A DNA stretch of 64,000 bases from Limimonas halophila (GTDB lineage: Bacteria; Pseudomonadota; Alphaproteobacteria; Kiloniellales; Rhodovibrionaceae): contig NZ_FNCE01000001.1 of assembly GCF_900100655.1 (NCBI RefSeq), positions 310,001 through 374,000 of the forward strand. Reading direction: 5' to 3'. How positions within the stretch are numbered: position 1 is the stretch's first letter; each line of letters opens with the position of its first letter. The position numbers were made by a program, and so were the translations under genes. The notes beneath the pieces were generated by a model. The model saw only the letters and a list, made by a program, of their open reading frames with translations, was not told the origin of the DNA and ran no database searches. Of this stretch, positions 1 through 64,000 are shown in pieces.

Positions 1-2
1 CG

Positions 3-1181
3 GTGCTGGTGCACCGCCATTTCCGCCACCTGGAGCGGCTGCGCGGCTGCGTGGTCACGATGGCGGGCGATCCCGACGCCGTGCCCCCGCGCTTCCAGTT
101 TTCCAACGAAACGGAACTGGCCAGTTTCTGGGAATCCCTTGGCGACCTGGCCGGGCGCTACGCCGCCTGGCGCGCGCGGCCGGACATGCGGCTGCGCGCC
201 GTGCTGGGCGCGGTGTCGGAGCCCATCGTGGTCGTCACCGACAGCGGGCAGGTCAGCCTTGTCAACGGCCCCGCGCGCTCGCTCTTGGGCGGCGAGCGGG
301 TCAAGGTCGGCACCTCGGTGTTCGCCGCCCTGGTCCGCCGGCCCGTGATCCGCGCCATTCGCCGGGCGCGCATGCAGGGCGCGCCGCTCAGCACCGAGCT
401 GCGCATGGTGGAAGGGTTGCGGGTGCAGACGCGCGTAACGCCCTTGGTCGAGCACGGCGGCGCGGTGCTCTCCTTCGTCGCGGAGGCGGTGGAGACCAGC
501 GCGCAGGAGCTGGAGGACGACCTGGAGCTGCACGACCGGCCCCCCGCCGCCGAAGCACCCGACCGGGACACGCGCCTGGACAGCCTGCCGGCCACCGTGA
601 TCGACACCGAAACGACCGGGCTGGACGTGAAGGAAGCCCGCATCGTGTCCGTCGGCGGCATCCGGGTGCATGGCGAGCAGCTGTACCGCGCCGCCATGAT
701 GGACCGCTTGGTGCGCCCGGAGGTGCCCATTCCGCCCCACTCCACGGCCGTCCACGGCATTACCGACGACATGGTGATCGATGCGCCGGCGGCGCCGACC
801 GTGATCGCGGAACTGCGCCGGCTGGCCGGGGGCACGGTGTGGATCGGCCACAACATCGGCTTCGACATCGAGGTCGTCCGCCGCGAGTGCGAGCGCAACG
901 GCATCGACTGGACGCCGCCCTACGCGCTGGACACGCTCTTGCTGTCGGCCGCGGCGATGCCCGACCACGACGACTTCCGCCTGGAAAAGCTGGCGGATCT
1001 GTTCGGGATCGAGGTGCAGGGCCGCCACACCGCCCTGGGCGACGTGCTGGTGACGGCGCAGCTCTACCAGCGGCTGCTGCCCATGCTGCGCGATCTGGGC
1101 ATCACCACGCTCGGCGGCGCCATCGAGCTGCAGGAGCGCCGCGCCGAAATCCGCGCCGCGCAGCGGCGGGAAGGGTACTGA
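3..1181 (+). CDS. DnaQ-like 3'-5' exonuclease with PAS-like N-terminal region (5' partial)
   Basis: The reading frame is open to the left edge, so the true start lies upstream; the GTG at base 3 is only the first in-window candidate. Residues about 65-165 look like a PAS-type sensory fold. Residues 197-365 form an RNase T/DnaQ DEDDh exonuclease domain: Asp201 and Glu203 in VIDTETTGLD, Asp288 in IGHNIGFDIE, and His342/Asp347 in RHTALGDV. All five expected catalytic residues are present, so it should cleave DNA or RNA 3' to 5'. It is not the replicative epsilon subunit by architecture; related PAS-exonuclease proteins often follow CBS/nucleotidyltransferase genes, which would lie outside the window. 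The next gene, ettA, is about 170 bases downstream. Confidence 0.85.
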   Translation: MLVHRHFRHLERLRGCVVTMAGDPDAVPPRFQFSNETELASFWESLGDLAGRYAAWRARPDMRLRAVLGAVSEPIVVVTDSGQVSLVNGPARSLLGGERVKVGTSVFAALVRRPVIRAIRRARMQGAPLSTELRMVEGLRVQTRVTPLVEHGGAVLSFVAEAVETSAQELEDDLELHDRPPAAEAPDRDTRLDSLPATVIDTETTGLDVKEARIVSVGGIRVHGEQLYRAAMMDRLVRPEVPIPPHSTAVHGITDDMVIDAPAAPTVIAELRRLAGGTVWIGHNIGFDIEVVRRECERNGIDWTPPYALDTLLLSAAAMPDHDDFRLEKLADLFGIEVQGRHTALGDVLVTAQLYQRLLPMLRDLGITTLGGAIELQERRAEIRAAQRREGY

Positions 1182-1352
1182 CTGCGGCCGCCCACCGGCT
1201 TTGCGTTCGCGCGCCGGCGTTGCTAGAACACCGCAACCTCCACGACAGGGCGGAACGACGGATCGTCGCCGGCGCCGGCCCGCGCACGGCAGCCGCCCGG
1301 GATGGTCCGTGGGTGTACAGTGAAGACCACGCGAGCGAGGGCGACAGCGCCG

Positions 1353-3041
<1,689 letters not shown>

Positions 3042-3055
3042 ACGCGCGGCGCTTC

Positions 3056-3106
3056 AAAAAGTGGCCTCGCCCTGCGCATTCGATGGCGGCATGCGCGGGG
3101 CGAGGC
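3056..3106 (-). terminator. intrinsic terminator on the minus strand
   Basis: A near-perfect 16-bp stem (3064-3079 with 3091-3106, one G-U wobble) is followed, reading on the minus strand, by a run of five T (complement of 3056-3060). It would end transcription coming from mlaAC on the minus strand. On the plus strand the same hairpin follows ettA but lacks a T run, so it is a weaker stop in that direction. Confidence 0.6.
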
Positions 3107-3134
3107 AACGCGTGCTGTTGATCGCGGGGTGCGC

Positions 3135-3375
3135 TAGAGCAAATCGCCGTTAAGTGGAATCACTTTATTCAGGGTGTCACGCCCACACCACCGTGGCCGT
3201 CCCCGCCTGATTCCACTTGCTCGTGCGTGGACAGCCGGAAGGCTACCACGCCAAAGGTGTGGGACTGACGTGTCGCGCGCCGCAGGCGCCGTAACTGCTC
3301 GCACAGGAAAAACAGGAACCTATCACGAGGCTTCCAGCTCTCTCGGCGAACACGATTTCACGCACGATACTCTAA
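3135..3375. repeat. dispersed intergenic repeat, copy 1 (long form)
   Basis: This segment starts with TAGAGCAAATCGCCG and ends with GATACTCTAA, and is related to a second copy at 19113-19255. Both contain an inverted pair: here AAGTGGAATCA at 3152-3162 with TGATTCCACTT at 3208-3218. They also share TTGCTCGTGCGTG and CTGCTCGCAC.GGAAAAAC blocks in the same order. Copy 1 is longer because about 45 bases sit inside the hairpin loop and more after it. It fills most of the 407-base gap between ettA and mlaC; no convincing gene is present there. Confidence 0.7.
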
Positions 3376-3448
3376 GCTCGACGTGCCGTGATGCGGTGAA
3401 AACGGATCGTGCCGCATCCGTCGAACCGGCCCGCTCCGTGCTTTGATT

Positions 3449-4093
3449 TCAGCTGTCGCCCTTGGTGCCGTCGCGCTCCAGGGCCTTCTGCATCCTGTCG
3501 ATCAGGGCAGCGACACTGCCGTTGTTGCGCTGAATGACGGAGTTGTACTCGCCGCGCAGGGTAATCGCCATGCTCACGCCTTCGGCCTTGACGTCGACGA
3601 TGGCGAACTCCCCGTCCTTGTGCCGAACGCGCCAATTGGCGGTCACCATGTTGCCGCTGGTGGGGTCCTTGATGCGCGTGGTGACGCGGTAGAGGCTCGG
3701 GTTGCTCGGATCGGGCTTGCCTTCCAGCACCTTGAAGTCGTCCGTGCCGTAGTTGGTGAACATCGGCACGAAGCGCTCGGCGAGGACGCGCTTGAAGGTC
3801 GCACGGAAGGTCTTTTGTTCCTCTTCCGAGGCCACGCGCCAATAGCGCCCGAGGACGAAGCGGCTGATCGCCTCCATGGCGAAGCCTTCGTCGAGCATAT
3901 TAAGGAAGCGCTTTTCGCGCTGCTCTTCGGAAAGCTCGGTGTCGCTGAGCTTCGCGATGGCGCGATCGCCCAGATCCTGCACGAAACTGGCCGCCGCATC
4001 CGGGGAGGCCGCGCGTGCCGTGCCGGCCGTCGCCAGCCCGGCGGCCAGCGCCAGGGCAAGAACCGGGTTGATAAGGGAGCGCAGACGCGACAT
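3449..4093 (-). CDS. mlaC: MlaC-type periplasmic phospholipid-binding protein
   Basis: Member of the MlaC/Ttg2D (tolerance to organic solvents) family, 214 residues. MlaC shuttles phospholipids between the outer-membrane lipoprotein MlaA and the inner-membrane MlaFEDB transporter, keeping the outer leaflet asymmetric. A Sec signal peptide (MSRLRSLINPVLALAL, cleavage near ARA-AS) is followed by the alpha/beta lipid-binding fold. The ATG at 4093 is preceded by AAGGAGAGGCCCC, a good ribosome site, so the upstream in-frame ATG is ignored. It lies 23 bases after mlaA in the same direction, so the two are surely cotranscribed; mlaFED are not in this window. Confidence 0.9.
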   Translation of the reverse strand: MSRLRSLINPVLALALAAGLATAGTARAASPDAAASFVQDLGDRAIAKLSDTELSEEQREKRFLNMLDEGFAMEAISRFVLGRYWRVASEEEQKTFRATFKRVLAERFVPMFTNYGTDDFKVLEGKPDPSNPSLYRVTTRIKDPTSGNMVTANWRVRHKDGEFAIVDVKAEGVSMAITLRGEYNSVIQRNNGSVAALIDRMQKALERDGTKGDS

Positions 4094-4116
4094 GGGGCCT
4101 CTCCTTGGGCGTGGCG

Positions 4117-4890
4117 TCACCGGGTGCTGACGATCGTTTCCTCGGTGGTCGCGATGTCCGGTCCGGCGTCGAGCGTGTTGTCAATTTTCATCTGGCGGCG
4201 CTGGTAGTACAAGCTGCGCATTCGTGCGTAGAAGTCTACCGAATCGCGTTCCAGCTCCTCCAGCTTGCCCAACGCGGCGTGGCGCTGGCGCACGCCGTCG
4301 ACGCCGAGGGTCGTCAGCGAAAACGTGGTGGTGCCGTCCACGTACGTCCACGGGGTCAGGAAGATATCGGCGACGATTCCCACACCGTCGCGCGCGGACG
4401 ACGGCCCGAAGATGGGCAGGACGAGGTAGAAGCCGTCGTCGACCCCGTGCACGGCCATGGTCTGGCCGAAGTCCTCCTGGTGGTAGGGATGGCGCTTCGG
4501 CACCAGGTCGCCGGTGCCGAGCGTGAAGGTGTTCACGAACAGCCGCGTGGCGCTGTCTCCGGCACGCTCCCATTCGCCCTGGGCAAGGTCGTTCACCAGG
4601 ATGACCGGCAGGGAGATATGGTTGAGAACGTTCCCGATGATGTTGCGGAAGCCTTCGGGAATCTGGTCGTAGCCCTGGGCGGCGGGCTTGAGCAGCACGG
4701 TGTCCACGGCCCGGTTGAACTGGAAGATGCCGCGGTTGACCTCTTCCAGCGGGTCGTTGGGCTGGTCATACTGGAACAGCGCCGCTTCCTCGGACTCCGG
4801 CTCCTGACTGGCACAGGCCGTGAGGCCGAGCGCCAGCACGGCGACGGCACCGAGGCTACGTGCGAGATGTCCTGCGCGGCGTGCCCGCAT
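4117..4890 (-). CDS. mlaA: MlaA/VacJ outer-membrane lipoprotein
   Basis: VacJ/MlaA lipoprotein, 257 residues, that removes mislocalised phospholipids from the outer leaflet of the outer membrane and hands them to MlaC. The signal peptide ends in a lipobox LTAC, giving a lipidated Cys about 26 residues in. Family hallmarks include NDPLEEVNRGIFQFN, the central FGPSSARDGVG region and the ring-forming amphipathic helices. The ATG at 4890 has GGAAGGGGAGACGCC upstream, so the longer frame is rejected. Operon with mlaC immediately downstream. Upstream lies a gene-free 380-base stretch before the divergent tRNA gene. Confidence 0.92.
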   Translation of the reverse strand: MRARRAGHLARSLGAVAVLALGLTACASQEPESEEAALFQYDQPNDPLEEVNRGIFQFNRAVDTVLLKPAAQGYDQIPEGFRNIIGNVLNHISLPVILVNDLAQGEWERAGDSATRLFVNTFTLGTGDLVPKRHPYHQEDFGQTMAVHGVDDGFYLVLPIFGPSSARDGVGIVADIFLTPWTYVDGTTTFSLTTLGVDGVRQRHAALGKLEELERDSVDFYARMRSLYYQRRQMKIDNTLDAGPDIATTEETIVSTR

Positions 4891-5229
4891 GGCGTCTCCC
4901 CTTCCGCCGCATCCGGGATGGCTATCGTGGCTGACGGGTGCGCGTGGATGGGCGTTGGCGTGCCGGACCGGACCCCGATTGCGGGCCCGCCGCGGCGGAT
5001 GCCGTTCCCCCTGGTGCACGATGTGCACGGCGCCGGGAGGTTGGCAAGGCCGCGTGGCACAGCAAAGTCACGCCCGGTCACACCACTGCCAGCTGCCCGC
5101 GAGGGTGGCGGCCCTTTGCGGCATGGGCGTGGCGCCGGTTTGGTGCCCGGCTGACGCCATCATTCGATCAGCCTTGACGCAGACGCCGTGGTGACTAGCT
5201 GTGGACGTGTAAACGCTGTTTTGAAGCGG
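4891..5229. other. intergenic region upstream of mlaA
   Basis: No credible gene is seen. The only structure noted is the double palindromic hexamer GTGCACGATGTGCAC at 5014-5028, about 125 bases upstream of the mlaA start, which could be an operator but has no supporting context. Confidence 0.4.
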
Positions 5230-5258
5230 TTGCACACCGCCGCCACGGCGGTTATAGA
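5230..5258 (+). promoter_or_regulatory. sigma-70-type promoter of tRNA-Pro
   Basis: TTGCAC at 5230-5235 and TATAGA at 5253-5258 are separated by 17 bases, and the -10 element ends 12 bases before the mature tRNA. Spacing and position fit a housekeeping promoter whose transcript starts just upstream of the tRNA. Confidence 0.55.
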
Positions 5259-5270
5259 CGGCCTCGCTGT

Positions 5271-5347
5271 CGGGGAGTAGCTCAGCCTGGTAGAGCGCCG
5301 CCTTCGGGAGGCGGAGGTCGTTGGTTCGAATCCAGTCTCCCCGACCA
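5271..5347 (+). tRNA. tRNA-Pro (anticodon CGG)
   Basis: Complete cloverleaf of 77 bases with encoded CCA. The acceptor arm CGGGGAG pairs with CTCCCCG, discriminator A5344, CCA at 5345-5347. The D stem is GCTC/GAGC, the anticodon stem CCGCC/GGCGG encloses TTCGGGA with anticodon CGG at 5305-5307, and the T loop is TTCGAATC. It reads the proline codon CCG, abundant in this GC-rich genome. It has its own promoter and terminator and no flanking integrase or duplicated 3' end, so it does not look like an occupied attachment site. Confidence 0.97.
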
Positions 5348-5362
5348 TTTTGCTGACACGCG

Positions 5363-5395
5363 AACGGGCCGGTCCCCAGCGGACCGGCCCGTTTT
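5363..5395 (+). terminator. intrinsic terminator after tRNA-Pro
   Basis: A perfect 13-bp stem (AACGGGCCGGTCC at 5363-5375 with its complement at 5381-5393), a five-base loop and a short T run place a terminator 16 bases after the tRNA CCA. It also separates the tRNA from the convergent TPR gene. Confidence 0.8.
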
Positions 5396-5428
5396 CGTGC
5401 GGGCGTGGTTGCGGTGGTGGTGATAGCT

Positions 5429-6319
5429 TTACGCGTCCGGCACGAGCGTTTTCGGCTCGCCGGCGGGCGCGTCGTCGGGCGCGGTTCCGGATTGGGTCTC
5501 GGGGGCCGGCGCCGGTTCCGTGCTCGGCGTCTGCGGCGTGGCGGTTTCGCGCAGGCTGCGCAGGACGCGGTAGTAGTCCAGATTCGTTTCCACGCCCTCG
5601 CGCGAGAGGTCCTGGCCGGCAACGCGGGCGGCTTCCTTCATCCGTCCCGCAAGGCCGTAGACGAGAGCCAGGTTCTGGCGCGCCCGCGGCGGCGCGGTGG
5701 GGTCCTGCGTGAGCTTTTCCAGCACGCGGATGCCGCGCTTCGGCTTCCCGCCCAGGGCGAGCGAGAGGCCGAGGTTGTTGCGCAGCGCCGTGTTGTCGGG
5801 CGCGCGCTTGAGGCCGGCGCGGTACGCCATCTGCGCCGCGGTGTGGCGGCCCTGCAGGTCCAGCGCGACGCCCTTGCCCAGGTAGGGGCGGTGGTCGCCT
5901 TCCCCCGCCGCGATGAGCTTGTCGAAGGCGCGGATTGCGGCCTGGGGGCGGTCGTCCGCCAGCAGCGCCTTGCCGAGCCCGTAGCGCGCGTCGGCCGACT
6001 CCGCGAGCCGCTCCGTCGCTGCCTTGTACGCCTTCACCGCCTGTTTCGTGCGGCCGAGCGCGTAGGCGGTGCGGCCCAGTCCCAGCCGCGCCTTGCCGGC
6101 GTCGGGATAGCTCGTGACGGCGCGCTCGTAGATGTCGGCCGCCGCGCCGAGGTTGCCGCCGGACTCGCTCTTGCGGGCGAGGCGCATCAGCTCGGCGAGG
6201 CTGGGCGTGGTCTCGGTCGTGGAGTGCGGGGCCGTGCCCGGCCTGGGCGCGCATCCCGCCACCAGCAGCACCGCTGCGGCCATACCGGCCAGTTTGCGTC
6301 CGCGCCGTCCTGACACCAT
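5429..6319 (-). CDS. TPR-repeat lipoprotein (TadD-like)
   Basis: Protein of 296 residues with a lipoprotein signal peptide (AAAVLLVAGC; Cys about residue 23) followed by tandem tetratricopeptide repeats covering roughly residues 38-235, for example YERAVTSYPDAGKARLGLGR and YRAGLKRAPDNTALRNNLGL, and a Pro/Ala/Thr-rich tail. TPR lipoproteins of this layout act as scaffolds or pilotins; TadD of Flp/Tad pili is the closest well-known type. No tad genes adjoin it, so the pilus role is only a possibility. It converges with the tRNA terminator. Confidence 0.8.
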   Translation of the reverse strand: MVSGRRGRKLAGMAAAVLLVAGCAPRPGTAPHSTTETTPSLAELMRLARKSESGGNLGAAADIYERAVTSYPDAGKARLGLGRTAYALGRTKQAVKAYKAATERLAESADARYGLGKALLADDRPQAAIRAFDKLIAAGEGDHRPYLGKGVALDLQGRHTAAQMAYRAGLKRAPDNTALRNNLGLSLALGGKPKRGIRVLEKLTQDPTAPPRARQNLALVYGLAGRMKEAARVAGQDLSREGVETNLDYYRVLRSLRETATPQTPSTEPAPAPETQSGTAPDDAPAGEPKTLVPDA

Positions 6320-6705
6320 GCCTGCATTCCTTCTGTCATCGGCTCCGGAACCGCCCGGTCCAGGCTACCACCATCGGAGCACGGCACCCCTGGGCGCAAC
6401 AGGCGCACCGGGTTGGGCGTGTGGACGCCCCGGTCGCGGCCAGTCCCGCCGCCGGCTCGATCGTTCGGGTTTTACAGAGAGTTGTGCGATCGCGCGTGGG
6501 ACCGAGCGCAAATGACGCGAAAAAGTCACAGAACGAAAACAGCGGAATAACCTATTCAAGATTCAGTTAAAAAATTTCACGGCATGTATGTTTATCACTG
6601 AGAGAAGTGAAGACATCGATTCGATACATGGATTCAGGAACGCGACCGCTGTTAAAATGGTACCTCGATTGGACAGGCGAAGCGACCGGGTGGAGTGCCC
6701 GTGGC
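6320..6705. other. intergenic region with AT-rich core
   Basis: Between the TPR lipoprotein start and the small plus-strand gene. Bases about 6530-6660 are markedly AT-richer than their surroundings (for example GTTAAAAAATTTCAC near 6566), as expected for divergent promoters. I see no conserved gene or RNA here. Confidence 0.4.
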
Positions 6706-6894
6706 ATGGAACGGTTCGTAACACTGCTGGCTGCCGCCTACCTGCTCGGGGTCGTCGCCGCCGGGATGCACCACGGCATCGGCATGAGCGACCGCGGCTG
6801 GCCGGTGCACCGCGTGGTGGCGCCCTCGCTGGCGCACGGACTCGCGTGGCCGGTCGAGGCCGGGCAGGCGCTGGAGGGCTGGTTGACGGTTTAA
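6706..6894 (+). CDS. small hypothetical membrane-associated protein
   Basis: Possible 62-residue protein beginning MERFVTLLAAAYLLGVVAAG, that is one hydrophobic N-terminal segment, followed by a short amphipathic C-terminal half with His and Trp residues. The frame could start further upstream (GTG at 6607), but the hydrophobic segment sits directly after the ATG at 6706. Its TAA stop overlaps the stop of the convergent DUF488 gene (6891-6893 on the other strand). I do not recognise a family; it may also be a chance open frame. Confidence 0.4.
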   Translation: MERFVTLLAAAYLLGVVAAGMHHGIGMSDRGWPVHRVVAPSLAHGLAWPVEAGQALEGWLTV

Positions 6895-7469
6895 CCGGCC
6901 GGGCGCTCGCCGGTCATGCGTGCGGCGAGTTCGGCATAGGCGCGTTCCACCGCGTCGTCGCGGGGCGCGAACAATTCGCCCTGGTCGCCCAGCAGCTCGG
7001 CCACCAGGCGCGCGTCCAGCGACGCCTGCGGCTCCACGCTGCCGTCGGCAAGGATGTGCCGCAACGCGACTCCGGGGCGTGTGCGGAGCTGGCGGGCGAT
7101 CAGGGCCGTGCGGTGACACTGCACCGGGTCGCGCTCGGCGCACATCAGCGCGGGCCGGTGCGCGGCGGCGAGATCGACCACGGCATCGAGGGCGTCGTGG
7201 AAATCCCGGCGCCGGGCGATTTCGGCGAAGGTCGCGGCGTCCGAGCGCTTGCCCACACCGCCCAGGGTGTCGCCCATCCAGCGGTAGCCGATGTCGTGCT
7301 CGGGCAGGGAGCGCTCCAGCGCCCGCTTGCGGTACTGCGGGAAACGCCCCGAATGCGGCACCGCGCGCACGTCCACCACGACCTCGATCCCGTGATGCCC
7401 GAGCAGCGCCAGGAGGTCCCCGAGGTCGTGGTTGCTGTGGCCGAGGGTGTGGATGACCGCGTCCGTCAT
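6891..7469 (-). CDS. DUF488 domain protein
   Basis: Protein of 192 residues of the DUF488 family, small cytosolic proteins of unknown function that carry conserved Cys, His and Arg residues. Visible features are the N-terminal HTLGHSN, VVDVRAVPHSGRFPQYRK, and CAERDPVQCHRTALIA, the last being the family's conserved cysteine/histidine signature. A longer frame continues upstream, but the family starts at the ATG at 7469 (MTDAVIHTLGHSN). It sits 34 bases downstream of the ThiE-like gene in the same direction, so the two probably share a transcript. Confidence 0.85.
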   Translation of the reverse strand: MTDAVIHTLGHSNHDLGDLLALLGHHGIEVVVDVRAVPHSGRFPQYRKRALERSLPEHDIGYRWMGDTLGGVGKRSDAATFAEIARRRDFHDALDAVVDLAAAHRPALMCAERDPVQCHRTALIARQLRTRPGVALRHILADGSVEPQASLDARLVAELLGDQGELFAPRDDAVERAYAELAARMTGERPAG

Positions 7470-7503
7470 GGGCCCGTGCTCGCGCCGTGACCGCGGAAAG
7501 CGA

Positions 7504-8094
7504 TCAGATGAGCGTGTCGAGCCCGGCCTGGGCGCGCGCCACGGCGGCGGCCGGGCCCTCGGGGTCGTCCCAGACGCCGGCGCCGAGGGCGACGAAATCC
7601 GCGCCCGCCTGGGCCAGCCGGCCCGCGTCGTCGGGCGTGCAGCCGCCCATGGCGACACAGGGCACCGTCATCATCAGTTGCCACCAGCGCAATGCCTCGG
7701 GGTCGGCTGGGCCGTCGGGGGCGTCCTCGGTGCCGGCGAAGGCCACGTAGTCGGCCCCGGCTTCCCCGACGACCATGGCGGTGTGGCGCGAGCGCCCGCA
7801 CTGCACGCCGACGATGCCGTCGCCGCCCAGGGCGTCGCGCGTCTTTTTCACCGGGGCCTCGCCGTTGAGGTGGACGCCGTCGGCACCGAGCGCGCGGGCG
7901 AGGGTGGGATCGTCCGCCACCAGCACGGCCACGCCGCGCGCCTGCGCCGCCTCGACCAGCTGGCGCGCGTCGCGGCCGGCGTCGGTGAGCAGCACACAGG
8001 CGACGTCGCCGGCTTCCACGGCCGCGGCGAGCTGCTCGGCCGGCGTGGTTCCGGGGACGATGAGGTAGAGGCGGGGATCGGGCGCTTGGCTCAT
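7504..8094 (-). CDS. divergent thiamine-phosphate-synthase-like (ThiE fold) protein
   Basis: Protein of 196 residues with the TIM-barrel layout of ThiE, which joins the thiamine pyrimidine and thiazole phosphates. Recognisable family positions are DGVHLNG (normally DGVHLGQ), GVQCGRSRH (normally GVS.H), ADYVAFAG (normally ADY.GFGP with a following T-x-T-K) and VPCVAMGGC (normally P.VAIGGI). The diphosphate-binding Thr-rich loop and the Gln-Asp pair of true ThiE are not seen, so catalysis in the standard reaction is doubtful. Such degenerate ThiE/TenI relatives are common beside a bona fide ThiE encoded elsewhere. It lies between acs and DUF488, after the acs terminator. Confidence 0.75.
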   Translation of the reverse strand: MSQAPDPRLYLIVPGTTPAEQLAAAVEAGDVACVLLTDAGRDARQLVEAAQARGVAVLVADDPTLARALGADGVHLNGEAPVKKTRDALGGDGIVGVQCGRSRHTAMVVGEAGADYVAFAGTEDAPDGPADPEALRWWQLMMTVPCVAMGGCTPDDAGRLAQAGADFVALGAGVWDDPEGPAAAVARAQAGLDTLI

Positions 8095-8174
8095 GGTTCC
8101 GGGGACCTAATCGGGCACGACCGCACGATCAACGCCAGCGCACGCACGTCGACCCTAAAAATGCGGTGGCCATG

Positions 8175-8209
8175 AAAAAGGGCCGGCGCGGGCGAACCCG
8201 CACCGGCCC
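8175..8209 (-). terminator. intrinsic terminator of acs
   Basis: On the minus strand a 13-position stem with one mismatch (8197-8209 with 8180-8192, loop of four) is followed directly by five T (complement of 8175-8179). It lies 51 bases beyond the acs stop codon and before the ThiE-like start. Confidence 0.85.
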
Positions 8210-8260
8210 GGGATGGGCGATCGTCGTGCAAGGGGTTGGACCGGAGCCCAGCAGCCCGGC

Positions 8261-10204
<1,944 letters not shown>

Positions 10205-10337
10205 GGTGGTGTCGCCCTCCCTGTTTGCGCGGCCGGGGCACGCTCGCGCGGTCGGCCGTGGGGTGTTTTGCCCACGATATCGGAACCGGTGCCGCGATGC
10301 ACAACCCGGGCGGCGCGCGGTGTGGGTGTGGACGCCG

Positions 10338-10751
10338 TCAGGCGTCGGTTTCGCCCAGCTCGCAGATGACGCGCCAGGCGTCCTCGCTGATGGGCATGAC
10401 GGAGAGCCGCGGCTGGCGAATGAGCGGCAGGTCCTGAAGGCGCGGATCCGCCTTCATCTCCTTCAGCGACACCGGCCGGTTCATGGGCTTGATCGCCTTC
10501 ACGTCGACCATGCCGAAGCGCCCGGCGGGGTCGGTCGGATCGGGATAGTATTCCCGCACCACCTCGACGATGCCGACGACCTTCTTCTGGTTGACGGAGT
10601 GGTAGAAGAAGGCGCGGTCCCCCACGCGCATCGCCTTGAGATTGTTGGACGCCTGATTGTTGCGCACGCCGTCCCATTCGGCCACGCTGTCGCGCACCTG
10701 ATCGTCCCAGGACCAGGTGCCCGGCTCGGACTTCATCAGCCAGTACGCCAT
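10338..10751 (-). CDS. EVE domain protein
   Basis: Single-domain EVE/PUA-like protein of 137 residues. EVE domains bind modified bases in RNA or DNA; the cellular role of stand-alone bacterial copies is unsettled. The start [15 protein letters not shown], the [15 protein letters not shown] block and GDRAFFYHS are hallmark segments. The ATG at 10751 is chosen because homologues start at this motif, dropping a 17-residue extension. It lies 60 bases downstream of the YciI gene and about 130 upstream of acs, all on the minus strand. Confidence 0.9.
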
Positions 10752-10811
10752 GTCGCTCGTGTCGTGCCTCGCTCGCGCGGTCGGTGTCGTGGTCGATCTC
10801 ATTCGGCGGGG

Positions 10812-11093
10812 TTACGGAAGCACCTGCTTCCACGGCTTGATCTCCACGCGCGCGAACAGACCCGCCTTGTTGTAGGGGTCGCCCTCGGCGAACGCCTCGG
10901 CCGACGCCTGATCCGGGAACTCCATCAGCAACAGGCTGCCCGCCGGGCCGCCACCCTGGTCATCGGCCAGCAGCGGCCCGGCGGCGTGGATCTTGTCGCG
11001 ATGGTCGTTGAGATAGGCGAGGTGGGCGTCGCGATTGTCCTGGCGGATGGCCGCGCTGTCCGCCTTGTCCACGCAGTGGATCATGAAAAGCAT
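10812..11093 (-). CDS. YciI-like protein
   Basis: Protein of 93 residues of the YciI/YCII family (dimeric alpha-beta barrel). It begins MLFMIHCVDK and carries the HLAYLNDHRDKI segment, the AGPLL turn and the DPYNKAGLFARVEIKPW C-terminal strand typical of the fold. The family's His-Asp pair is thought to be catalytic or ligand-binding, but no general function is established. GGGGAGGCACCG precedes the ATG at 11093, whereas the longer upstream frame has no such support. It is the first gene of the minus-strand run YciI-EVE, divergent from the fasciclin cluster. Confidence 0.88.
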   Translation of the reverse strand: MLFMIHCVDKADSAAIRQDNRDAHLAYLNDHRDKIHAAGPLLADDQGGGPAGSLLLMEFPDQASAEAFAEGDPYNKAGLFARVEIKPWKQVLP

Positions 11094-11339
11094 CGGTGCC
11101 TCCCCGTTCGTTCTGGCGGGGAGGCTAGCCCACCCGGGCGGAGACGACCAAGCCCCGGACGGTGCGCCGGATCGTCCGAATGACCCCGTGCAGCTTCTTC
11201 GTTCCAGTCGCAGCCTGCCCCCAGGGCGACGGGTGACGCGGCAGGATTCCGGGGTAACCCCAATGCGCCTGTCGTTGCGGCCATCCGTTCCGTGCGGGCG
11301 GACGTAGATAGAGCATTGCTGCAACAGGAGGCGAGCGAG

Positions 11340-11876
11340 ATGCTGCGCACATTCCTCATGGCGACCGTCGTGACGACCGGCCTGACCTCCGCCGCGGTGG
11401 CGGGGCAGATGAAGGACCTCGTCGACACGGCGGCGGGTGACACCCGCTTCTCGACGCTCGTGGAGGCCGTTCAGGCCGCGGGCCTCGTGGAGACACTGAA
11501 GGGCGAAGGCCCCTACACCGTGTTCGCGCCGACGAACGCGGCCTTCGACGAGATTCCCGAGGATCGCCTGAACAGCCTGCTCAAGCCGGAAAATCGCGAT
11601 GCTCTGCGCGACGTGCTCACCTACCACGTCGTGGCCGGAAATGTGATGTCGGGCGACATCGCCGGTACCGAGCAGAACGTGGACACCGTGCAGGGCACCG
11701 CGCTGCGCGTGGATGCCACGGGCGACGGCGTGCGCATCAACGACGCCCGCGTCGTGCAGGCGGACATCGAAGCCAGCAACGGTGTGATCCACGCCATCGA
11801 CGCCGTCGTCATGCCGCGTGCCCAGCTCGGCGAGCGCCCGCCCAAGGAGGCCGAGGAAGGCGGTCCCAGCGACTGA
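11340..11876 (+). CDS. secreted fasciclin-domain protein 1
   Basis: Protein of 178 residues: signal peptide (MLRTFLMATVVTTGL, cleavage near AVA-GQ) and one fasciclin (FAS1) domain with the H1 motif YTVFAPTNAAF and H2-like segment NGVIHAIDAVVMP, joined by the central LTYHVV. FAS1 domains mediate adhesion or protein contacts at the cell surface. GGAGGCGAGCGAG lies just before the ATG at 11340. A short acidic, Pro-rich tail follows the domain. First of three tandem fasciclin genes, ended by its own terminator at 11908-11936, so the genes probably have separate promoters. Confidence 0.92.
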   Translation: MLRTFLMATVVTTGLTSAAVAGQMKDLVDTAAGDTRFSTLVEAVQAAGLVETLKGEGPYTVFAPTNAAFDEIPEDRLNSLLKPENRDALRDVLTYHVVAGNVMSGDIAGTEQNVDTVQGTALRVDATGDGVRINDARVVQADIEASNGVIHAIDAVVMPRAQLGERPPKEAEEGGPSD

Positions 11877-11907
11877 TCGCACCTATCTCGTCGGTATAGT
11901 CTTTTAT

Positions 11908-11936
11908 GCCCCGCCGTTCGTCGGCGGGGCTTTTTT
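11908..11936 (+). terminator. intrinsic terminator after fasciclin gene 1
   Basis: Perfect 9-bp stem GCCCCGCCG/CGGCGGGGC (11908-11916 with 11922-11930), loop TTCGT and six T (11931-11936): a textbook factor-independent terminator 32 bases after the stop codon. Confidence 0.93.
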
Positions 11937-12060
11937 GTCTCCAACCGTGTTGCTGCGAAAGACCGCCAAGTCGGACCTTGTCGGCGCGCAGGTTGTTTCG
12001 TAAAACAATTGTCGGCGGGGCAAGAACGCAAAGCGGCGTTACCCAAAGGAGGCGAGCGAT

Positions 12061-12768
12061 ATGCTACGCAAATTGGCTTTGACGACTGCTCTGACAGCTT
12101 CGATGACAACGGCGGCCATGGCCGGCGAGATGAAGGACGTGGTCGACACGGCCGCGGGCGACGAGCGGTTCTCCACTCTGGTGGAGGCCGTGAAGGCCGC
12201 CGAGTTGGGCGAAACCCTCAAGGGCGAGGGGCCGTTCACGGTGTTCGCCCCCACCAACGAAGCCTTCGAGCAGCTTCCCGAGGGTGAGTTGGACTCCCTG
12301 CTGAGCGCGGAGAACCAGGATCAGCTTCGCGACATCCTGACGTACCACGTGGTTTCCGGCCAGAAGCTGATGTCGAGCGACATCGCGGGCAGCCGGCAGA
12401 ACGTGGCGTCGGTTCAGGGCGCTGAACTGCGCATCGATGCCAGCGGCGCCGGCGCGGAAGGAGCGAGCGCAACCGAGGGCACCGCCGAAGAGGGCATGGA
12501 AGGCGCCTCCGCCGAGGCCGGTGCCGAGGGTGAGACCGCCGAAGGTGGCACCGAGGGTGTTGCCGCCGAGGGGGCCCCCGAAGGCGGTGCCGTGACGGTG
12601 AACGACGCCCAGGTCGTGGAAGCGGACATCGAGGCTTCCAACGGCGTCATCCACGCCATCGACGGCGTCCTCAACCCGCGCGCCCAGGTCGGTGAGATGC
12701 CCGAGGAAGGCGAAGAGATGCAGGAAGAGGAAATGCAGGACGAGGAGATGCAGGAAGAGGAGATGTAG
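12061..12768 (+). CDS. secreted fasciclin-domain protein 2 with acidic insertion and tail
   Basis: Protein of 235 residues, a close paralogue of the preceding one (shared MKDVVDTAAGD.RFSTLVEAV and YTVFAPTN-type H1 motif). After a signal peptide (cleavage near AMA-GE) the FAS1 domain is interrupted at residues about 129-176 by a 48-residue low-complexity block of Ala, Glu, Gly and Thr without any Lys or Arg, placed in a loop where paralogue 1 has only a few residues. The domain then resumes with AVTVNDAQVVEAD and NGVIHAIDGVL. The C-terminus is a Met/Glu repeat of the type EEMQEEEMQDEEM. AAAGGAGGCGAGCGAT precedes the ATG. The acidic segments suggest cation binding or salt adaptation, which is inference. 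Confidence 0.92.
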   Translation: MLRKLALTTALTASMTTAAMAGEMKDVVDTAAGDERFSTLVEAVKAAELGETLKGEGPFTVFAPTNEAFEQLPEGELDSLLSAENQDQLRDILTYHVVSGQKLMSSDIAGSRQNVASVQGAELRIDASGAGAEGASATEGTAEEGMEGASAEAGAEGETAEGGTEGVAAEGAPEGGAVTVNDAQVVEADIEASNGVIHAIDGVLNPRAQVGEMPEEGEEMQEEEMQDEEMQEEEM

Positions 12769-12794
12769 CCGGCATCCACACAGTGTGCCGAGCG

Positions 12795-12822
12795 CGCCCC
12801 GCCCCGTCCGGGCGGGGCGTTT
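12795..12822 (+). terminator. intrinsic terminator after fasciclin gene 2
   Basis: A 10-bp GC stem (CGCCCCGCCC at 12795-12804 with 12810-12819) with a five-base loop is followed by only three T, 27 bases after the stop codon. The T run is weak, so termination may be partial. Confidence 0.6.
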
Positions 12823-12928
12823 GCGCGTCCGGCCTCCCTCGAAAGCGGGCTGCGCTTCCCCGCCCGCGGCGGTCGGACAGCCCGCCGGTGCGCGCTAGGC
12901 TGGCGAGCGGGTTAACAAGGATCGTGCG

Positions 12929-13492
12929 ATGCTGCGGGCCATTGTGAGCGTGATCGTGGTGGTGGGGCTGACAAACGGGTGTGCGGCGGGCGCGCCCGCG
13001 GAAAGCTTGCTGGACCGGCTCGCGGCGAATGACCGGTATTCCACCTTCGTCAAGGCGGCGCGAAGCGTGAAACTCGACGTCGCGCTCGGCCGTCACGAGC
13101 CCTACACGGTTTTTGCGCCCACCGACGCGGCGTTCGCAGCGCTGCCGGGGCCACAGCGCGACAAGCTGTTCGATCCGAAGAGGCGGAATCGCCTGCGCGA
13201 GCTCGTGGCCTATCACATGGTGCCGCGGGAGGTCCCGATGGAAGCGCTGGCCGGGCGCGAGCGGACCGTGGTTTCGCTCGAGGGAGGCGATCTGCGGCTC
13301 GACGGGACCGACGGCGCGTTGCGGGTGAACGGAGCAACCGTGGTCGCGCCGGATCGCCGCGCCGAGAACGGCATCGCCCACGGCATCGATACCGTGCTGA
13401 CTCCCCCCACGCACTCGAACGACGCGCTGCGTGAGCGCGCCCGCGAGGTTCTGGGCATCGGGCCGGGACGCGCCGACCCGTCCGGGTCGTGA
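12929..13492 (+). CDS. secreted fasciclin-domain protein 3
   Basis: Protein of 187 residues, more diverged than the other two but with the same plan: hydrophobic signal (LRAIVSVIVVVGL) ending TNGCAAG, so lipidation at Cys18 is possible though the lipobox is not canonical; one FAS1 domain with YTVFAPTDAAF, LVAYHMV and NGIAHGIDTVL; and a short charged tail. It is basic rather than acidic (many Arg), unlike its neighbours. AACAAGGATCGTGCG precedes the ATG. The three genes look like serial duplicates with divergent charge. Confidence 0.88.
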   Translation: MLRAIVSVIVVVGLTNGCAAGAPAESLLDRLAANDRYSTFVKAARSVKLDVALGRHEPYTVFAPTDAAFAALPGPQRDKLFDPKRRNRLRELVAYHMVPREVPMEALAGRERTVVSLEGGDLRLDGTDGALRVNGATVVAPDRRAENGIAHGIDTVLTPPTHSNDALRERAREVLGIGPGRADPSGS

Positions 13493-13520
13493 TCGCGGGA
13501 TCGGGCAAGGACACAAAGAA

Positions 13521-13569
13521 AAAACCGGCGTGCGGCCGTGGGTTGGATCCCCGGTCCGCTGCCGGTTTT
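13521..13569. terminator. bidirectional hairpin terminator
   Basis: AAAACCGGC (13521-13529) pairs with GCCGGTTTT (13561-13569), with an inner GCGG/CCGC pairing. It lies 28 bases after fasciclin gene 3. On the minus strand the T run is longer (TTTTTTCTTT), so it can stop transcription from both sides. Confidence 0.65.
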
Positions 13570-13630
13570 CGGGGACGGGCAAGACGTCCCCCAAGCCTTC
13601 CCTGTCAACTTGCCGCGGGTGAAACCGTAG

Positions 13631-13642
13631 GTGAGCGCTCAC
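13631..13642. promoter_or_regulatory. 12-bp palindrome, possible operator
   Basis: GTGAGCGCTCAC is a perfect palindrome resembling LacI-family operators. It stands in a gene-free block, so its target is unknown; it may control a transcript in either direction. Confidence 0.3.
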
Positions 13643-13734
13643 ACCCGGTCAAGAAATCTTGTGGCGATTTCGGCGAAAGAGGTATCGCCTCCCACGAACG
13701 AGCAGGTGCCCCGGGGGCAAGCGGGCACGCACGC

Positions 13735-13765
13735 AAAAAAATGCCGCCGGCCTGGACCGGCGGCA
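13735..13765 (-). terminator. intrinsic terminator on the minus strand
   Basis: TGCCGCCGG and CCGGCGGCA form a 9-bp stem with a six-base loop; on the minus strand it is followed immediately by seven T (complement of 13735-13741). No annotated minus-strand gene feeds into it, which implies an unannotated transcript. Confidence 0.75.
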
Positions 13766-13880
13766 AGTGAACAGGGAGGCTTAAGGAACGCGTGCCATCG
13801 CCATGCAGCCGGAATGCCCGGCCACGGCGAGACCCGAGGTGGACCGGGATAGCGGAGGCCTTCACAGCAATCCCGGTTCC
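13735..13880 (-). ncRNA. candidate minus-strand small RNA
   Basis: Reading on the minus strand there is a hairpin (ATCCCGGT/ACCGGGAT arms at 13870-13877 and 13843-13850, complementary on either strand) whose loop contains CCTCC, an anti-Shine-Dalgarno-like motif known from alphaproteobacterial regulatory RNAs. At the end is a strong terminator (stem 13742-13750 with 13757-13765, then seven T). The stretch 13493-14005 has no convincing gene. The 5' end is not defined and I could not identify an RNA family. Confidence 0.3.
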
Positions 13881-14005
13881 TCGACCCGCAGTGTCATCAT
13901 GAAATCGGCAAGTTGAAAAAGGGTTAAGCGTTGTGTGAGATACCGCTATTTTTTGCTAATTAACTGCGAAACGGCTACGATATGGGCGCGGCAGGGGGAA
14001 TACAC

Positions 14006-14683
14006 ATGCGCGTTGCGGGTGTTGACGGCTGCCGCGGCGGCTGGATCGCTGTGATCTGGGGCGACGACGGGCTGTCGCTGCGGCTCGCCGCGGGGTTGCG
14101 TGCGCTTGCCCTGGATGCCGCTGTCGTTGCCGTCGACATGCCCATCGGTCTTGCGGATGTCGGCCCGCGCGCATGTGATCGCGCCGCCCGCCGCACGCTG
14201 CCACGGCCGCGCCGGGCCAGCGTGTTTCCGCCGCCGCGGCGCTATATGCTCGGTCTGGACTGGGCCGACGCGAACGTGGCGGGCAAGGCGCGCGAGGGGG
14301 TCGGCTTGTCGAAGCAGGCGGGGATGCTGCTGCCCCGTATCGCCGAGTTGGACGCGGCGCTGTCACCGGCGGATCAGGTCCGCATCGTGGAAGCCCACCC
14401 GGAGGTGCTGTTCCACGGCCTGGCGCACGGCGCGGACCTGGGCCGCAAGACCACCGCGGCCGGCCGCAGAGCCCGGGAAGCGGTCCTGCGCCGCGCGGGG
14501 GTGCCGGACCCGGCCGGGCTCATGGACGTTTATCCGCGAAGCCGCGTCAAGCCCGACGACGTCGTGGACGCGGCGGCGTGCGCGCTCACGGCCGCGCGCG
14601 TGGCGGCAGGGACCGCCGGGCGTCTGCCCGACGGCGAACCGCCGCGGGACGCCCGCGGCCTGCGCATGGAGATCTGGACGTAA
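14006..14683 (+). CDS. DUF429 family predicted nuclease
   Basis: Protein of 225 residues of the DUF429 family, which has an RNase H-like fold and is predicted to be a nuclease. Supporting motifs are the N-terminal GVDGCRGGW, the AVDMPIGL strand with an acidic residue, EAHPEVLF and the C-terminal DDVVDAAACALTA, which together supply the acidic and polar residues of an RNase H-type site. The ATG at 14006 follows CAGGGGGAATACAC and starts directly at the first strand, so the longer frame is dropped. It ends 6 bases from the convergent bdhA stop. Confidence 0.85.
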   Translation: MRVAGVDGCRGGWIAVIWGDDGLSLRLAAGLRALALDAAVVAVDMPIGLADVGPRACDRAARRTLPRPRRASVFPPPRRYMLGLDWADANVAGKAREGVGLSKQAGMLLPRIAELDAALSPADQVRIVEAHPEVLFHGLAHGADLGRKTTAAGRRAREAVLRRAGVPDPAGLMDVYPRSRVKPDDVVDAAACALTAARVAAGTAGRLPDGEPPRDARGLRMEIWT

Positions 14684-14689
14684 CCGCCG

Positions 14690-15472
14690 TTACTGCGCCG
14701 TCCAGCCGCCGTCGATCTGCACCTGGGAGCCGGTGATCGTGCGCGCGCTGTCGCCGCACAGGAAGACGGCGTACTCCGCGATCTGCTCCGGTGTCACGAA
14801 CTCGCCCGCGGGCTGCTTTTCCGCCAGCAGGCGGCGCTCCGCCTCCTCGATGGAGACGTCCTGCTCCTCCGCCTTCTTTTCGATCTGGGCGACGACCAGC
14901 GGCGTCTTCACCCAGCCCGGGCAGATGGCGTTGCAGGTGACGCCGGTGCCGGCCGTGTCCAGCGCGGTGACCTTGGTCAGCCCGATCATGCCGTGCTTGG
15001 CCGCCACGTACCCGGCCTTGCCCGCCGAAGCCACGAGCCCGTGGGCGGAGGCGATGTTGATGATCCGGCCCCAGCCCTTGCGGCGCATCGCGGGCAGGGC
15101 GTGGTGGATGGTGTGGAAGGCGTGGTTCAGGTCGATCTGGATCAGGGAATCGAACTTTTCCGGCGCGAACTCGTCCACGGGCGCGACGTGCTGGATGCCG
15201 GCGTTGTTGACCAGGATGTCGACGGCGCCGAAGCGGTTCTCGGCCTCGCGGATCATGTCCGCGATCGCCTGCGGGTCGGCCATGTCGGCGTCGCTGTAGG
15301 TGACCTCGACGCCGTTCTCCTCGGCCATGCGCTTGCGCATCTCCTCGATGGCGTCGGCGTCGCCGAAGCCGTTGAGCACCACGTTGCAGCCGGCCGTGGC
15401 GAAGCGTTCGGCGATGGCCTGGCCGATGCCGCTCGTCGATCCCGTAACCAGGGCGGTCAGCCCCTGAAGCAT
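14690..15472 (-). CDS. bdhA: 3-hydroxybutyrate dehydrogenase
   Basis: Short-chain dehydrogenase of 260 residues matching the D-3-hydroxybutyrate dehydrogenase subgroup, which interconverts 3-hydroxybutyrate and acetoacetate with NAD in polyhydroxybutyrate and ketone-body use. Features: nucleotide-binding TGSTSGIG, NNAGIQH, catalytic Ser in INIASAHGLVAS, Tyr and Lys in GYVAAKHG, CPGWVKTPLV, the lid segment with Gln/Lys-rich helix, and ITGSQVQIDGGWTAQ at the end. The ATG at 15472 gives MLQGLTALVTG. It follows the ABC-transporter genes in the same direction with a 144-base gap, so cotranscription is uncertain. Confidence 0.92.
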   Translation of the reverse strand: MLQGLTALVTGSTSGIGQAIAERFATAGCNVVLNGFGDADAIEEMRKRMAEENGVEVTYSDADMADPQAIADMIREAENRFGAVDILVNNAGIQHVAPVDEFAPEKFDSLIQIDLNHAFHTIHHALPAMRRKGWGRIINIASAHGLVASAGKAGYVAAKHGMIGLTKVTALDTAGTGVTCNAICPGWVKTPLVVAQIEKKAEEQDVSIEEAERRLLAEKQPAGEFVTPEQIAEYAVFLCGDSARTITGSQVQIDGGWTAQ

Positions 15473-15616
15473 GGCGCGCCTCCCAATCCGCGTCCTGTTG
15501 GCCCGCGCACACCGTGCCACTGCGTGTGGTGCGGCGCAAAAACGCCGGACGTGTGCGGCGCGACCCGTGTAGCGCGCACACGCCCGACGGCCAAGAGCGG
15601 CCCGTCGCGGTTGGCG

Positions 15617-16348
15617 TCAGCGCAGCGGGTTCACGCCGCGCGGCACACCCCAGTAGGCACCCATGCCGAGCAGGAAGTCGATGATGACGGCGAGGATGGC
15701 GGTGGGGATGGCGCCCGCCAGCATCATGCCGGTGTTGTAGAGGCTGATGCCGGTGAAGATCAGCTGGCCCAGGCCGCCGCCGCCGATCAGGAAGGCCAGC
15801 GGCACGGTGCCGACGTTGATGACCAGCGCCGTGCGGATGCCGGCGATGATCACGTAGAGGGCGTTGGGCAGCTCCACCTGCCACAGCATCTGCAGCGGGC
15901 GCATGCCCATGCCGTTCGCGGCCTCCAGGATGGCGGGGTCGACCGCCAGGATGCCCTGGTAGGTGTTCCGCACGATGGGCAGCAGCGAATAGATCCACAG
16001 CGCGAAGATCGCGGGCACCGCGCCGATCCCGAGCACGCTCATCGACAGCGCCAGCACCGCCAGGGTGGGGATGGTCTGGCCCAGGTTCACCACCTGCATG
16101 ACGGACTCGGCGATCCCGCGCATGCGCCGGCGCGTCAGCACGATGCCGAGCGGAACCCCAATGCCGATGGCGAGCCCCCCGGAAATCAGCACGAGGTAGA
16201 GGTGTTCCCGGCCCAGATAGAGGATGTCGCCCCAGTGGCTCAGGACTTCGGGCAGCAGCCCGCTGCTCTGGGCCAGGGCGCCGGCGGCGAGCAGCCCGAT
16301 GATCGCCCCGGCGCGCAGCGCGCGGTCGAGACCCGGGATCGCCATCAC
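15617..16348 (-). CDS. quaternary-amine ABC transporter permease (OpuCB/ProW type), distal
   Basis: Inner-membrane permease of 243 residues with an N-terminal signal-like helix and about five further membrane segments. The BPD-transport EAA loop EAANGMGMRPLQMLWQVELP is present, which docks on the ATPase. Residues such as TIPTLAVLAL and GTVPLAFLIGGGGLGQ are typical for glycine betaine/choline/carnitine permeases. Its first four bases overlap the stop of the ATPase gene (ATGA), so translation is coupled. Confidence 0.9.
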   Translation of the reverse strand: MMAIPGLDRALRAGAIIGLLAAGALAQSSGLLPEVLSHWGDILYLGREHLYLVLISGGLAIGIGVPLGIVLTRRRMRGIAESVMQVVNLGQTIPTLAVLALSMSVLGIGAVPAIFALWIYSLLPIVRNTYQGILAVDPAILEAANGMGMRPLQMLWQVELPNALYVIIAGIRTALVINVGTVPLAFLIGGGGLGQLIFTGISLYNTGMMLAGAIPTAILAVIIDFLLGMGAYWGVPRGVNPLR

Positions 16349-17481
16349 GCCGTCCCCTGTTGCTGCGGCGCCGAGCGCCGGCTGTGCGCCAGCGTGTTGC
16401 GGATGCTGTCCTGCGTGACGATGCCGACGAAGCCACCGTCGGGGTCGACCACCGGCATCCAGTCCACGTCGTAGGTGAACATGCTGGACACGGCCGTGCG
16501 CAGGTCGCGGTCGGCCGTGACGGGCTCGGGCAGGGGACGCGCCGCGTCCCGGCAGACCGTCGCGCCGTCGCCGGCGTGGACGTGCTCGATCAGGCCCATC
16601 GGACGGTTGCTGTCGTCCAGCACCACGATGTGTTCGGCCCCCGCCTGCTCCATGATGGCACGGGCGTTGGCGACAGTATCGTCCGCCCGGACCGTGGGCG
16701 CGCGCGTGTCCATCGCCGTTTCGACGCGGGTGAGCCGCATGCGCTTGAGCTCGCGGTCGCCGCCCACGAAGTCCGCGATGAAGGGGTTGGCCGGGTGGGA
16801 GAGCAGCATGTCGGGGTCGTCGTACTGCTCCAACCGGCCTTCGCGGAAGATGGCGATCTTGTCCCCCATCTTCACGGCTTCGTCGATGTCGTGGCTGACG
16901 AACATGATCGTCTTCTTGAGCTTGGCCTGCATCTTCAGGAACTCGTCCTGAATGACCTCGCGGTTGATGGGGTCGATCGCGCCGAAGGGCTCGTCCATCA
17001 ACAGCACCGGCGGGTCGGCGGCGAGCGCGCGCGCCACGCCGACGCGCTGCTGCTGGCCGCCGGAGAGTTCCTTCGGGAAGCGCGAGAGCAGGCGCTCGTC
17101 CAGGGCCACCATGCGCATCAGCTCTCCGGCGCGGTCCTTCTGCGCCTGGCGCGACCAGCCGAGCAGGCGCGGCACGACCGAGATGTTCTGCTCCACCGTC
17201 ATGTTGGGGAACAGCCCGATCTGCTGGATAACGTAGCCCAGCTCGCGGCGGAGCTGGATGACGTCGTAGGTGTCGGTGTCCTGGCCGTTGATGTAGATCT
17301 TGCCCGAGGTCGGCGCGACCAGCCGGTTCACCATCTTCATCGTGGTGGTCTTGCCGCAGCCCGAAGGGCCGAGCAGGACGGCGATCTCGCCCTCCGGCAC
17401 CTCCAGGGTGACGTTGTCCACGGCGCGCACCGTGCCCTCGGGGCTGTCGAAGCTCTTGGAGAGGTTTTCCAGGCGGATCAT
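16345..17481 (-). CDS. quaternary-amine ABC transporter ATP-binding protein with CBS domains (OpuCA type)
   Basis: ATPase of 378 residues energising import of betaine-like compatible solutes. Walker A GPSGCGKTTTMKM, Q-loop, signature LSGGQQQRVGVAR, Walker B VLLMDEPFGAIDP and switch His in FVSHDIDEA fill the first 240 residues. Two CBS motifs follow (about 255-365), the module that senses ionic strength or nucleotides in OpuA/OpuCA proteins. This suggests osmotic gating, an inference from family knowledge. It lies between the two permease genes and overlaps the distal one by four bases. Confidence 0.92.
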   Translation of the reverse strand: MIRLENLSKSFDSPEGTVRAVDNVTLEVPEGEIAVLLGPSGCGKTTTMKMVNRLVAPTSGKIYINGQDTDTYDVIQLRRELGYVIQQIGLFPNMTVEQNISVVPRLLGWSRQAQKDRAGELMRMVALDERLLSRFPKELSGGQQQRVGVARALAADPPVLLMDEPFGAIDPINREVIQDEFLKMQAKLKKTIMFVSHDIDEAVKMGDKIAIFREGRLEQYDDPDMLLSHPANPFIADFVGGDRELKRMRLTRVETAMDTRAPTVRADDTVANARAIMEQAGAEHIVVLDDSNRPMGLIEHVHAGDGATVCRDAARPLPEPVTADRDLRTAVSSMFTYDVDWMPVVDPDGGFVGIVTQDSIRNTLAHSRRSAPQQQGTA

Positions 17482-17524
17482 GGGCGTTCGTCCGTCCTTT
17501 GCGTCTTGGCCGGGTTCGCGCAGG

Positions 17525-18175
17525 TCAGGTCTTCAGCCCCGCGGGGGTGAGGCGGTTCTGCACCCAGAGCAGCCCGTAGTCCGCCAGCACCGCCAGGATG
17601 CTGACGCCGAGCGCCCCGGTGACGAGCTGGCGCGGGTCGGTCTGCGAGATGCCGCGCGCGATGAAGTCGCCCAGGCCGCCCGCGCCGATGTAGGCGGCGA
17701 TGGCGGTGATCCCGATGTTGATGACGACGGCCGTGCGCACGCCCGCCGCGATCACCGGCACGGCCATGGGGATCTCCACCGTGCGCAGGCGCTGGACCGC
17801 CGTCATGCCCATGCCGCGCGCGGCCTCGCGCAGAGCCGGGTCCACGTTGTCGATCGCCGTGTAGGTGTTTCGGATGATCGGCAGCTGCGAATACAGGAAG
17901 AGCGCGATCACCGCCGGCACGTAGCCGATGCCCTGGCCGATCAGCGAGAGGATCGGGATCATCACGCCGAACAGCGCGATCGACGGCACGGTCATGATCA
18001 TGCCGGCCACGTAGAGCACCGCGTCGGCGACCCGGCGGTTCTGGGTGATGGCGATGCCGATGGGCACGCCCGTGGCGATGGCGGCGCCCACCGCGACGAT
18101 GACGAGCGAGATGTGCTCCACCGTGCGCTCGCCGATCAGGTCCAGGTTGTCGACAATGTAGAGCAGGATATCCAC
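17525..18175 (-). CDS. quaternary-amine ABC transporter permease (OpuCB/ProW type), proximal
   Basis: Permease of 216 residues, five to six membrane segments, with the EAA loop EAARGMGMTAVQRLRTVEIP and the conserved SIALFGVMIPIL and GAGGLGDFIARG segments of betaine/choline transporters. It is paralogous to the distal permease at 15617-16348 and probably forms a heterodimer with it. First gene of the operon; the ATPase follows after 43 bases. No substrate-binding protein gene (OpuCC/ProX) lies on either side, so the binding protein must be encoded elsewhere or be missing. Confidence 0.9.
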   Translation of the reverse strand: MDILLYIVDNLDLIGERTVEHISLVIVAVGAAIATGVPIGIAITQNRRVADAVLYVAGMIMTVPSIALFGVMIPILSLIGQGIGYVPAVIALFLYSQLPIIRNTYTAIDNVDPALREAARGMGMTAVQRLRTVEIPMAVPVIAAGVRTAVVINIGITAIAAYIGAGGLGDFIARGISQTDPRQLVTGALGVSILAVLADYGLLWVQNRLTPAGLKT

Positions 18176-18803
18176 GGCGGCCCTCTGGTTTCACACAATG
18201 CGGATGGGCGGCGGGGCGAACGGCCCACCGGCGGTCGTGGCGGTTTCACGCCGGCCCGCGGCAGCCCGGCAACGCCGGCGATTTCACGGGGCGCGGCGAT
18301 CGCCGAGCCGGGCGCCGGACCGGCCATGCGGGGCCGGGTGGCTGCTTGGCCGACCGCCGCCGATGTCGCTATGCACACAGCGCATCGTGGGCATGTTCAC
18401 CGGCGTGTCAAGATCAGGAAACCGCGTTCGGGTAGTCGAGAACCGCGCGCCGCCCGTTGAATTATTGCGGTGGCCGGTCGATCCCATTGCAGAACTTGAT
18501 GCCGAAGGCGAAAAGCACCGGCACGATCGGGCCACGCCGGACGCGATCCGGCCAGTGCTGGAAACCCGACCGGAAGACATCCTGACTGCTCGATTTTTTG
18601 GACTTGATGATTGTGCCGGCGGGCGCCCGCGGCGCCGGACGAAACGGGGCGGCGGGCCTGCGGGGCGCGCACGAAACACCGCGATTTCGGCACCGTCAGG
18701 TTGCACCCGGCACCCGGGCCGCACAATCCCGCAAAGCGCACGGTGTTGAATGCGCGCTGCGCGGCCCCAAACGAATGGGCGGGCACAGCACAGGAGAGCC
18801 GCC
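18176..18803. other. 628-base gene-poor region upstream of the ABC operon and DUF1244
   Basis: No complete gene is recognised. On the minus strand bases about 18464-18610 read as an uninterrupted peptide with GC-rich third positions ending GPIVPVLFAFGIKFCNG and a TAA stop; this may be the remnant of a decayed gene. The segment must hold the promoter of the ABC operon. A small hairpin-free AT-rich patch (GAATTATTGC near 18460) is the only other contrast. Confidence 0.35.
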
Positions 18804-19115
18804 ATGAGCGACGAGCGTTTCGACGATGCGACCCGCGAAAAGATCGAGGCCCAGGTTTTCCGCGATCTGGTCAGCCACCTGCAACAGCGCACGGACGTGC
18901 AGAACATCGACCTGATGAATTTGGCCGGGTTCTGCCGCAACTGCCTGTCCAAGTGGTACCGCGCCGCCGCCGAGGAGATGGGGCACGAGCTGTCCTACGA
19001 CGAGGCGCGCGAGATCGTCTACGGCATGCCGTACAACGAGTGGAAGGCCAAGTACCAGACCGAGGCCACGGCGGATCAAAAACAGCAGTTCGAGCATCAG
19101 GGCGGCGGGCATTAG
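18804..19115 (+). CDS. DUF1244 family protein
   Basis: Protein of 103 residues of the DUF1244 family, small all-helical proteins widespread in alpha- and gammaproteobacteria with no assigned function. The conserved core MNLAGFCRNCLSKWY with its two Cys, and YGMPYNEWKAKYQ, are both present. CAGGAGAGCCGCC precedes the ATG at 18804; an upstream in-frame ATG at 18750 has no such site. The TAG stop forms the first bases of dispersed-repeat copy 2. Confidence 0.9.
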   Translation: MSDERFDDATREKIEAQVFRDLVSHLQQRTDVQNIDLMNLAGFCRNCLSKWYRAAAEEMGHELSYDEAREIVYGMPYNEWKAKYQTEATADQKQQFEHQGGGH

Positions 19116-19255
19116 AGAGCAGATCGCCGTAAAGCGGAATCACCCCGCGTGATTCCGCTTGCTCGTGCGTGAATCTGCTCGCACTGGAAAAACGTCCCAT
19201 ATCCTCAGATTTCCAGTGTTCTCTGCAAAAAAGATTTCAAACGCGATGCTCTAAA
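19113..19255. repeat. dispersed intergenic repeat, copy 2 (short form)
   Basis: Second copy of the element at 3135-3375: AGAGCAGATCGCCG at the left, a hairpin AAGCGGAATCAC/GTGATTCCGCTT (19132-19143 with 19149-19160, loop CCCGC), TTGCTCGTGCGTG, CTGCTCGCACTGGAAAAAC, and GATGCTCTAAA at the right. The outer AGAGC and GCTCT are inverted repeats. The stem differs from copy 1 by a T-A to C-G pair swap, so pairing is preserved. It directly abuts the DUF1244 stop codon. Confidence 0.75.
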
Positions 19256-19274
19256 GCCCGCCGGCCCGCGCGCG

Positions 19275-19640
19275 TCAGGTCACGACCTCCGCCGCCCGGT
19301 GCTGCCGGTCGGTCAGGGTGTAGTCGCGCGCCACGTGCGCCACGCGGATGCGGAAATCCGAAAAGATCTCCGCAATGCCGCGGCGCTGGGCCATCTGGTG
19401 CTCGGCGTGCTCGCGCCAGGCTAGGACCGCGGCCTCGTCCCGCCATTCCGAGAGCGAGACGTACTTGCCCGGCTCCACCATGCTCTCGAAGCGTTCGACG
19501 GAGATGAAGCCGTCAATCTTTTCGAGTTCCGGCTTCAGCGCCGCCGCGAGGTCGAAATAGTCCTGCGAACAGCCTTCCTTCATCTTCACTTCGAAGACCA
19601 CGATCACGGAGCCGCCGTGGCGCCCTGGTTCGGCAGTCAT
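19275..19640 (-). CDS. antibiotic-biosynthesis-monooxygenase (ABM) fold protein
   Basis: Protein of 121 residues with the ABM dimeric alpha-beta barrel: VIVVFEVKMKEG first strand, the DGFISVERFE turn, YVSLSEWRDEAAVLAWREH with the conserved Trp and His positions. Members include quinol and heme-degrading monooxygenases, but most are uncharacterised. Two ATGs are possible; the inner one at 19640 has GGAGG eight bases upstream, while the outer one at 19655 has an AGGAA abutting it, so 19640 is preferred. Divergent from the gamma-glutamyltransferase gene. Confidence 0.82.
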   Translation of the reverse strand: MTAEPGRHGGSVIVVFEVKMKEGCSQDYFDLAAALKPELEKIDGFISVERFESMVEPGKYVSLSEWRDEAAVLAWREHAEHQMAQRRGIAEIFSDFRIRVAHVARDYTLTDRQHRAAEVVT

Positions 19641-19808
19641 GGCACGAACCTCCATTTCCTGTTATGAAATGAGTGTGCCCCGGCGGCGCAGGGTCGGTCA
19701 AACAGGGACGGCGTGGGGCCGATGCTGCACCGGCTTGGCGCCGTCCGGGCGGCCAGGCATCCTGGGCCGCGCACCACAATCACCACGAACACGAACGGGC
19801 TGCACGCC

Positions 19809-21581
19809 ATGGTCAGCACGCGCGCCTTCCGCACCGCGCCCACGGACACCACCACGCACGTGCCGCGCAGCTTCGGCCGTCGCGGCGCCGTCGCCAGCGA
19901 GAGCACGCTCGCCACGCAGGCCGGCGCGGACGTGATGAAGGACGGCGGCAACGCCGTGGACGCGGCCGTGGCGGCCACCTTCGTGGAAACCGTGACGAAC
20001 CCGCAAATGGGCACGCTGGGCGGCGAGTGTCCCGCGCTGATCCGCATGGCGGGCGCGTCCGGCGTCGCCGCCCTCAACGGCAATATGGCCGCGCCCGGCA
20101 GCGCGACGGCCGAGGCGTACAAGGCGCTCGGCCACAGCGAGGTGCCGGAGTCCGGCATCCTCGCGGCGGGCGTGCCGGCGACCCTCGGGGCGCTCGTCAC
20201 CGCGCTCATGCGCTTCGGCCGGCGCCCGCTGGAGGCCGTCGTGGCGCCCGCGCGCGACCTCTGCCGCGACGGCTTTCCCGCCCACGCTGGCCTGGTGCGC
20301 CAGGAGAAGTTCGGCCTCGCCGCCATCGCCGACGGCGTGCGCAACACCTGGCCGGGCACCGCGGCGGTCTACCTGCCGGACGGCCGTGTCCCCGAGGTGG
20401 GCGAGCTGCTGACCAACCCGCCGCTGGCGCGCACGCTGGACCACCTCGTCGCCGCCGAGCGCCGCGCCGGCGGCAGCCGCGATGCCGGGCTCCAGGCGGT
20501 GCTGGATGCCTTTTACCGCGGCGAGGTGGCGGCCGAGATCGATTCCTTCTCGCGCGAGCGCGAGGGCTTTCTCGCCAAGCGCGATCTGGAGATTTTCGAG
20601 ACGCGCGAGGAAACGCCGCTGCACCTGGATTTCGGCGGCACCCGCATCCACAAGTGCGGCTTCTGGAACCAGGGCCCGGTTTTCCTGCAGGCGCTGGCCA
20701 TCCTCAAGCGCTTCGACCTCGCGGGCATGGGCCACAACTCGGCGGACTACCTCCATTACCTCGTGGAGGCCATGAAGCTCGCCTTCGCCGACCGCGAGCA
20801 GTACTACGGCGATCCCGACCACACGGACGTGCCCGACGGCCTGCTGGCCGACGCCTACACGGCCGCCCGAACCGGGCTGCTCGATCCCGCTCGCGCCGAC
20901 GATGAACTGCGGCCCGGCGACCCCGCCAACGCGGGCGCCGAGCTGCCGGTGGCCGAGCGTCTGGGCGGAGTGGCCTGGGGCCCCGGCACGATGCATATCG
21001 ACGCCGTCGACGCCGAGGGCAACATGGCCGCCTTCACGCCCTCCGGCGGCTGGCTCAAGTCCAACGAGGTCATCCCAGAGCTGGGCTTTCCGCTCGGCAA
21101 CCGCATGATGACCTTCTACCTGGACCCGCCCCACCACCCGAACATCCTGGCCCCGCACAAGCGCCCGCGCACGACGATCAGCCCGTCGCTGGCCGAGCGC
21201 GGCGGCGAGCCCTGGACCGTCTTCGGCACGATGGGCGGCGACCAGCAGGACCAGTGGCAGCTGCAGTACTTCCTTAACCGCGTCGTCTTCGACATGCCGC
21301 CGCAGGCCGCGATCGAGGCGCCCAAGGTCTCCTCCGAGCACTTCCCCGGCTTCTTCGCGCCCCACACGCGCTTCCCGCAGCGTGTCCGCATCGAGCCCCG
21401 CATCGGCGAGGACGTGCGCCGCGATCTCGCCGCGCGCGGGCACGAACTGGATGTCGCCGCCGACTGGACCGAGGGCTACCTCTGCGCCATCGAGCGCCAC
21501 GAAAGCGGCGTGCTGGAAACCGGGCACGATCCGCGTGGCCCCAAGGGCGAGGTCTTCGCGCCGCTCTCCCTCGCGTGGTAA
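19809..21581 (+). CDS. gamma-glutamyltransferase family protein
   Basis: N-terminal-nucleophile hydrolase of 590 residues, homologous to gamma-glutamyltranspeptidase and related acylases. N-terminal region: GGNAVDAAVAATFVETVTNP and GGECPALIR. The self-cleavage site is PGTMHIDAVDAEGN with the presumed nucleophile Thr394 where classic enzymes have TTH, splitting a large and a small subunit. The downstream GTMGGDQQDQW segment replaces the usual oxyanion GSPGG motif. No signal peptide is evident with the start at 19809, so it should be cytosolic, as in the YwrD-like subgroup. Substrate unknown; glutathione turnover is possible. Confidence 0.88.
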   Translation: MVSTRAFRTAPTDTTTHVPRSFGRRGAVASESTLATQAGADVMKDGGNAVDAAVAATFVETVTNPQMGTLGGECPALIRMAGASGVAALNGNMAAPGSATAEAYKALGHSEVPESGILAAGVPATLGALVTALMRFGRRPLEAVVAPARDLCRDGFPAHAGLVRQEKFGLAAIADGVRNTWPGTAAVYLPDGRVPEVGELLTNPPLARTLDHLVAAERRAGGSRDAGLQAVLDAFYRGEVAAEIDSFSREREGFLAKRDLEIFETREETPLHLDFGGTRIHKCGFWNQGPVFLQALAILKRFDLAGMGHNSADYLHYLVEAMKLAFADREQYYGDPDHTDVPDGLLADAYTAARTGLLDPARADDELRPGDPANAGAELPVAERLGGVAWGPGTMHIDAVDAEGNMAAFTPSGGWLKSNEVIPELGFPLGNRMMTFYLDPPHHPNILAPHKRPRTTISPSLAERGGEPWTVFGTMGGDQQDQWQLQYFLNRVVFDMPPQAAIEAPKVSSEHFPGFFAPHTRFPQRVRIEPRIGEDVRRDLAARGHELDVAADWTEGYLCAIERHESGVLETGHDPRGPKGEVFAPLSLAW

Positions 21582-21690
21582 CCGCAACCGCTTACCCCAT
21601 TGCGCCCACCCGAGCGCCTGACTACCCTCCGCGCCCGCCGTGGCCCCAGCCGGCCGCGGCGGCTTTCCGACACGTGAGGGGAACGCTTCC

Positions 21691-21942
21691 ATGGTGGACG
21701 CGGGCTACGGCGGCATCTCGGGCGAGCAGCTGCAGAACTACATCCAGCGCATCGAAAAGCTGGAAGAGGAAAAGGCCGCCCTGCAGTCCGACATCAAGGA
21801 AGTCTACAACGAAGCCAAGGCCAACGGCTTCGACACCAAGATCATGCGCCAGCTCATCCGCCTGCGCAAAAAAGATCACGAAGATCGCCAGCAGGAAGAA
21901 AGCATGCTGGACCTCTACAAAAACGCCCTCGGCATGGAATAA
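21691..21942 (+). CDS. gapR: nucleoid-associated protein GapR (DUF2312)
   Basis: DUF2312 protein of 83 residues: an N-terminal coiled coil ([19 protein letters not shown]) and a basic DNA-clamping part ([11 protein letters not shown]). GapR in Caulobacter binds overtwisted DNA ahead of polymerases and helps topoisomerases during replication and transcription; it is nearly universal in alphaproteobacteria. GTGAGGGGAACGCTTCC precedes the ATG at 21691. Its codon use is less GC-rich than its neighbours, as common for highly expressed small proteins. The stop TAA lies in a short stem, TAAACGC/GCGTTTA (21940-21957). Confidence 0.95.
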
Positions 21943-22388
21943 ACGCGAGGGCGTTTAATCCCATCTGTCATTCGACTCCGGCGTCACGCGGATGTGTATG
22001 GGGCTCTCACGACCGGTCGGCGTTTATGCGGACGCTCATTGAGCGGAACCTACGACAAGCCGGGGGGGGTAGCAGCGGAGCCTCGCCACGGTCCTTTCTC
22101 CTTTAGGAGAAAGACAGAATGAGGCCATGTGTTCCACTCTGTGAGCGTGCGTATTAATCGTTTTTGTGGCTCGACACCGCCATCGCGTCGCCCATGACTG
22201 TGGTCCTCAAGACGGTATTGGCCGCTTAGCCCAAGCCGGTTGAAGCTCAGCGCGGCGTCTTGCCCGGGTCGGCTGCCGTCCGAGCACGAGCCGTATCTCA
22301 CAACCGCGAGTCCCGCACGCGCCGGAAAGCGTAGCCGGCCGTCACGACGGCTGCGGAGACTGCACGTCCTGAACGGATCAAACCGCGC
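21943..22388. other. 446-base intergenic region without recognised gene
   Basis: Nothing convincing encodes a protein here. Base composition drops below the local level between about 22085 and 22190. A perfect 9-bp inverted repeat, CTTTCTCCT/AGGAGAAAG with a two-base spacer, lies at 22094-22113; it has no following T run, so it is a hairpin or operator rather than a terminator. The composition suggests decayed or foreign DNA, but no transposase remnant was identified. Confidence 0.35.
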
Positions 22389-23267
22389 TCAGTTTGGCAG
22401 CCACGCGCGCACGGCCTCGCCGACGGCGTCGGGGGCGTCTTCCTGCACGAAGTGGATGCCGGGAACGGTGACTTCCTCCTGGTTGGGGAAGCTGCGCGCC
22501 ACGTCCAGCGTGCGCTCGCGCAGGATCGCGCCGGGTTCCGCGCGCACGAGCAGCTTGGGAATGGTCGTCGTTTGCAGCCACGCGCTGTAGGCGGCCACGA
22601 TCTCGTGGACGTCCGCGGGCGCGCCGTCCAGCGGGATCTCGCGCGGCCACGTCAGCGTGGGCCGGCGGCCTTCGCCCGGCTCGGCGAAGGGGCGGCGGTA
22701 TTCCGTCATCTCGATCGCCGACAGCGAACGCTGCACGGAGCCTGGTAGCACCTGCTCAACGAAGGTGTTGTCGGTCAGCACCATCTCCTCGCCCGCATCC
22801 GAGCGGAAGCCCTCGAAGAGCGGCCGGATGGACTCCGGCATGTCCGTCCACTGCAAAGGCGTGACGATGGATTCCATGTGCGCGATGCCGCGCACGCGGT
22901 GCGGGTGCCGGTGCGCCCAGTCGAACGCCAGCGCCGACCCCCAGTCGTGCACGACGAAGGTGATGGCGTCGCCCAGCTCCAACGCATCCAGCAGCGCGTC
23001 CAGGTACTGCCGGTGTTCGACGAAGCGGTAGCGGTCCGGGCCGGAGTCCGGAAGCTTGTCGGAATCGCCCATGCCGATGAGGTCGGGCGCGATCAGCCGC
23101 CCCCGGCCGTCGAGGTGCGGCATGACGTTGCGCCAGAGGTAGCTCGACGTCGGGTTGCCGTGCAGGAAGACGATGGCCTCGCCGCTGCCGGAATCGACGC
23201 AGGCCATGCGCCGGCCGTGCACCGTCAGATACCGCTTGTGATAGGTCGTCGCCGGACTGATGGGCAT
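22389..23267 (-). CDS. haloalkane dehalogenase (alpha/beta hydrolase)
   Basis: Alpha/beta hydrolase of 292 residues with the full residue set of haloalkane dehalogenase subfamily II: nucleophile Asp108 in VVHDWGSA, acid Glu132 in HMES, base His272 in PGIHFVQED, and halide-binding Asn38 (HGNPTSS) and Trp109. These enzymes hydrolyse the carbon-halogen bond of haloalkanes to an alcohol and halide. The physiological substrate cannot be told from sequence. It starts at the ATG at 23267, matching family length, and lies about 100 bases from the EamA gene in the same direction. Confidence 0.93.
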   Translation of the reverse strand: MPISPATTYHKRYLTVHGRRMACVDSGSGEAIVFLHGNPTSSYLWRNVMPHLDGRGRLIAPDLIGMGDSDKLPDSGPDRYRFVEHRQYLDALLDALELGDAITFVVHDWGSALAFDWAHRHPHRVRGIAHMESIVTPLQWTDMPESIRPLFEGFRSDAGEEMVLTDNTFVEQVLPGSVQRSLSAIEMTEYRRPFAEPGEGRRPTLTWPREIPLDGAPADVHEIVAAYSAWLQTTTIPKLLVRAEPGAILRERTLDVARSFPNQEEVTVPGIHFVQEDAPDAVGEAVRAWLPN

Positions 23268-23333
23268 GCTCGCCTTCCCCGGATCCCTGACATTTGGGTC
23301 ACCTTAACCGCGTGAGACGGCGCCGCGTCGAGG

Positions 23334-23345
23334 CACAAGATTGTG
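23334..23345. promoter_or_regulatory. palindrome upstream of the dehalogenase gene
   Basis: CACAAGATTGTG is a perfect 12-bp palindrome located 67-78 bases upstream of the dehalogenase start, beside a run of seven A. It could bind a dimeric regulator; there is no adjacent regulator gene to support this. Confidence 0.25.
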
Positions 23346-23363
23346 AGCCCAAAAAAACGTCAT

Positions 23364-24260
23364 TCATGTGCGTGCAGACCGCTGCGGGACGATCCGACCG
23401 GGCACCAGGCCTATGTTCAGCGCCAGCCCCACGATCACCAGCACCGCCGCCGCCAGCTTTAGCGCCGTGAACGGCTCGTCCAGCAGCAGGGCGGAGAAGC
23501 TCATCCCGAACACCGGCACCAGCAGGGAAAATGGCGCCACGGTCGCGGCCGTGTAGACGCGCAGCAGATACGCCCAGATGCCGAAGCCGACCAGCGTCGT
23601 GAAGAGCGCCACGTAGACCAGGATGCCCAGCGTTTCCAGGGTGACGCCGCGCAGCGCCGTCGCCATCGCCGCCGGCCCGTCGACGGCCGCGGAGAGCGCC
23701 AGCAGCGGCACCGGGGCGATCAGCGAAATCCAGCACATCAGATGCAGCGTGTTGCGCGGCCGCGCCGCCTTCATCAGCAGGTTGGACACCGCCCAGCCCG
23801 CCGCGGCGGCGACCACCAGCGTCAGCCCCAGCGCCGTGGCCGCGATGGACTCCAGGTCCAGGCCCAGCAGGGCGATCCCGGTGAAGGCCACGGCCATCCC
23901 CGCGATCTGCCGCGGGCGCGGGCGTTCGCCAAAGACCAGGAAGCCGAAGATGGCGGTGAAGAAGGCCTGGGTTTGCAGCACCAGCGAGGCCAGCCCGCCG
24001 GGAACGCCGACGTCCATGCCCACGAAGAGCACGCCGAACTGCAGGAAGCCCATCGACAGCCCGATGGCCGCGATGTAGCGCCACGGCGCCGGCGGGCCGT
24101 AGACCGGCGCCAGCACCGCCACCGGCAACGCCGCCAGCACGAAGCGCAGGGCGACGAACAGCAGCGGCGGCAGGCTGTCCAGGCCCACGTCGATGGCGAC
24201 GAAGTTGAAGCCCCATAGCGCGGCGACCAGCACCGCGGCGGCCAGATGGTGTGCCCGCAT
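23364..24260 (-). CDS. EamA/DMT family transporter
   Basis: Inner-membrane protein of 298 residues with ten predicted helices arranged as two EamA repeats (LVAALWGFNFVAIDVGL and, in the second half, LLVPVFGMSFSALLLDEPFT). Family members export amino acids or other small metabolites. The substrate is not deducible. It is transcribed toward the dehalogenase gene; the MCP gene is upstream on the same strand, 87 bases away. Confidence 0.9.
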   Translation of the reverse strand: MRAHHLAAAVLVAALWGFNFVAIDVGLDSLPPLLFVALRFVLAALPVAVLAPVYGPPAPWRYIAAIGLSMGFLQFGVLFVGMDVGVPGGLASLVLQTQAFFTAIFGFLVFGERPRPRQIAGMAVAFTGIALLGLDLESIAATALGLTLVVAAAAGWAVSNLLMKAARPRNTLHLMCWISLIAPVPLLALSAAVDGPAAMATALRGVTLETLGILVYVALFTTLVGFGIWAYLLRVYTAATVAPFSLLVPVFGMSFSALLLDEPFTALKLAAAVLVIVGLALNIGLVPGRIVPQRSART

Positions 24261-24347
24261 GATCCCCGGTCCGGACGGTTCCGCGCCGCGTCATAGCAGG
24301 CGTGAGCGCGCGGAACCACGCCCCGCCGCGCCGCCGCACCGGCGGGA

Positions 24348-26063
24348 TCAGGTTGCGCGGATCTGGCCGAGGAAGTTGTCGATCTCCTGCTGCACGGTGT
24401 CGGCCTGAGCCGCGACGCGGTCGGCGCTGTCGGCGACCTGCTGGCCGGTGCGTTCGCCTTCGCCGGCCGAGCTTTCCAGCGCTTCCACGTCCTGGCGCGT
24501 TTGTTCCGCGCCGTTGGACGCGGCCTCGATGTTGCGGGCGATTTCACTGCTCGCCGACGCCTGCTCTTCCACCGAACTGGCGATGGCGGAGGCGATTTCG
24601 TTCACCTTGCGCACGGTTTCGCCGATGCTGCGGATCGCCTCGACGCCCTGCCGCGTCTCGCTCTGGATCGCCTGAATCTGCTGCGAGATCTGCTCCGTCG
24701 CCTTCTGCGTCTGGTTGGCGAGCGACTTCACTTCATCGGCCACCACGGCGAAGCCTTTGCCCGCTTCGCCGGCGCGCGCCGCTTCGATCGTGGCGTTGAG
24801 GGCCAGCAGGTTGGTGCGCTCGGCGATGTCCTGAATGAGCGTCACGACCTCGCCGATGCTCTGCGCGCTCTGGTTCAGCGTTTCGATGCGTTCGTTCGCC
24901 CGCTCGCTCTCGTCCACCGCGCTGCGGGTCATCTCGGTGGATTGCTGGATCTGCGAGCTGATTTCCTGAATGGAGCTTTCCATCTGCGAAACCGAGCTGG
25001 CGACCGTCTTGACGTTTTCCGCGGCCGTCTCGGTATTGCGACTGACCGAGTCGGTCTTTTCCCGAACCGTGGCCGTGACCTGCGTCATGGTCCGGGCGTT
25101 GTCCTGCATCGACTGCGCGGCCTGGGTCAGTTCCTCGAAGGCGCGCTTGACGCTCTGCTCGAAGCGGTTGGCGAGATCCTGACGCGCCTGTTTGCGCTCC
25201 TCGCTGGCGCGCCGGTCCGCTTCCTCCTTCTCGCGCGACAGCCGCTGCATTTCCAGGGTGTTGTCCTTGAAGACCTGGACGGCCCGCGCCATGCCGCCGA
25301 GTTCGTCGCGCCGGTCGGTGCCGGGCACCTCGGTCTCGGTGTCGCCGTCGGCCAGGCGCGTCATGCTGTCGGTCAGCGCGGTCACGGGCCGGCCGATGCT
25401 GCGGGCGATGACGAAGCCGACCAGGGCTAGAAGCACGGCGGCGCCGGCCCCGATCGTGAGCGTCATGGCGCGCATGTTTTCGGCGTTGGCGATCGTGCTT
25501 TGATAAAGCTCCGCCGAGCGCTCGTTGGTGCGCCGCATCGCGTCGGCGACGTGGGTGTTGAGCGTCTCGAACTGCGCGCGCGCCTTCTCCACCTCGTTCA
25601 GGAAGGCGGCCTCGCGGTAGCCCTTGTCGATCTGCTCGCGCGTGTGGGCGATCAGCTTCTTGTAGGCTTGCCAGTGCTCGCGCGTGGCCTCGTAGTGATC
25701 CCGCATGGCGTCCGGCACGCGCTCCCCCCACGCGTCGAACGCGCCGTCGAGCATCTTCACCTGGGCCGGGATCTTCTCGGCGATGCGCGAGCGCGTCTCC
25801 GCGTCCGGGGCCAGCACCAGCGACAACGTCAGCGCGCGCAACCGCCCCAGGGGTTGGGCGATGGTCTGGCCGATCTTCGCCACGTTGTTGCTGGCCGTGT
25901 TCACGCGTTCGAGGCCGTGCATGTTGTGGCTGGAGGTCGCCATGTTAAGGCCGGTCAGCCCGGCCATGCCGGCCACGGCGATGACGACCAGGGCCAGCAG
26001 CTTTGGGCCGATGCGGATGTTGCTCAGCGCGTTTTGAACGGGGCGGAAACCGGGGACGGGCAT
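24348..26063 (-). CDS. methyl-accepting chemotaxis protein
   Basis: Chemoreceptor of 571 residues: membrane helix 1 about residues 21-42, a periplasmic four-helix-bundle sensor of about 155 residues, helix 2 at 200-220, a HAMP domain from about 220 to 275, and the cytoplasmic signalling domain with the hairpin tip [20 protein letters not shown]. No C-terminal CheR-binding pentapeptide is present. The start ATG lies 7 bases after the stop of the solute-binding protein gene, so translation is coupled. The pairing suggests that the binding protein may present ligand to this receptor, as in dipeptide taxis of enteric bacteria. Confidence 0.94.
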
Positions 26064-26070
26064 GGCGGGG

Positions 26071-27789
26071 TCACTCCTCGCGCATGTAATCGGCGTCGCG
26101 GCGGACGATCTTGATGGGGGCGCGGCGTTCGTCCGGCAGCTCGCCCTGGCGCACGGACCAGTGGTATTTGGAGACCTGGACCTTCCACAGCGGCGTCGTC
26201 GCCATGGGGTAGGGGAGGTAGCTGACCTCCTTGTTGACCCCCATCACCTGATTGGGCGCCGGCACGAACAGCATGTAGCCCTGCTCGTGGACGCGGCGCA
26301 TGATCTTTTCCGTGACGCGGTCGAAGGCGTCGGTGCCCACCCGCTCCTTGAAGAGCTGCTGGATGTGGCCGTCGAGCACCTCGTCGCGGAAGATCGTGCT
26401 CCACACGCTCGTCGTTCTGTAGACCAGGAAGACCGACCAGGGGTGGTTGTAGTACCAGTCGTCCATCCCCCAGATCAGCAGATCCCAGTTCTTGGTGTTG
26501 TTGTCGTTGTTGGTGGTGAAGAGCTGGTTGAAGATGTCCTTTTCACTCGTCGTCGTCTCGACATCCAGCGTCACGCCGACGCGTGAGAGCTGATAGGCGA
26601 TGCCGCGCCACAGCCACATGAAGGTTTCCTGGGTGAAGACTTTGAGCGTCAGGCCCTCCAAAATGCCCCGCAACTCTTCCTGCACGGCCGGATCGTAGGG
26701 GTCTTCGCGTTCGGAATAGGGTCGCAGGTCGTCCACCACGTCCTTGACGCCCGGGAAGTAGGGGGCGGCGGTGGTGGGCTTGGTAACGCCTTCGTTCATG
26801 TAGACGAAGGTGAGGAGGTGCGCCTGATGGATGGCGCGGTTGAGGGCGACGCGCACCTCGCGGTCCTGCAGGGCCTCGTGGCCGTTGTGCAGGTTCATGT
26901 GGATGGCGAAATTGTTGGTGCTCTTCGTCGCCACCACCTTGCTGTGCGGCGTGCGCATCGTCTGGATCTTCTTGTGGAAGGGGATGGGCGCGATATCCAG
27001 GTCCCCTTCCGTTTCCTGCACGCGCGTGAGCGCTTCCCGGGTCGTCAGTTCGGTGAAGATCGTGACCTTCTCGACGCGCGGCTCGTCCTCGCGCCAGTAG
27101 TGAGGATTGGCTTCGAGCTTGGCGATCGAGGTCTGCCGGTCGCCTTCCAGGTAGCCCTCGCGCAGGATGAAGGGGCCCAGGCCGTAGGGACCCGGCTCGG
27201 CGAGGTTCGGGCACACCGCCTTGCCGTTCCAGCCGTGCTTGGCGAGGTAGGCGCTGGTGTAAAAGTGCAGCCACAGCAGGTCGTTGACGAACTGGCCGTA
27301 GCGCTCGCTCAGGTGGAAGCGGACGCGGTGGGTGCCCAGCTTTTCCGCGCCCTCCAGCGTCTTGTGCAGCTTGGTGAAGGTGAAGGGCGCCTTCACGAAG
27401 TGCTCGACGTTCTCGACCACGGCGTCCGCGGTGAACGGCGAGCCGTCCTGAAACGTCACGCCCTCGCGCAGCGTGGCCTCGTAGGTCCGCTCGTCCACCT
27501 GGGTGAGCTCGGTGGCGAGGTCGTATTCCCAGCCCTGCGCGGTGGGCGCGGGACGGAGCAGCCCCGCATTGATGGCGTGCGAGGTGTAGATGTAGGGCAG
27601 GTTCGGCAGAAACACTTTCACGTGGGAGCCGGGCGCCAGCGGCTCGGCGAGATGCTCGCCCACATCGTCGTCGCGCAGGCGCAGCGGCTCATAGGTCGTC
27701 ACGGCATCGGCGATGCGCGGGCCGAGCAGACCGGCTGCGGCTGACCCCGTCAACCCCGCCAGAACACGGCGACGGCCAAGGCGCTCCAT
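26071..27789 (-). CDS. family 5 extracellular solute-binding protein with Tat signal
   Basis: Periplasmic peptide/nickel-type binding protein (SBP_bac_5), 572 residues. The signal is a twin-arginine peptide ([20 protein letters not shown]), so it is exported folded. Core family segments include [27 protein letters not shown] and [11 protein letters not shown]. The ATG at 27789 follows GGAGGAAGCG and starts the Tat peptide cleanly; an upstream ATG at 27828 lacks a ribosome site. No permease or ATPase gene is adjacent; instead an MCP gene follows after 7 bases. A perfect CtrA-type box lies 56 bases upstream. Confidence 0.9.
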
Positions 27790-27844
27790 CGCTTCCTCCA
27801 AGCCACCGGACGCTTGTTTCGTAGGCATGGTGGCGTGAGGAAAC

Positions 27845-27859
27845 TTAAGAACGGCTTAA
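27845..27859 (-). promoter_or_regulatory. CtrA-type binding box
   Basis: TTAA-GAACGGC-TTAA is an exact match to the full CtrA consensus TTAA-N7-TTAA. It lies 56 bases before the start of the solute-binding protein gene, at promoter distance. CtrA is an alphaproteobacterial response regulator that in many non-Caulobacter species controls motility and chemotaxis genes, fitting the MCP downstream. Confidence 0.7.
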
Positions 27860-28027
27860 ACGCCGGACACGTATAGCTGACGCCAAATGCACGTGTCACA
27901 TGCGTAAACCGTTGACACGCACTGGGTGTTGTTCCGCGAGCGCTTGCAAGCTTCTGGGTGAACCCGGCATCCGATCGGGCCGGCGGGCCGATTCGACCGG
28001 AAGCGCCCTCGCTGCCTCAGGCTTGAT

Positions 28028-28732
28028 TTAAAAGGTTTCAACCCAGGGGCGCAGGTCGAGCTCGTGGGTCCAGGCGTTGCGCGGCTGCTGGTGGAGGTCC
28101 CAGTAGGCCTCGGCGATGGCCTCGGGGTGGAGCAGGGCGTCCCGGCCGCGCTCGGCCTCGGAATACTGCGGTCCGCGCGATTCGTTGCGGATCTGGCCGT
28201 CGATGATGGTGTGGGCGACGTGGATGCCCTGCGGCCACAGCTCGCGCGCCATCGCCTGGGCCAGCGCACGCAGGCCGAACTTGGGCATGGCGAGGTTGGC
28301 GAAGCCCGCGCCGCCGCGCAGCGAGGCCGTCGCGCCGGTGAAGATGATCGTGCCCCGGCCCTGGGAATTCATCGCGGCGGCCGCCGCCTGGCCGACGTGG
28401 AAGCCGCCCAGGCAGCCGTCGCGCCAGTGCGCGGTCACCTGCTCGGCGTTCATCTCCAGGATGCCGGCGCGCTGGAAGCCGCCGGGGTTGAAGACGACCA
28501 GCTCGGGCGTGCCCAGCTCGCGCTCGACGCGGGTGAACAGCGTTTCCACGTCGTCCTGCTTCCCGGCGTCGCAGCTGTAGGCGCGCCCGCCGATCTCCTC
28601 GGCCAGCGGCTGCGCCTTGTCGCCCTGCCGGCGCGCGGCGGCGACGGCCAGGCCGCCCTGGGCGAAGCGGCGGCACAGGGCGCTGCCGAGCCCGGGCCCG
28701 GCGCCGACGACGATGGCTGCCTTGGCGCTCAT
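28028..28732 (-). CDS. SDR-family protein lacking the catalytic tyrosine
   Basis: Rossmann protein of 234 residues with the nucleotide-binding motif GAGPGLGSAL and a Ser at 137 (TGATASLRGG). At the active-site position four residues before Lys151 there is Leu147 where short-chain dehydrogenases have Tyr (sequence GFANLAMPKF), and the NNAG motif is replaced by FNPGG. A subgroup of SDR proteins with a Phe or other residue at this place is known and uncharacterised; classical reductase chemistry is unlikely without change of mechanism. It lies 42 bases downstream of the acyl-CoA synthetase gene, so cotranscribed. Confidence 0.85.
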   Translation of the reverse strand: MSAKAAIVVGAGPGLGSALCRRFAQGGLAVAAARRQGDKAQPLAEEIGGRAYSCDAGKQDDVETLFTRVERELGTPELVVFNPGGFQRAGILEMNAEQVTAHWRDGCLGGFHVGQAAAAAMNSQGRGTIIFTGATASLRGGAGFANLAMPKFGLRALAQAMARELWPQGIHVAHTIIDGQIRNESRGPQYSEAERGRDALLHPEAIAEAYWDLHQQPRNAWTHELDLRPWVETF

Positions 28733-28774
28733 GGTGATCCTCCCTCGATGGTCCGCCCGCGAGCGTGGCGCGGT

Positions 28775-30619
28775 TTAGTACAGCTGCTCCAGCAGGGTGC
28801 CATACGCCGCCCGGATCTTGTGCCGGCGGATCTTCATCGTGGGCGTCAAAAGATCGTTGTCGATCGTGAACGCCTCCGGCGGGATCGCGAAACGCCGCAC
28901 CTTTTCGCTGACGCTGAGTTCGCCGTTCACGCGCTGCACGGCCGTCTCCAGGGCGTCGGCGAGCGCGGGGTCGTCGTGCAGGCTGGCGAGGTCGTGGGGC
29001 TTGCCGTTGGCGGCCGCCCACTGCTGCAGGAAGGTTTCGTCGGGGACCAGCAGCGCCACGAGGTGCGGGCGGCCGTCGCCGTGGACCATGGCCTGCGCGA
29101 CCTCGGGCTGGCGCGTGAGCACGTTCTCCACGCGGGCGGGGGAGAGGGTGTCGCCGCCGGAGAGGACGACGATGTCCTTCTTGCGGTCTGTGACCATGAG
29201 GTAGCCCTCGTGGTCGAAGCCCCCGATGTCGCCGGTGTAAAGCCAGCCGTCGTGGACGGTGCGCGCGGTTTCCTCGGGCAGGCGCCAGTACCCCTTCATC
29301 ACGTTGGGCCCGCGCACCAGGATTTCGCCGTCCTCGGCGATGCGCACCTCGCAGCCGTCGAGCGGCGGGCCGACGGTGTGCAGCTTGGGCTTGGCGGGCG
29401 GGTTGCACGCAACGACGGGCGAGGCCTCGGTCTGGCCGTAGCCCTGCAGGATGCGCAGCCCCAGCGCGGTGAAGAACAGCCCGATCTCGGGGTCCAGCGG
29501 CGCGCCACCCGACACCATGCCCTTCAGCCGGCCGCCGAAGCGCGCGCGCACCTTGTCGCGCACCAGCCGGTCCAGCAGCGCGTCCGCCGGGCGCAGCCAC
29601 AGGGGCAGGCGGCCGTGGCGGTAACGCTGCTTGCCGAGCTGAAGGGCGCGCTGGAACAGCAGCCGCTGCAGGCGCGAGCCCTTGCGCACGCCGCGCCGGA
29701 TGCGCTGGTGCATGCTTTCGTAGAGGCGCGGCACGGCCGTCATCATCGTCGGCCGCACCTCGGTCATCTCCGAGGCCAGGTGCTCCACGCCGCGCGAGTA
29801 ATAAATCTGCGCGCCCAGGATCATGGGCAGGAACTGCCCGGCCGTGTGCTCGTAGGAGTGCGACAGCGGCAGGAAGGAGAGGAAGATCTCGTCGTCGAGC
29901 ACCGGCTTGAGCAGCGTCTCCGCCATGCGGCAGTTCGCCAACACGTTGGCGTGTGAGAGCATGACGCCCTTGGGCGCGCCGCCCGTGCCGGAGGTGTAGA
30001 TGAAGCACGCCGTGTCGTCGGGCGCCGCCGGTGTGCCGGGCGCCGCGCCGTCGTCGTCCTTGGCGCCGTCGGCCATGACGTCGGCCCAGGCGCTGAGGGG
30101 CGGTGCGTCCGCGGGTGCCTTGTCCGGATTGTCGATGAGGATGGCCCGGCGACAGCTTTCCACGGAGGCGGCGGCCGGCAGCAGGCGCTCACCGAGCTGG
30201 GGTGTGGCGACGATGGCGAGCGCCGCGCCGCTGTCGGCCAGGACGTGCTCGTGATCGGCCCGGGTGTTGGTGGTGTAGGCGGGGACGGTGACGGCCCCCG
30301 CCGTCATGATCGCCATGTCGGCGACGAAGAACGCCGGGCGGTTGTCGGCGACCAGAACCACGCGCTCGCCGGGTTCCAGGCCCAGCCGGATGAGCCCGTG
30401 CGTCAGTGCGCGCACCTGGCGCGCGATCTCGGTCCAAGACGACGGTGTCCACTGCCCGCCGCGGCGCGACCACAGGAAGGGCCGCTCGCCGTGCCGGTGG
30501 GCGAGGTCGAAGAAAGCCGCCGGCAGGTTGGGCCATTCCCCGGCCGGCTGCACGGGGGTGTCCGCGCCCGCATCCTGTGTGCGCGTCGCCGCCTTGTCGC
30601 CCGCGTGCGCGTCCGCCAT
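28775..30619 (-). CDS. long-chain acyl-CoA synthetase (AMP-dependent ligase)
   Basis: FadD-type AMP-forming ligase of 614 residues activating fatty acids to acyl-CoA. The phosphate loop is YTSGTGGAPKGVML (note GGAPK in place of the more usual GTTGxPK), followed by GYGQTEASPV, DGWLYTGDIG and the hinge DRKKDIVVLSGGDTLSP. The C-terminal domain ends with TPTMKIRRHKIRAAYG, containing the family lysine. The ATG at 30619 has GGAGGGAGC directly upstream, so the 22-residue longer frame is dropped. Divergent from the oligoendopeptidase gene across a 97-base promoter region. Confidence 0.93.
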   Translation of the reverse strand: MADAHAGDKAATRTQDAGADTPVQPAGEWPNLPAAFFDLAHRHGERPFLWSRRGGQWTPSSWTEIARQVRALTHGLIRLGLEPGERVVLVADNRPAFFVADMAIMTAGAVTVPAYTTNTRADHEHVLADSGAALAIVATPQLGERLLPAAASVESCRRAILIDNPDKAPADAPPLSAWADVMADGAKDDDGAAPGTPAAPDDTACFIYTSGTGGAPKGVMLSHANVLANCRMAETLLKPVLDDEIFLSFLPLSHSYEHTAGQFLPMILGAQIYYSRGVEHLASEMTEVRPTMMTAVPRLYESMHQRIRRGVRKGSRLQRLLFQRALQLGKQRYRHGRLPLWLRPADALLDRLVRDKVRARFGGRLKGMVSGGAPLDPEIGLFFTALGLRILQGYGQTEASPVVACNPPAKPKLHTVGPPLDGCEVRIAEDGEILVRGPNVMKGYWRLPEETARTVHDGWLYTGDIGGFDHEGYLMVTDRKKDIVVLSGGDTLSPARVENVLTRQPEVAQAMVHGDGRPHLVALLVPDETFLQQWAAANGKPHDLASLHDDPALADALETAVQRVNGELSVSEKVRRFAIPPEAFTIDNDLLTPTMKIRRHKIRAAYGTLLEQLY

Positions 30620-30716
30620 GCTCCCTCCGCACAGCGCCCCGGTTGTGGCCGTGTGGGGCCTTGGTTCGGGCCTTATCGGGGCCACCTTTGCCGGGGGTCA
30701 AGAGAGGGAACGAGAC

Positions 30717-32519
30717 ATGGCCGGCACCGCGAGCGCGAACACGGACAGCGAGCTGGGCGATCTGCCCGAGTGGGATCTGCGCGACCTCTATCCCGCGCCG
30801 GACTCGCCGGAGTTGCAGGGCGACCTGGAGCGCGCGCGCCAGCAGGCGCGCCAGCTGCGCCAGGACTATGAGGGCCGCATCGCCGAGCTGCACGGCGACA
30901 GCCTGGCCGTGGCGGTGGAGCGCTACGAGGCGATCGAGGAGATGCTCGGCCGCCTGATGAGCTACGCGCAGCTCACCTACTCCGGCGACATGACCGACCC
31001 GGAGACGGGGCGCTTCTTCCAGAGCATGCAGGAGGAGGCGACCACGATCTCCAGCGACCTGATCTTCTTCACGCTGGAGATCAACGCGCTGTCCGACGAG
31101 GCGCTCAACGCCCGCGTCGCGGAGAGCTCACGGCTGGCGCACTATTGGCCGTGGCTGCGCGACGTGCGCGCCATGCGGCCGTACCAGCTCTCCGACGAGC
31201 TGGAGCGCTTCATCAACGACAAGCAGGTGACGGGCCGCGGTGCCTGGACCCGCCTGTTCGACGAGACGATGGCGTCGCTGCGCTTCCCGCTGGACGGCGA
31301 GCAGCTTACCTCCTCGGAGATCCTGAACAAGCTGTCCAGCCCCAGCGAGGAGACACGGCGCAAGGCCGGCAAGACCTTCGGCGAAAAGCTGGGTGAGCAC
31401 GTGCCCACCTTCGCCCACATCCACAACACCCTGATCAAGGACAAGGCGATCGAGGACCAGTGGCGCGGCTTCGAGCGGCCGGTGTCCTCGCGCAACCTCG
31501 CCAACCACGTCGAGGACGAGGTGGTGGACGCCCTCGTCTCGGCCGTGCGCGAGAGCTATCCGCGCCTCTCGCACCGCTACTACCGCCTCAAGGCGAAGTG
31601 GCTGGGCAAGGACACCCTGGCGTACTGGGACCGCAACGCGCCGCTGCCGGAGGACGACGACCGCACTGTGCCGTGGGGCGAGGCGCGGTCCACGGTGCTC
31701 AACGCCTACGCGGCCTTCTCCCCGCGCATGGCCGAGATCGGCCAGCACTTCTTCGACAAGAGTTGGATCGACGCGCCGACGCGCGCGGGCAAGGCGCCGG
31801 GGGCGTTCTCGCATCCCACGGTGCCGAGCGCGCATCCCTATGTGCTGCTCAACTACCAGGGGCGCACGCGCGACGTGATGACCCTGGCGCACGAGCTGGG
31901 CCACGGCGTGCACCAGTACCTCGCGGGTCAGCACCAGGGCGCGCTGATGGCGGACACGCCGCTGACCCTGGCGGAGACGGCGAGCGTCTTCGGCGAGATG
32001 CTGACCTTCCAGCGCATGCTCGCCAACGAGCGCGACCCGGGGCGCCGCAAGGTCATGCTGGCGGGCAAGGTGGAGGACATGATCAACACCGTCGTCCGCC
32101 AGATCGCCTTCCACACCTTCGAGGCGCGCCTGCACGAGGAGCGCAAGCACGGCGAGATCCTGGCCTCGCGCATCGGCGAGATCTGGTTGGAGACGCAGCG
32201 CGAGGCGCTGGGCGAGGTGTTCAGCTTCGACGAGGAGTACCAGAATTTCTGGGCCTACATCCCGCACTTCATCCACGTGCCCTTCTACGTCTACGCCTAC
32301 GCCTTCGGCGACTGCCTGGTGAACTCGCTGTACGCCGTCTACGAGCAGGCGGAGAGCGGCTTCGCCGAGCAGTATCTGGAGATGCTGGCGGCCGGCGGCA
32401 CCAAGCGCCACCGCGAGCTGCTGGCGCCCTTCGGGCTGGACGCCGCCGATCCTGGCTTCTGGTACAAGGGGCTGGGGCTTATCGAGCGCTTCATCGACGA
32501 GCTGGAGCAGTACGACTGA
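30717..32519 (+). CDS. pepF: M3 family oligoendopeptidase F
   Basis: Zinc metallopeptidase of 600 residues. The M3 active site TLAHELGHGVHQ gives HExxH, with the third ligand Glu in the downstream ETASVFGEML. No signal peptide, so cytosolic; it degrades oligopeptides of roughly 7-17 residues and may clear cleaved signal peptides. The ATG at 30717 is preceded by GAGAGGGAACGAGAC; the frame is open 140 codons further upstream but that part is low-complexity and overlaps the divergent gene. The ABC1 kinase gene follows after 103 bases. Confidence 0.94.
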   Translation: MAGTASANTDSELGDLPEWDLRDLYPAPDSPELQGDLERARQQARQLRQDYEGRIAELHGDSLAVAVERYEAIEEMLGRLMSYAQLTYSGDMTDPETGRFFQSMQEEATTISSDLIFFTLEINALSDEALNARVAESSRLAHYWPWLRDVRAMRPYQLSDELERFINDKQVTGRGAWTRLFDETMASLRFPLDGEQLTSSEILNKLSSPSEETRRKAGKTFGEKLGEHVPTFAHIHNTLIKDKAIEDQWRGFERPVSSRNLANHVEDEVVDALVSAVRESYPRLSHRYYRLKAKWLGKDTLAYWDRNAPLPEDDDRTVPWGEARSTVLNAYAAFSPRMAEIGQHFFDKSWIDAPTRAGKAPGAFSHPTVPSAHPYVLLNYQGRTRDVMTLAHELGHGVHQYLAGQHQGALMADTPLTLAETASVFGEMLTFQRMLANERDPGRRKVMLAGKVEDMINTVVRQIAFHTFEARLHEERKHGEILASRIGEIWLETQREALGEVFSFDEEYQNFWAYIPHFIHVPFYVYAYAFGDCLVNSLYAVYEQAESGFAEQYLEMLAAGGTKRHRELLAPFGLDAADPGFWYKGLGLIERFIDELEQYD

Positions 32520-32622
32520 GCCCGCGCGAACACAGGCACGCCTGGACGACGCCCCTTGAAGCGCAATATCCCGGTGGCTGGCGCTGCGACACGGCGCCGG
32601 CCGCGGCGGGAGAGGCGAACGC

Positions 32623-34065
32623 ATGAGCGAGAACGAGCGCGAGCACGCCGGCACGGCCGGGCGCACCGAGGAAACCTATTCCAGCGCCGAGTACGACGAC
32701 CTGGGCGCCGGGCAGACGTCCGAGAACGACAGCTTTCGCGGGCGGTTGCGGCGCTACGCCCAGGTCGGCCGGTCCATGACGGGCCTGGCGGCGCAGTTCG
32801 TGGGCAACCGCTACCTCGGCGTCGAGCTGGACTCCGTGAAGCACTCCAGCGAGCTGCGCCAGGCGCTGGGCGGCATCAAGGGACCGCTGATGAAAGCGGT
32901 CCAGATCCTCTCAACGATCCCGGACGCGCTGCCGCGCGAGTACGCCCAGGAGCTGCAGCAGCTCCAGGCGGACGCGCCGCCCATGGGCTGGCCGTTCGTC
33001 AAGCGGCGCATGACCACCGAGCTGGGCCCCGGCTGGCGGCGCAAGTTCACGGAGTTCTCGCGCGAGGCCATCGCCGCCGCCTCGCTCGGCCAGGTCCACG
33101 CCGCCAAGGACACTGAGGGCCGCGAGCTGGCGTGCAAGCTCCAGTACCCGGACATGCAGTCGGCCGTGGAGGCGGACCTCAAGCAGCTTCGCTGGATTCT
33201 CGCGATCTACCGGCGCTACGACAACGCCATCGACACCAGCGACATCTACGACGAGCTGTGCGACCGGCTGCGCGAAGAGCTGGACTACGATCTGGAGCGC
33301 CGGCACATGGCGCTCTACCGCTACATGCTGCGCGACGAGCCGACGGTCTTCGTGCCCGAGACCGTGCCGGAGCTCTCGACCACGCGCCTGCTGACGATGA
33401 CCCGCGTGGGCGGCTCGCGCATCATGCGCTTCCTGGAAGAGGAGTCGGATCAGGAGGTGCGCAACCGCGTCGCCTACAACATGTTCCGGGCGTGGTACGT
33501 GCCCTTCTACTACTACGGCGTCATCCACGGCGACCCGCACCTGGGCAACTACACGGTCGAGCGCGACACCCAGCAAATCAACCTGCTGGATTTCGGCTGC
33601 ATCCGCACCTTCCGCCCGTCCTTCGTGAAGGGCGTGATCGACCTCTACCACGCGCTCGACACGGGCGACTGGGAGCTGGCCAAGCACGCCTACCGCACCT
33701 GGGGCTTCGAAAACCTCAACGAGGACGTGCTGGAAGTCCTCAACATGTGGGCCAGCTATCTTTACGGCCCGCTGCTGGAGGACCGCCCCCGCACGATCGA
33801 GGGCGAGCAGGGCACGGCCTACGGCGCCGAACTCGCCAACAAGGTGCACAAGGAACTCAAGCGCCTGGGCGGCGTGCGCCCGCCGCGCGAGTTCGTGCTC
33901 ATGGACCGCGCGGCGATCGGCCTGGGCTCGGTGTTCATGCACCTGAACGCCGAGATCAACTGGCACCGCCTGTTCCAGGAGCTGATCCAGGACTTCGACG
34001 CCGACGCCCTGGCCAAGCGCCAGCACGAAGCCCTGGAGACCTGCGGCGTGCCGGCCCACACCTGA
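32623..34065 (+). CDS. ABC1/AarF (UbiB-type) atypical kinase
   Basis: ABC1 family protein of 480 residues, kin to UbiB/ADCK proteins that support ubiquinone synthesis or lipid homeostasis. Conserved parts: the GPLMKAVQILS segment at residues 87-97, where the family's KxGQ motif appears as KAVQ; the Ala-rich loop AAASLGQVHAA; the ATP-site Lys in ACKLQYPD; HGDPHLGNY for the catalytic loop; and LLDFGCIR for metal binding. No C-terminal membrane helices are evident, so it is of the soluble subgroup rather than true UbiB. An acidic, disordered N-terminus of about 40 residues precedes the domain. Confidence 0.9.
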   Translation: MSENEREHAGTAGRTEETYSSAEYDDLGAGQTSENDSFRGRLRRYAQVGRSMTGLAAQFVGNRYLGVELDSVKHSSELRQALGGIKGPLMKAVQILSTIPDALPREYAQELQQLQADAPPMGWPFVKRRMTTELGPGWRRKFTEFSREAIAAASLGQVHAAKDTEGRELACKLQYPDMQSAVEADLKQLRWILAIYRRYDNAIDTSDIYDELCDRLREELDYDLERRHMALYRYMLRDEPTVFVPETVPELSTTRLLTMTRVGGSRIMRFLEEESDQEVRNRVAYNMFRAWYVPFYYYGVIHGDPHLGNYTVERDTQQINLLDFGCIRTFRPSFVKGVIDLYHALDTGDWELAKHAYRTWGFENLNEDVLEVLNMWASYLYGPLLEDRPRTIEGEQGTAYGAELANKVHKELKRLGGVRPPREFVLMDRAAIGLGSVFMHLNAEINWHRLFQELIQDFDADALAKRQHEALETCGVPAHT

Positions 34066-34084
34066 TCCGGCACGGGCGGTCCGG

Positions 34085-34975
34085 TCAGCGCTGGACCACG
34101 TGCGACGGGCCGGGCACGAGGCGCGCGTCGTCGAAATCGCGCAGGTCGTTGGCCCGGATCGTGGCCCGGACATCCGACACATAGTCCTCGCCGCGCACGG
34201 AATAGTCCGTCAGGTGCCCGGCCAGCTCCACGCTGTCCAGCGGCTCGCCCTGCCGGCGGGCGCGCGCTCGGTCGCGGCGCAGCTCGGCGTAGGCCGTGGT
34301 GTTGTTGATGTTGTGCAGGTAGGCGGCGGCGGCGGCTTCCAGCGTGGGGAAGGCGCGCACCTTGAAGCCCGGATTGTCCAGCCCGTTCGGCACCATGCCG
34401 GGGGCGCCCGCTTCCGTGACGTGCTGGCCGAAGAGCGCGTTGCCCAGCTGGGCGAAGCGCGAGGTGCCCCAACCCGTTTCCAGCGCCGCCTGCGCCAGCA
34501 CCAGCGACGGCGGCACGGTGTCCACGCGCCGCAGGAGCTTGTCCATCTCCCCCGGCTCGACGTGGTAGCGCGCCTCCATCTGGCGCAGGCGCGTGCGCCA
34601 CACGCCCGGCAGGAACTTGCGCGGCACGTCGGTGGATTGAACCGTGCGCAGGAAGCTGCGCGCCTCGCGGATGTCGGCGTTGGCCTTGAGCACGGCGGGC
34701 AGCACACTCTTCAGAAAGATGCGCTTGCGCCGCTCCACCTGGTCGACGAACGGCAGGACGGGCGGCAGGCCGCTGCGCGTGATGCGCGGCACCCCCCGGA
34801 AGCCGGCGCGCACGGCGTCCAGGCTGTAGCTCGGCACCCCGCCGGGATGGCCGAAGGTGACCTCGTCGATCTTCACGTCGGAGCCCGAGGCCGATGCCGG
34901 CCCCGCCGCCAGCATGGCGGCTATGCCGGCCGCGATCCCGAACGGCGCGGCCCGGCGTGCGTGGATGGCGCCCAT
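34085..34975 (-). CDS. secreted glucosaminidase-domain protein (Bax-like)
   Basis: Protein of 296 residues with a signal peptide (AAPFGIAAGIAAMLAAG, cleavage near ASA-SG) and a mannosyl-glycoprotein endo-beta-N-acetylglucosaminidase-type domain. The motif QAALETGWGTSRF carries the presumed catalytic Glu166, followed by NALFGQH and the FPTLEAAAAAYLHNIN segment. Family members cleave peptidoglycan glycan chains; E. coli Bax is a relative. The ATG at 34975 has GGGAG eight bases upstream and leaves a clean signal peptide. It converges with the ABC1 kinase gene, 19 bases apart. Confidence 0.9.
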   Translation of the reverse strand: MGAIHARRAAPFGIAAGIAAMLAAGPASASGSDVKIDEVTFGHPGGVPSYSLDAVRAGFRGVPRITRSGLPPVLPFVDQVERRKRIFLKSVLPAVLKANADIREARSFLRTVQSTDVPRKFLPGVWRTRLRQMEARYHVEPGEMDKLLRRVDTVPPSLVLAQAALETGWGTSRFAQLGNALFGQHVTEAGAPGMVPNGLDNPGFKVRAFPTLEAAAAAYLHNINNTTAYAELRRDRARARRQGEPLDSVELAGHLTDYSVRGEDYVSDVRATIRANDLRDFDDARLVPGPSHVVQR

Positions 34976-35190
34976 GGCCCGATCTCCCACTGCACGGTTG
35001 TTTTGTAACGTCCCCAGGTGAATCGTTGCGGAAAACGGGGCGAAACTCAACAGAATCCCGGCTAACGCTTGCGGCGAGAAGGTGTCGCGTTCGGCTGACT
35101 CCTCTTGAAACAAAGGGGCGAGGCGCGATCTGGTCAGGGGTATAGGGGGCAGCCCACAAGCCGCCGGCACAAGCAAGGGAGACGCCCGTC

Positions 35191-35913
35191 ATGGTGGATC
35201 GCACCGGCCGCGTGCTCTTCGTTCTCACCTCGCACGACGCGCTTGGGGACACCGGTCGGCCGACCGGCTACCACATGGAGGAGCTGACGGCACCCTACTG
35301 GCGTTTCGTGGACGCCGGCTTCACGGCCGAGATCGCCTCGATCGCCGGCGGCGACGCGCCGATGGATCCGAGCAGCCTGGCCGACGAGCCCACAGATCGC
35401 CCCGGCAGCGTCCAGCGGTTCTTGGACGACGACACGGCGCGGGGCAAGCTCAGCGGCACCCCCGCGGTGGATGCCGTCGACCCGGATGGCTTCGATGCCG
35501 TCTACCTCCCGGGCGGGCACGGCACGATGTGGGATTTTCCGGACAGCGCCGGGCTGGGCCGGCTTCTCCGGCACTGCCACGCGCGCGGTGCGCCGGTCGG
35601 CGCGGTGTGCCACGGCCCCGCGGGTCTGCTGGCGGCGTGCGAGGAGGATAGCTGCCCGCTGATCGCCGGGCGCCGTCTCAACGCCTTCACCGACGCCGAG
35701 GAAGAGCGCGTGGGCCTGGCGCGCGTCGTGCCTTTCCTGCTGGAAAGCCGCCTGAAAGAGTTGGGCGCGCGCTTCGAGAAGTCCTCGCCCTTCCGTGCCT
35801 GCGTGGTCAGCGACGGCCCGCTCGTGACGGGGCAGAACCCGCGCTCAGCCCGCGCCGTCGCCGACAAGATGCTGGAGATCATGGGCCTGCACAGCACCGC
35901 CGACGCCGCCTGA
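35191..35913 (+). CDS. DJ-1/PfpI family protein (Hsp31/glyoxalase III-like)
   Basis: Protein of 240 residues with the class I glutamine-amidotransferase-like fold. The nucleophile elbow is GAVCHGPAG with Cys140 and adjacent His141, and an upstream acidic residue in HMEELTAPYW. The length and FDAVYLPGGHGTMWD segment match the HchA/Hsp31-like subgroup, which detoxifies methylglyoxal and may deglycate or chaperone proteins. The GTAATAGGG-free upstream region begins after the divergent glucosaminidase gene; AAGGGAGACGCCCGTC precedes the start. Confidence 0.9.
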   Translation: MVDRTGRVLFVLTSHDALGDTGRPTGYHMEELTAPYWRFVDAGFTAEIASIAGGDAPMDPSSLADEPTDRPGSVQRFLDDDTARGKLSGTPAVDAVDPDGFDAVYLPGGHGTMWDFPDSAGLGRLLRHCHARGAPVGAVCHGPAGLLAACEEDSCPLIAGRRLNAFTDAEEERVGLARVVPFLLESRLKELGARFEKSSPFRACVVSDGPLVTGQNPRSARAVADKMLEIMGLHSTADAA

Positions 35914-36070
35914 CGCCCGCGGTTGCCCCAGCGCGACCTGTCGCGTGCCGCGCTGTCTCCGGGTCGGCGCCACCCTTATCCCTTGTTTGCTGTTCTGCAA
36001 AACGCAATAATCCGGTGCGCCTGCTCGGGGGAGCCGGCTGCCAAGCCGGACGGCAAGGGGCCACGCCAGC

Positions 36071-37237
36071 ATGAAGCTCGCCATACCGCGGGAGCGCCGC
36101 GCCGGGGAAACCCGCGTCGCGGCCGTGCCGGAAACCGTCAAGAAACTGCTCGGGCTCGGGCTGACCGAGCCGCAGGTGGTCGTTGAAACGGGCGCCGGGG
36201 CCGGCGCGTCGATTCCCGACCAGGCCTTCAGCGACGCGGGCGCGACGATCGCCCAAAGCTACAAAGAGACCGTCGCCGGCGCCGACGTTGTGTTGAAGGT
36301 GAACCGGCCCGTCACGGCCGGCGAGGACGCCGAAGCCGACGAGTTGGCGGACCTGCCCAAGGGCGCCGTCGTCATCGCGGTGTTCGACGTCTGGCAGGCC
36401 GGCGGCGCCATTCAGGCCTGCGCCGATGCGGGCGTCCACGCCTTCGCCATGGACCTGATGCCGCGCATCACGCGCGCGCAGGCCATGGACGTGCTGTCCA
36501 GCCAGGCGAACCTCGCCGGCTACCGCGCGGTGATCGACTCCGCCCACCAGTTCGGCCGCGCCTTTCCGCTGATGATGACGGCGGCGGGCACCGTGCCGCC
36601 CGCCAGGGTGCTGGTCATGGGCGCGGGCGTCGCCGGGCTGCAGGCCATCGCCACGGCCGGGCGCATGGGCGCGTCCGTCAGCGCCACCGACGTCCGCCCG
36701 GCCGCCAAGGAGCAGGTGGAGAGCCTCGCCGCGAAGTTCGTCGCCGTGGAGGACGAGGAGTTCAAGGAAGCCGAGTCCGCCGGCGGCTACGCGAAGGAGA
36801 TGAGCGACGCCTACAAGCAGAAGCAGGCGCAGCTCATCGCCGAAACCGTGCCCAAGCAGGACATCGTCATCACCACGGCGCAGGTGCCGGGGCGCAAGGC
36901 GCCGCAACTCGTCAGCGCCGAGATGGTCGCCAGCATGAAGCCGGGGTCCGTCATCGCCGACCTGGCGGCCGGGCAGGGCGGCAACGTGGCGCTCACCGAG
37001 CCGGGCAGCGTCAGCGTCCAGCACGGCGTGACCATCCTGGGCCATACGAACTGGCCCGCGCGCATCCCGGTCAGCGCGAGCAGCCTCTACGCCCGCAACC
37101 TCGTCAGCTTCCTCAAGCTCATGGTGGCCGAGGACGGCGGGCTGTCGCCGGACGGCGAGGACCAGCTGCTGACGGGCACGCGCCTGACCGGCGGGGGCCG
37201 CATCGTCCATCCCGATTTCCAGCCGAGCGGGGGGTGA
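36071..37237 (+). CDS. pntAA: NAD(P) transhydrogenase alpha-1 subunit PntAA
   Basis: Soluble NAD(H)-binding domain I of the proton-translocating transhydrogenase, 388 residues. It starts MKLAIPRERRAGETRVAAVPE, and has the RITRAQ.MD motif and VLVMGAGVAGLQAIATA nucleotide fold. In this arrangement, common in alphaproteobacteria such as Rhodospirillum rubrum, domain I is a separate protein. The complex uses the proton gradient to reduce NADP with NADH. Its TGA ends two bases before the pntAB ATG, so the operon is tightly coupled. Confidence 0.96.
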   Translation: MKLAIPRERRAGETRVAAVPETVKKLLGLGLTEPQVVVETGAGAGASIPDQAFSDAGATIAQSYKETVAGADVVLKVNRPVTAGEDAEADELADLPKGAVVIAVFDVWQAGGAIQACADAGVHAFAMDLMPRITRAQAMDVLSSQANLAGYRAVIDSAHQFGRAFPLMMTAAGTVPPARVLVMGAGVAGLQAIATAGRMGASVSATDVRPAAKEQVESLAAKFVAVEDEEFKEAESAGGYAKEMSDAYKQKQAQLIAETVPKQDIVITTAQVPGRKAPQLVSAEMVASMKPGSVIADLAAGQGGNVALTEPGSVSVQHGVTILGHTNWPARIPVSASSLYARNLVSFLKLMVAEDGGLSPDGEDQLLTGTRLTGGGRIVHPDFQPSGG

Positions 37238-37239
37238 GC

Positions 37240-37674
37240 ATGGCCGAGGGAGCAGGCCTTCAGGAACGCGCGGAGGGCGTCGCGGAGTCCGCCCGCGGCC
37301 TCGCCGAGCGCGCCGAGGCCCTGGCGCAGGAGGCGGCGGCGTCGAACGCCGGGCAGGGTGCGGCCGAAGCCGCCGGCGGCGGCAACGAGCTGATCATCGG
37401 CCTTACGGTCTTCGTGCTCGCGATCTTCGTCGGCTACCACGTGGTGTGGAGCGTGACGCCGGCGCTGCACTCGCCGCTGATGGCGGTCACCAATGCCGTG
37501 TCCTCCGTCATCATCGTGGGCGCCCTGATCGCGGCGGGCGCCGCGGAGGCGGCGGTCAGCCAGGGCTTCGGCTTGGTCGCGGTGCTGCTGGCGGCGGTGA
37601 ACATCTTCGGCGGCTTCATCGTCACCCAGCGCATGTTGGCGATGTTCATGCAAAAACAGCGCACAAAGTCGTAG
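37240..37674 (+). CDS. pntAB: NAD(P) transhydrogenase alpha-2 subunit PntAB
   Basis: Small membrane subunit of 144 residues with three or four helices (LIIGLTVFVLAIFVGYHVVW, SSVIIVGALIAAGA, LAAVNIFGGFIVTQRMLAMF). The family is usually about 100-140 residues; here an Ala/Glu-rich N-terminal extension of about 45 residues precedes the first helix. The ATG at 37240 is preferred over an in-frame GTG at 37234 that overlaps the pntAA stop. With PntB it forms the membrane proton channel. Confidence 0.93.
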   Translation: MAEGAGLQERAEGVAESARGLAERAEALAQEAAASNAGQGAAEAAGGGNELIIGLTVFVLAIFVGYHVVWSVTPALHSPLMAVTNAVSSVIIVGALIAAGAAEAAVSQGFGLVAVLLAAVNIFGGFIVTQRMLAMFMQKQRTKS

Positions 37675-37680
37675 GTCGCC

Positions 37681-39078
37681 ATGGCGCAGGGCCTGATCGC
37701 GTTCGTCTACCTCCTGGCCGCCGTCTGCTTCATCCTGGCGCTCAGGGGGCTGTCGCATCCCAAGACCAGCCGGCAGGGCAACCTCTTCGGCATGGCCGGC
37801 ATGGCGCTGGCGATTCTCGCCACGCTCGCCACGCCGGAGATCACGGGCTTCGTGCTGCCGCTGATCGCGATCGCCATCGGCGGGGCGGTCGGCGCGGCCG
37901 TGGCGTGGCGCATCGACATGACGCAGCTGCCGCAGCTCGTGGCGGCCTTCCACTCCCTGGTCGGGCTCGCGGCGGTGTTCGTCGCCCTGGCGGCCTTTTA
38001 CGCGCCGCAGAGCTACGGCATCGGGACGCCGGAGGCCATCCACGTCAGCTCCCGCATCGAGATGGCGATCGGCGCGGGCATCGGCGCCATCACCTTCACC
38101 GGCTCCATCATCGCCTTCACCAAGCTCGCCGGGATCGTGGGCGGCACGCCGCTGACCTTCCGCGGCCAGCACATGCTCAACCTGGGGCTGGGCATCGCCA
38201 CGGTGGCGCTGATCGCGGTGTTCGCCGCCGCGCAGCCGGCCTGGAGCCTGTGGCTGATCGTGCTTATCACGCTGGCGCTGGGCTTCCTGCTGATCCTGCC
38301 CATCGGCGGCGCCGACATGCCGGTCGTGGTGTCGATGCTGAACTCCTACTCCGGCTGGGCGGCCGCCGGGATCGGGTTCACGCTCACCAACAACCTGCTG
38401 ATCATCACGGGCGCGCTCGTCGGCTCCTCCGGTGCCATCCTCAGCTACATCATGTGCAAGGGGATGAACCGCTCCTTTATCAACGTGATCCTTGGCGGTT
38501 TCGGCGGCGAGAGCGCGGCCGCCGCCCAGGACACGGGCGAGAAGGCGGTCACGAGCGGCTCCGCCGACGACGCGGGCTTCATCCTGGGCAACGCGGGCTC
38601 GGTGGTGATCGTTCCGGGCTACGGCATGGCCGTCGGGCAGGCGCAGCACGCCCTACGGGAGATGGCGGACATCCTCAAGGCGCACGGGGTGAGCGTGCGC
38701 TACGCCATCCATCCGGTCGCCGGGCGCATGCCGGGACACATGAACGTGCTGCTGGCGGAGGCGAACGTCCCCTACGAGGACGTCTACGAGATGGAAGAGA
38801 TCAACCGCGACTTCCAGTCCACCGACGTCGCCTTCGTCATCGGCGCCAACGACATCACCAACCCGGCCGCGCAGGACGATCCGGCCTCGCCCATCTACGG
38901 CATGCCCATCCTGAACGTGGCCGACGCCAAGACGGTGCTGTTCGTGAAGCGCTCCCTGGCGCCGGGATACGCCGGCATCGACAACTCGCTCTTCTACAAG
39001 GACAACACGATGATGCTCTTCGGCGACGCCAAGCAGATGGTCGAAGGCATCGTGAAGGCGCTGGAAGAGCAGGGCTGA
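37681..39078 (+). CDS. pntB: NAD(P) transhydrogenase beta subunit PntB
   Basis: Protein of 465 residues: about nine membrane helices (residues 1-265) and the NADP(H)-binding domain III at the C-terminus. GYGMAVGQAQHAL is the NADP-binding fingerprint, followed by HPVAGRMPGHMNVLLAEA and FVIGANDITNPAA. It lies six bases after pntAB. The complete pntAA-pntAB-pntB operon is the only energy-transducing enzyme in this window. Confidence 0.97.
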   Translation: MAQGLIAFVYLLAAVCFILALRGLSHPKTSRQGNLFGMAGMALAILATLATPEITGFVLPLIAIAIGGAVGAAVAWRIDMTQLPQLVAAFHSLVGLAAVFVALAAFYAPQSYGIGTPEAIHVSSRIEMAIGAGIGAITFTGSIIAFTKLAGIVGGTPLTFRGQHMLNLGLGIATVALIAVFAAAQPAWSLWLIVLITLALGFLLILPIGGADMPVVVSMLNSYSGWAAAGIGFTLTNNLLIITGALVGSSGAILSYIMCKGMNRSFINVILGGFGGESAAAAQDTGEKAVTSGSADDAGFILGNAGSVVIVPGYGMAVGQAQHALREMADILKAHGVSVRYAIHPVAGRMPGHMNVLLAEANVPYEDVYEMEEINRDFQSTDVAFVIGANDITNPAAQDDPASPIYGMPILNVADAKTVLFVKRSLAPGYAGIDNSLFYKDNTMMLFGDAKQMVEGIVKALEEQG

Positions 39079-39172
39079 TCCGCCGGCTTTGTCGACGCCG
39101 CGGGTCAAGCGGCCTGCCGCGGATACCACAAACGGGTTGCATGTCGCATCCGCGGCGCCTACAGACGATGGC

Positions 39173-39997
39173 ATGTTGCGATGTACACGCCTCGCCCGGC
39201 GTGGCGCTCTCCTCGGATCGGCGCTGCTCGGGCTGGGGCTGACCGCCGCCGCCCAGCCCGTCCCGGCGCAATCCGGGCCACCCGACGCCCGCCCGGACGT
39301 TACGGTGGCCACGCTCACTTGGCCGCCCTACACCAAGCGCTCCCTGCCAAAGGGTGGGGCGGTCACGGCGGTGGTGCGCGCTGCCTTCGATGCCGTCGGG
39401 CGTGACGTGCGGGTCCGCTACCGCCCGTGGAACCGGGCCATCGCGCTGGCCAAGGCGGAGAGCACCGGCGTCGTCGCCTACTATCCCGGCTACCACTGCA
39501 ATCACCGCCCGGACGCCGGCTTCCTGCGGTCCTACGTGATCGGGATGCGGCCGCTGGGCCTGGCGAAACGCGCGAACGCGGCGTTCAGTTGGACGAGTCT
39601 GGCGGATTTGGAAGGGTTCCGCATCGGGACGGTCGTGGGCTACGCCAACACGCGCACCTTCGACCGCAAGGTTGCCGCCGAGGAACTGTGGACGATCGAA
39701 TCCCACTCGGATCGGCGGAACCTGCACAAGCTGATCGAAGGGCGGCTCGATTACGCCGTTATCGACAAGCACGTCATGACGTATTTGCTGAACACCGACC
39801 CCGAGCTGCGCCCGCACCGCGACGAGGTGGTGATGGACGACACCCTGCTCGGGCGCATGCCGCTCTTCGTGTGCTTCCGCAACAGCCCGCGCGGCAAGGC
39901 GCTGCGCTCGGCCTTCAACGACGGCCTGACGCAGGTGCCCTACAAGGACATCATGGCAGGCCGCATCGCGCGCCTGAGCGCCAAGGGAGCGGAATAG
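39173..39997 (+). CDS. orphan family 3 periplasmic solute-binding protein
   Basis: Protein of 274 residues with a signal peptide (RRGALLGSALLGLGLTAAA) and an SBP_bac_3-type fold (VATLTWPPYTKRSLPKGG, PWNRAIALAKA, IGTVVGYANTRTFDR, LIEGRLDYAVIDKHVMTYL). No permease or ATPase gene adjoins it; such orphan polar-amino-acid-like binding proteins often act in sensing or unknown roles. The ATG at 39173 places the signal peptide correctly; ribosome-site support is poor. It follows the pnt operon by 94 bases. Confidence 0.83.
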   Translation: MLRCTRLARRGALLGSALLGLGLTAAAQPVPAQSGPPDARPDVTVATLTWPPYTKRSLPKGGAVTAVVRAAFDAVGRDVRVRYRPWNRAIALAKAESTGVVAYYPGYHCNHRPDAGFLRSYVIGMRPLGLAKRANAAFSWTSLADLEGFRIGTVVGYANTRTFDRKVAAEELWTIESHSDRRNLHKLIEGRLDYAVIDKHVMTYLLNTDPELRPHRDEVVMDDTLLGRMPLFVCFRNSPRGKALRSAFNDGLTQVPYKDIMAGRIARLSAKGAE

Positions 39998-40138
39998 CGG
40001 GGCAGGCCCCTCCCGCCCTGAGGTATGGTCGTCCGATCGCTTGTGCGGCCGGGACCGCCGGTGTTCACCTGCCCGAAACACGATACGGGGCGGCCACAGG
40101 ACCACCCCGTTTCATGACCGCCGTGTATCGCCGACGGT

Positions 40139-40342
40139 TTAGAAGCCCTCGCGCTCGCGGCGCTTGCGCTCCAGCTTGCGCAGGCGGCGCACCGCCTCGG
40201 CGCGCTCGCGCGCCCGGCGCTCCGAAGGCTTCTCGTAGTGCCGCCGGAGCTTCATCTCGCGGAAGACACCCTCGCGCTGCATCTTCTTCTTCAGCGCGCG
40301 CAGGGCCTGGTCGACGTTGTTGTCACGGACATGGACTTGCAC
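40139..40342 (-). CDS. rpsU: 30S ribosomal protein S21 (GTG start)
   Basis: S21 of 67 residues: [20 protein letters not shown], the [18 protein letters not shown] segment and a very basic tail. S21 joins the small subunit near the anti-Shine-Dalgarno and affects initiation. The family starts at the residue before Gln, which here is a GTG at 40340-40342, with AAAGGAG upstream; an ATG 14 codons earlier would add a non-family extension. The GTG start and a long spacer to the ribosome site could tune its expression. Confidence 0.9.
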
Positions 40343-40578
40343 GACGGACTCACGCTCCTTTCCCGTTTGCTGACGCAGCCACACAACAGAAAACGCGACC
40401 GAGCGGCCCCATCCAGGGCCGGCCGGCCGGCTCGTTCCGATCAGGCTGCGGCATCAAGCCGCCATCGGTCATATAACGTGTTCACCGCGGCGTGTGAAGA
40501 CGCGATCGCGCCCGCCTTGTCCGGTCGGGGCGCCCGCGCCATAGTCCCGCGCGTCATCGGCTCGGGAGCGGCAGTCCC

Positions 40579-41100
40579 ATGGCCATTCGCAAAGTCGCCC
40601 GCATGGGCCATCCCGTGCTGCGCACGCCCGCCGCGCCGGTGGGGCTGCCGGTCGATGCGCGCGTGCGTGAGTTGGCGGCGGACATGCTGGCCACGATGCG
40701 GGATGAGGGCGGTGTCGGCCTTGCCGGCCCGCAGATCCACGAGTCGCTGCGCATGATCGTGTTCCATGCGCCCGCGCCGGCGAATGCGCCGCTGGAAGAG
40801 CACGCGCCCGAGACGATCCTGCTCAACCCGGACTGGGAGCCCCTCGACGACACCGTCGATGAGGGGCGCGAGGGCTGCCTCTCCATTCCGGGCCTCGTCG
40901 GCGAAGTGCCGCGCTGGTACCGCATCCGCTACTGGGGCTGGGACCTCGAAGGCCAGCCCCTGAGCCGCGAGGCCGTGGGCTTTCACGCCCGCGTGGTGCA
41001 GCACGAATGCGACCACCTGGACGGCATCCTCTACCTCGACCGCATGCCCGAGCTGACGTCGCTCGCCTTCACCACTGAACTCGGTCGCGAGACGCCATGA
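40579..41100 (+). CDS. def: peptide deformylase
   Basis: Metal-dependent enzyme of 173 residues removing the N-formyl group of nascent proteins. The three motifs are GVGLAGPQ (usually GxGLAAPQ, one Ala to Gly change), EGCLSIPG with the metal-binding Cys, and QHECDHLDG with two His ligands and the catalytic Glu. All catalytic residues are kept. It lacks the long C-terminal extension of type 1 enzymes; it may be a second deformylase since genomes often carry one near fmt. It overlaps the COQ9 gene by four bases (ATGA). Confidence 0.92.
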   Translation: MAIRKVARMGHPVLRTPAAPVGLPVDARVRELAADMLATMRDEGGVGLAGPQIHESLRMIVFHAPAPANAPLEEHAPETILLNPDWEPLDDTVDEGREGCLSIPGLVGEVPRWYRIRYWGWDLEGQPLSREAVGFHARVVQHECDHLDGILYLDRMPELTSLAFTTELGRETP

Positions 41101-41789
41101 CGGCACCCGATTCCCCAAGCGAAATCCGCCGCACCATCCGCGAGGCCATGCTCGGCCACGTGCCCTTCGACGGCTGGTCGTGGGATGCCTTCAAGCTCGC
41201 CGTGGAGGACACGGGCGTGGACCCGGTGCTCGCGCGCGACGCTTTCCCGAACGGGCCGGCCGACGTCCTGGCGGCCACGGCGGCCGAGGCCGATGCCGCC
41301 ATGCTCTCGGCGATGGAGCGTCACGGCGGCGACGGCGATCCGGCCGAGCGGCTCGCGGAGGCCATTCGCATCCGCCTGGAATACAACGCCGGCCACGAGG
41401 ACGCCGTGCGGCGCGGCCTCGCCTTCCTGGCGATGCCGGGCAACACGCGCTCGGCGTGGCGGCTGCTGATGCGAACCGTGGACGCCGTCCGCACGGCCGC
41501 GGGTGACACCGCCACGGGGCTGCGCGGCATGGCGCGGCGCAACGCGCTCGCCAGCGTCTATTCGGCGACACTGCTGGTGTGGCTGGAGGATGCCTCCGAG
41601 GGGCGGGAGGTCACCTGGGATTTCCTGCACCGCCGGCTGCGACCGCTGACGGGCGCGGGCAGCCTCGCCGACCGAGGCCTGGCGCGCGCCAGCGAACTGC
41701 CGCGCCGCCTGCGCGAGGCGGCGCCCGCCGCCCTGCCGCTGCCGGGCGGCCCGGCGCCGGAGGCGGACGCCGATCCCCTCGATTCCTGA
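41097..41789 (+). CDS. COQ9 family protein
   Basis: Protein of 230 residues matching the alphaproteobacterial COQ9 family, ubiquinone-biosynthesis auxiliary proteins with a TetR-like helical fold that bind isoprenoid lipids in the mitochondrial homologue. The domain covers about residues 10-190 (WSWDAFKLAVEDTGV, VWLEDASEG..VTWDFLHRRL). A Pro/Ala-rich tail follows. Translationally coupled to def. Its stop lies directly against the convergent purK stop without spacer. Confidence 0.88.
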   Translation: MTAPDSPSEIRRTIREAMLGHVPFDGWSWDAFKLAVEDTGVDPVLARDAFPNGPADVLAATAAEADAAMLSAMERHGGDGDPAERLAEAIRIRLEYNAGHEDAVRRGLAFLAMPGNTRSAWRLLMRTVDAVRTAAGDTATGLRGMARRNALASVYSATLLVWLEDASEGREVTWDFLHRRLRPLTGAGSLADRGLARASELPRRLREAAPAALPLPGGPAPEADADPLDS

Positions 41790-42902
41790 TTACAGTTCGC
41801 CGCCGTGCGCGCCCTTGGGGGCAAGCCGGGTGACGTGCCCCATTTTGCGGCCGGGCCGGACCTCGGCCTTGCCGTAGAGGTGCAGGCGCGCGTTGGGCTC
41901 GTGCACGATCTCGCGCCAGCGGTCGGCGTCGTGGCCCAGCAGGTTGTCCATCACCGCGTCGGAATGGCGCTGCGCCGGGGCGAGGGGAAGGCCCGTCACC
42001 GCGCGCACGTGCTGTTCGAACTGCGAGGCCGGGCAGGCGTCCAGCGTCCAGTGGCCGGAGTTGTGCGGGCGCGGCGCCAGCTCGTTCACCAGCACCTCGC
42101 CGTCCTTGGTGACGAACATCTCCACGCCCATGACGCCGACGAGGTCCAGGCCCACGGCAATGCGGCGGGCGATGGCGTCGGCGCGCTCGGCCACTGCCGG
42201 GCCGACGGGCGCGGGCGCCACGGTGCGCGCGAGGACATGGCCGGGATGGCGGTTCTCCACCGGCACATAGGCCGCGGTCGTGCCGTCGACGCCGCGCGCC
42301 ACGACGACCGAAACCTCCAGCGCGAAATCGACCATGCCTTCCAGCACGCCCTCGGGCTCGGGGGCGGTGCCCGACATGGCTTCCCACGCGGCCGCGGTGT
42401 CCGTGCCCGCCTCGATGGCGACCTGGCCCTTGCCGTCGTAGCCCATGCGCGCGGCCTTCAGCACCGCCGGGCGGCCGATGGCGTCGAGCGCGGAGATCAG
42501 GTCGTCCGCCCCGTGCACCGCGGCGTAGGGCGCGGTCGGAACGCCCAGTTCGTGCAGCGTGTCCTTTTCCCGCCGGCGGTGCTGGCACGCCGCCAGGATG
42601 CCGGGGCGCGGGCGCAGCAGGGCGCCCTGGTTCTCCAGCGTCTCCGCCGTGGCGGCCGGGACGTTCTCGAACTCGCAGGTGACGACGTCGACGTCGGCGG
42701 CGAAGGAGGTCAGCGCGCCCGCGTCGTCGTAGGGCGCGACCGTGGTGCGCGGCGCGACGTGGCTGGCCGGGCTGTCGGCCTGGGGCGCGTAGACGTGCAC
42801 GCGGTAGCCGAGCTGCGCGGCCGCCATCGCGGACATGCGGCCCAGCTGGCCGCCGCCCAGGATGCCGATCGTGGAGCCTGGCGGAAGCGGATCGCTGCTC
42901 AT
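41790..42902 (-). CDS. purK: N5-carboxyaminoimidazole ribonucleotide synthase PurK
   Basis: ATP-grasp enzyme of 370 residues of purine synthesis, converting AIR, ATP and bicarbonate to N5-CAIR. Begins with IGILGGGQLGRM, then KAARMGYDGKGQV in the ATP-grasp region, VEMFVTKDGEVLVNELAPRPHNSGHWT with metal-ligand Glu and Asn, and QFEQHVRAV. The ATG at 42902 lies five bases after the purE stop, so the frame's upstream extension, which runs through purE, is rejected. Confidence 0.96.
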   Translation of the reverse strand: MSSDPLPPGSTIGILGGGQLGRMSAMAAAQLGYRVHVYAPQADSPASHVAPRTTVAPYDDAGALTSFAADVDVVTCEFENVPAATAETLENQGALLRPRPGILAACQHRRREKDTLHELGVPTAPYAAVHGADDLISALDAIGRPAVLKAARMGYDGKGQVAIEAGTDTAAAWEAMSGTAPEPEGVLEGMVDFALEVSVVVARGVDGTTAAYVPVENRHPGHVLARTVAPAPVGPAVAERADAIARRIAVGLDLVGVMGVEMFVTKDGEVLVNELAPRPHNSGHWTLDACPASQFEQHVRAVTGLPLAPAQRHSDAVMDNLLGHDADRWREIVHEPNARLHLYGKAEVRPGRKMGHVTRLAPKGAHGGEL

Positions 42903-42907
42903 CGGGC

Positions 42908-43405
42908 TCAGCCCTCGTCCTCGGGAACCTCGGCGACGCCGTCCGTTTGCCGCTGGCGGTGGGCGTCCACGGCCCGGCGCACCGCGTCGTCCTGCAGGGC
43001 GACCACCTGCGCCGCCAGCAACGCGGCGTTCTTGGCGCCGGAGCGGCCGATGGCGAGCGTGCCCACGGGCACCCCGCCGGGCATCTGGACGATCGACAGC
43101 AAGCTGTCCATGCCCTGAAGCGCCTTGCTCTCCACGGGCACGCCGAACACCGGCAGCGTCGTCATCGAGGCCACCATGCCCGGGAGGTGGGCGGCGCCGC
43201 CCGCACCGGCGATGATGACCTGTAGGCCGCGCTCGCGCGCGGTGTGCGCGTAGTCGCGCATCCGATCGGGCGTGCGGTGGGCGGAGACGATGCGCGTTTC
43301 GTGCGCGACGCCCAGCTCGTCCAGCAGCTCCGCCCCGTGGCGGAGCGTAGCCCAATCGCTCTGGCTGCCCATGATGATCCCGACCGCCGGCGCTGTGCCC
43401 GTCAT
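42908..43405 (-). CDS. purE: N5-carboxyaminoimidazole ribonucleotide mutase PurE
   Basis: Class I PurE of 165 residues converting N5-CAIR to [19 protein letters not shown], the SAHRTPDRM catalytic His motif, [15 protein letters not shown] and [24 protein letters not shown]-type segments (positions within 75-113) identify it. It is the first gene of the purE-purK operon. Confidence 0.97.
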
Positions 43406-43514
43406 GCGCGCCCCTTTCGTCGTCCCGTTGGTGGGCGATTGATGCCGTGATGGCGGAGGGCGCGCATTTTGGCGAAGGGGCGCGCGGCGGACAAGCCGGC
43501 GACCCCGTCGCCGG

Positions 43515-43721
43515 TCAGGCGATGATGTCGGGCAGCAGGTCGCTTTGCAGCTTTTCGATGCGGTCCTTGAGCTGCAGCTTGCGCTTTTTCAGCCGCCGCA
43601 GCTGAAGCTGGTCGACGGGATTGGTCTCCGACAGCCGGGCGATGGCGTCGTCCAGGTCGCGGTGTTCGGACTTCAGGGCTTCGAGCTGTTCGCGCAGGGC
43701 CTGCTGATCGCCGTCGGTCAT
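43515..43721 (-). CDS. DUF465 (YdcH-like) protein A
   Basis: Small coiled-coil protein of 68 residues of the DUF465 family, with heptad-like [20 protein letters not shown] followed by [15 protein letters not shown]. Function unknown; possibly structural. It lies 109 bases downstream direction-wise beside purE on the minus strand and is divergent from a second DUF465 gene. Confidence 0.9.
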
Positions 43722-43916
43722 GGCCGCGTCTCTCTTCCGGCGCAGGGGGCCAATGGCCGAATTTTACGTCACACGGCGGCGCAATGGAATCGGCGCCCCG
43801 CCGAGCAGCGTGCCTGCGTGCGTGTGCAGTACCAACACCGATGCGCGGGGACTTCTTGGCAACCGCCGCCCTCTGGGCGTACGCTTTTGGTGTTGGCGAT
43901 GACAAGGGAGGTTGCC

Positions 43917-44096
43917 ATGGCCCTTGAAGACCGCATCCGGGCGCTCCGCGAGCGCCACAGCAGCCTGGAAGCCCAGATCCAGCAGGAAACGAACCGTCCG
44001 ATCCCCGACGACTCCCGCATCGCCTCGCTCAAACGCCAGAAGCTCCGCATCAAGGACGAGATCCAGCGGATGCAGCACGAGTTGGAACCCGGCTGA
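43917..44096 (+). CDS. DUF465 (YdcH-like) protein B
   Basis: Small coiled-coil protein of 59 residues (MALEDRIRALRERHSSLEAQ, then SLKRQKLRIKDEIQRM), paralogous to the divergent gene at 43515-43721 with the same R/K-L-x-I/L-KDxI core. AAGGGAGGTTGCC precedes the ATG at 43917. Its stop codon lies in the loop of an intrinsic terminator. A divergent DUF465 pair is common in alphaproteobacteria. Confidence 0.88.
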   Translation: MALEDRIRALRERHSSLEAQIQQETNRPIPDDSRIASLKRQKLRIKDEIQRMQHELEPG

Positions 44097-44111
44097 TCGC
44101 CGGGATTTTTT
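44088..44111 (+). terminator. intrinsic terminator overlapping the DUF465 B stop
   Basis: CCCGGC (44088-44093) pairs with GCCGGG (44099-44104) around a five-base loop that contains the TGA stop, followed by A and six T. The stop codon inside the hairpin means ribosomes would touch the terminator as it forms. Confidence 0.85.
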
Positions 44112-44291
44112 GTGTCGGGGCGTCGGCCCGGCGCCCCGACCCCTTCGGTCCCGCCGGACGCCGGCAGCTCGTTGCCGCTGGCGGTTGCGCGGGCCCCCGC
44201 CCCCGAAGAGGCGATCCGGACGGCCGGCGCGGCGCTGGCGGCCTTGCCACGCCCGCGGTCCGGCGCCGGTCCACCGCAGCGAGCGATCCCG

Positions 44292-44840
44292 ATGCTGAAG
44301 ACCCGCGAGATCGTCGAACTGCGCACCGCCGGCGGCAACGGCGACGAGGTCGTGCCCGCCTACGTCGTTCATCCCAACGCGCCGGGCGTAAAGATCTTCG
44401 GCCATGCCGGCCTGTCGGTGGTGCAGGAATACGACGTCCAGCCGTCGAGGACACCGCGCGAGCCCTTCATCCCCATGCGCCTGCGGCTGCCGCACGGTGT
44501 GTGGAAGGAACCCAGCGGCGCCTACGTCTTCTTCTCGCGCGATCGCTGCCCGCTGTGGCGCGTGGACGGCCAGGGCGGCGCGGAGATGCTGGAACCCTGG
44601 CAGCACATCCAGTCCGAGGGCGAGTCCATGCTCTGGGACGATTCCAACCCGCCCTGGCGCAATCCCAGCCTCCAGAAGAAGCTGGAGAAGACGCTGATGG
44701 ACAAGGGCTTGGTGTCCATGCCGGCCCTGGCGGGGGCGCTGGACATCTTCTTCCGCCACAACTGCGAGGATGTGCGCGAAGCCGTGCGCCACCTGGTCCC
44801 CGCGGACGCGGACAACGTCGCCGCCGATCTGGCCGCCTGA
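44292..44840 (+). CDS. conserved-looking hypothetical protein
   Basis: Protein of 182 residues that I do not recognise. It begins MLKTREIVELRTAGGNGDEV and contains no membrane segment, signal peptide or cysteine-rich site apart from single Cys residues; it has many Trp (PLWRV, EPWQHI, NPPWRNP) and a C-terminal helical part (DIFFRHNCEDVREAVRHL). Composition and third-position GC agree with a real gene. The frame runs 60 codons further upstream but that stretch is Pro/Ala/Arg-rich and starts right after a terminator, so the ATG at 44292 is chosen. Confidence 0.7.
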   Translation: MLKTREIVELRTAGGNGDEVVPAYVVHPNAPGVKIFGHAGLSVVQEYDVQPSRTPREPFIPMRLRLPHGVWKEPSGAYVFFSRDRCPLWRVDGQGGAEMLEPWQHIQSEGESMLWDDSNPPWRNPSLQKKLEKTLMDKGLVSMPALAGALDIFFRHNCEDVREAVRHLVPADADNVAADLAA

Positions 44841-44921
44841 GCCGCCCCACGCGTGTTGTGACACGACCGCCGCGCGCCGCTATGATCCTGGCGCGGTACG
44901 CAATCGGAACCGGCGGTCGGC

Positions 44922-45944
44922 ATGTCCGCACCCATCGTCCACATCGGCTATCACAAGACGGCGACGACGTGGTTGCAGACCCACTTCTTCCCGGCGGTGC
45001 GCAATTACCGCCACGCGGGCAAGGCGGCGCTGGAATCTGCGATCCTGAACGAACACGCGCTCGCATACGACCCGGCGGACGCCCGCGCGCGGCTGCTGCG
45101 GGGCGGGACCGACCCGGTACAGGGCGGGACAACGCCGGCGAACGTCATCCTCAGCCACGAGGCGTTTTCCGGCACGCCCCATCTGGGTGGGTTTCAGGGC
45201 TTCTATTCGACCGGAATGGCCGAACGCTTGCGCGCCACGCTGCCGGATGCGCGCATCGTCGTGGTGCTTCGCAATCAGCTCGAAAGCATTCCCGCGACCT
45301 ATAAGCAGTACGTGCGGGTGGGCGGTACCCACGGCATCGAGCGCTACCTGTACGGGCCGAACCTGCACGGCATGGCGATCGACAAGCCGCGCAAGATGCC
45401 CGGCTTCTCGTTCGAACATTTCAATTATGACCGGCTGATCGGCTTCTACGAGGAGCTTTTCGGGCACGACCGCGTGTTCGTTTTCCTCTACGAAGCCTTC
45501 AAGGCCGACCCGCGCGCTTTCCTGCGGGACATGGCCGAGCGCCTGGGGTTGGACGTGGACGTCGACGCGCTTCCCGACACCGCCGAGAACGTGGCGCTGG
45601 GCCGCGCCACCCTGACGCTGACCCGGCTGCTGAACCACTTCACCGCGCGCAACATCCCCGACAAGCGGTGCGTCCTGAACGTCATCCCGTCGCACATCGT
45701 CATCCGGCGGCTGCTCGACCCGATCAACCGCACGCCGCTCGGGGGGCGGCGTGTCCTCGCGCGCGATCTTTTGACGGCCGCCACGCGGCAGCGGATCGAG
45801 CAGCACTATGCGCCGGGCAACGCGCGCCTGGCCGCGCGCCACGGCCTGCCGCTCGGGGCCTACGGCTATCCCGTTGCCGATCAGCCGGCCGCCGACGGCC
45901 CCGCGCACGCCGGTCAGACCGTCCCCGCCGCCGTTTCCGTCTGA
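44922..45944 (+). CDS. sulfotransferase-like protein
   Basis: Protein of 340 residues with the N-terminal 5'-phosphosulfate-binding loop HIGYHKTATTWLQ and the 3'-phosphate region IVVVLRNQLESIPATYKQY, both hallmarks of PAPS-dependent sulfotransferases. FVFLYEAFKADPRAFLRDM and a helical C-terminus complete the fold. Acceptor unknown; surface polysaccharides are usual targets. Its last 31 bases overlap the end of the convergent ABC-transporter gene. Confidence 0.85.
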   Translation: MSAPIVHIGYHKTATTWLQTHFFPAVRNYRHAGKAALESAILNEHALAYDPADARARLLRGGTDPVQGGTTPANVILSHEAFSGTPHLGGFQGFYSTGMAERLRATLPDARIVVVLRNQLESIPATYKQYVRVGGTHGIERYLYGPNLHGMAIDKPRKMPGFSFEHFNYDRLIGFYEELFGHDRVFVFLYEAFKADPRAFLRDMAERLGLDVDVDALPDTAENVALGRATLTLTRLLNHFTARNIPDKRCVLNVIPSHIVIRRLLDPINRTPLGGRRVLARDLLTAATRQRIEQHYAPGNARLAARHGLPLGAYGYPVADQPAADGPAHAGQTVPAAVSV

Positions 45945-47743
45945 GCCGCGGGCTCCGCCTGGAACTGCATCGCCGCGAGGTGGGCGTAGAGGCCGTTGCG
46001 CGCCATCAACTCCCGGTGGGTGCCACTCTCCACGATGCGCCCGCGGTCCATCACCACGATGCGGTCGGCCTTAAGCACCGTGGCCAAGCGGTGGGCGATG
46101 ATGAGCGTCGTGCGGCCGGCCATGAGGCGGTCGATCCCCGCCTGCACCGCGCGCTCGCTTTCCGAATCCAGGGCGGAGGTCGCCTCGTCCAGCAGCAGCA
46201 CCGTGGGATCGCGCAGGATGGCGCGCGCGATGGCGATGCGCTGGCGCTGTCCGCCGGAGAGGCGCACGCCGCGCTCGCCCAGGTGGGTGGCCAGGCCGTC
46301 CGGAAGCTCTTCCAGAAACGCGCGCGCGCCCGCGGCTTCCGCCGCCGCCAGCACGGCCGCGTCGTCGGCGTCCGGGTTGCCGTAGCGGATGTTCTCGCGC
46401 GCGTCGGCGGAGAAGATCACCGGTTCCTGCGGCACCAGGCCCAGGCGCGCGCGCACCGCGCGCGGATCGGCCGCCCGAAGGTCCACACCGTCCAGCCGCA
46501 CGGTGCCGCCTTCCGGGTCGTAGAAGCGCAGCAGCAGGTGGAAGACGGTGGTCTTGCCCGCGCCGGACGGGCCCACGAGCGCCACCGTCTCGCCCGGCCG
46601 CACGTCCAGGCTGAAATCCGCCAGGGCTGGGGCGTCGGGCCGGGCCGGATAGCGGAAGTCGATGTGCTCGAAGCCGAGCGCGCCGCGTGGCGGCTCGGGC
46701 AGGGGCGTGGGGTGGCGCGGCGCATCGATGGCGACCGGGGTGTGCAGCAGGTCGAGCAGGCGTTCGGTGGCGCCCGCCGCGCGCTGCAGGTCGCCCACGA
46801 CCTCCGAGAGCGCGCCCACGGAACTGGCGATCACCACGGCGTAGAAGACGAAGGCCGCGAGCTGCCCCGCCGTCATGCGCCCGTCCAGCACGGCGTGGCC
46901 ACCCACCCAGAGCACGACCGCGATGGCGGAGAACACCAGCATGATGACCACCGCCGACAGCAAGGCGCGCGCTCGGCTGCGCCCGATGGCGGCGGCGAAG
47001 GCGTCCTCCACGCGCTCGCGGAAGTGCGCGCGGTCCACGGGCTCGTGGTTGAAGGCGTGGACGGTGCGGATGTTCGACAGCGACTCGTCGACGTAGACGC
47101 CCACGTCGGCGATGCGGTCCTGGCTGGCGCGCGACAGGCGTCGCACGCGCCGCCCGAACACCAGCACCGGCACCAGCACCAACGGCGTCACCAGGAAGAC
47201 GATGGCGGTCAGCGTGGGCGAGGTGACGATCAGCAGCACCGTCCCGCCCGCGATCATCAGCAGGTTGCGCAGGGCGATGGGAACGGAGGTGCCCACGACG
47301 AGCTGGAGCAGCGTCGTGTCGGTGGTCAGGCGCGAGAGCACCTCGCCCGTGCGCGTGGTTTCGAAGAAGCCGGGCGAGAGGGCGATCACGTGGTCGAAAA
47401 CGTCGCGGCGCACGTCGGCCACCACGCGCTCGCCCAGCCACGCCACCAGATAGGAGCGGGCGAAGCTCGCCGCGGCCAGCACCGCCACCACCGCGACCAG
47501 GACCATCAGCGCCTGATCCAGGAGCGCCGCGTTGCCCTGGGCGAAGCCGCGGTCCACCAGGGTGCGCAGCCCGCGGCCGAGCGCCAGCACCGTGCCGGCC
47601 GCAACCGTCAGCGCGACGACCGCGCCGGCGATGCGTGTCCGGTAGGGCCGGAGATAGCCCCACAGGTGGCGCAGGGCGCGGAGGTTGCGGGTGCCGGGAC
47701 GGGCGGACGGCGTGCCGCCGCCGGGATCTTGCGCATCGCGCAT
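45914..47743 (-). CDS. ABC exporter, fused permease and ATPase (MsbA-related)
   Basis: Protein of 609 residues. Residues 40-330 hold six membrane helices of the type 1 exporter domain; residues about 365-600 hold the ATPase: Walker [15 protein letters not shown], signature [17 protein letters not shown], Walker [14 protein letters not shown], switch His in IIAHRLATV. It likely exports a lipid or other amphiphile as a homodimer. The ATG at 47743 is chosen because the permease begins soon after; the upstream frame is basic and repetitive. Divergent from rpmE; convergent overlap with the sulfotransferase gene. Confidence 0.93.
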
Positions 47744-48003
47744 GGCGGGCCTCGCGGTTTGTCGTCGCGCGCAAGACCTATCGGCGGCCACCGCCGTCGG
47801 CAAGCTGCATCCCTTGCGTCCTGGCGCCGCGCTCTCTATACACCTGCCCCTGGACAATCCTCCGAGAACAGGCGGGCGAAGCGTCGTCCCGGCCGGCCGG
47901 GCCAGGGCGGCGCGTTGCATTCGCGGGATGCACGCCGCCGCTTCGCCCCATAGCCGCCGGAGTACGCGCTCCGGCCCGAACGAGCGAACGGAAAGGGCGC
48001 GCC

Positions 48004-48243
48004 ATGAAGAAGGGCATCCACCCCGATTACCACGAGATCAACGTGGTCATGACGGACGGCAGCGAGTTCAAGACCCGGTCGACCTACGGCCAGGAAGGCG
48101 CGAGCCTGCGGCTGGAGATCGACCCCAAGACCCACGCTGCCTGGACCGGCGAGCACCGCCTGAACACCACCGCTGGGCAGATGGCCAAGTTCAACCAGCG
48201 CTTCGGCGGCAACCTCGCCAACATGTCCGCCCGCAAGAAGTAA
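48004..48243 (+). CDS. rpmE: 50S ribosomal protein L31 (zinc-free type)
   Basis: L31 of 79 residues: [37 protein letters not shown]-like and FNQRFGG segments. It has no cysteine, so it is the C-minus form that does not need zinc. AACGGAAAGGGCGCGCC precedes the ATG. A short GC hairpin (48254-48276) followed by TTTT lies after the stop and may terminate it. Confidence 0.94.
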
Positions 48244-48392
48244 GCGCGCGAACGCGGGGTCGTCCGAGCGCCCCGCCGTTTTCGCCGCGAGTCGGCCGCG
48301 CCCTTGTGTTCGGGTCCCTGCGATCCGGATGCAGGGGCGTTCGGTGTTTGTGGCGGTGGCGGCGTGCGCGAACGAAAGAAGCTGATCCCGGT

Positions 48393-48827
48393 TTACGGCG
48401 ATCCGCTCTCGCGGTCCTGGTCGAGCGTTGCGTCGAGCCGCTGCACCCGCTCGTAGAGGTTGCGCGAGCGGTCGAGCAGGTCCCCCAGCCGCTCCGGCAA
48501 CTCCTCCTTCGGCACGACGGGATCGGCCAGGCACGCGGCCTCGCCGGCCAGCCGGTGTTCGGGCTCGGCGGCCTCGGCGCGCGTGATTTCGCCTTCGTGG
48601 ACGGCGCGCTGGGTGAGCAGCCACGCCATCACCTGGGTCAGCCGTGCGGTCAGGCGCATCTCCTCGCAGCTTGCCGCCAGTTTGCCGCCGGGGCTGAGCC
48701 TGGCGCGTTCCTGCGCGCCGCGGCCCGCGATGTAGTCGCGCGCTTCGCGCGTAAGCTGCAGCGCCTCGTCGTAGGTCCGGCTGAAGAAGGTGACGCTGGC
48801 GCCACCGTCCACGTCGTTCGCGGTCAC
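48393..48827 (-). CDS. rcdA: RcdA-like protein (DUF1465), GTG start
   Basis: Protein of 144 residues of the DUF1465 family, which includes RcdA of Caulobacter, an adaptor that helps ClpXP degrade CtrA and other substrates in the cell cycle. Conserved parts: FFSRTYDEALQLTREARDYI and MRLTARLTQVMAWLLTQRAV. The start is GTG at 48827 with AGGAGCGGCACAC upstream. Together with the CtrA box at 27845-27859 it shows that a CtrA-type circuit exists in this organism. Confidence 0.85.
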   Translation of the reverse strand: MTANDVDGGASVTFFSRTYDEALQLTREARDYIAGRGAQERARLSPGGKLAASCEEMRLTARLTQVMAWLLTQRAVHEGEITRAEAAEPEHRLAGEAACLADPVVPKEELPERLGDLLDRSRNLYERVQRLDATLDQDRESGSP

Positions 48828-48936
48828 GTGTGCCGCTCCTCTTGCCGCCGGCTGGCTGCCATACTCGGAATCCTAGCAGGCGCCGCCGGGCGCCGACAGC
48901 TAGCCGTCCGGATGCGCCGGCCGGGGGAACGCGCTG

Positions 48937-49989
48937 TCAGGCCATCCCGGTTTCGGCCTCGAGCGCCGTCATAAGGTCGCCCACGGGCACGCGCCGGGCA
49001 AGGGCGGCGCCCTGACCGGCGCGGAGGGCCCGCAACTCGGGCATGCGCCGCTCGGCCGCGGCCCGGCGAATGGGCGCCGTCAACGCCGCCTGCGCAGGGT
49101 AATCGGCGATGGGGGCATCCGCCACTTCCATCACGAACCGGTTGCGGACCACGCGCTCCGGCCGCCCCGTGAAGGCCCGGGTGACAACGGTGCCGTCGTC
49201 GCGTGCCGTCTTCACGGCGTTCGCGTAGGTCCCGTCGGCGCCGCTTTCGTCCACCGCCACGAAGGCGGTGCCCATCATCACGCCGACCGCGCCGAGCGCG
49301 AGCGCGGCGCGGATGGCTTCACCGGTCATGATGCCGCCCGCGGCGATCACCGGCCGGCGCACGGCCGCGCGCAGCCCCTGCACCAACGCCAGCGTGCCCA
49401 CCAGGCCGTGGTCGGCCGGAACCGCGAAGGTGGCGCGCGGCCCGCCGGCCTCCGCGCCCTGGGCCACGATCACGTCGACCAGCCCCGTGTCCGCCAGCAT
49501 GATGCCCTCCGTCACCGTTGTGGCGGTGGCAAGCACGAGCGCGCCCGTGGATCGCACGGTGCGCAGCACGGTCTCCGGCGGCACGCCGCCGGTGACGGAG
49601 ACGACCGCCGGCCGCGCGCCGCACACGGCCTCGACCTGGCGCTCGAGCGTCGGCGGTTCCGGTTCGGGCGACACATCCGGCGCGTCGAGGTCCAGCTCCT
49701 CGCGGAAGGGGTGGAGCGCGGCCGACGCACGCGCCACCGGCGCCCCGTCGCCGGTGGGCGGCGCCAGCGCGAGGTCGAGGTGCAGCGGCGCGTCGGTGCG
49801 GGCGCGCACCGCGGCAACGGCGTCGGCGATGCGGTCGGAGGGCATGTCCGCGGTGCCGAGCGCGCCGACGCCGCCGGCTTCACCCACGGCGGCCGCCAAC
49901 TCGGGCGTGGCGATCCCGCCCCACATGGGTGCTTGCAGGATGGGGGCGCGCACGCCCAGTTCCTCGGTGAGGTCGGTGGCCGGCCACAT
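48937..49989 (-). CDS. nitronate-monooxygenase-like flavoprotein with altered active-site motif
   Basis: TIM-barrel FMN protein of 350 residues similar to 2-nitropropane dioxygenase/nitronate monooxygenase: QAPMWGGIATPEL at the start, VSVTGGVPP, GGIMTGEAIRAALALGA and VMMGTAF. The class I signature QGxEAGGHRG appears as QGAEAGGPRATF, with Pro184 where the catalytic His normally lies, so nitronate oxidation as known is doubtful; another FMN reaction is possible. GGGAGGCAAACACG precedes the ATG. Transcribed away from the histidine kinase gene's terminator. Confidence 0.85.
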   Translation of the reverse strand: MWPATDLTEELGVRAPILQAPMWGGIATPELAAAVGEAGGVGALGTADMPSDRIADAVAAVRARTDAPLHLDLALAPPTGDGAPVARASAALHPFREELDLDAPDVSPEPEPPTLERQVEAVCGARPAVVSVTGGVPPETVLRTVRSTGALVLATATTVTEGIMLADTGLVDVIVAQGAEAGGPRATFAVPADHGLVGTLALVQGLRAAVRRPVIAAGGIMTGEAIRAALALGAVGVMMGTAFVAVDESGADGTYANAVKTARDDGTVVTRAFTGRPERVVRNRFVMEVADAPIADYPAQAALTAPIRRAAAERRMPELRALRAGQGAALARRVPVGDLMTALEAETGMA

Positions 49990-50093
49990 CGTGTTTGCCT
50001 CCCGCTCGCGCGCCGTGGCGTGCGATCCCGCGCCGATCCGGACGCGGCGTCAAGCGCGCGCCGCTCGATATGGCCCGGACACCAGGTGGCCGA

Positions 50094-50125
50094 AAAAGGT
50101 TGGCCCCGGCGCATGCGCCGGGGCC
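50094..50125 (-). terminator. palindromic terminator after the histidine kinase gene
   Basis: A perfect 24-base palindrome, GGCCCCGGCGCA and its complement, at 50102-50125. On the minus strand it is followed by AACCTTTTT, giving a plausible terminator 109 bases after the kinase stop and before the downstream NMO-like gene. The perfect dyad may instead act as a binding site. Confidence 0.55.
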
Positions 50126-50234
50126 TGGGAGCAAAGGGTCGATATCGCCGCTGCCGGGGAGGGCTGCGTGCGGCGATAGCGGTATTCTGAGAAAACCGGA
50201 AAGCACCTGCAAGCCCTTTTTGCGAGTCGCTATG

Positions 50235-51419
50235 CTACTCGGCCGCGAGGCGTGCCGCCGGCGGTTCGGTTTCAACCCGTGCCACGGCTCGTCCGCCGGG
50301 CATGTGAACGTGAACACAGGTGCCCTCGCCGGGCGTGCTGGTGATGTCCAGGTGGCCGCCGTGCATGGCCGTGAGGGTCTGCGTCAGGGCCAGCCCGATG
50401 CCGGCGCCCTCGATCTTCTGGCGCCGGGCGGTGCGGCCGCGCCCGAACGGCTCCTTGATGCGCGGGATCTCGTGTTCGGGAATGCCGGGGCCGGTGTCGC
50501 AAATGTGCAGCACCACGCCGCAGTCGGCTGCGTCGTCCACTGTTAGCGCGACGCGGCCGCCCGCGGGGGTGAATTTGATGGCGTTGTTGCCCAGGTTGAG
50601 GATGATCTGAAGCAGCTTGCCTTCGTCCGCCCACAGCCGGGTGCGACTGCGCAGCTGCGTGGTGAGCGTGACCTGCTTGTCCCGCGCGCGAACCTGAAGG
50701 ATGCGGGCGGCCTCCTCGACCACCGCAGGGACGTCCACCTCGCCCTCGTCGAGCTCCATCCGTCCGGCCTCGGCGCGGGAGAGGTCCAGCAGGTCGCTGA
50801 TGAGGTCGAGCAGACGCTTGCCGCTGCCGTGGATGTCGCGCAGGTATTCCGCCTGTTTGTCGTTCACGGGCCCCGCCGCGCCGGCGGCCAGCATATCGGT
50901 GAAACCCATGATGGCGTTCAGCGGCGTGCGCAGCTCGTGGCTGAGGTTGGCGAGGAAGGTCGTCTTCGCCTCGTTCGCGCGCTCCGCCTGCTTGCGCGCG
51001 TGGTCGAGCTCGGCGATCTGGGTGCGGGCGTCGCTGACCGAGCGCTTGAGAAGGGCCTGGATCGTGCCGACGCCAGCGTAACGGCCGCCCTCGACGACGA
51101 TGAAGCCCTCTTCCAGCGCCCACTGCTTTTCCGTGGCGATCAGCTCGTTGACGCGGTCGATCGTGGTGCCGCTCTCCACGACCAGCGGGTTGCCGCGCAT
51201 CAACAGCGAGATGGGCCGGTGCTCATAAAGCGCGTAGGTCACGGGATGCGCCAGGTTGCGCATCAGCGCCGTGCGCCCCGCCATCCCGATGGGGCGGCCG
51301 TCCTCGACCACGGCCAGACCGGCCGTCGCATCCAGCTCGTGCATGAGCGCGAGGACGTCGCTGCATGCCATGTCGCTGGAAATCGCGGGCAGCGGGTGGG
51401 CGATCGAACCGATCAACAT
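50235..51419 (-). CDS. soluble histidine kinase with N-terminal CBS pair
   Basis: Protein of 394 residues with no membrane helices. Residues about 1-125 read as two CBS-type motifs, followed by a coiled linker (ARKQAERANEAKTTF), a HisKA domain with the phospho-His in FLANLSHELRTPLN, and a HATPase domain with NNAIKFTPAGG, DTGPGIP and GAGIGLALTQTL. It should sense a cytosolic ligand such as nucleotides through the CBS pair. The ATG at 51419 is preferred over upstream ones because the first beta-strand of the CBS region begins there; the exact start is uncertain. No response-regulator gene is adjacent. Confidence 0.9.
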   Translation of the reverse strand: MLIGSIAHPLPAISSDMACSDVLALMHELDATAGLAVVEDGRPIGMAGRTALMRNLAHPVTYALYEHRPISLLMRGNPLVVESGTTIDRVNELIATEKQWALEEGFIVVEGGRYAGVGTIQALLKRSVSDARTQIAELDHARKQAERANEAKTTFLANLSHELRTPLNAIMGFTDMLAAGAAGPVNDKQAEYLRDIHGSGKRLLDLISDLLDLSRAEAGRMELDEGEVDVPAVVEEAARILQVRARDKQVTLTTQLRSRTRLWADEGKLLQIILNLGNNAIKFTPAGGRVALTVDDAADCGVVLHICDTGPGIPEHEIPRIKEPFGRGRTARRQKIEGAGIGLALTQTLTAMHGGHLDITSTPGEGTCVHVHMPGGRAVARVETEPPAARLAAE

Positions 51420-51786
51420 GGCGCGAGTTCCCCGTTCCATCTCGTACAGCGCCACGAACGCCGCCCGTGGCCGCGTGTGGATCGCGCCGACCGGGAACAG
51501 CGTCGATTGTGTCAAAGTCCGGCTGGGTCGGCTCCGAGCCTGCACCGCGACGGTTAAACCTTTTTCCAGATGCAATGACGCTTCGATGACACCCGGAGGC
51601 CGCGGACGGCGCCCGCGACCCCGCCAGCCCCGGTGCTGTCCTTCCACGGTTCAGGGCACCGGCAATTCAATCCGATTGGGAGTCCACCAACCGGTCCGCG
51701 GTTTACCACGAAGGAGTATTTTGCAGTTCGCGCATGTAAGGTGAGAATTGCACTAATTGTCTGTGACATTTTCGTGGAGATTGAAC
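51420..51786. other. 367-base divergent promoter region
   Basis: Between the histidine kinase and the mechanosensitive-channel gene. Bases about 51700-51780 are AT-rich relative to the genome and must hold promoters. GGAG seven bases before 51787 is the ribosome site of the channel gene. No further gene or RNA is recognised. Confidence 0.4.
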
Positions 51787-53323
51787 ATGGAGACCTGGAG
51801 CGGCTTCGTCGAGACCGCGACGGCATATGCGCTCAACGTCGCCGCCGCGGTCGTGATTCTCGTCGTCGGCTGGGTGTTGGCCTGGATCATCGCCGCGCTG
51901 GTTCGCAATGGGCTGCGGCGGACACGCCTGAACGAATGGGTGGCGGGCGAGGTCACGGGGGAGTCGCCGGATCGCGCCGTCACGCTGGATCGCTGGATCG
52001 CGCGGGCTGTGTTCATCGTGCTGATGGTGTTCGTGCTCATCGCCGTTTTCGAGGCCCTGCTGCTGCAATCCATCACCGCGCCGCTGAGCGAAATGCTGAC
52101 CGTGGTGCTGGACTACGCGCCGCGTATTGCTGGTGCGGCGGCCGTGATCGCGGTGGCTTGGCTGTTGGCGACGGTGTTCCGTGCGTTCATCCGCGGGGGG
52201 GTTGGGCGCGCTCAAGCTCGACCGGCGCCTGGGTGAGGACGCGCTTCCCGCCGATCAGGCGACGCTGGCGCAGACCATCGCCAACACGGTTTACTGGCTG
52301 GTGCTGTTGCTGTTCGTGCCGGCCGTGCTGGGCGTGCTCCAAATCGAGGGGTTGCTCGGGCCGGTCGAGCGCATGGTGGACAAGGTGCTCGGCTATCTGC
52401 CGAACGTCGCCGTCGCGGGCCTCATCCTGGCCGTCGGCTGGCTGGTGGCGCGCCTCGTGCAGCGGCTGGTCACCCAGCTTCTGGCGTCGGCCGGCTTCGA
52501 CGGGGCGGCCCGCACCTACCGCGTGGACACCGTTGTCGGGCGCGGCACCACGCCGTCCCAGGCGATCGGGATCGTCGTGCACGTGCTGATCCTGCTGCCC
52601 ATCGTGGTGGCGGCGCTGAACGCGCTTCAGATCGCGGCCGTTACGGGCCCGGCGGAGCACATGCTGGACCTGATCATCGCCGCGATTCCGCGCATCTTCG
52701 CGGCGGCCGTGCTGCTCGGGCTGTCCTATTTCGCCGCGCGCATCGCCGGGAAGCTGGTCAGCCAGCTTCTTCAGGCCATCGGGTTCGACCGCGTGCTCGT
52801 GCGCCTGGGCATGGAAACACAGGAGGTGCCGGAGACCGGCCGCACGCCCTCGCAGGTGGCGGGCTATCTGGTGGTGGTCGCGGTGCTTCTCTTCGCCGCG
52901 ATGGAAGCCCTGGCGCTGCTGGAATTCGGCAACTTGGCCGGGCTGATCGAGCAGCTGCTGGTCTTCTTCGGGGAGATCCTGATGGGCCTGATCGTCATCG
53001 GCGTGGGCATCTTCCTGTCCGGCGTCGCCGCCCACACCATCCGCGCGAGCAAGGCTTGGCAGGCGGAGCGGCTGGCACTGATCGCGCGCGTTGCCGTGAT
53101 CGCGCTGGCCGGCGCCATGGGCCTGCAGCAGATGGGGCTGGCCGATCAGATCATCAATCTGGCCTTCGGGCTGCTGCTCGGCGCCGTCGCCGTGGCCGCG
53201 GCCGTGGCCTTCGGCCTGGGCGGGCGCGACCTTGCCGCCCGCGAACTCGACCGTTGGATCGGCGGTTCCGGCGGCAGCGGCGCTGGCAAGAGCGGCCAGC
53301 GCGGCGGCAGCCCCGCAAAGTGA
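51787..53323 (+). pseudogene. mechanosensitive channel-like gene (CmpX-type) disrupted by a one-base frameshift
   Basis: The gene encodes a polytopic protein with repeated conserved TM-helix modules, as in the CmpX/mechanosensitive ion-channel group; without the shift it would have 511 residues and about ten membrane segments. The first part (METWSGFVETATAYALN...) runs to FRAFIRGG, where a run of seven G at 52195-52201 throws it into another frame that stops at 52236. The second frame continues GLGALKLDRRLGEDALP to 53323. With six G the two parts join as FIRGGLGALKLD, exactly as expected. It is either a real inactivation, phase variation at the G tract, or an assembly error. Confidence 0.85.
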
Positions 53324-53383
53324 GCACGCTTTCCACGCGCTGCGGCGACGACGCGTGGTTGGGCGAATGGCAGCGCCTTACCC

Positions 53384-53417
53384 CGCCCAGCCAGCGAGCT
53401 TGCTCGCTGGCTGGGCG
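53384..53417. repeat. long perfect hairpin in convergent intergenic space
   Basis: CGCCCAGCCAGCGAGC and its exact complement, 16 bp each, separated by only TT. No T run follows on either strand. It lies between two convergent genes and could act as a transcript 3'-end stabiliser or a weak terminator. The rest of 53324-53580 has only a small GAACTG/CAGTTC stem at 53567-53582 that includes the next gene's stop codon. Confidence 0.6.
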
Positions 53418-53580
53418 ACCCTCTGCTGAAGGAAAGGGTATGTTGTGCGTGTGGCTGACGACCACGGCCAACCAAACGCCGAAGCCCTGGCGGAAGGCCG
53501 ACCCTGGGTGCTTTTGAAAGGGCCTGGTGCCTGACAAGCCCCCATTTATGGCCAACTGATGGGATTGAACTGCCGACAGT

Positions 53581-55011
53581 TCAGGGTTGGGTGAGCTTGA
53601 ACTCGATGCGGCGGTTGCGGCGGTAGACTTCGGGGGAATTGCCTTCCGCGAGGGGACGGTTGGCGCCGAAGCCGGTGGCGGCGAGGCGGCGCGCGGGAAT
53701 GCCTTCGGCAATCAGTGTCTTGACCACCTCCACAGCGCGCGCCGTGGAGAGTTCCCAGTTGGAGGGGAAGCGTTCGGTGTCGATCGGGCGCTTGTCGGTG
53801 TGACCGTCGACGCGCAGCACCCAGTCCACGTCGTCCGGGATCTGCGGGATGATGTTCTGAAGCGTGTCCGCAAGCTGGCGGATCTGCTGCTGGCCGTCCT
53901 CGTCGAGCTGCGCGGAAGCAGAAGGGAAAAGCACCTCCGATTGGAAGACGAAGCGGTCGCCCACCACGCGGATGGTTTCGCGGTCGCCCAGCACCTTTTT
54001 TAGCTCGGCGAAGAACTCCGAGCGCGCCTCGGCCAACTCCTGAACACGCTGGGCGAGGGCAGTGTTGAGGCGCTCGCCCAGGTTGGCGATGCGCACGTCC
54101 TTTTCCTCGATGGTCGCTTCCGCGGCGTTGAGCGCGGCGTTGAGGCGGGCGACTTGCCGGCGCAGCGAGGACAGCTGACTGTTGAGGACGTCGATCTTGG
54201 CGGCCTGTTCCTCGGTCAGCTTCTGCTGCTTTTCCAGCTTGCTTTCCAGCGTCTTGGCCTGATCGCGCTGGTTGGACAGCGTCGTCTGAAGGGAAGCCAC
54301 CTTTTCCTTGCGCTCTACCGCCGTCTCGCGCGCGGCTTGCAGCTTGTCCTGCAGCGTAGTGATGCGTTGCTGGCGCTGCTCGGCGGTCTGGCGAAGGTTC
54401 GCCAGCTCTTCCTTGCGCTCCTTGGCCTCTTCCTGCGCCGCGTTCAGGCGGGACTCCAGCGACGCCACCTCGCGGCGCAGCTCCTCGCGCAGGCTTTTGA
54501 GCGCCTGGATCTGTTGGAGCTGGGCCTCGATCGTGTCCTTGTTGGCCTTCACGTTGTCCTGCGCGTCGGCCAGCTGTTCCTTGGTGCTGGAGAGCTCCTG
54601 ACGGGCGGCCGAGAGGTCCTGCTCGGTGCTTTGCAGGTCGTCGCGCGCGGCGGCCAGCTGTTGCTTGAGGCTGGCGCGCTCTTCCTTCACCTGCGAGAGC
54701 TGATCGGACAGCTGCTCGCGTTTGCGGATCGAGGCCTGGAGTTCGCTGGACAGCTCCTCGATGTTGCTGCGCAACTCCTGGTTGGCGTCGCGCTCCATGC
54801 TGAGCAGCTGCGACAGCTCGCTCACCCGGCTTTGCAGGTCGCTCAGAGCTTCGTTGCGTCCGGACAGCGCCACGGAGAGGAAGAACTGCGCGACGAAGAA
54901 GACCATCAGCACGAAGATGACGACCAGCAACAGGCTGGCCAGGCCGTCGACGAAGCCGGGCCAGATGTTGACGGTGTTCTGCTGCCGGTCGCGGCGCCCG
55001 AGCGGCTGCAT
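53581..55011 (-). CDS. MotB-like OmpA-domain protein with long coiled coil
   Basis: Protein of 476 residues. A single N-terminal membrane helix (WPGFVDGLASLLLVVIFVLM) has Asp22 at the position of the proton-binding Asp of MotB/ExbD-type stators. Residues about 50-335 form an uninterrupted coiled coil rich in Glu, Gln, Arg and Leu. The C-terminus (about 345-476) is an OmpA peptidoglycan-binding domain with VDGHTDKRP and RRNRRIEFKL. It should span the periplasm and clamp to peptidoglycan. Its gene starts four bases after the MotA/ExbB-like gene's stop, so the two form one machine. Confidence 0.9.
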   Translation of the reverse strand: MQPLGRRDRQQNTVNIWPGFVDGLASLLLVVIFVLMVFFVAQFFLSVALSGRNEALSDLQSRVSELSQLLSMERDANQELRSNIEELSSELQASIRKREQLSDQLSQVKEERASLKQQLAAARDDLQSTEQDLSAARQELSSTKEQLADAQDNVKANKDTIEAQLQQIQALKSLREELRREVASLESRLNAAQEEAKERKEELANLRQTAEQRQQRITTLQDKLQAARETAVERKEKVASLQTTLSNQRDQAKTLESKLEKQQKLTEEQAAKIDVLNSQLSSLRRQVARLNAALNAAEATIEEKDVRIANLGERLNTALAQRVQELAEARSEFFAELKKVLGDRETIRVVGDRFVFQSEVLFPSASAQLDEDGQQQIRQLADTLQNIIPQIPDDVDWVLRVDGHTDKRPIDTERFPSNWELSTARAVEVVKTLIAEGIPARRLAATGFGANRPLAEGNSPEVYRRNRRIEFKLTQP

Positions 55012-55015
55012 GGGG

Positions 55016-56194
55016 TTAGCTCTGGCGCTCCGTCTCGCCTTCCTCGGCCATGGCGGCGATCGTGCGGGCGAGCAGGCGGATCTCGTTGCGGATCTCGCGG
55101 ATGACCTGATCGCGGCCGTGCGCGTTGTCGCTCACCAGCTTCTCCAGGCGCACGTCAAGGTTGCGGATGTGGTCGCGGGTCGTTTCGTCCAGTCCGCCGG
55201 CCTGCTGCTGGCCTTCGCTGGCGTCGGCGATGCGCGACAGCAACGGCTTCAGCTGCGACTGCGTCTCCGCCACCTTCATCAGTACGGACTGCTCGGTGCG
55301 CATCTGGTCCGTGAGCGTGGAGACGCGCTCGGTGAGCTGCATCAGGTTCTTGTTGATGTTCTCGCGGTCTTCCTCGCCGCCCGCGATCGTGCGCTGCAGA
55401 CTGTCCAGGCTGTCGGCGGTCTGCTCCAGCAGGGCTTGGATGTAGGCGGGCACGGACTCGCCGCTGCCCTCGGCCGCGCCGCCGCCGGAGAGCTTCGTGA
55501 TCGAGGACAGCCACTCCTCCAGCTCGTTGATGAAGCGGTTGTGCGCCTGCCCGGCCTGGAGTTCCAGGAAGCCCAGGATGAGCGAGCCGGCGAGGCCGAA
55601 GAGGGAGGAGGAGAAGGCCGTGCCCATGCCGGACAGCGGTTCCTGAAGGCTGGCCTGGAGCTGGCTGAACATCGCGGCGGGCTCGTTGCCCGTCACCTCG
55701 ATGTCCGAGATCGCGCCCGCGACGGCGTTCACCGTCTCCAGTAGGCCCCAGAAGGTGCCGAGCAGGCCCAGGAAGACCAGCAGGCCGACGAGGTAGCGCG
55801 AGATTTCGTGCTGTTCACCGATGCGGCTCTGGATGCTGTCCAGCAGCGAGCGCATCGAGGTGGCGGAGAGCGTCAGCCGGCCCTTGCGCTCGCCCACCAT
55901 GCGCTCCAGCGGTGCCAGCAGGCGGGGTGGCTTCTCGTCCTGAAGCGCGCCGGGGAACTGCAGCCCGCCGCCGGCCTGGCTTCGGATCTTCTCCATCCAG
56001 GCCACTTCGGGGCGCAGGGAGATGACCTGGCGGAAGACGAACAGGATGCCGAGCAGCAGCACGCCCAGGATCAGGCCGTTGAACAGCGGGTTCGCCAGGA
56101 AGGCGTCGCGCAGTTGCGGCAGCAGCGCGCCACAGGCCGCCGCCACGATCACCAGGAAGATGACCATCCGGATGATGTAGCGCCGTAGGCTCAT
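55016..56194 (-). CDS. MotA/TolQ/ExbB-family proton channel protein
   Basis: Protein of 392 residues with four membrane helices at about 9-27, 38-56, 134-158 and 188-212. The last two carry the family signatures FLGLLGTFWGLLETVNAV and GMGTAFSSSLFGLAGSLILG. A C-terminal cytoplasmic part of about 170 residues is helical and coiled (DSLQRTIAGGEEDRENINKN). Such proteins form a pentameric channel around MotB/ExbD-like partners. It is the first gene of the pair; the architecture recalls flagellar and ZorAB stators, but it belongs to a group common in alphaproteobacterial core genomes. Confidence 0.9.
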   Translation of the reverse strand: MSLRRYIIRMVIFLVIVAAACGALLPQLRDAFLANPLFNGLILGVLLLGILFVFRQVISLRPEVAWMEKIRSQAGGGLQFPGALQDEKPPRLLAPLERMVGERKGRLTLSATSMRSLLDSIQSRIGEQHEISRYLVGLLVFLGLLGTFWGLLETVNAVAGAISDIEVTGNEPAAMFSQLQASLQEPLSGMGTAFSSSLFGLAGSLILGFLELQAGQAHNRFINELEEWLSSITKLSGGGAAEGSGESVPAYIQALLEQTADSLDSLQRTIAGGEEDRENINKNLMQLTERVSTLTDQMRTEQSVLMKVAETQSQLKPLLSRIADASEGQQQAGGLDETTRDHIRNLDVRLEKLVSDNAHGRDQVIREIRNEIRLLARTIAAMAEEGETERQS

Positions 56195-56280
56195 GCTGGC
56201 GGCCTCACGTCATGCAGGGGTGTTGGGGTCCGGCAGGCGGCACCGTGACGCTCGCGGGGAAACGCGACGAAACTGTGACA

Positions 56281-57555
56281 TCATCCGCGCGACGCCGGCG
56301 CGATGTCCACGCGGTTCGCGGGACCGCTTTCCACCGCGTTGCCCAGCGCGCGGACGTCGATGCGCGTGGAGCGCACGCCCTTTTCGATCAGGTAGGACCG
56401 CACCGCCAGTGCCCGCGACAGCGACAAGCGCCGCGAGCGGCTCGGCGAATCGCCGGGCACGTCGGCGTAGGCGGTCAGCTCGATGCGGCTGTCGCTGTCC
56501 TTCTTCAGCGCCGCGACCACGCGGTCCAGCTGCCGGCGGGTTTCGCTGCCCAGCTCCGCCGAGCCGGTGGCGAAGGTGAGCTGCGTTTCCAACGGCGCGC
56601 CGTCGGTTGTGTCGGTGCGTGTGGCGGTCTGGGTTTCCGCCGGCTCCTCCCCGGCCGTCTGGCCGGTTCCGGTGTCCGACGCGGTCCCGCCCGTATCCGG
56701 CTGCGTGTCCGCGCTGGTGTCGGCGCTTTGCGTGCCCGCCTCACCGGTTTCGGCCGCGGCGGTCCGGGTTCGCGTCTCGTCGTCGGGCTTCGTGCCGGGC
56801 TGAAGTTCCACGGGCTCGCCCTCGTCGCGCTCGCCGCGCTCCGCGGCGGCGCTTGCGGCCTCTTGGTCGCGCTCCGGTTCGGCCGCGCCGCCGGTGTCCG
56901 CGTCCAGGGTTCCGGTGTTTGTGTCCAGGCTTCCGGTGTCCGTCGCCGCGGCGGTCGATTCCTCGGCGCCGGCGGTGGCTTGCGATTCGCTGCCGGTGTC
57001 CGCGGTGGCCGTGTCGGTCTGCGCCTCCGTCTCGCGCGTGCCGGCGACCGCGGTGGTGGCCGTCTCGGGCTTCCGGTCGGGCTCCTGCTGCTCGACCATC
57101 GGCTCGCCGGCCGGTTCGCCGCCGCGTTCCTCGGGCTTTTCCGTGGGCTGGCGCTCGGGCTGCTGGCGCGCCTGGAACTGCGCCATATCGACGGTCAGGC
57201 GGCTCTGCGGCTCGTCCAGAAGCGGGAAGCGCAAGCGGGCGCCGCCCGGGGCGCGCACGACCTCCCCGGGCTTGATGTCCGGCTTCTCGGGGCGCTCACC
57301 GCCGTCGTCACCATCGCCGGGCATGCGGAGCTGCAGCTCGCCCGAGCCGCCGCTTGGCCCCGCGCGTTCGCGCGTACTGCCACCCCCGTCGCCCCCGATC
57401 ACGTCCAGATTAACACTGACGTTGTCGCTGCCGCCTTCGCCGGACCCGCCGATGTAGGTGGTTTCCTGGGCGGCCGTCGGGCTGGCCGCGAGCAGGCACA
57501 CGCCCGCGAAGCCCGCCGCGAGACGGCGCGGGGAGACGGTGAGCCGGTGCGTCAT
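56281..57555 (-). CDS. secreted OmpA-family protein with acidic low-complexity linker
   Basis: Protein of 424 residues: signal peptide (GFAGVCLLAASPTAAQ), then a Gly/Ser segment, a long Pro/Glu/Thr/Asp-rich disordered linker (about residues 105-310), and a C-terminal OmpA-like domain (LTFATGSAELGSETRRQLD, ELTAYADVPGDSPSRSRRLS, VRALGNAVESGPANRVDI). The linker has many Thr-Asp and Glu-Thr repeats. It lies 86 bases upstream of the MotA/MotB-like pair in the same direction and is likely part of that envelope module. The ATG at 57555 begins the signal peptide, so the longer frame is not used. Confidence 0.82.
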   Translation of the reverse strand: MTHRLTVSPRRLAAGFAGVCLLAASPTAAQETTYIGGSGEGGSDNVSVNLDVIGGDGGGSTRERAGPSGGSGELQLRMPGDGDDGGERPEKPDIKPGEVVRAPGGARLRFPLLDEPQSRLTVDMAQFQARQQPERQPTEKPEERGGEPAGEPMVEQQEPDRKPETATTAVAGTRETEAQTDTATADTGSESQATAGAEESTAAATDTGSLDTNTGTLDADTGGAAEPERDQEAASAAAERGERDEGEPVELQPGTKPDDETRTRTAAAETGEAGTQSADTSADTQPDTGGTASDTGTGQTAGEEPAETQTATRTDTTDGAPLETQLTFATGSAELGSETRRQLDRVVAALKKDSDSRIELTAYADVPGDSPSRSRRLSLSRALAVRSYLIEKGVRSTRIDVRALGNAVESGPANRVDIAPASRG

Positions 57556-57626
57556 CGGGTTAACTCGGGCAGATAGCGGATGCGCATCGGCCGCGAGCGT
57601 AGCCGTCGCGCACGGCACGAGCAAGC

Positions 57627-58442
57627 TCAGGCCGACTTCGCGCGCTTGCTGGCCGCGTAAATGAGGCGCTGGAGGGCCACCTCCAGGTCCACGTTGGCGG
57701 CCAGGATGCTCTGGCTTTCCGGTTTGAACGGCTTGCCGTCGATCTGCGTGACGACCGCGCCCGCCTCGCGCGCGATCAGGGCCCCCGCGGCCGTGTCCCA
57801 CGGCGAGAGGTCGCGCTCCCAGTAGCCGTCGTAGCGGCCGGCGGCGACGTAGACGAGGTCGAGGGCGGCCGAGCCCATGCGCCGGATGCCGGCGGTTTCC
57901 GCCATCACGGCGTCCACCTCGGCGAGGAAGGTCGGCCGGTCGCCGTGACCCTTGTAGGGCGCGCCCGTCGCGATCAGCGCCGCGTCCAGGCGGTCGCGGG
58001 CGGAGACGCGCAGGCGCCGGTCGTTGAGAAAGGCGCCGCCGCCCTTCTCGGCGTAGAACTGCTCTTCCTTGATGGGATCATAGACCACGGCCGCGACGAG
58101 CTCACCGCGCTGTTCCAGGGCGATGGAGATGGCGAAGTGGGGCAGGCCGTGCAGGAAGTTGCTGGTGCCGTCGAGCGGGTCGACGATGAAGCGGCTCCGG
58201 CGCTCGTCCGAGCCCGGCTCGCCCCCGCCTTCCTCCATGAGCAGCCCGGCCTCGGGGCGGGCGCGCGTCAGCTCGCGGCGGATGGTTTCCTCCGCACGGC
58301 GGTCGGCGGCGGAGACGAAGTCGGCCGGACCCTTGCGCGAAACCTGAAGGTTCTCGACTTCGCCGAAGTCGCGCTTGAGCCCGCGCGCGGCCTTGTCGGC
58401 GGCGCGCATCATCACGTTGAGAACGGGCGAACGCGTCGCCAT
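57627..58442 (-). CDS. suhB: inositol monophosphatase family protein
   Basis: Phosphatase of 271 residues of the IMPase/FIG superfamily. Metal-binding motifs: LLMEEGGG (Glu), FIVDPLDGTSNFLHG, and WDTAAGALIAREAGA. These three Asp/Glu sites bind two or three magnesium ions for hydrolysis of inositol-1-phosphate or related sugar phosphates; SuhB also acts in rRNA antitermination in enteric bacteria. It lies between efp and the OmpA gene in the same direction, about 70 bases before the latter. Confidence 0.93.
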   Translation of the reverse strand: MATRSPVLNVMMRAADKAARGLKRDFGEVENLQVSRKGPADFVSAADRRAEETIRRELTRARPEAGLLMEEGGGEPGSDERRSRFIVDPLDGTSNFLHGLPHFAISIALEQRGELVAAVVYDPIKEEQFYAEKGGGAFLNDRRLRVSARDRLDAALIATGAPYKGHGDRPTFLAEVDAVMAETAGIRRMGSAALDLVYVAAGRYDGYWERDLSPWDTAAGALIAREAGAVVTQIDGKPFKPESQSILAANVDLEVALQRLIYAASKRAKSA

Positions 58443-58559
58443 GGCGTGCTCCGCTTCGGGCTGATCGCGGGCGCCGTCAAACGACGTCGCGTCCGCGCCG
58501 CGCGAGGCGCGGGCGGACGCGGCCGCTCGCGGCGGCGCCGGGTGTCGTGGCGATGCGCC

Positions 58560-59129
58560 TTACTGACGCTTCTTCTCGACGTAGCTGCCGTCGGCCGTCT
58601 TCACCGTCACCCAATCGCCCGTCTCCACGTGGGGCGGCACCATCACGCGCGCGCCGGTGGACAGTTCGGCGGGCTTGTAGGAGGCCGTGGCCGTCTGCCC
58701 CTTCACGACGGGCTCGGCGTAGGTGACCTCCAGCGTCACGGTGTCGGGGAGGGTGACGTTGAGCGGCTTGTCCTCGTAGAACTCGATCTCGCACTGCATG
58801 CCCTCGACCAGGAAGCGCGCCGGCTCCCCGATCAGCTCGCGGCCGACCGTGATCTGATCGAAGGTCTCCAGGTCCATGAAGGCGAACTCGTCGCCGTCCT
58901 GGTAGAGGAACTGGTAGTTGCGCTGCTCCAGGCGCACGCGCTCCAGCGTTTCCTGGGCGCGGAAGCGCTCGTTGGTCTTGGAGCCGTCGAAGAGGTCGCG
59001 CAGCTCGCACTGCATGTAGGCGCCGCCCTTGCCGGGCTTGACGTGATCCGTCTTCATCACGCGCCACACGCGGCCCTTGTGCTCCAGGACGTTGCCGACG
59101 CGGATGTCGTTGCCCTCGATCTTCGGCAT
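58560..59129 (-). CDS. efp: elongation factor P
   Basis: EF-P of 189 residues, which relieves ribosome stalling at polyproline. The three-domain layout is complete: N-terminal KOW-like domain with the modifiable Lys in HVKPGKGGAYMQC, OB domains 2 and 3 (FMDLETFDQITV and the terminal GDWVTVKTADGSYVEKK). The start at 59129 (MPKIEGNDIRVGN) follows the family. Downstream is suhB after 117 bases. Confidence 0.96.
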   Translation of the reverse strand: MPKIEGNDIRVGNVLEHKGRVWRVMKTDHVKPGKGGAYMQCELRDLFDGSKTNERFRAQETLERVRLEQRNYQFLYQDGDEFAFMDLETFDQITVGRELIGEPARFLVEGMQCEIEFYEDKPLNVTLPDTVTLEVTYAEPVVKGQTATASYKPAELSTGARVMVPPHVETGDWVTVKTADGSYVEKKRQ

Positions 59130-59299
59130 GGCTGCGCGTCTTCCGTTGACGGTTCTGGAATCGGGTTCGCGCGGTCCGGCATACCCCGGCCGCTGAAGCG
59201 GCGCGGACGCTAGCACCGAGCCCCCGGCATGACAACGGGCCCGACCGCCGGTGTGCGGCGCGGTGGACACCACCCGCGCGCGCGGTCTATATCCGCGCC

Positions 59300-60139
59300 A
59301 TGAGCGCGCGCCGGGATTTCGTCAAGATGCATGGGCTGGGCAACGACTTCGTCGTGGTCGATGCCCGTCAGGAGCCGTTCGCCCCGTCGCCGGCGCGCGT
59401 GCGCGCGTTGGCCGACCGCCGCGAGGGCATCGGCTTCGACCAGCTCATCGTCATCGAGCCGGCCGACGACACCGGCGACGTCTTCATGCGCATCTACAAC
59501 GCCGACGGCGGCGAGGTGAGCGCCTGCGGCAACGCCACGCGCTGCGTCGCCGCCCGGCTGTTCGCGCACGGCGCCAGCAGCCCGCTCCTCATCGAGACGC
59601 GCGCGGGCGTGCTGACCGCCTGGCCGAGCGGCGACGGCCGCATCAGCGTCGACATGGGCCCCGCGCGCACGGATTGGGACGCCATCCCGCTGGCCGAGCC
59701 CGCGGACACGCTGCACCTCGACCTGGGCGTGCCGGGCGTGCCCGAGGTCGTGGCCGTGAACGTCGGCAACCCGCACGCCGTCGCCTTCGTGCCCGATGCC
59801 GAAGCGGTGGCGTTGGACACGCTCGGCCCCAGGGTCGAACACCATGCCATGTTTCCCGAGCGCGCCAACGCGAGCTTCGCCACCGTGCTGGACGGCGAAA
59901 CCATCCGCCTGCGCGTCTGGGAGCGCGGGGCCGGCATCACGCGGGCCTGCGGCACCGCGGCCTGCGCGGTCTGCGTGGCGGCGGTGCGGCGCGGGCTGAC
60001 GGGGCGTCAGGTGACGGTCCACCTCGACGGCGGGCCGCTGGAGCTTGCGTGGCGCGAGCGCGACGGCCATGTCATCAAAACCGGCCCGGCAGCCGTCAGC
60101 TTCACCGGCCAGGTCGACGAAAGCGCGATCGCAGCATGA
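59300..60139 (+). CDS. dapF: diaminopimelate epimerase
   Basis: Epimerase of 279 residues converting LL- to meso-diaminopimelate for lysine and peptidoglycan. Its two catalytic cysteines are in SACGNATRC and RACGTAACA; KMHGLGNDFVVVD and GNPHAVAF are further signatures. Starts at the ATG at 59300, without a strong ribosome site. Its stop overlaps the mtaB start by four bases (ATGA). Confidence 0.97.
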   Translation: MSARRDFVKMHGLGNDFVVVDARQEPFAPSPARVRALADRREGIGFDQLIVIEPADDTGDVFMRIYNADGGEVSACGNATRCVAARLFAHGASSPLLIETRAGVLTAWPSGDGRISVDMGPARTDWDAIPLAEPADTLHLDLGVPGVPEVVAVNVGNPHAVAFVPDAEAVALDTLGPRVEHHAMFPERANASFATVLDGETIRLRVWERGAGITRACGTAACAVCVAAVRRGLTGRQVTVHLDGGPLELAWRERDGHVIKTGPAAVSFTGQVDESAIAA

Positions 60140-61458
60140 CAACCGCGACACCGCCCGAGACAGCCGACGCGCGCGAGGACGCGCAGCCCGAGATCGTGAC
60201 CTTCGGCTGCCGCCTGAACGCCTACGAGTCCGAGGTCATGCTGCGCCACGCGCGCGAGCAGGGGCTCGGCGACGCCGTCATCGTGAACACCTGCGCCGTC
60301 ACGGGGGAGGCGGAAAAGCAGGCGCGCCAGGCCATCCGCCGCGCGCACCGCGACCACCCGGACCGGCGCATCGTCGTCGCCGGCTGCGCCGCCCAGCTCC
60401 ACCCGGATCAGTTCGCGGACATGCCCGGCGTGGACCGCGTGCTGGGCAACCAAGCCAAGCTGCGCCCCGACAGCTTCGCGCCGGAGGCGCCGCAGCGCGT
60501 CGTTGTCGACGACATCATGGAAGCGCGCGAAACCGCCTCCCACCTCGTCGAGGCGTTCGAGACGCGCACGCGCGCCTTCGTGCAGATCCAGCAGGGCTGC
60601 GACCACCGCTGCACCTTCTGCATCATTCCCTACGCGCGCGGGAACAACCGCTCCGTGCCCATCGGGGAGCTGGTGCGGCAGGTGCGCGGCATGGTCGCCG
60701 ACGGCGTGCGCGAGGTCGTGCTGACGGGCGTCGACATCACCGCCTACGGTGACGACCTGCCGGGCCGGCCGCGCCTGGGCCAGCTCTGCCGCCGCCTGCT
60801 CACCAACGTGCCGGAGTTGCCGCGCCTGCGCCTGTCCTCCGTGGACCCGGCGGAGCTGGACGACGAGGTGTTCGCGCTCCTGGCATCCGAGCCGCGGCTG
60901 ATGCCGCACCTGCACCTCTCGCTCCAGGCCGGCGACGACCTCATCCTCAAGCGCATGAAGCGGCGGCATTCCGTTGCCAACGCCGAGCGCGCGGTCGAGC
61001 GGGCGCGGCAGTGCCGTAGCGACGTCGTCTTCGGCGCCGACCTGATCGCCGGGTTCCCGACGGAGGACGCCGAGGCGCACGCGCGCACGCTGGGCACCAT
61101 CGAGCGGCTTGGGCTGACCTACCTGCACGTCTTCCCCTACGACGAGCGCCCCGGCACGCCCGCCGCGAAGATGCCGCAGGTGCCCAAGCCCACGCGCAAG
61201 GCGCGCGCCCGCGAGCTGCGGGAGCAGGGCCACGCCGCCGTGGGCCGCTTCCTCGAGTCTTGCGTCGGCCACGAGGCCACGGTGCTGCTGGAGGAGACGG
61301 ACGGCGACGGCCGCCTCAAGGGGCGCACCGAGCATTTCGCCCCCGTGCGCGTCGATCCTGTGCACCCGGACGGGGGCACGTCCGGCGGGATCGTGCGCGT
61401 GCGCCTCACGGGCGTGGCGGACGGCCACCTGACGGGCGAGGCGCTCGCCCCCGCGTGA
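60136..61458 (+). CDS. mtaB: tRNA threonylcarbamoyladenosine methylthiotransferase MtaB
   Basis: Radical-SAM methylthiotransferase of 440 residues that adds a 2-methylthio group to t6A37 in tRNAs reading ANN codons. The N-terminal UPF0004 domain has Cys at FGCRLN, NTCAV and AGCAAQ; the radical-SAM CxxxCxxC is in QGCDHRCTFCIIPYARG; a TRAM domain ends the protein. The initiator ATG at 60136 overlaps the dapF stop, giving translational coupling, a frequent alphaproteobacterial order dapF-mtaB-ftsY. Confidence 0.94.
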   Translation: MTTATPPETADAREDAQPEIVTFGCRLNAYESEVMLRHAREQGLGDAVIVNTCAVTGEAEKQARQAIRRAHRDHPDRRIVVAGCAAQLHPDQFADMPGVDRVLGNQAKLRPDSFAPEAPQRVVVDDIMEARETASHLVEAFETRTRAFVQIQQGCDHRCTFCIIPYARGNNRSVPIGELVRQVRGMVADGVREVVLTGVDITAYGDDLPGRPRLGQLCRRLLTNVPELPRLRLSSVDPAELDDEVFALLASEPRLMPHLHLSLQAGDDLILKRMKRRHSVANAERAVERARQCRSDVVFGADLIAGFPTEDAEAHARTLGTIERLGLTYLHVFPYDERPGTPAAKMPQVPKPTRKARARELREQGHAAVGRFLESCVGHEATVLLEETDGDGRLKGRTEHFAPVRVDPVHPDGGTSGGIVRVRLTGVADGHLTGEALAPA

Positions 61459-61529
61459 GGGGTGGTGCGCGCGGCGTCGACACCCGCCAACACCGACACA
61501 TCGGATATCCCAACGACCGCGAGCCCGGC

Positions 61530-62474
61530 ATGAGCAAGGACAACGGCACGGAAAAGGGCGGCTGGCTGCGCCGGCTCCGGCAGGGGCTGTCGCGCTCCTC
61601 CAGCAAGGTCGGCGACGGCATCGGCTCGATCGTCACAAAGCGCAAGCTGGACGACGAGACGCTGGACGAACTGGAGGAGCTGCTGATCTCCGCCGACCTG
61701 GGCGTGGAGACGGCGACCAAGGTGATCGACCGCCTGCGCGGCAAGCGCTTCGCCAAGGACGTGGACGCCGAGAGCGTGCGCGAGGCGCTGGCCGAGATCA
61801 TCGCCGAGATCGTCGGCCCCGTGGCGCAGCCGCTGGAGATCGACACCGCGTGCAAACCGCACGTCGTGCTGGTGGTGGGCGTCAACGGCAGCGGCAAGAC
61901 CACGACGATCGGCAAGCTCGCCCAGCACTACCGCGAGGCCGGGCACAGCGTGCGCCTGGCGGCGGGCGACACCTTCCGCGCCGCCGCCGTGGAGCAGCTC
62001 CAGATCTGGGGCGAGCGCACGGGCTGCCCCGTCACGGCCAAGGACACGGGCGCGGACGCCGCCGGGCTGGCCTACGACGCGCTGGAAGCCGCGCGCGCGA
62101 ACGGCGAGGACGTGCTGCTGATCGACACCGCCGGGCGCCTGCAGAACAAGGCGAACCTGATGGCGGAGCTGGAAAAGATCATCCGCGTCATCCAGAAGCT
62201 GGACCCGGAAGCCCCGCACGACACCGTCCTCGTGCTGGACGCCACGATCGGCCAGAACACCGTCCACCAGGTCCAGGTGTTCGAGCAGCTGGTGAACGTC
62301 ACGGGGCTGGTCCTCACCAAGCTCGACGGCTCGGCGCGCGGCGGCGTGCTGGTGCAGCTGGCCGACGGCTACGGCCTGCCGGTCCACGCCATCGGCGTGG
62401 GCGAGACGGCCGACGATCTGCGGCCCTTCGACGCCGAGGACTACGCCCGCGCGCTGGTGGGCCTCTCCACCTGA
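61530..62474 (+). CDS. ftsY: signal recognition particle receptor FtsY
   Basis: SRP GTPase of 314 residues: N domain (about 10-95), G domain with GVNGSGKTTTIGKLA, DTFRAAAVEQL, DTAGRLQNKANLM and TKLDGSARGG. The acidic A domain seen in E. coli is reduced to a short basic N-terminus (GWLRRLRQGLSRSSSK) that should bind the membrane. It delivers ribosomes with nascent membrane proteins to SecYEG. The ATG at 61530 fits the family length. Confidence 0.96.
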   Translation: MSKDNGTEKGGWLRRLRQGLSRSSSKVGDGIGSIVTKRKLDDETLDELEELLISADLGVETATKVIDRLRGKRFAKDVDAESVREALAEIIAEIVGPVAQPLEIDTACKPHVVLVVGVNGSGKTTTIGKLAQHYREAGHSVRLAAGDTFRAAAVEQLQIWGERTGCPVTAKDTGADAAGLAYDALEAARANGEDVLLIDTAGRLQNKANLMAELEKIIRVIQKLDPEAPHDTVLVLDATIGQNTVHQVQVFEQLVNVTGLVLTKLDGSARGGVLVQLADGYGLPVHAIGVGETADDLRPFDAEDYARALVGLST

Positions 62475-62536
62475 GCGGGGCGACTCCCCAGCTTTAGGGG
62501 CGTACCGATTGGCGCGGTGAACCGGAGGTCCGTCGG

Positions 62537-64000
<1,464 letters not shown>

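Follow-up and report, generated by a model that had tools for sequence, protein, structure and literature searches.

An SBP–chemoreceptor operon as a probable dedicated two-part chemosensor with exchangeable output

Solute-binding proteins (SBPs) that report to a signalling receptor are an already known kind of sensory system. In E. coli, the family-5 SBP DppA works with the four-helix chemoreceptor (MCP) Tap, but also serves the Dpp importer, and the dppA gene does not lie beside tap. SBPs dock at the membrane-distal end in Tar and TorS, the latter being a hybrid kinase whose all-helical sensor domain binds the SBP-type protein TorT. In Vibrio chitin sensing, the family-5 SBP CBP controls the hybrid histidine kinase ChiS, and CBP serves a chitobiose importer as well. 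XylFII–LytS offers a solved complex (PDB 5xsj) in which an SBP binds the four-helix sensor domain of a kinase; this SBP is of sugar type, belongs to another family and drives a kinase output. In NspS–MbaA, too, a signalling receptor has its own dedicated binding protein (PMC8967002, PMC9993111). The SBP of that system is of polyamine type, and its output is a c-di-GMP enzyme. Neighbouring SBP and sensor genes need not work together, and a counter-case has been reported in Pseudomonas aeruginosa (PMC11113362).

Here we describe a family-5 SBP gene and an MCP gene that lie together in a 64 kb stretch of DNA, which was analysed as a whole and is called the window below (Table 1). The best explanation, in which we place high confidence, is an operon for a dedicated SBP–receptor two-part chemosensor whose output is exchangeable and which is probably controlled by CtrA in this genome. 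Its core, a dedicated SBP–receptor sensor, is strongly supported by comparison of predicted proteins and gene neighbourhoods. Exactly 7 bases separate the SBP stop codon from the MCP start, as the preliminary description had it and as the coordinates 26071 and 26063 bear out. Since the Shine-Dalgarno sequence of the receptor gene sits inside the last SBP codons, translation of the two genes is likely to be coupled.

Table 1. Coordinates of the features discussed, as positions in the window
Feature	Position	Strand	Remarks
MCP (chemoreceptor) gene	24348..26063	minus	571 aa; HAMP + MCPsignal; ATG at 26063
MCP signalling domain	24495..24914	minus	Residues 384-523; PF00015 (MCPsignal), 5.4e-30
HAMP domain	25260..25412	minus	Residues 218-268; PF00672, 3.5e-10
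Periplasmic four-helix ligand-binding domain	25479..25946	minus	Approximately residues 40-195; candidate domain for SBP docking; kept in 16 adjacent receptors; four-helix model
SBP gene	26071..27789	minus	SBP_bac_5, family 5; 572 aa; PF00496, 7.8e-38; orthologues 38-57% identical; start codon ATG at 27789, stop codon 26071-26073
MCP Shine-Dalgarno AGGAG	26074..26078	minus	Within the last codons of the SBP gene; read from sequence
Putative Tat signal peptide of SBP	27703..27789	minus	Twin arginine in translation
SBP Shine-Dalgarno GGAGG	27795..27799	minus	Read from sequence
Palindromic CtrA-type box TTAA-N7-TTAA	27845..27859	.	Probable activator site near -35, function inferred

The SBP scores 131 bits against the curated PF00496 cut-off of 32.4. 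Its scores with the NCBIfam models NikA, GsiB, DppA, SapA and CntA do not exceed 59 bits, below the cut-offs of 393–1005, and membership in NikA, GsiB or DppA was ruled out on these grounds; the score of 25 bits against the DppA cut-off of 1005 sets the present pair apart from DppA–Tap. CBP (1zty) is a distant match, with remote sequence similarity only. An upstream start at 27828, where the mechanically called open reading frame opens, was rejected because it lacks a Shine-Dalgarno sequence and lies just 16 bases from the CtrA-type box. A twin-arginine motif can be read in the translated N-terminus, and the alphaproteobacterial orthologue carries MNWINRRFFMAG; the gammaproteobacterial orthologues have Sec-like signals. 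An AlphaFold model of the SBP built from two sequences reached a pLDDT of 38 and was set aside.

The neighbouring protein is an MCP by its HAMP match (40.5 bits against a Pfam cut-off of 25) and its signalling domain (104.9 against 34.6). Its periplasmic part was modelled from two sequences as a four-helix bundle with moderate confidence (pLDDT 65). With 4HB_MCP_1 (PF12729) the window receptor scores 22.3 bits, below the cut-off of 27, and several homologous domains score above it, up to 58 bits. Foldseek matched the model to known four-helix sensors, including Tsr and PcaY, with none below an E-value of 0.001; the LytS domain of XylFII–LytS was matched with a TMt of 0.84 and an E-value of 0.02, and four-helix bundles match one another loosely. 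A TorS-type identity for the sensor part was dropped as the TorS sensor Pfam model gives no match in the window receptor, a difference from TorT–TorS that is added to the membership of TorT in another SBP family. The invariant receptor residues P71, V83, P86, W131, Y134, T141 and G148 flank the two modelled membrane-distal loops, and membrane-distal positions of this predicted structure are more conserved than the remainder of the domain (Mann-Whitney p 7e-6).

Orthologues of the SBP, 38–57% identical to it, form a group clearly distinct from ordinary family-5 SBPs, whose identity rises to about 35% and covers part of the length. These orthologues are uncommon. Within the class of the window, 2 of 385 genomes (its own among them) encode one, as do 7 of 399 phylum-wide and 13 of 43 in one gammaproteobacterial order; plasmid records contain no SBP homologue at E 1e-20. 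We inspected the surroundings of 25 SBP loci, the window included. At 16 of them the SBP adjoins a receptor whose periplasmic part is the same four-helix domain, so that the gene pair, which the preliminary description had proposed to seek in relatives, was recovered. Nine of these receptors are MCPs (window, L001, L032, L097, L098, L118, L122, L124, L127), three of which have added PAS domains, six are hybrid histidine kinases (L027, L028, L099, L117, L123, L128), and one is a plain histidine kinase (L030). The hybrid kinases come in two architectures, one with receiver, receiver and Hpt domains (L027 group) and the other arranged as GAF-kinase-receiver (L123 group). The SBP orthologue of a gammaproteobacterial metagenome-assembled genome is paired with a same-domain MCP. 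In an alphaproteobacterial genome, the SBP orthologue and a same-domain MCP are arranged divergently; gene order is therefore not required, and the partner is kept.

The nine remaining loci are of three kinds. A dCache-type MCP stands beside the SBP at three (L026, L029, L116), of which the L029 dCache match is below the Pfam cut-off and the L026 sensor part has no Pfam match but resembles the other two. These neighbours count against a dedicated pairing in that the four-helix domain is not adjacent everywhere. One locus (L031) is truncated by the contig end and has a different hybrid kinase upstream, and five (L119, L120, L121, L125, L126) have no adjacent receptor. At two loci of the last kind (L119:7619-9265 and L121:3640-5304), the SBP adjoins a protein with GAF and HD domains that is c-di-GMP phosphodiesterase-like. 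The SBP orthologue occupies two reading frames at L029:5483-7056 and L124:5714-7396, through either sequencing error or decay.

Within the gammaproteobacterial order, the association extends to unlinked genes. All 13 SBP-bearing genomes encode the receptor domain (E 2.5e-62 or better), including five in which the receptor is unlinked from the SBP, versus 0 of the 30 SBP-lacking genomes, where the best match is 1.1e-12. The domain model was built with sequences from 8 of the 13 genomes and left out the five with unlinked genes, for which the search was a real test. The Fisher figure for this co-occurrence is 2.7e-11, which is overstated because the genomes are related. On an SBP tree of 24 rows, the distribution of MCP and kinase outputs needs only 2 changes, and the unlinked receptors (by Pfam, three MCPs and two histidine kinases) share the output of the clade of their SBP. 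Distances among SBPs and among receptor domains are correlated (Mantel r 0.90; none of 5000 permutations gave as high a value), to which shared genome ancestry contributes. The SBP and its receptor are thus conserved together across genomes, as expected of SBP-coupled receptor systems.

The conserved unit is the SBP together with the four-helix domain, and chemotaxis is one form of its output. The preliminary description had read the pair as a sensor for chemotaxis, which holds in this genome; elsewhere, histidine kinases also receive their input through this SBP and sensor domain. According to the mechanism that we propose, the SBP would be exported, probably folded via Tat, and catch its ligand in the periplasm. 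The ligand-loaded SBP may then dock on the four-helix domain at its membrane-distal tip; the receptor would relay the signal via HAMP to the chemotaxis kinase CheA. In relatives, the same pair of SBP and sensor domain would drive a hybrid or plain histidine kinase, and the two parts can therefore be regarded as a sensory cassette with a replaced output. With less assurance, we favour the broader view that SBP and four-helix domain form a split sensor of alpha- and gammaproteobacteria that has given up transport, switched its output between chemotaxis and kinase signalling at least twice, replaced its receptor once by a dCache type, and binds a single conserved ligand. A cassette of this SBP and four-helix domain with changing outputs was not described in the literature that we searched, which is weak evidence of novelty as subscription journals lay mostly outside its scope. 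In about two dozen genomes, a single SBP family remains associated with a single sensor domain while the output changes, and these pairs provide a natural series for SBP activation of receptors and for the rewiring of sensor modules. One ligand screen would be informative for the whole set.

Family-5 SBPs usually serve importers, and one alternative is dual use, in which the SBP feeds both the receptor and an Opp/Dpp-type importer, as DppA does for Tap and Dpp in E. coli. The window genome has five SBP_bac_5 genes and three OppC-type permeases, and the SBP could in principle feed any of these permease sets; yet each stands beside an SBP of its own. In the window, the pair is flanked by genes for an EamA transporter, a short-chain dehydrogenase and an AMP-binding enzyme, and the nearest ABC permease (BPD_transp_1, 17525-18175) is about 6 kb off with other genes between, which agrees with the earlier remark that the SBP gene has no ABC permease or ATPase neighbours. 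Nor does an Opp/Dpp-type importer gene lie immediately beside the SBP at any of the 25 loci, and a search of the SBP loci with the window genome's own permease and ATPase sequences returned no permease; the terminal part of L122 holds a partial Opp-type ATPase, some 5 kb away from the SBP and separated from it by unrelated genes, and L097 contains an exporter-like ABC protein. This absence of an importer operon around the gene, as seen for orphan, non-transport SBPs, and the tracking of SBP presence with the receptor domain make dual use unlikely in our judgement. Alternatively, the receptor might bind its ligand directly, as many four-helix receptors do, among them Tsr and PcaY, which the model resembles; the SBP would then be an independent scavenger that is merely co-regulated. 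Strict co-occurrence even when unlinked, correlated distances and persistence through changes of output are not expected of such a scavenger, and we regard this as very improbable. The same features, with the conserved adjacency and the lack of an adjacent importer, uphold the preliminary reading of the SBP as a dedicated periplasmic ligand sensor that would serve the receptor and not an ABC importer. A dedicated pair that recurs among proteobacteria while its output switches between swimming control and histidine kinases is therefore most likely built for sensing, not for nutrient uptake.

A further alternative bears on regulation alone and leaves the sensor reading intact, namely that the CtrA-type box (minus-strand sequence TTAAGCCGTTCTTAA) matches by chance or has another purpose, and that the operon is CtrA-independent. 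The box announced in the preliminary description is real and is the only perfect TTAA-N7-TTAA in the 64 kb, where shuffles give an expectation of 0.00, although 55 bases and not 56 separate it from the SBP ATG. Genome-wide there are 17 perfect boxes; the reversed-pattern control still yields 5, which leaves room for chance, and the alphaproteobacterial orthologue locus L032 has no perfect box. On the other hand, the genome has a ctrA gene, its protein being 70% identical to a Caulobacter CtrA query, and the distance of the box would fit the -35 region. Other perfect boxes precede a protoglobin MCP, an MCP with a TorS-type sensor domain, a PilZ-MCP gene set, a TadE gene and others. With the window site excluded, 2 of 16 boxes lie directly upstream of MCP genes versus 0.27 expected (P ~0.03, calculated for about 2,850 genes and 24 MCPs). 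No promoter emerged from a sigma-70 scan. The spacing fits the architecture of CtrA-activated promoters described in PMC6180460. CtrA independence thus has an appreciable, if minority, chance of being correct, and activation of the operon by CtrA in this genome is plausible from the predicted box. The earlier proposal of CtrA control is partly supported, by the ctrA gene and the boxes before other MCP genes, and does not extend to L032; such control is likely to be local here and not part of the conserved module.

Some further observations were made in passing. A perfect CtrA box stands ahead of a three-gene set on G000 contig 16, 23313-27230 (L074:3314-7230), which encodes an unassigned 443-aa protein, a 156-aa exported protein that no Pfam model matches, and an MCP with a PilZ domain at its end. 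On G000 contig 1, from 651165 to the contig end (L083), a perfect box directly precedes the MCP that matches the TorS sensor domain, possibly another SBP-dependent receptor. A second Tat-type family-5 SBP with no obvious permease gene near it is encoded on G000 contig 5, 61160-62818 (L077:6161-7819). At L099:7746-13253, the SBP and its hybrid kinase are immediately preceded by a second hybrid kinase of 1835 aa, which has a family-3 SBP domain of its own fused to it.
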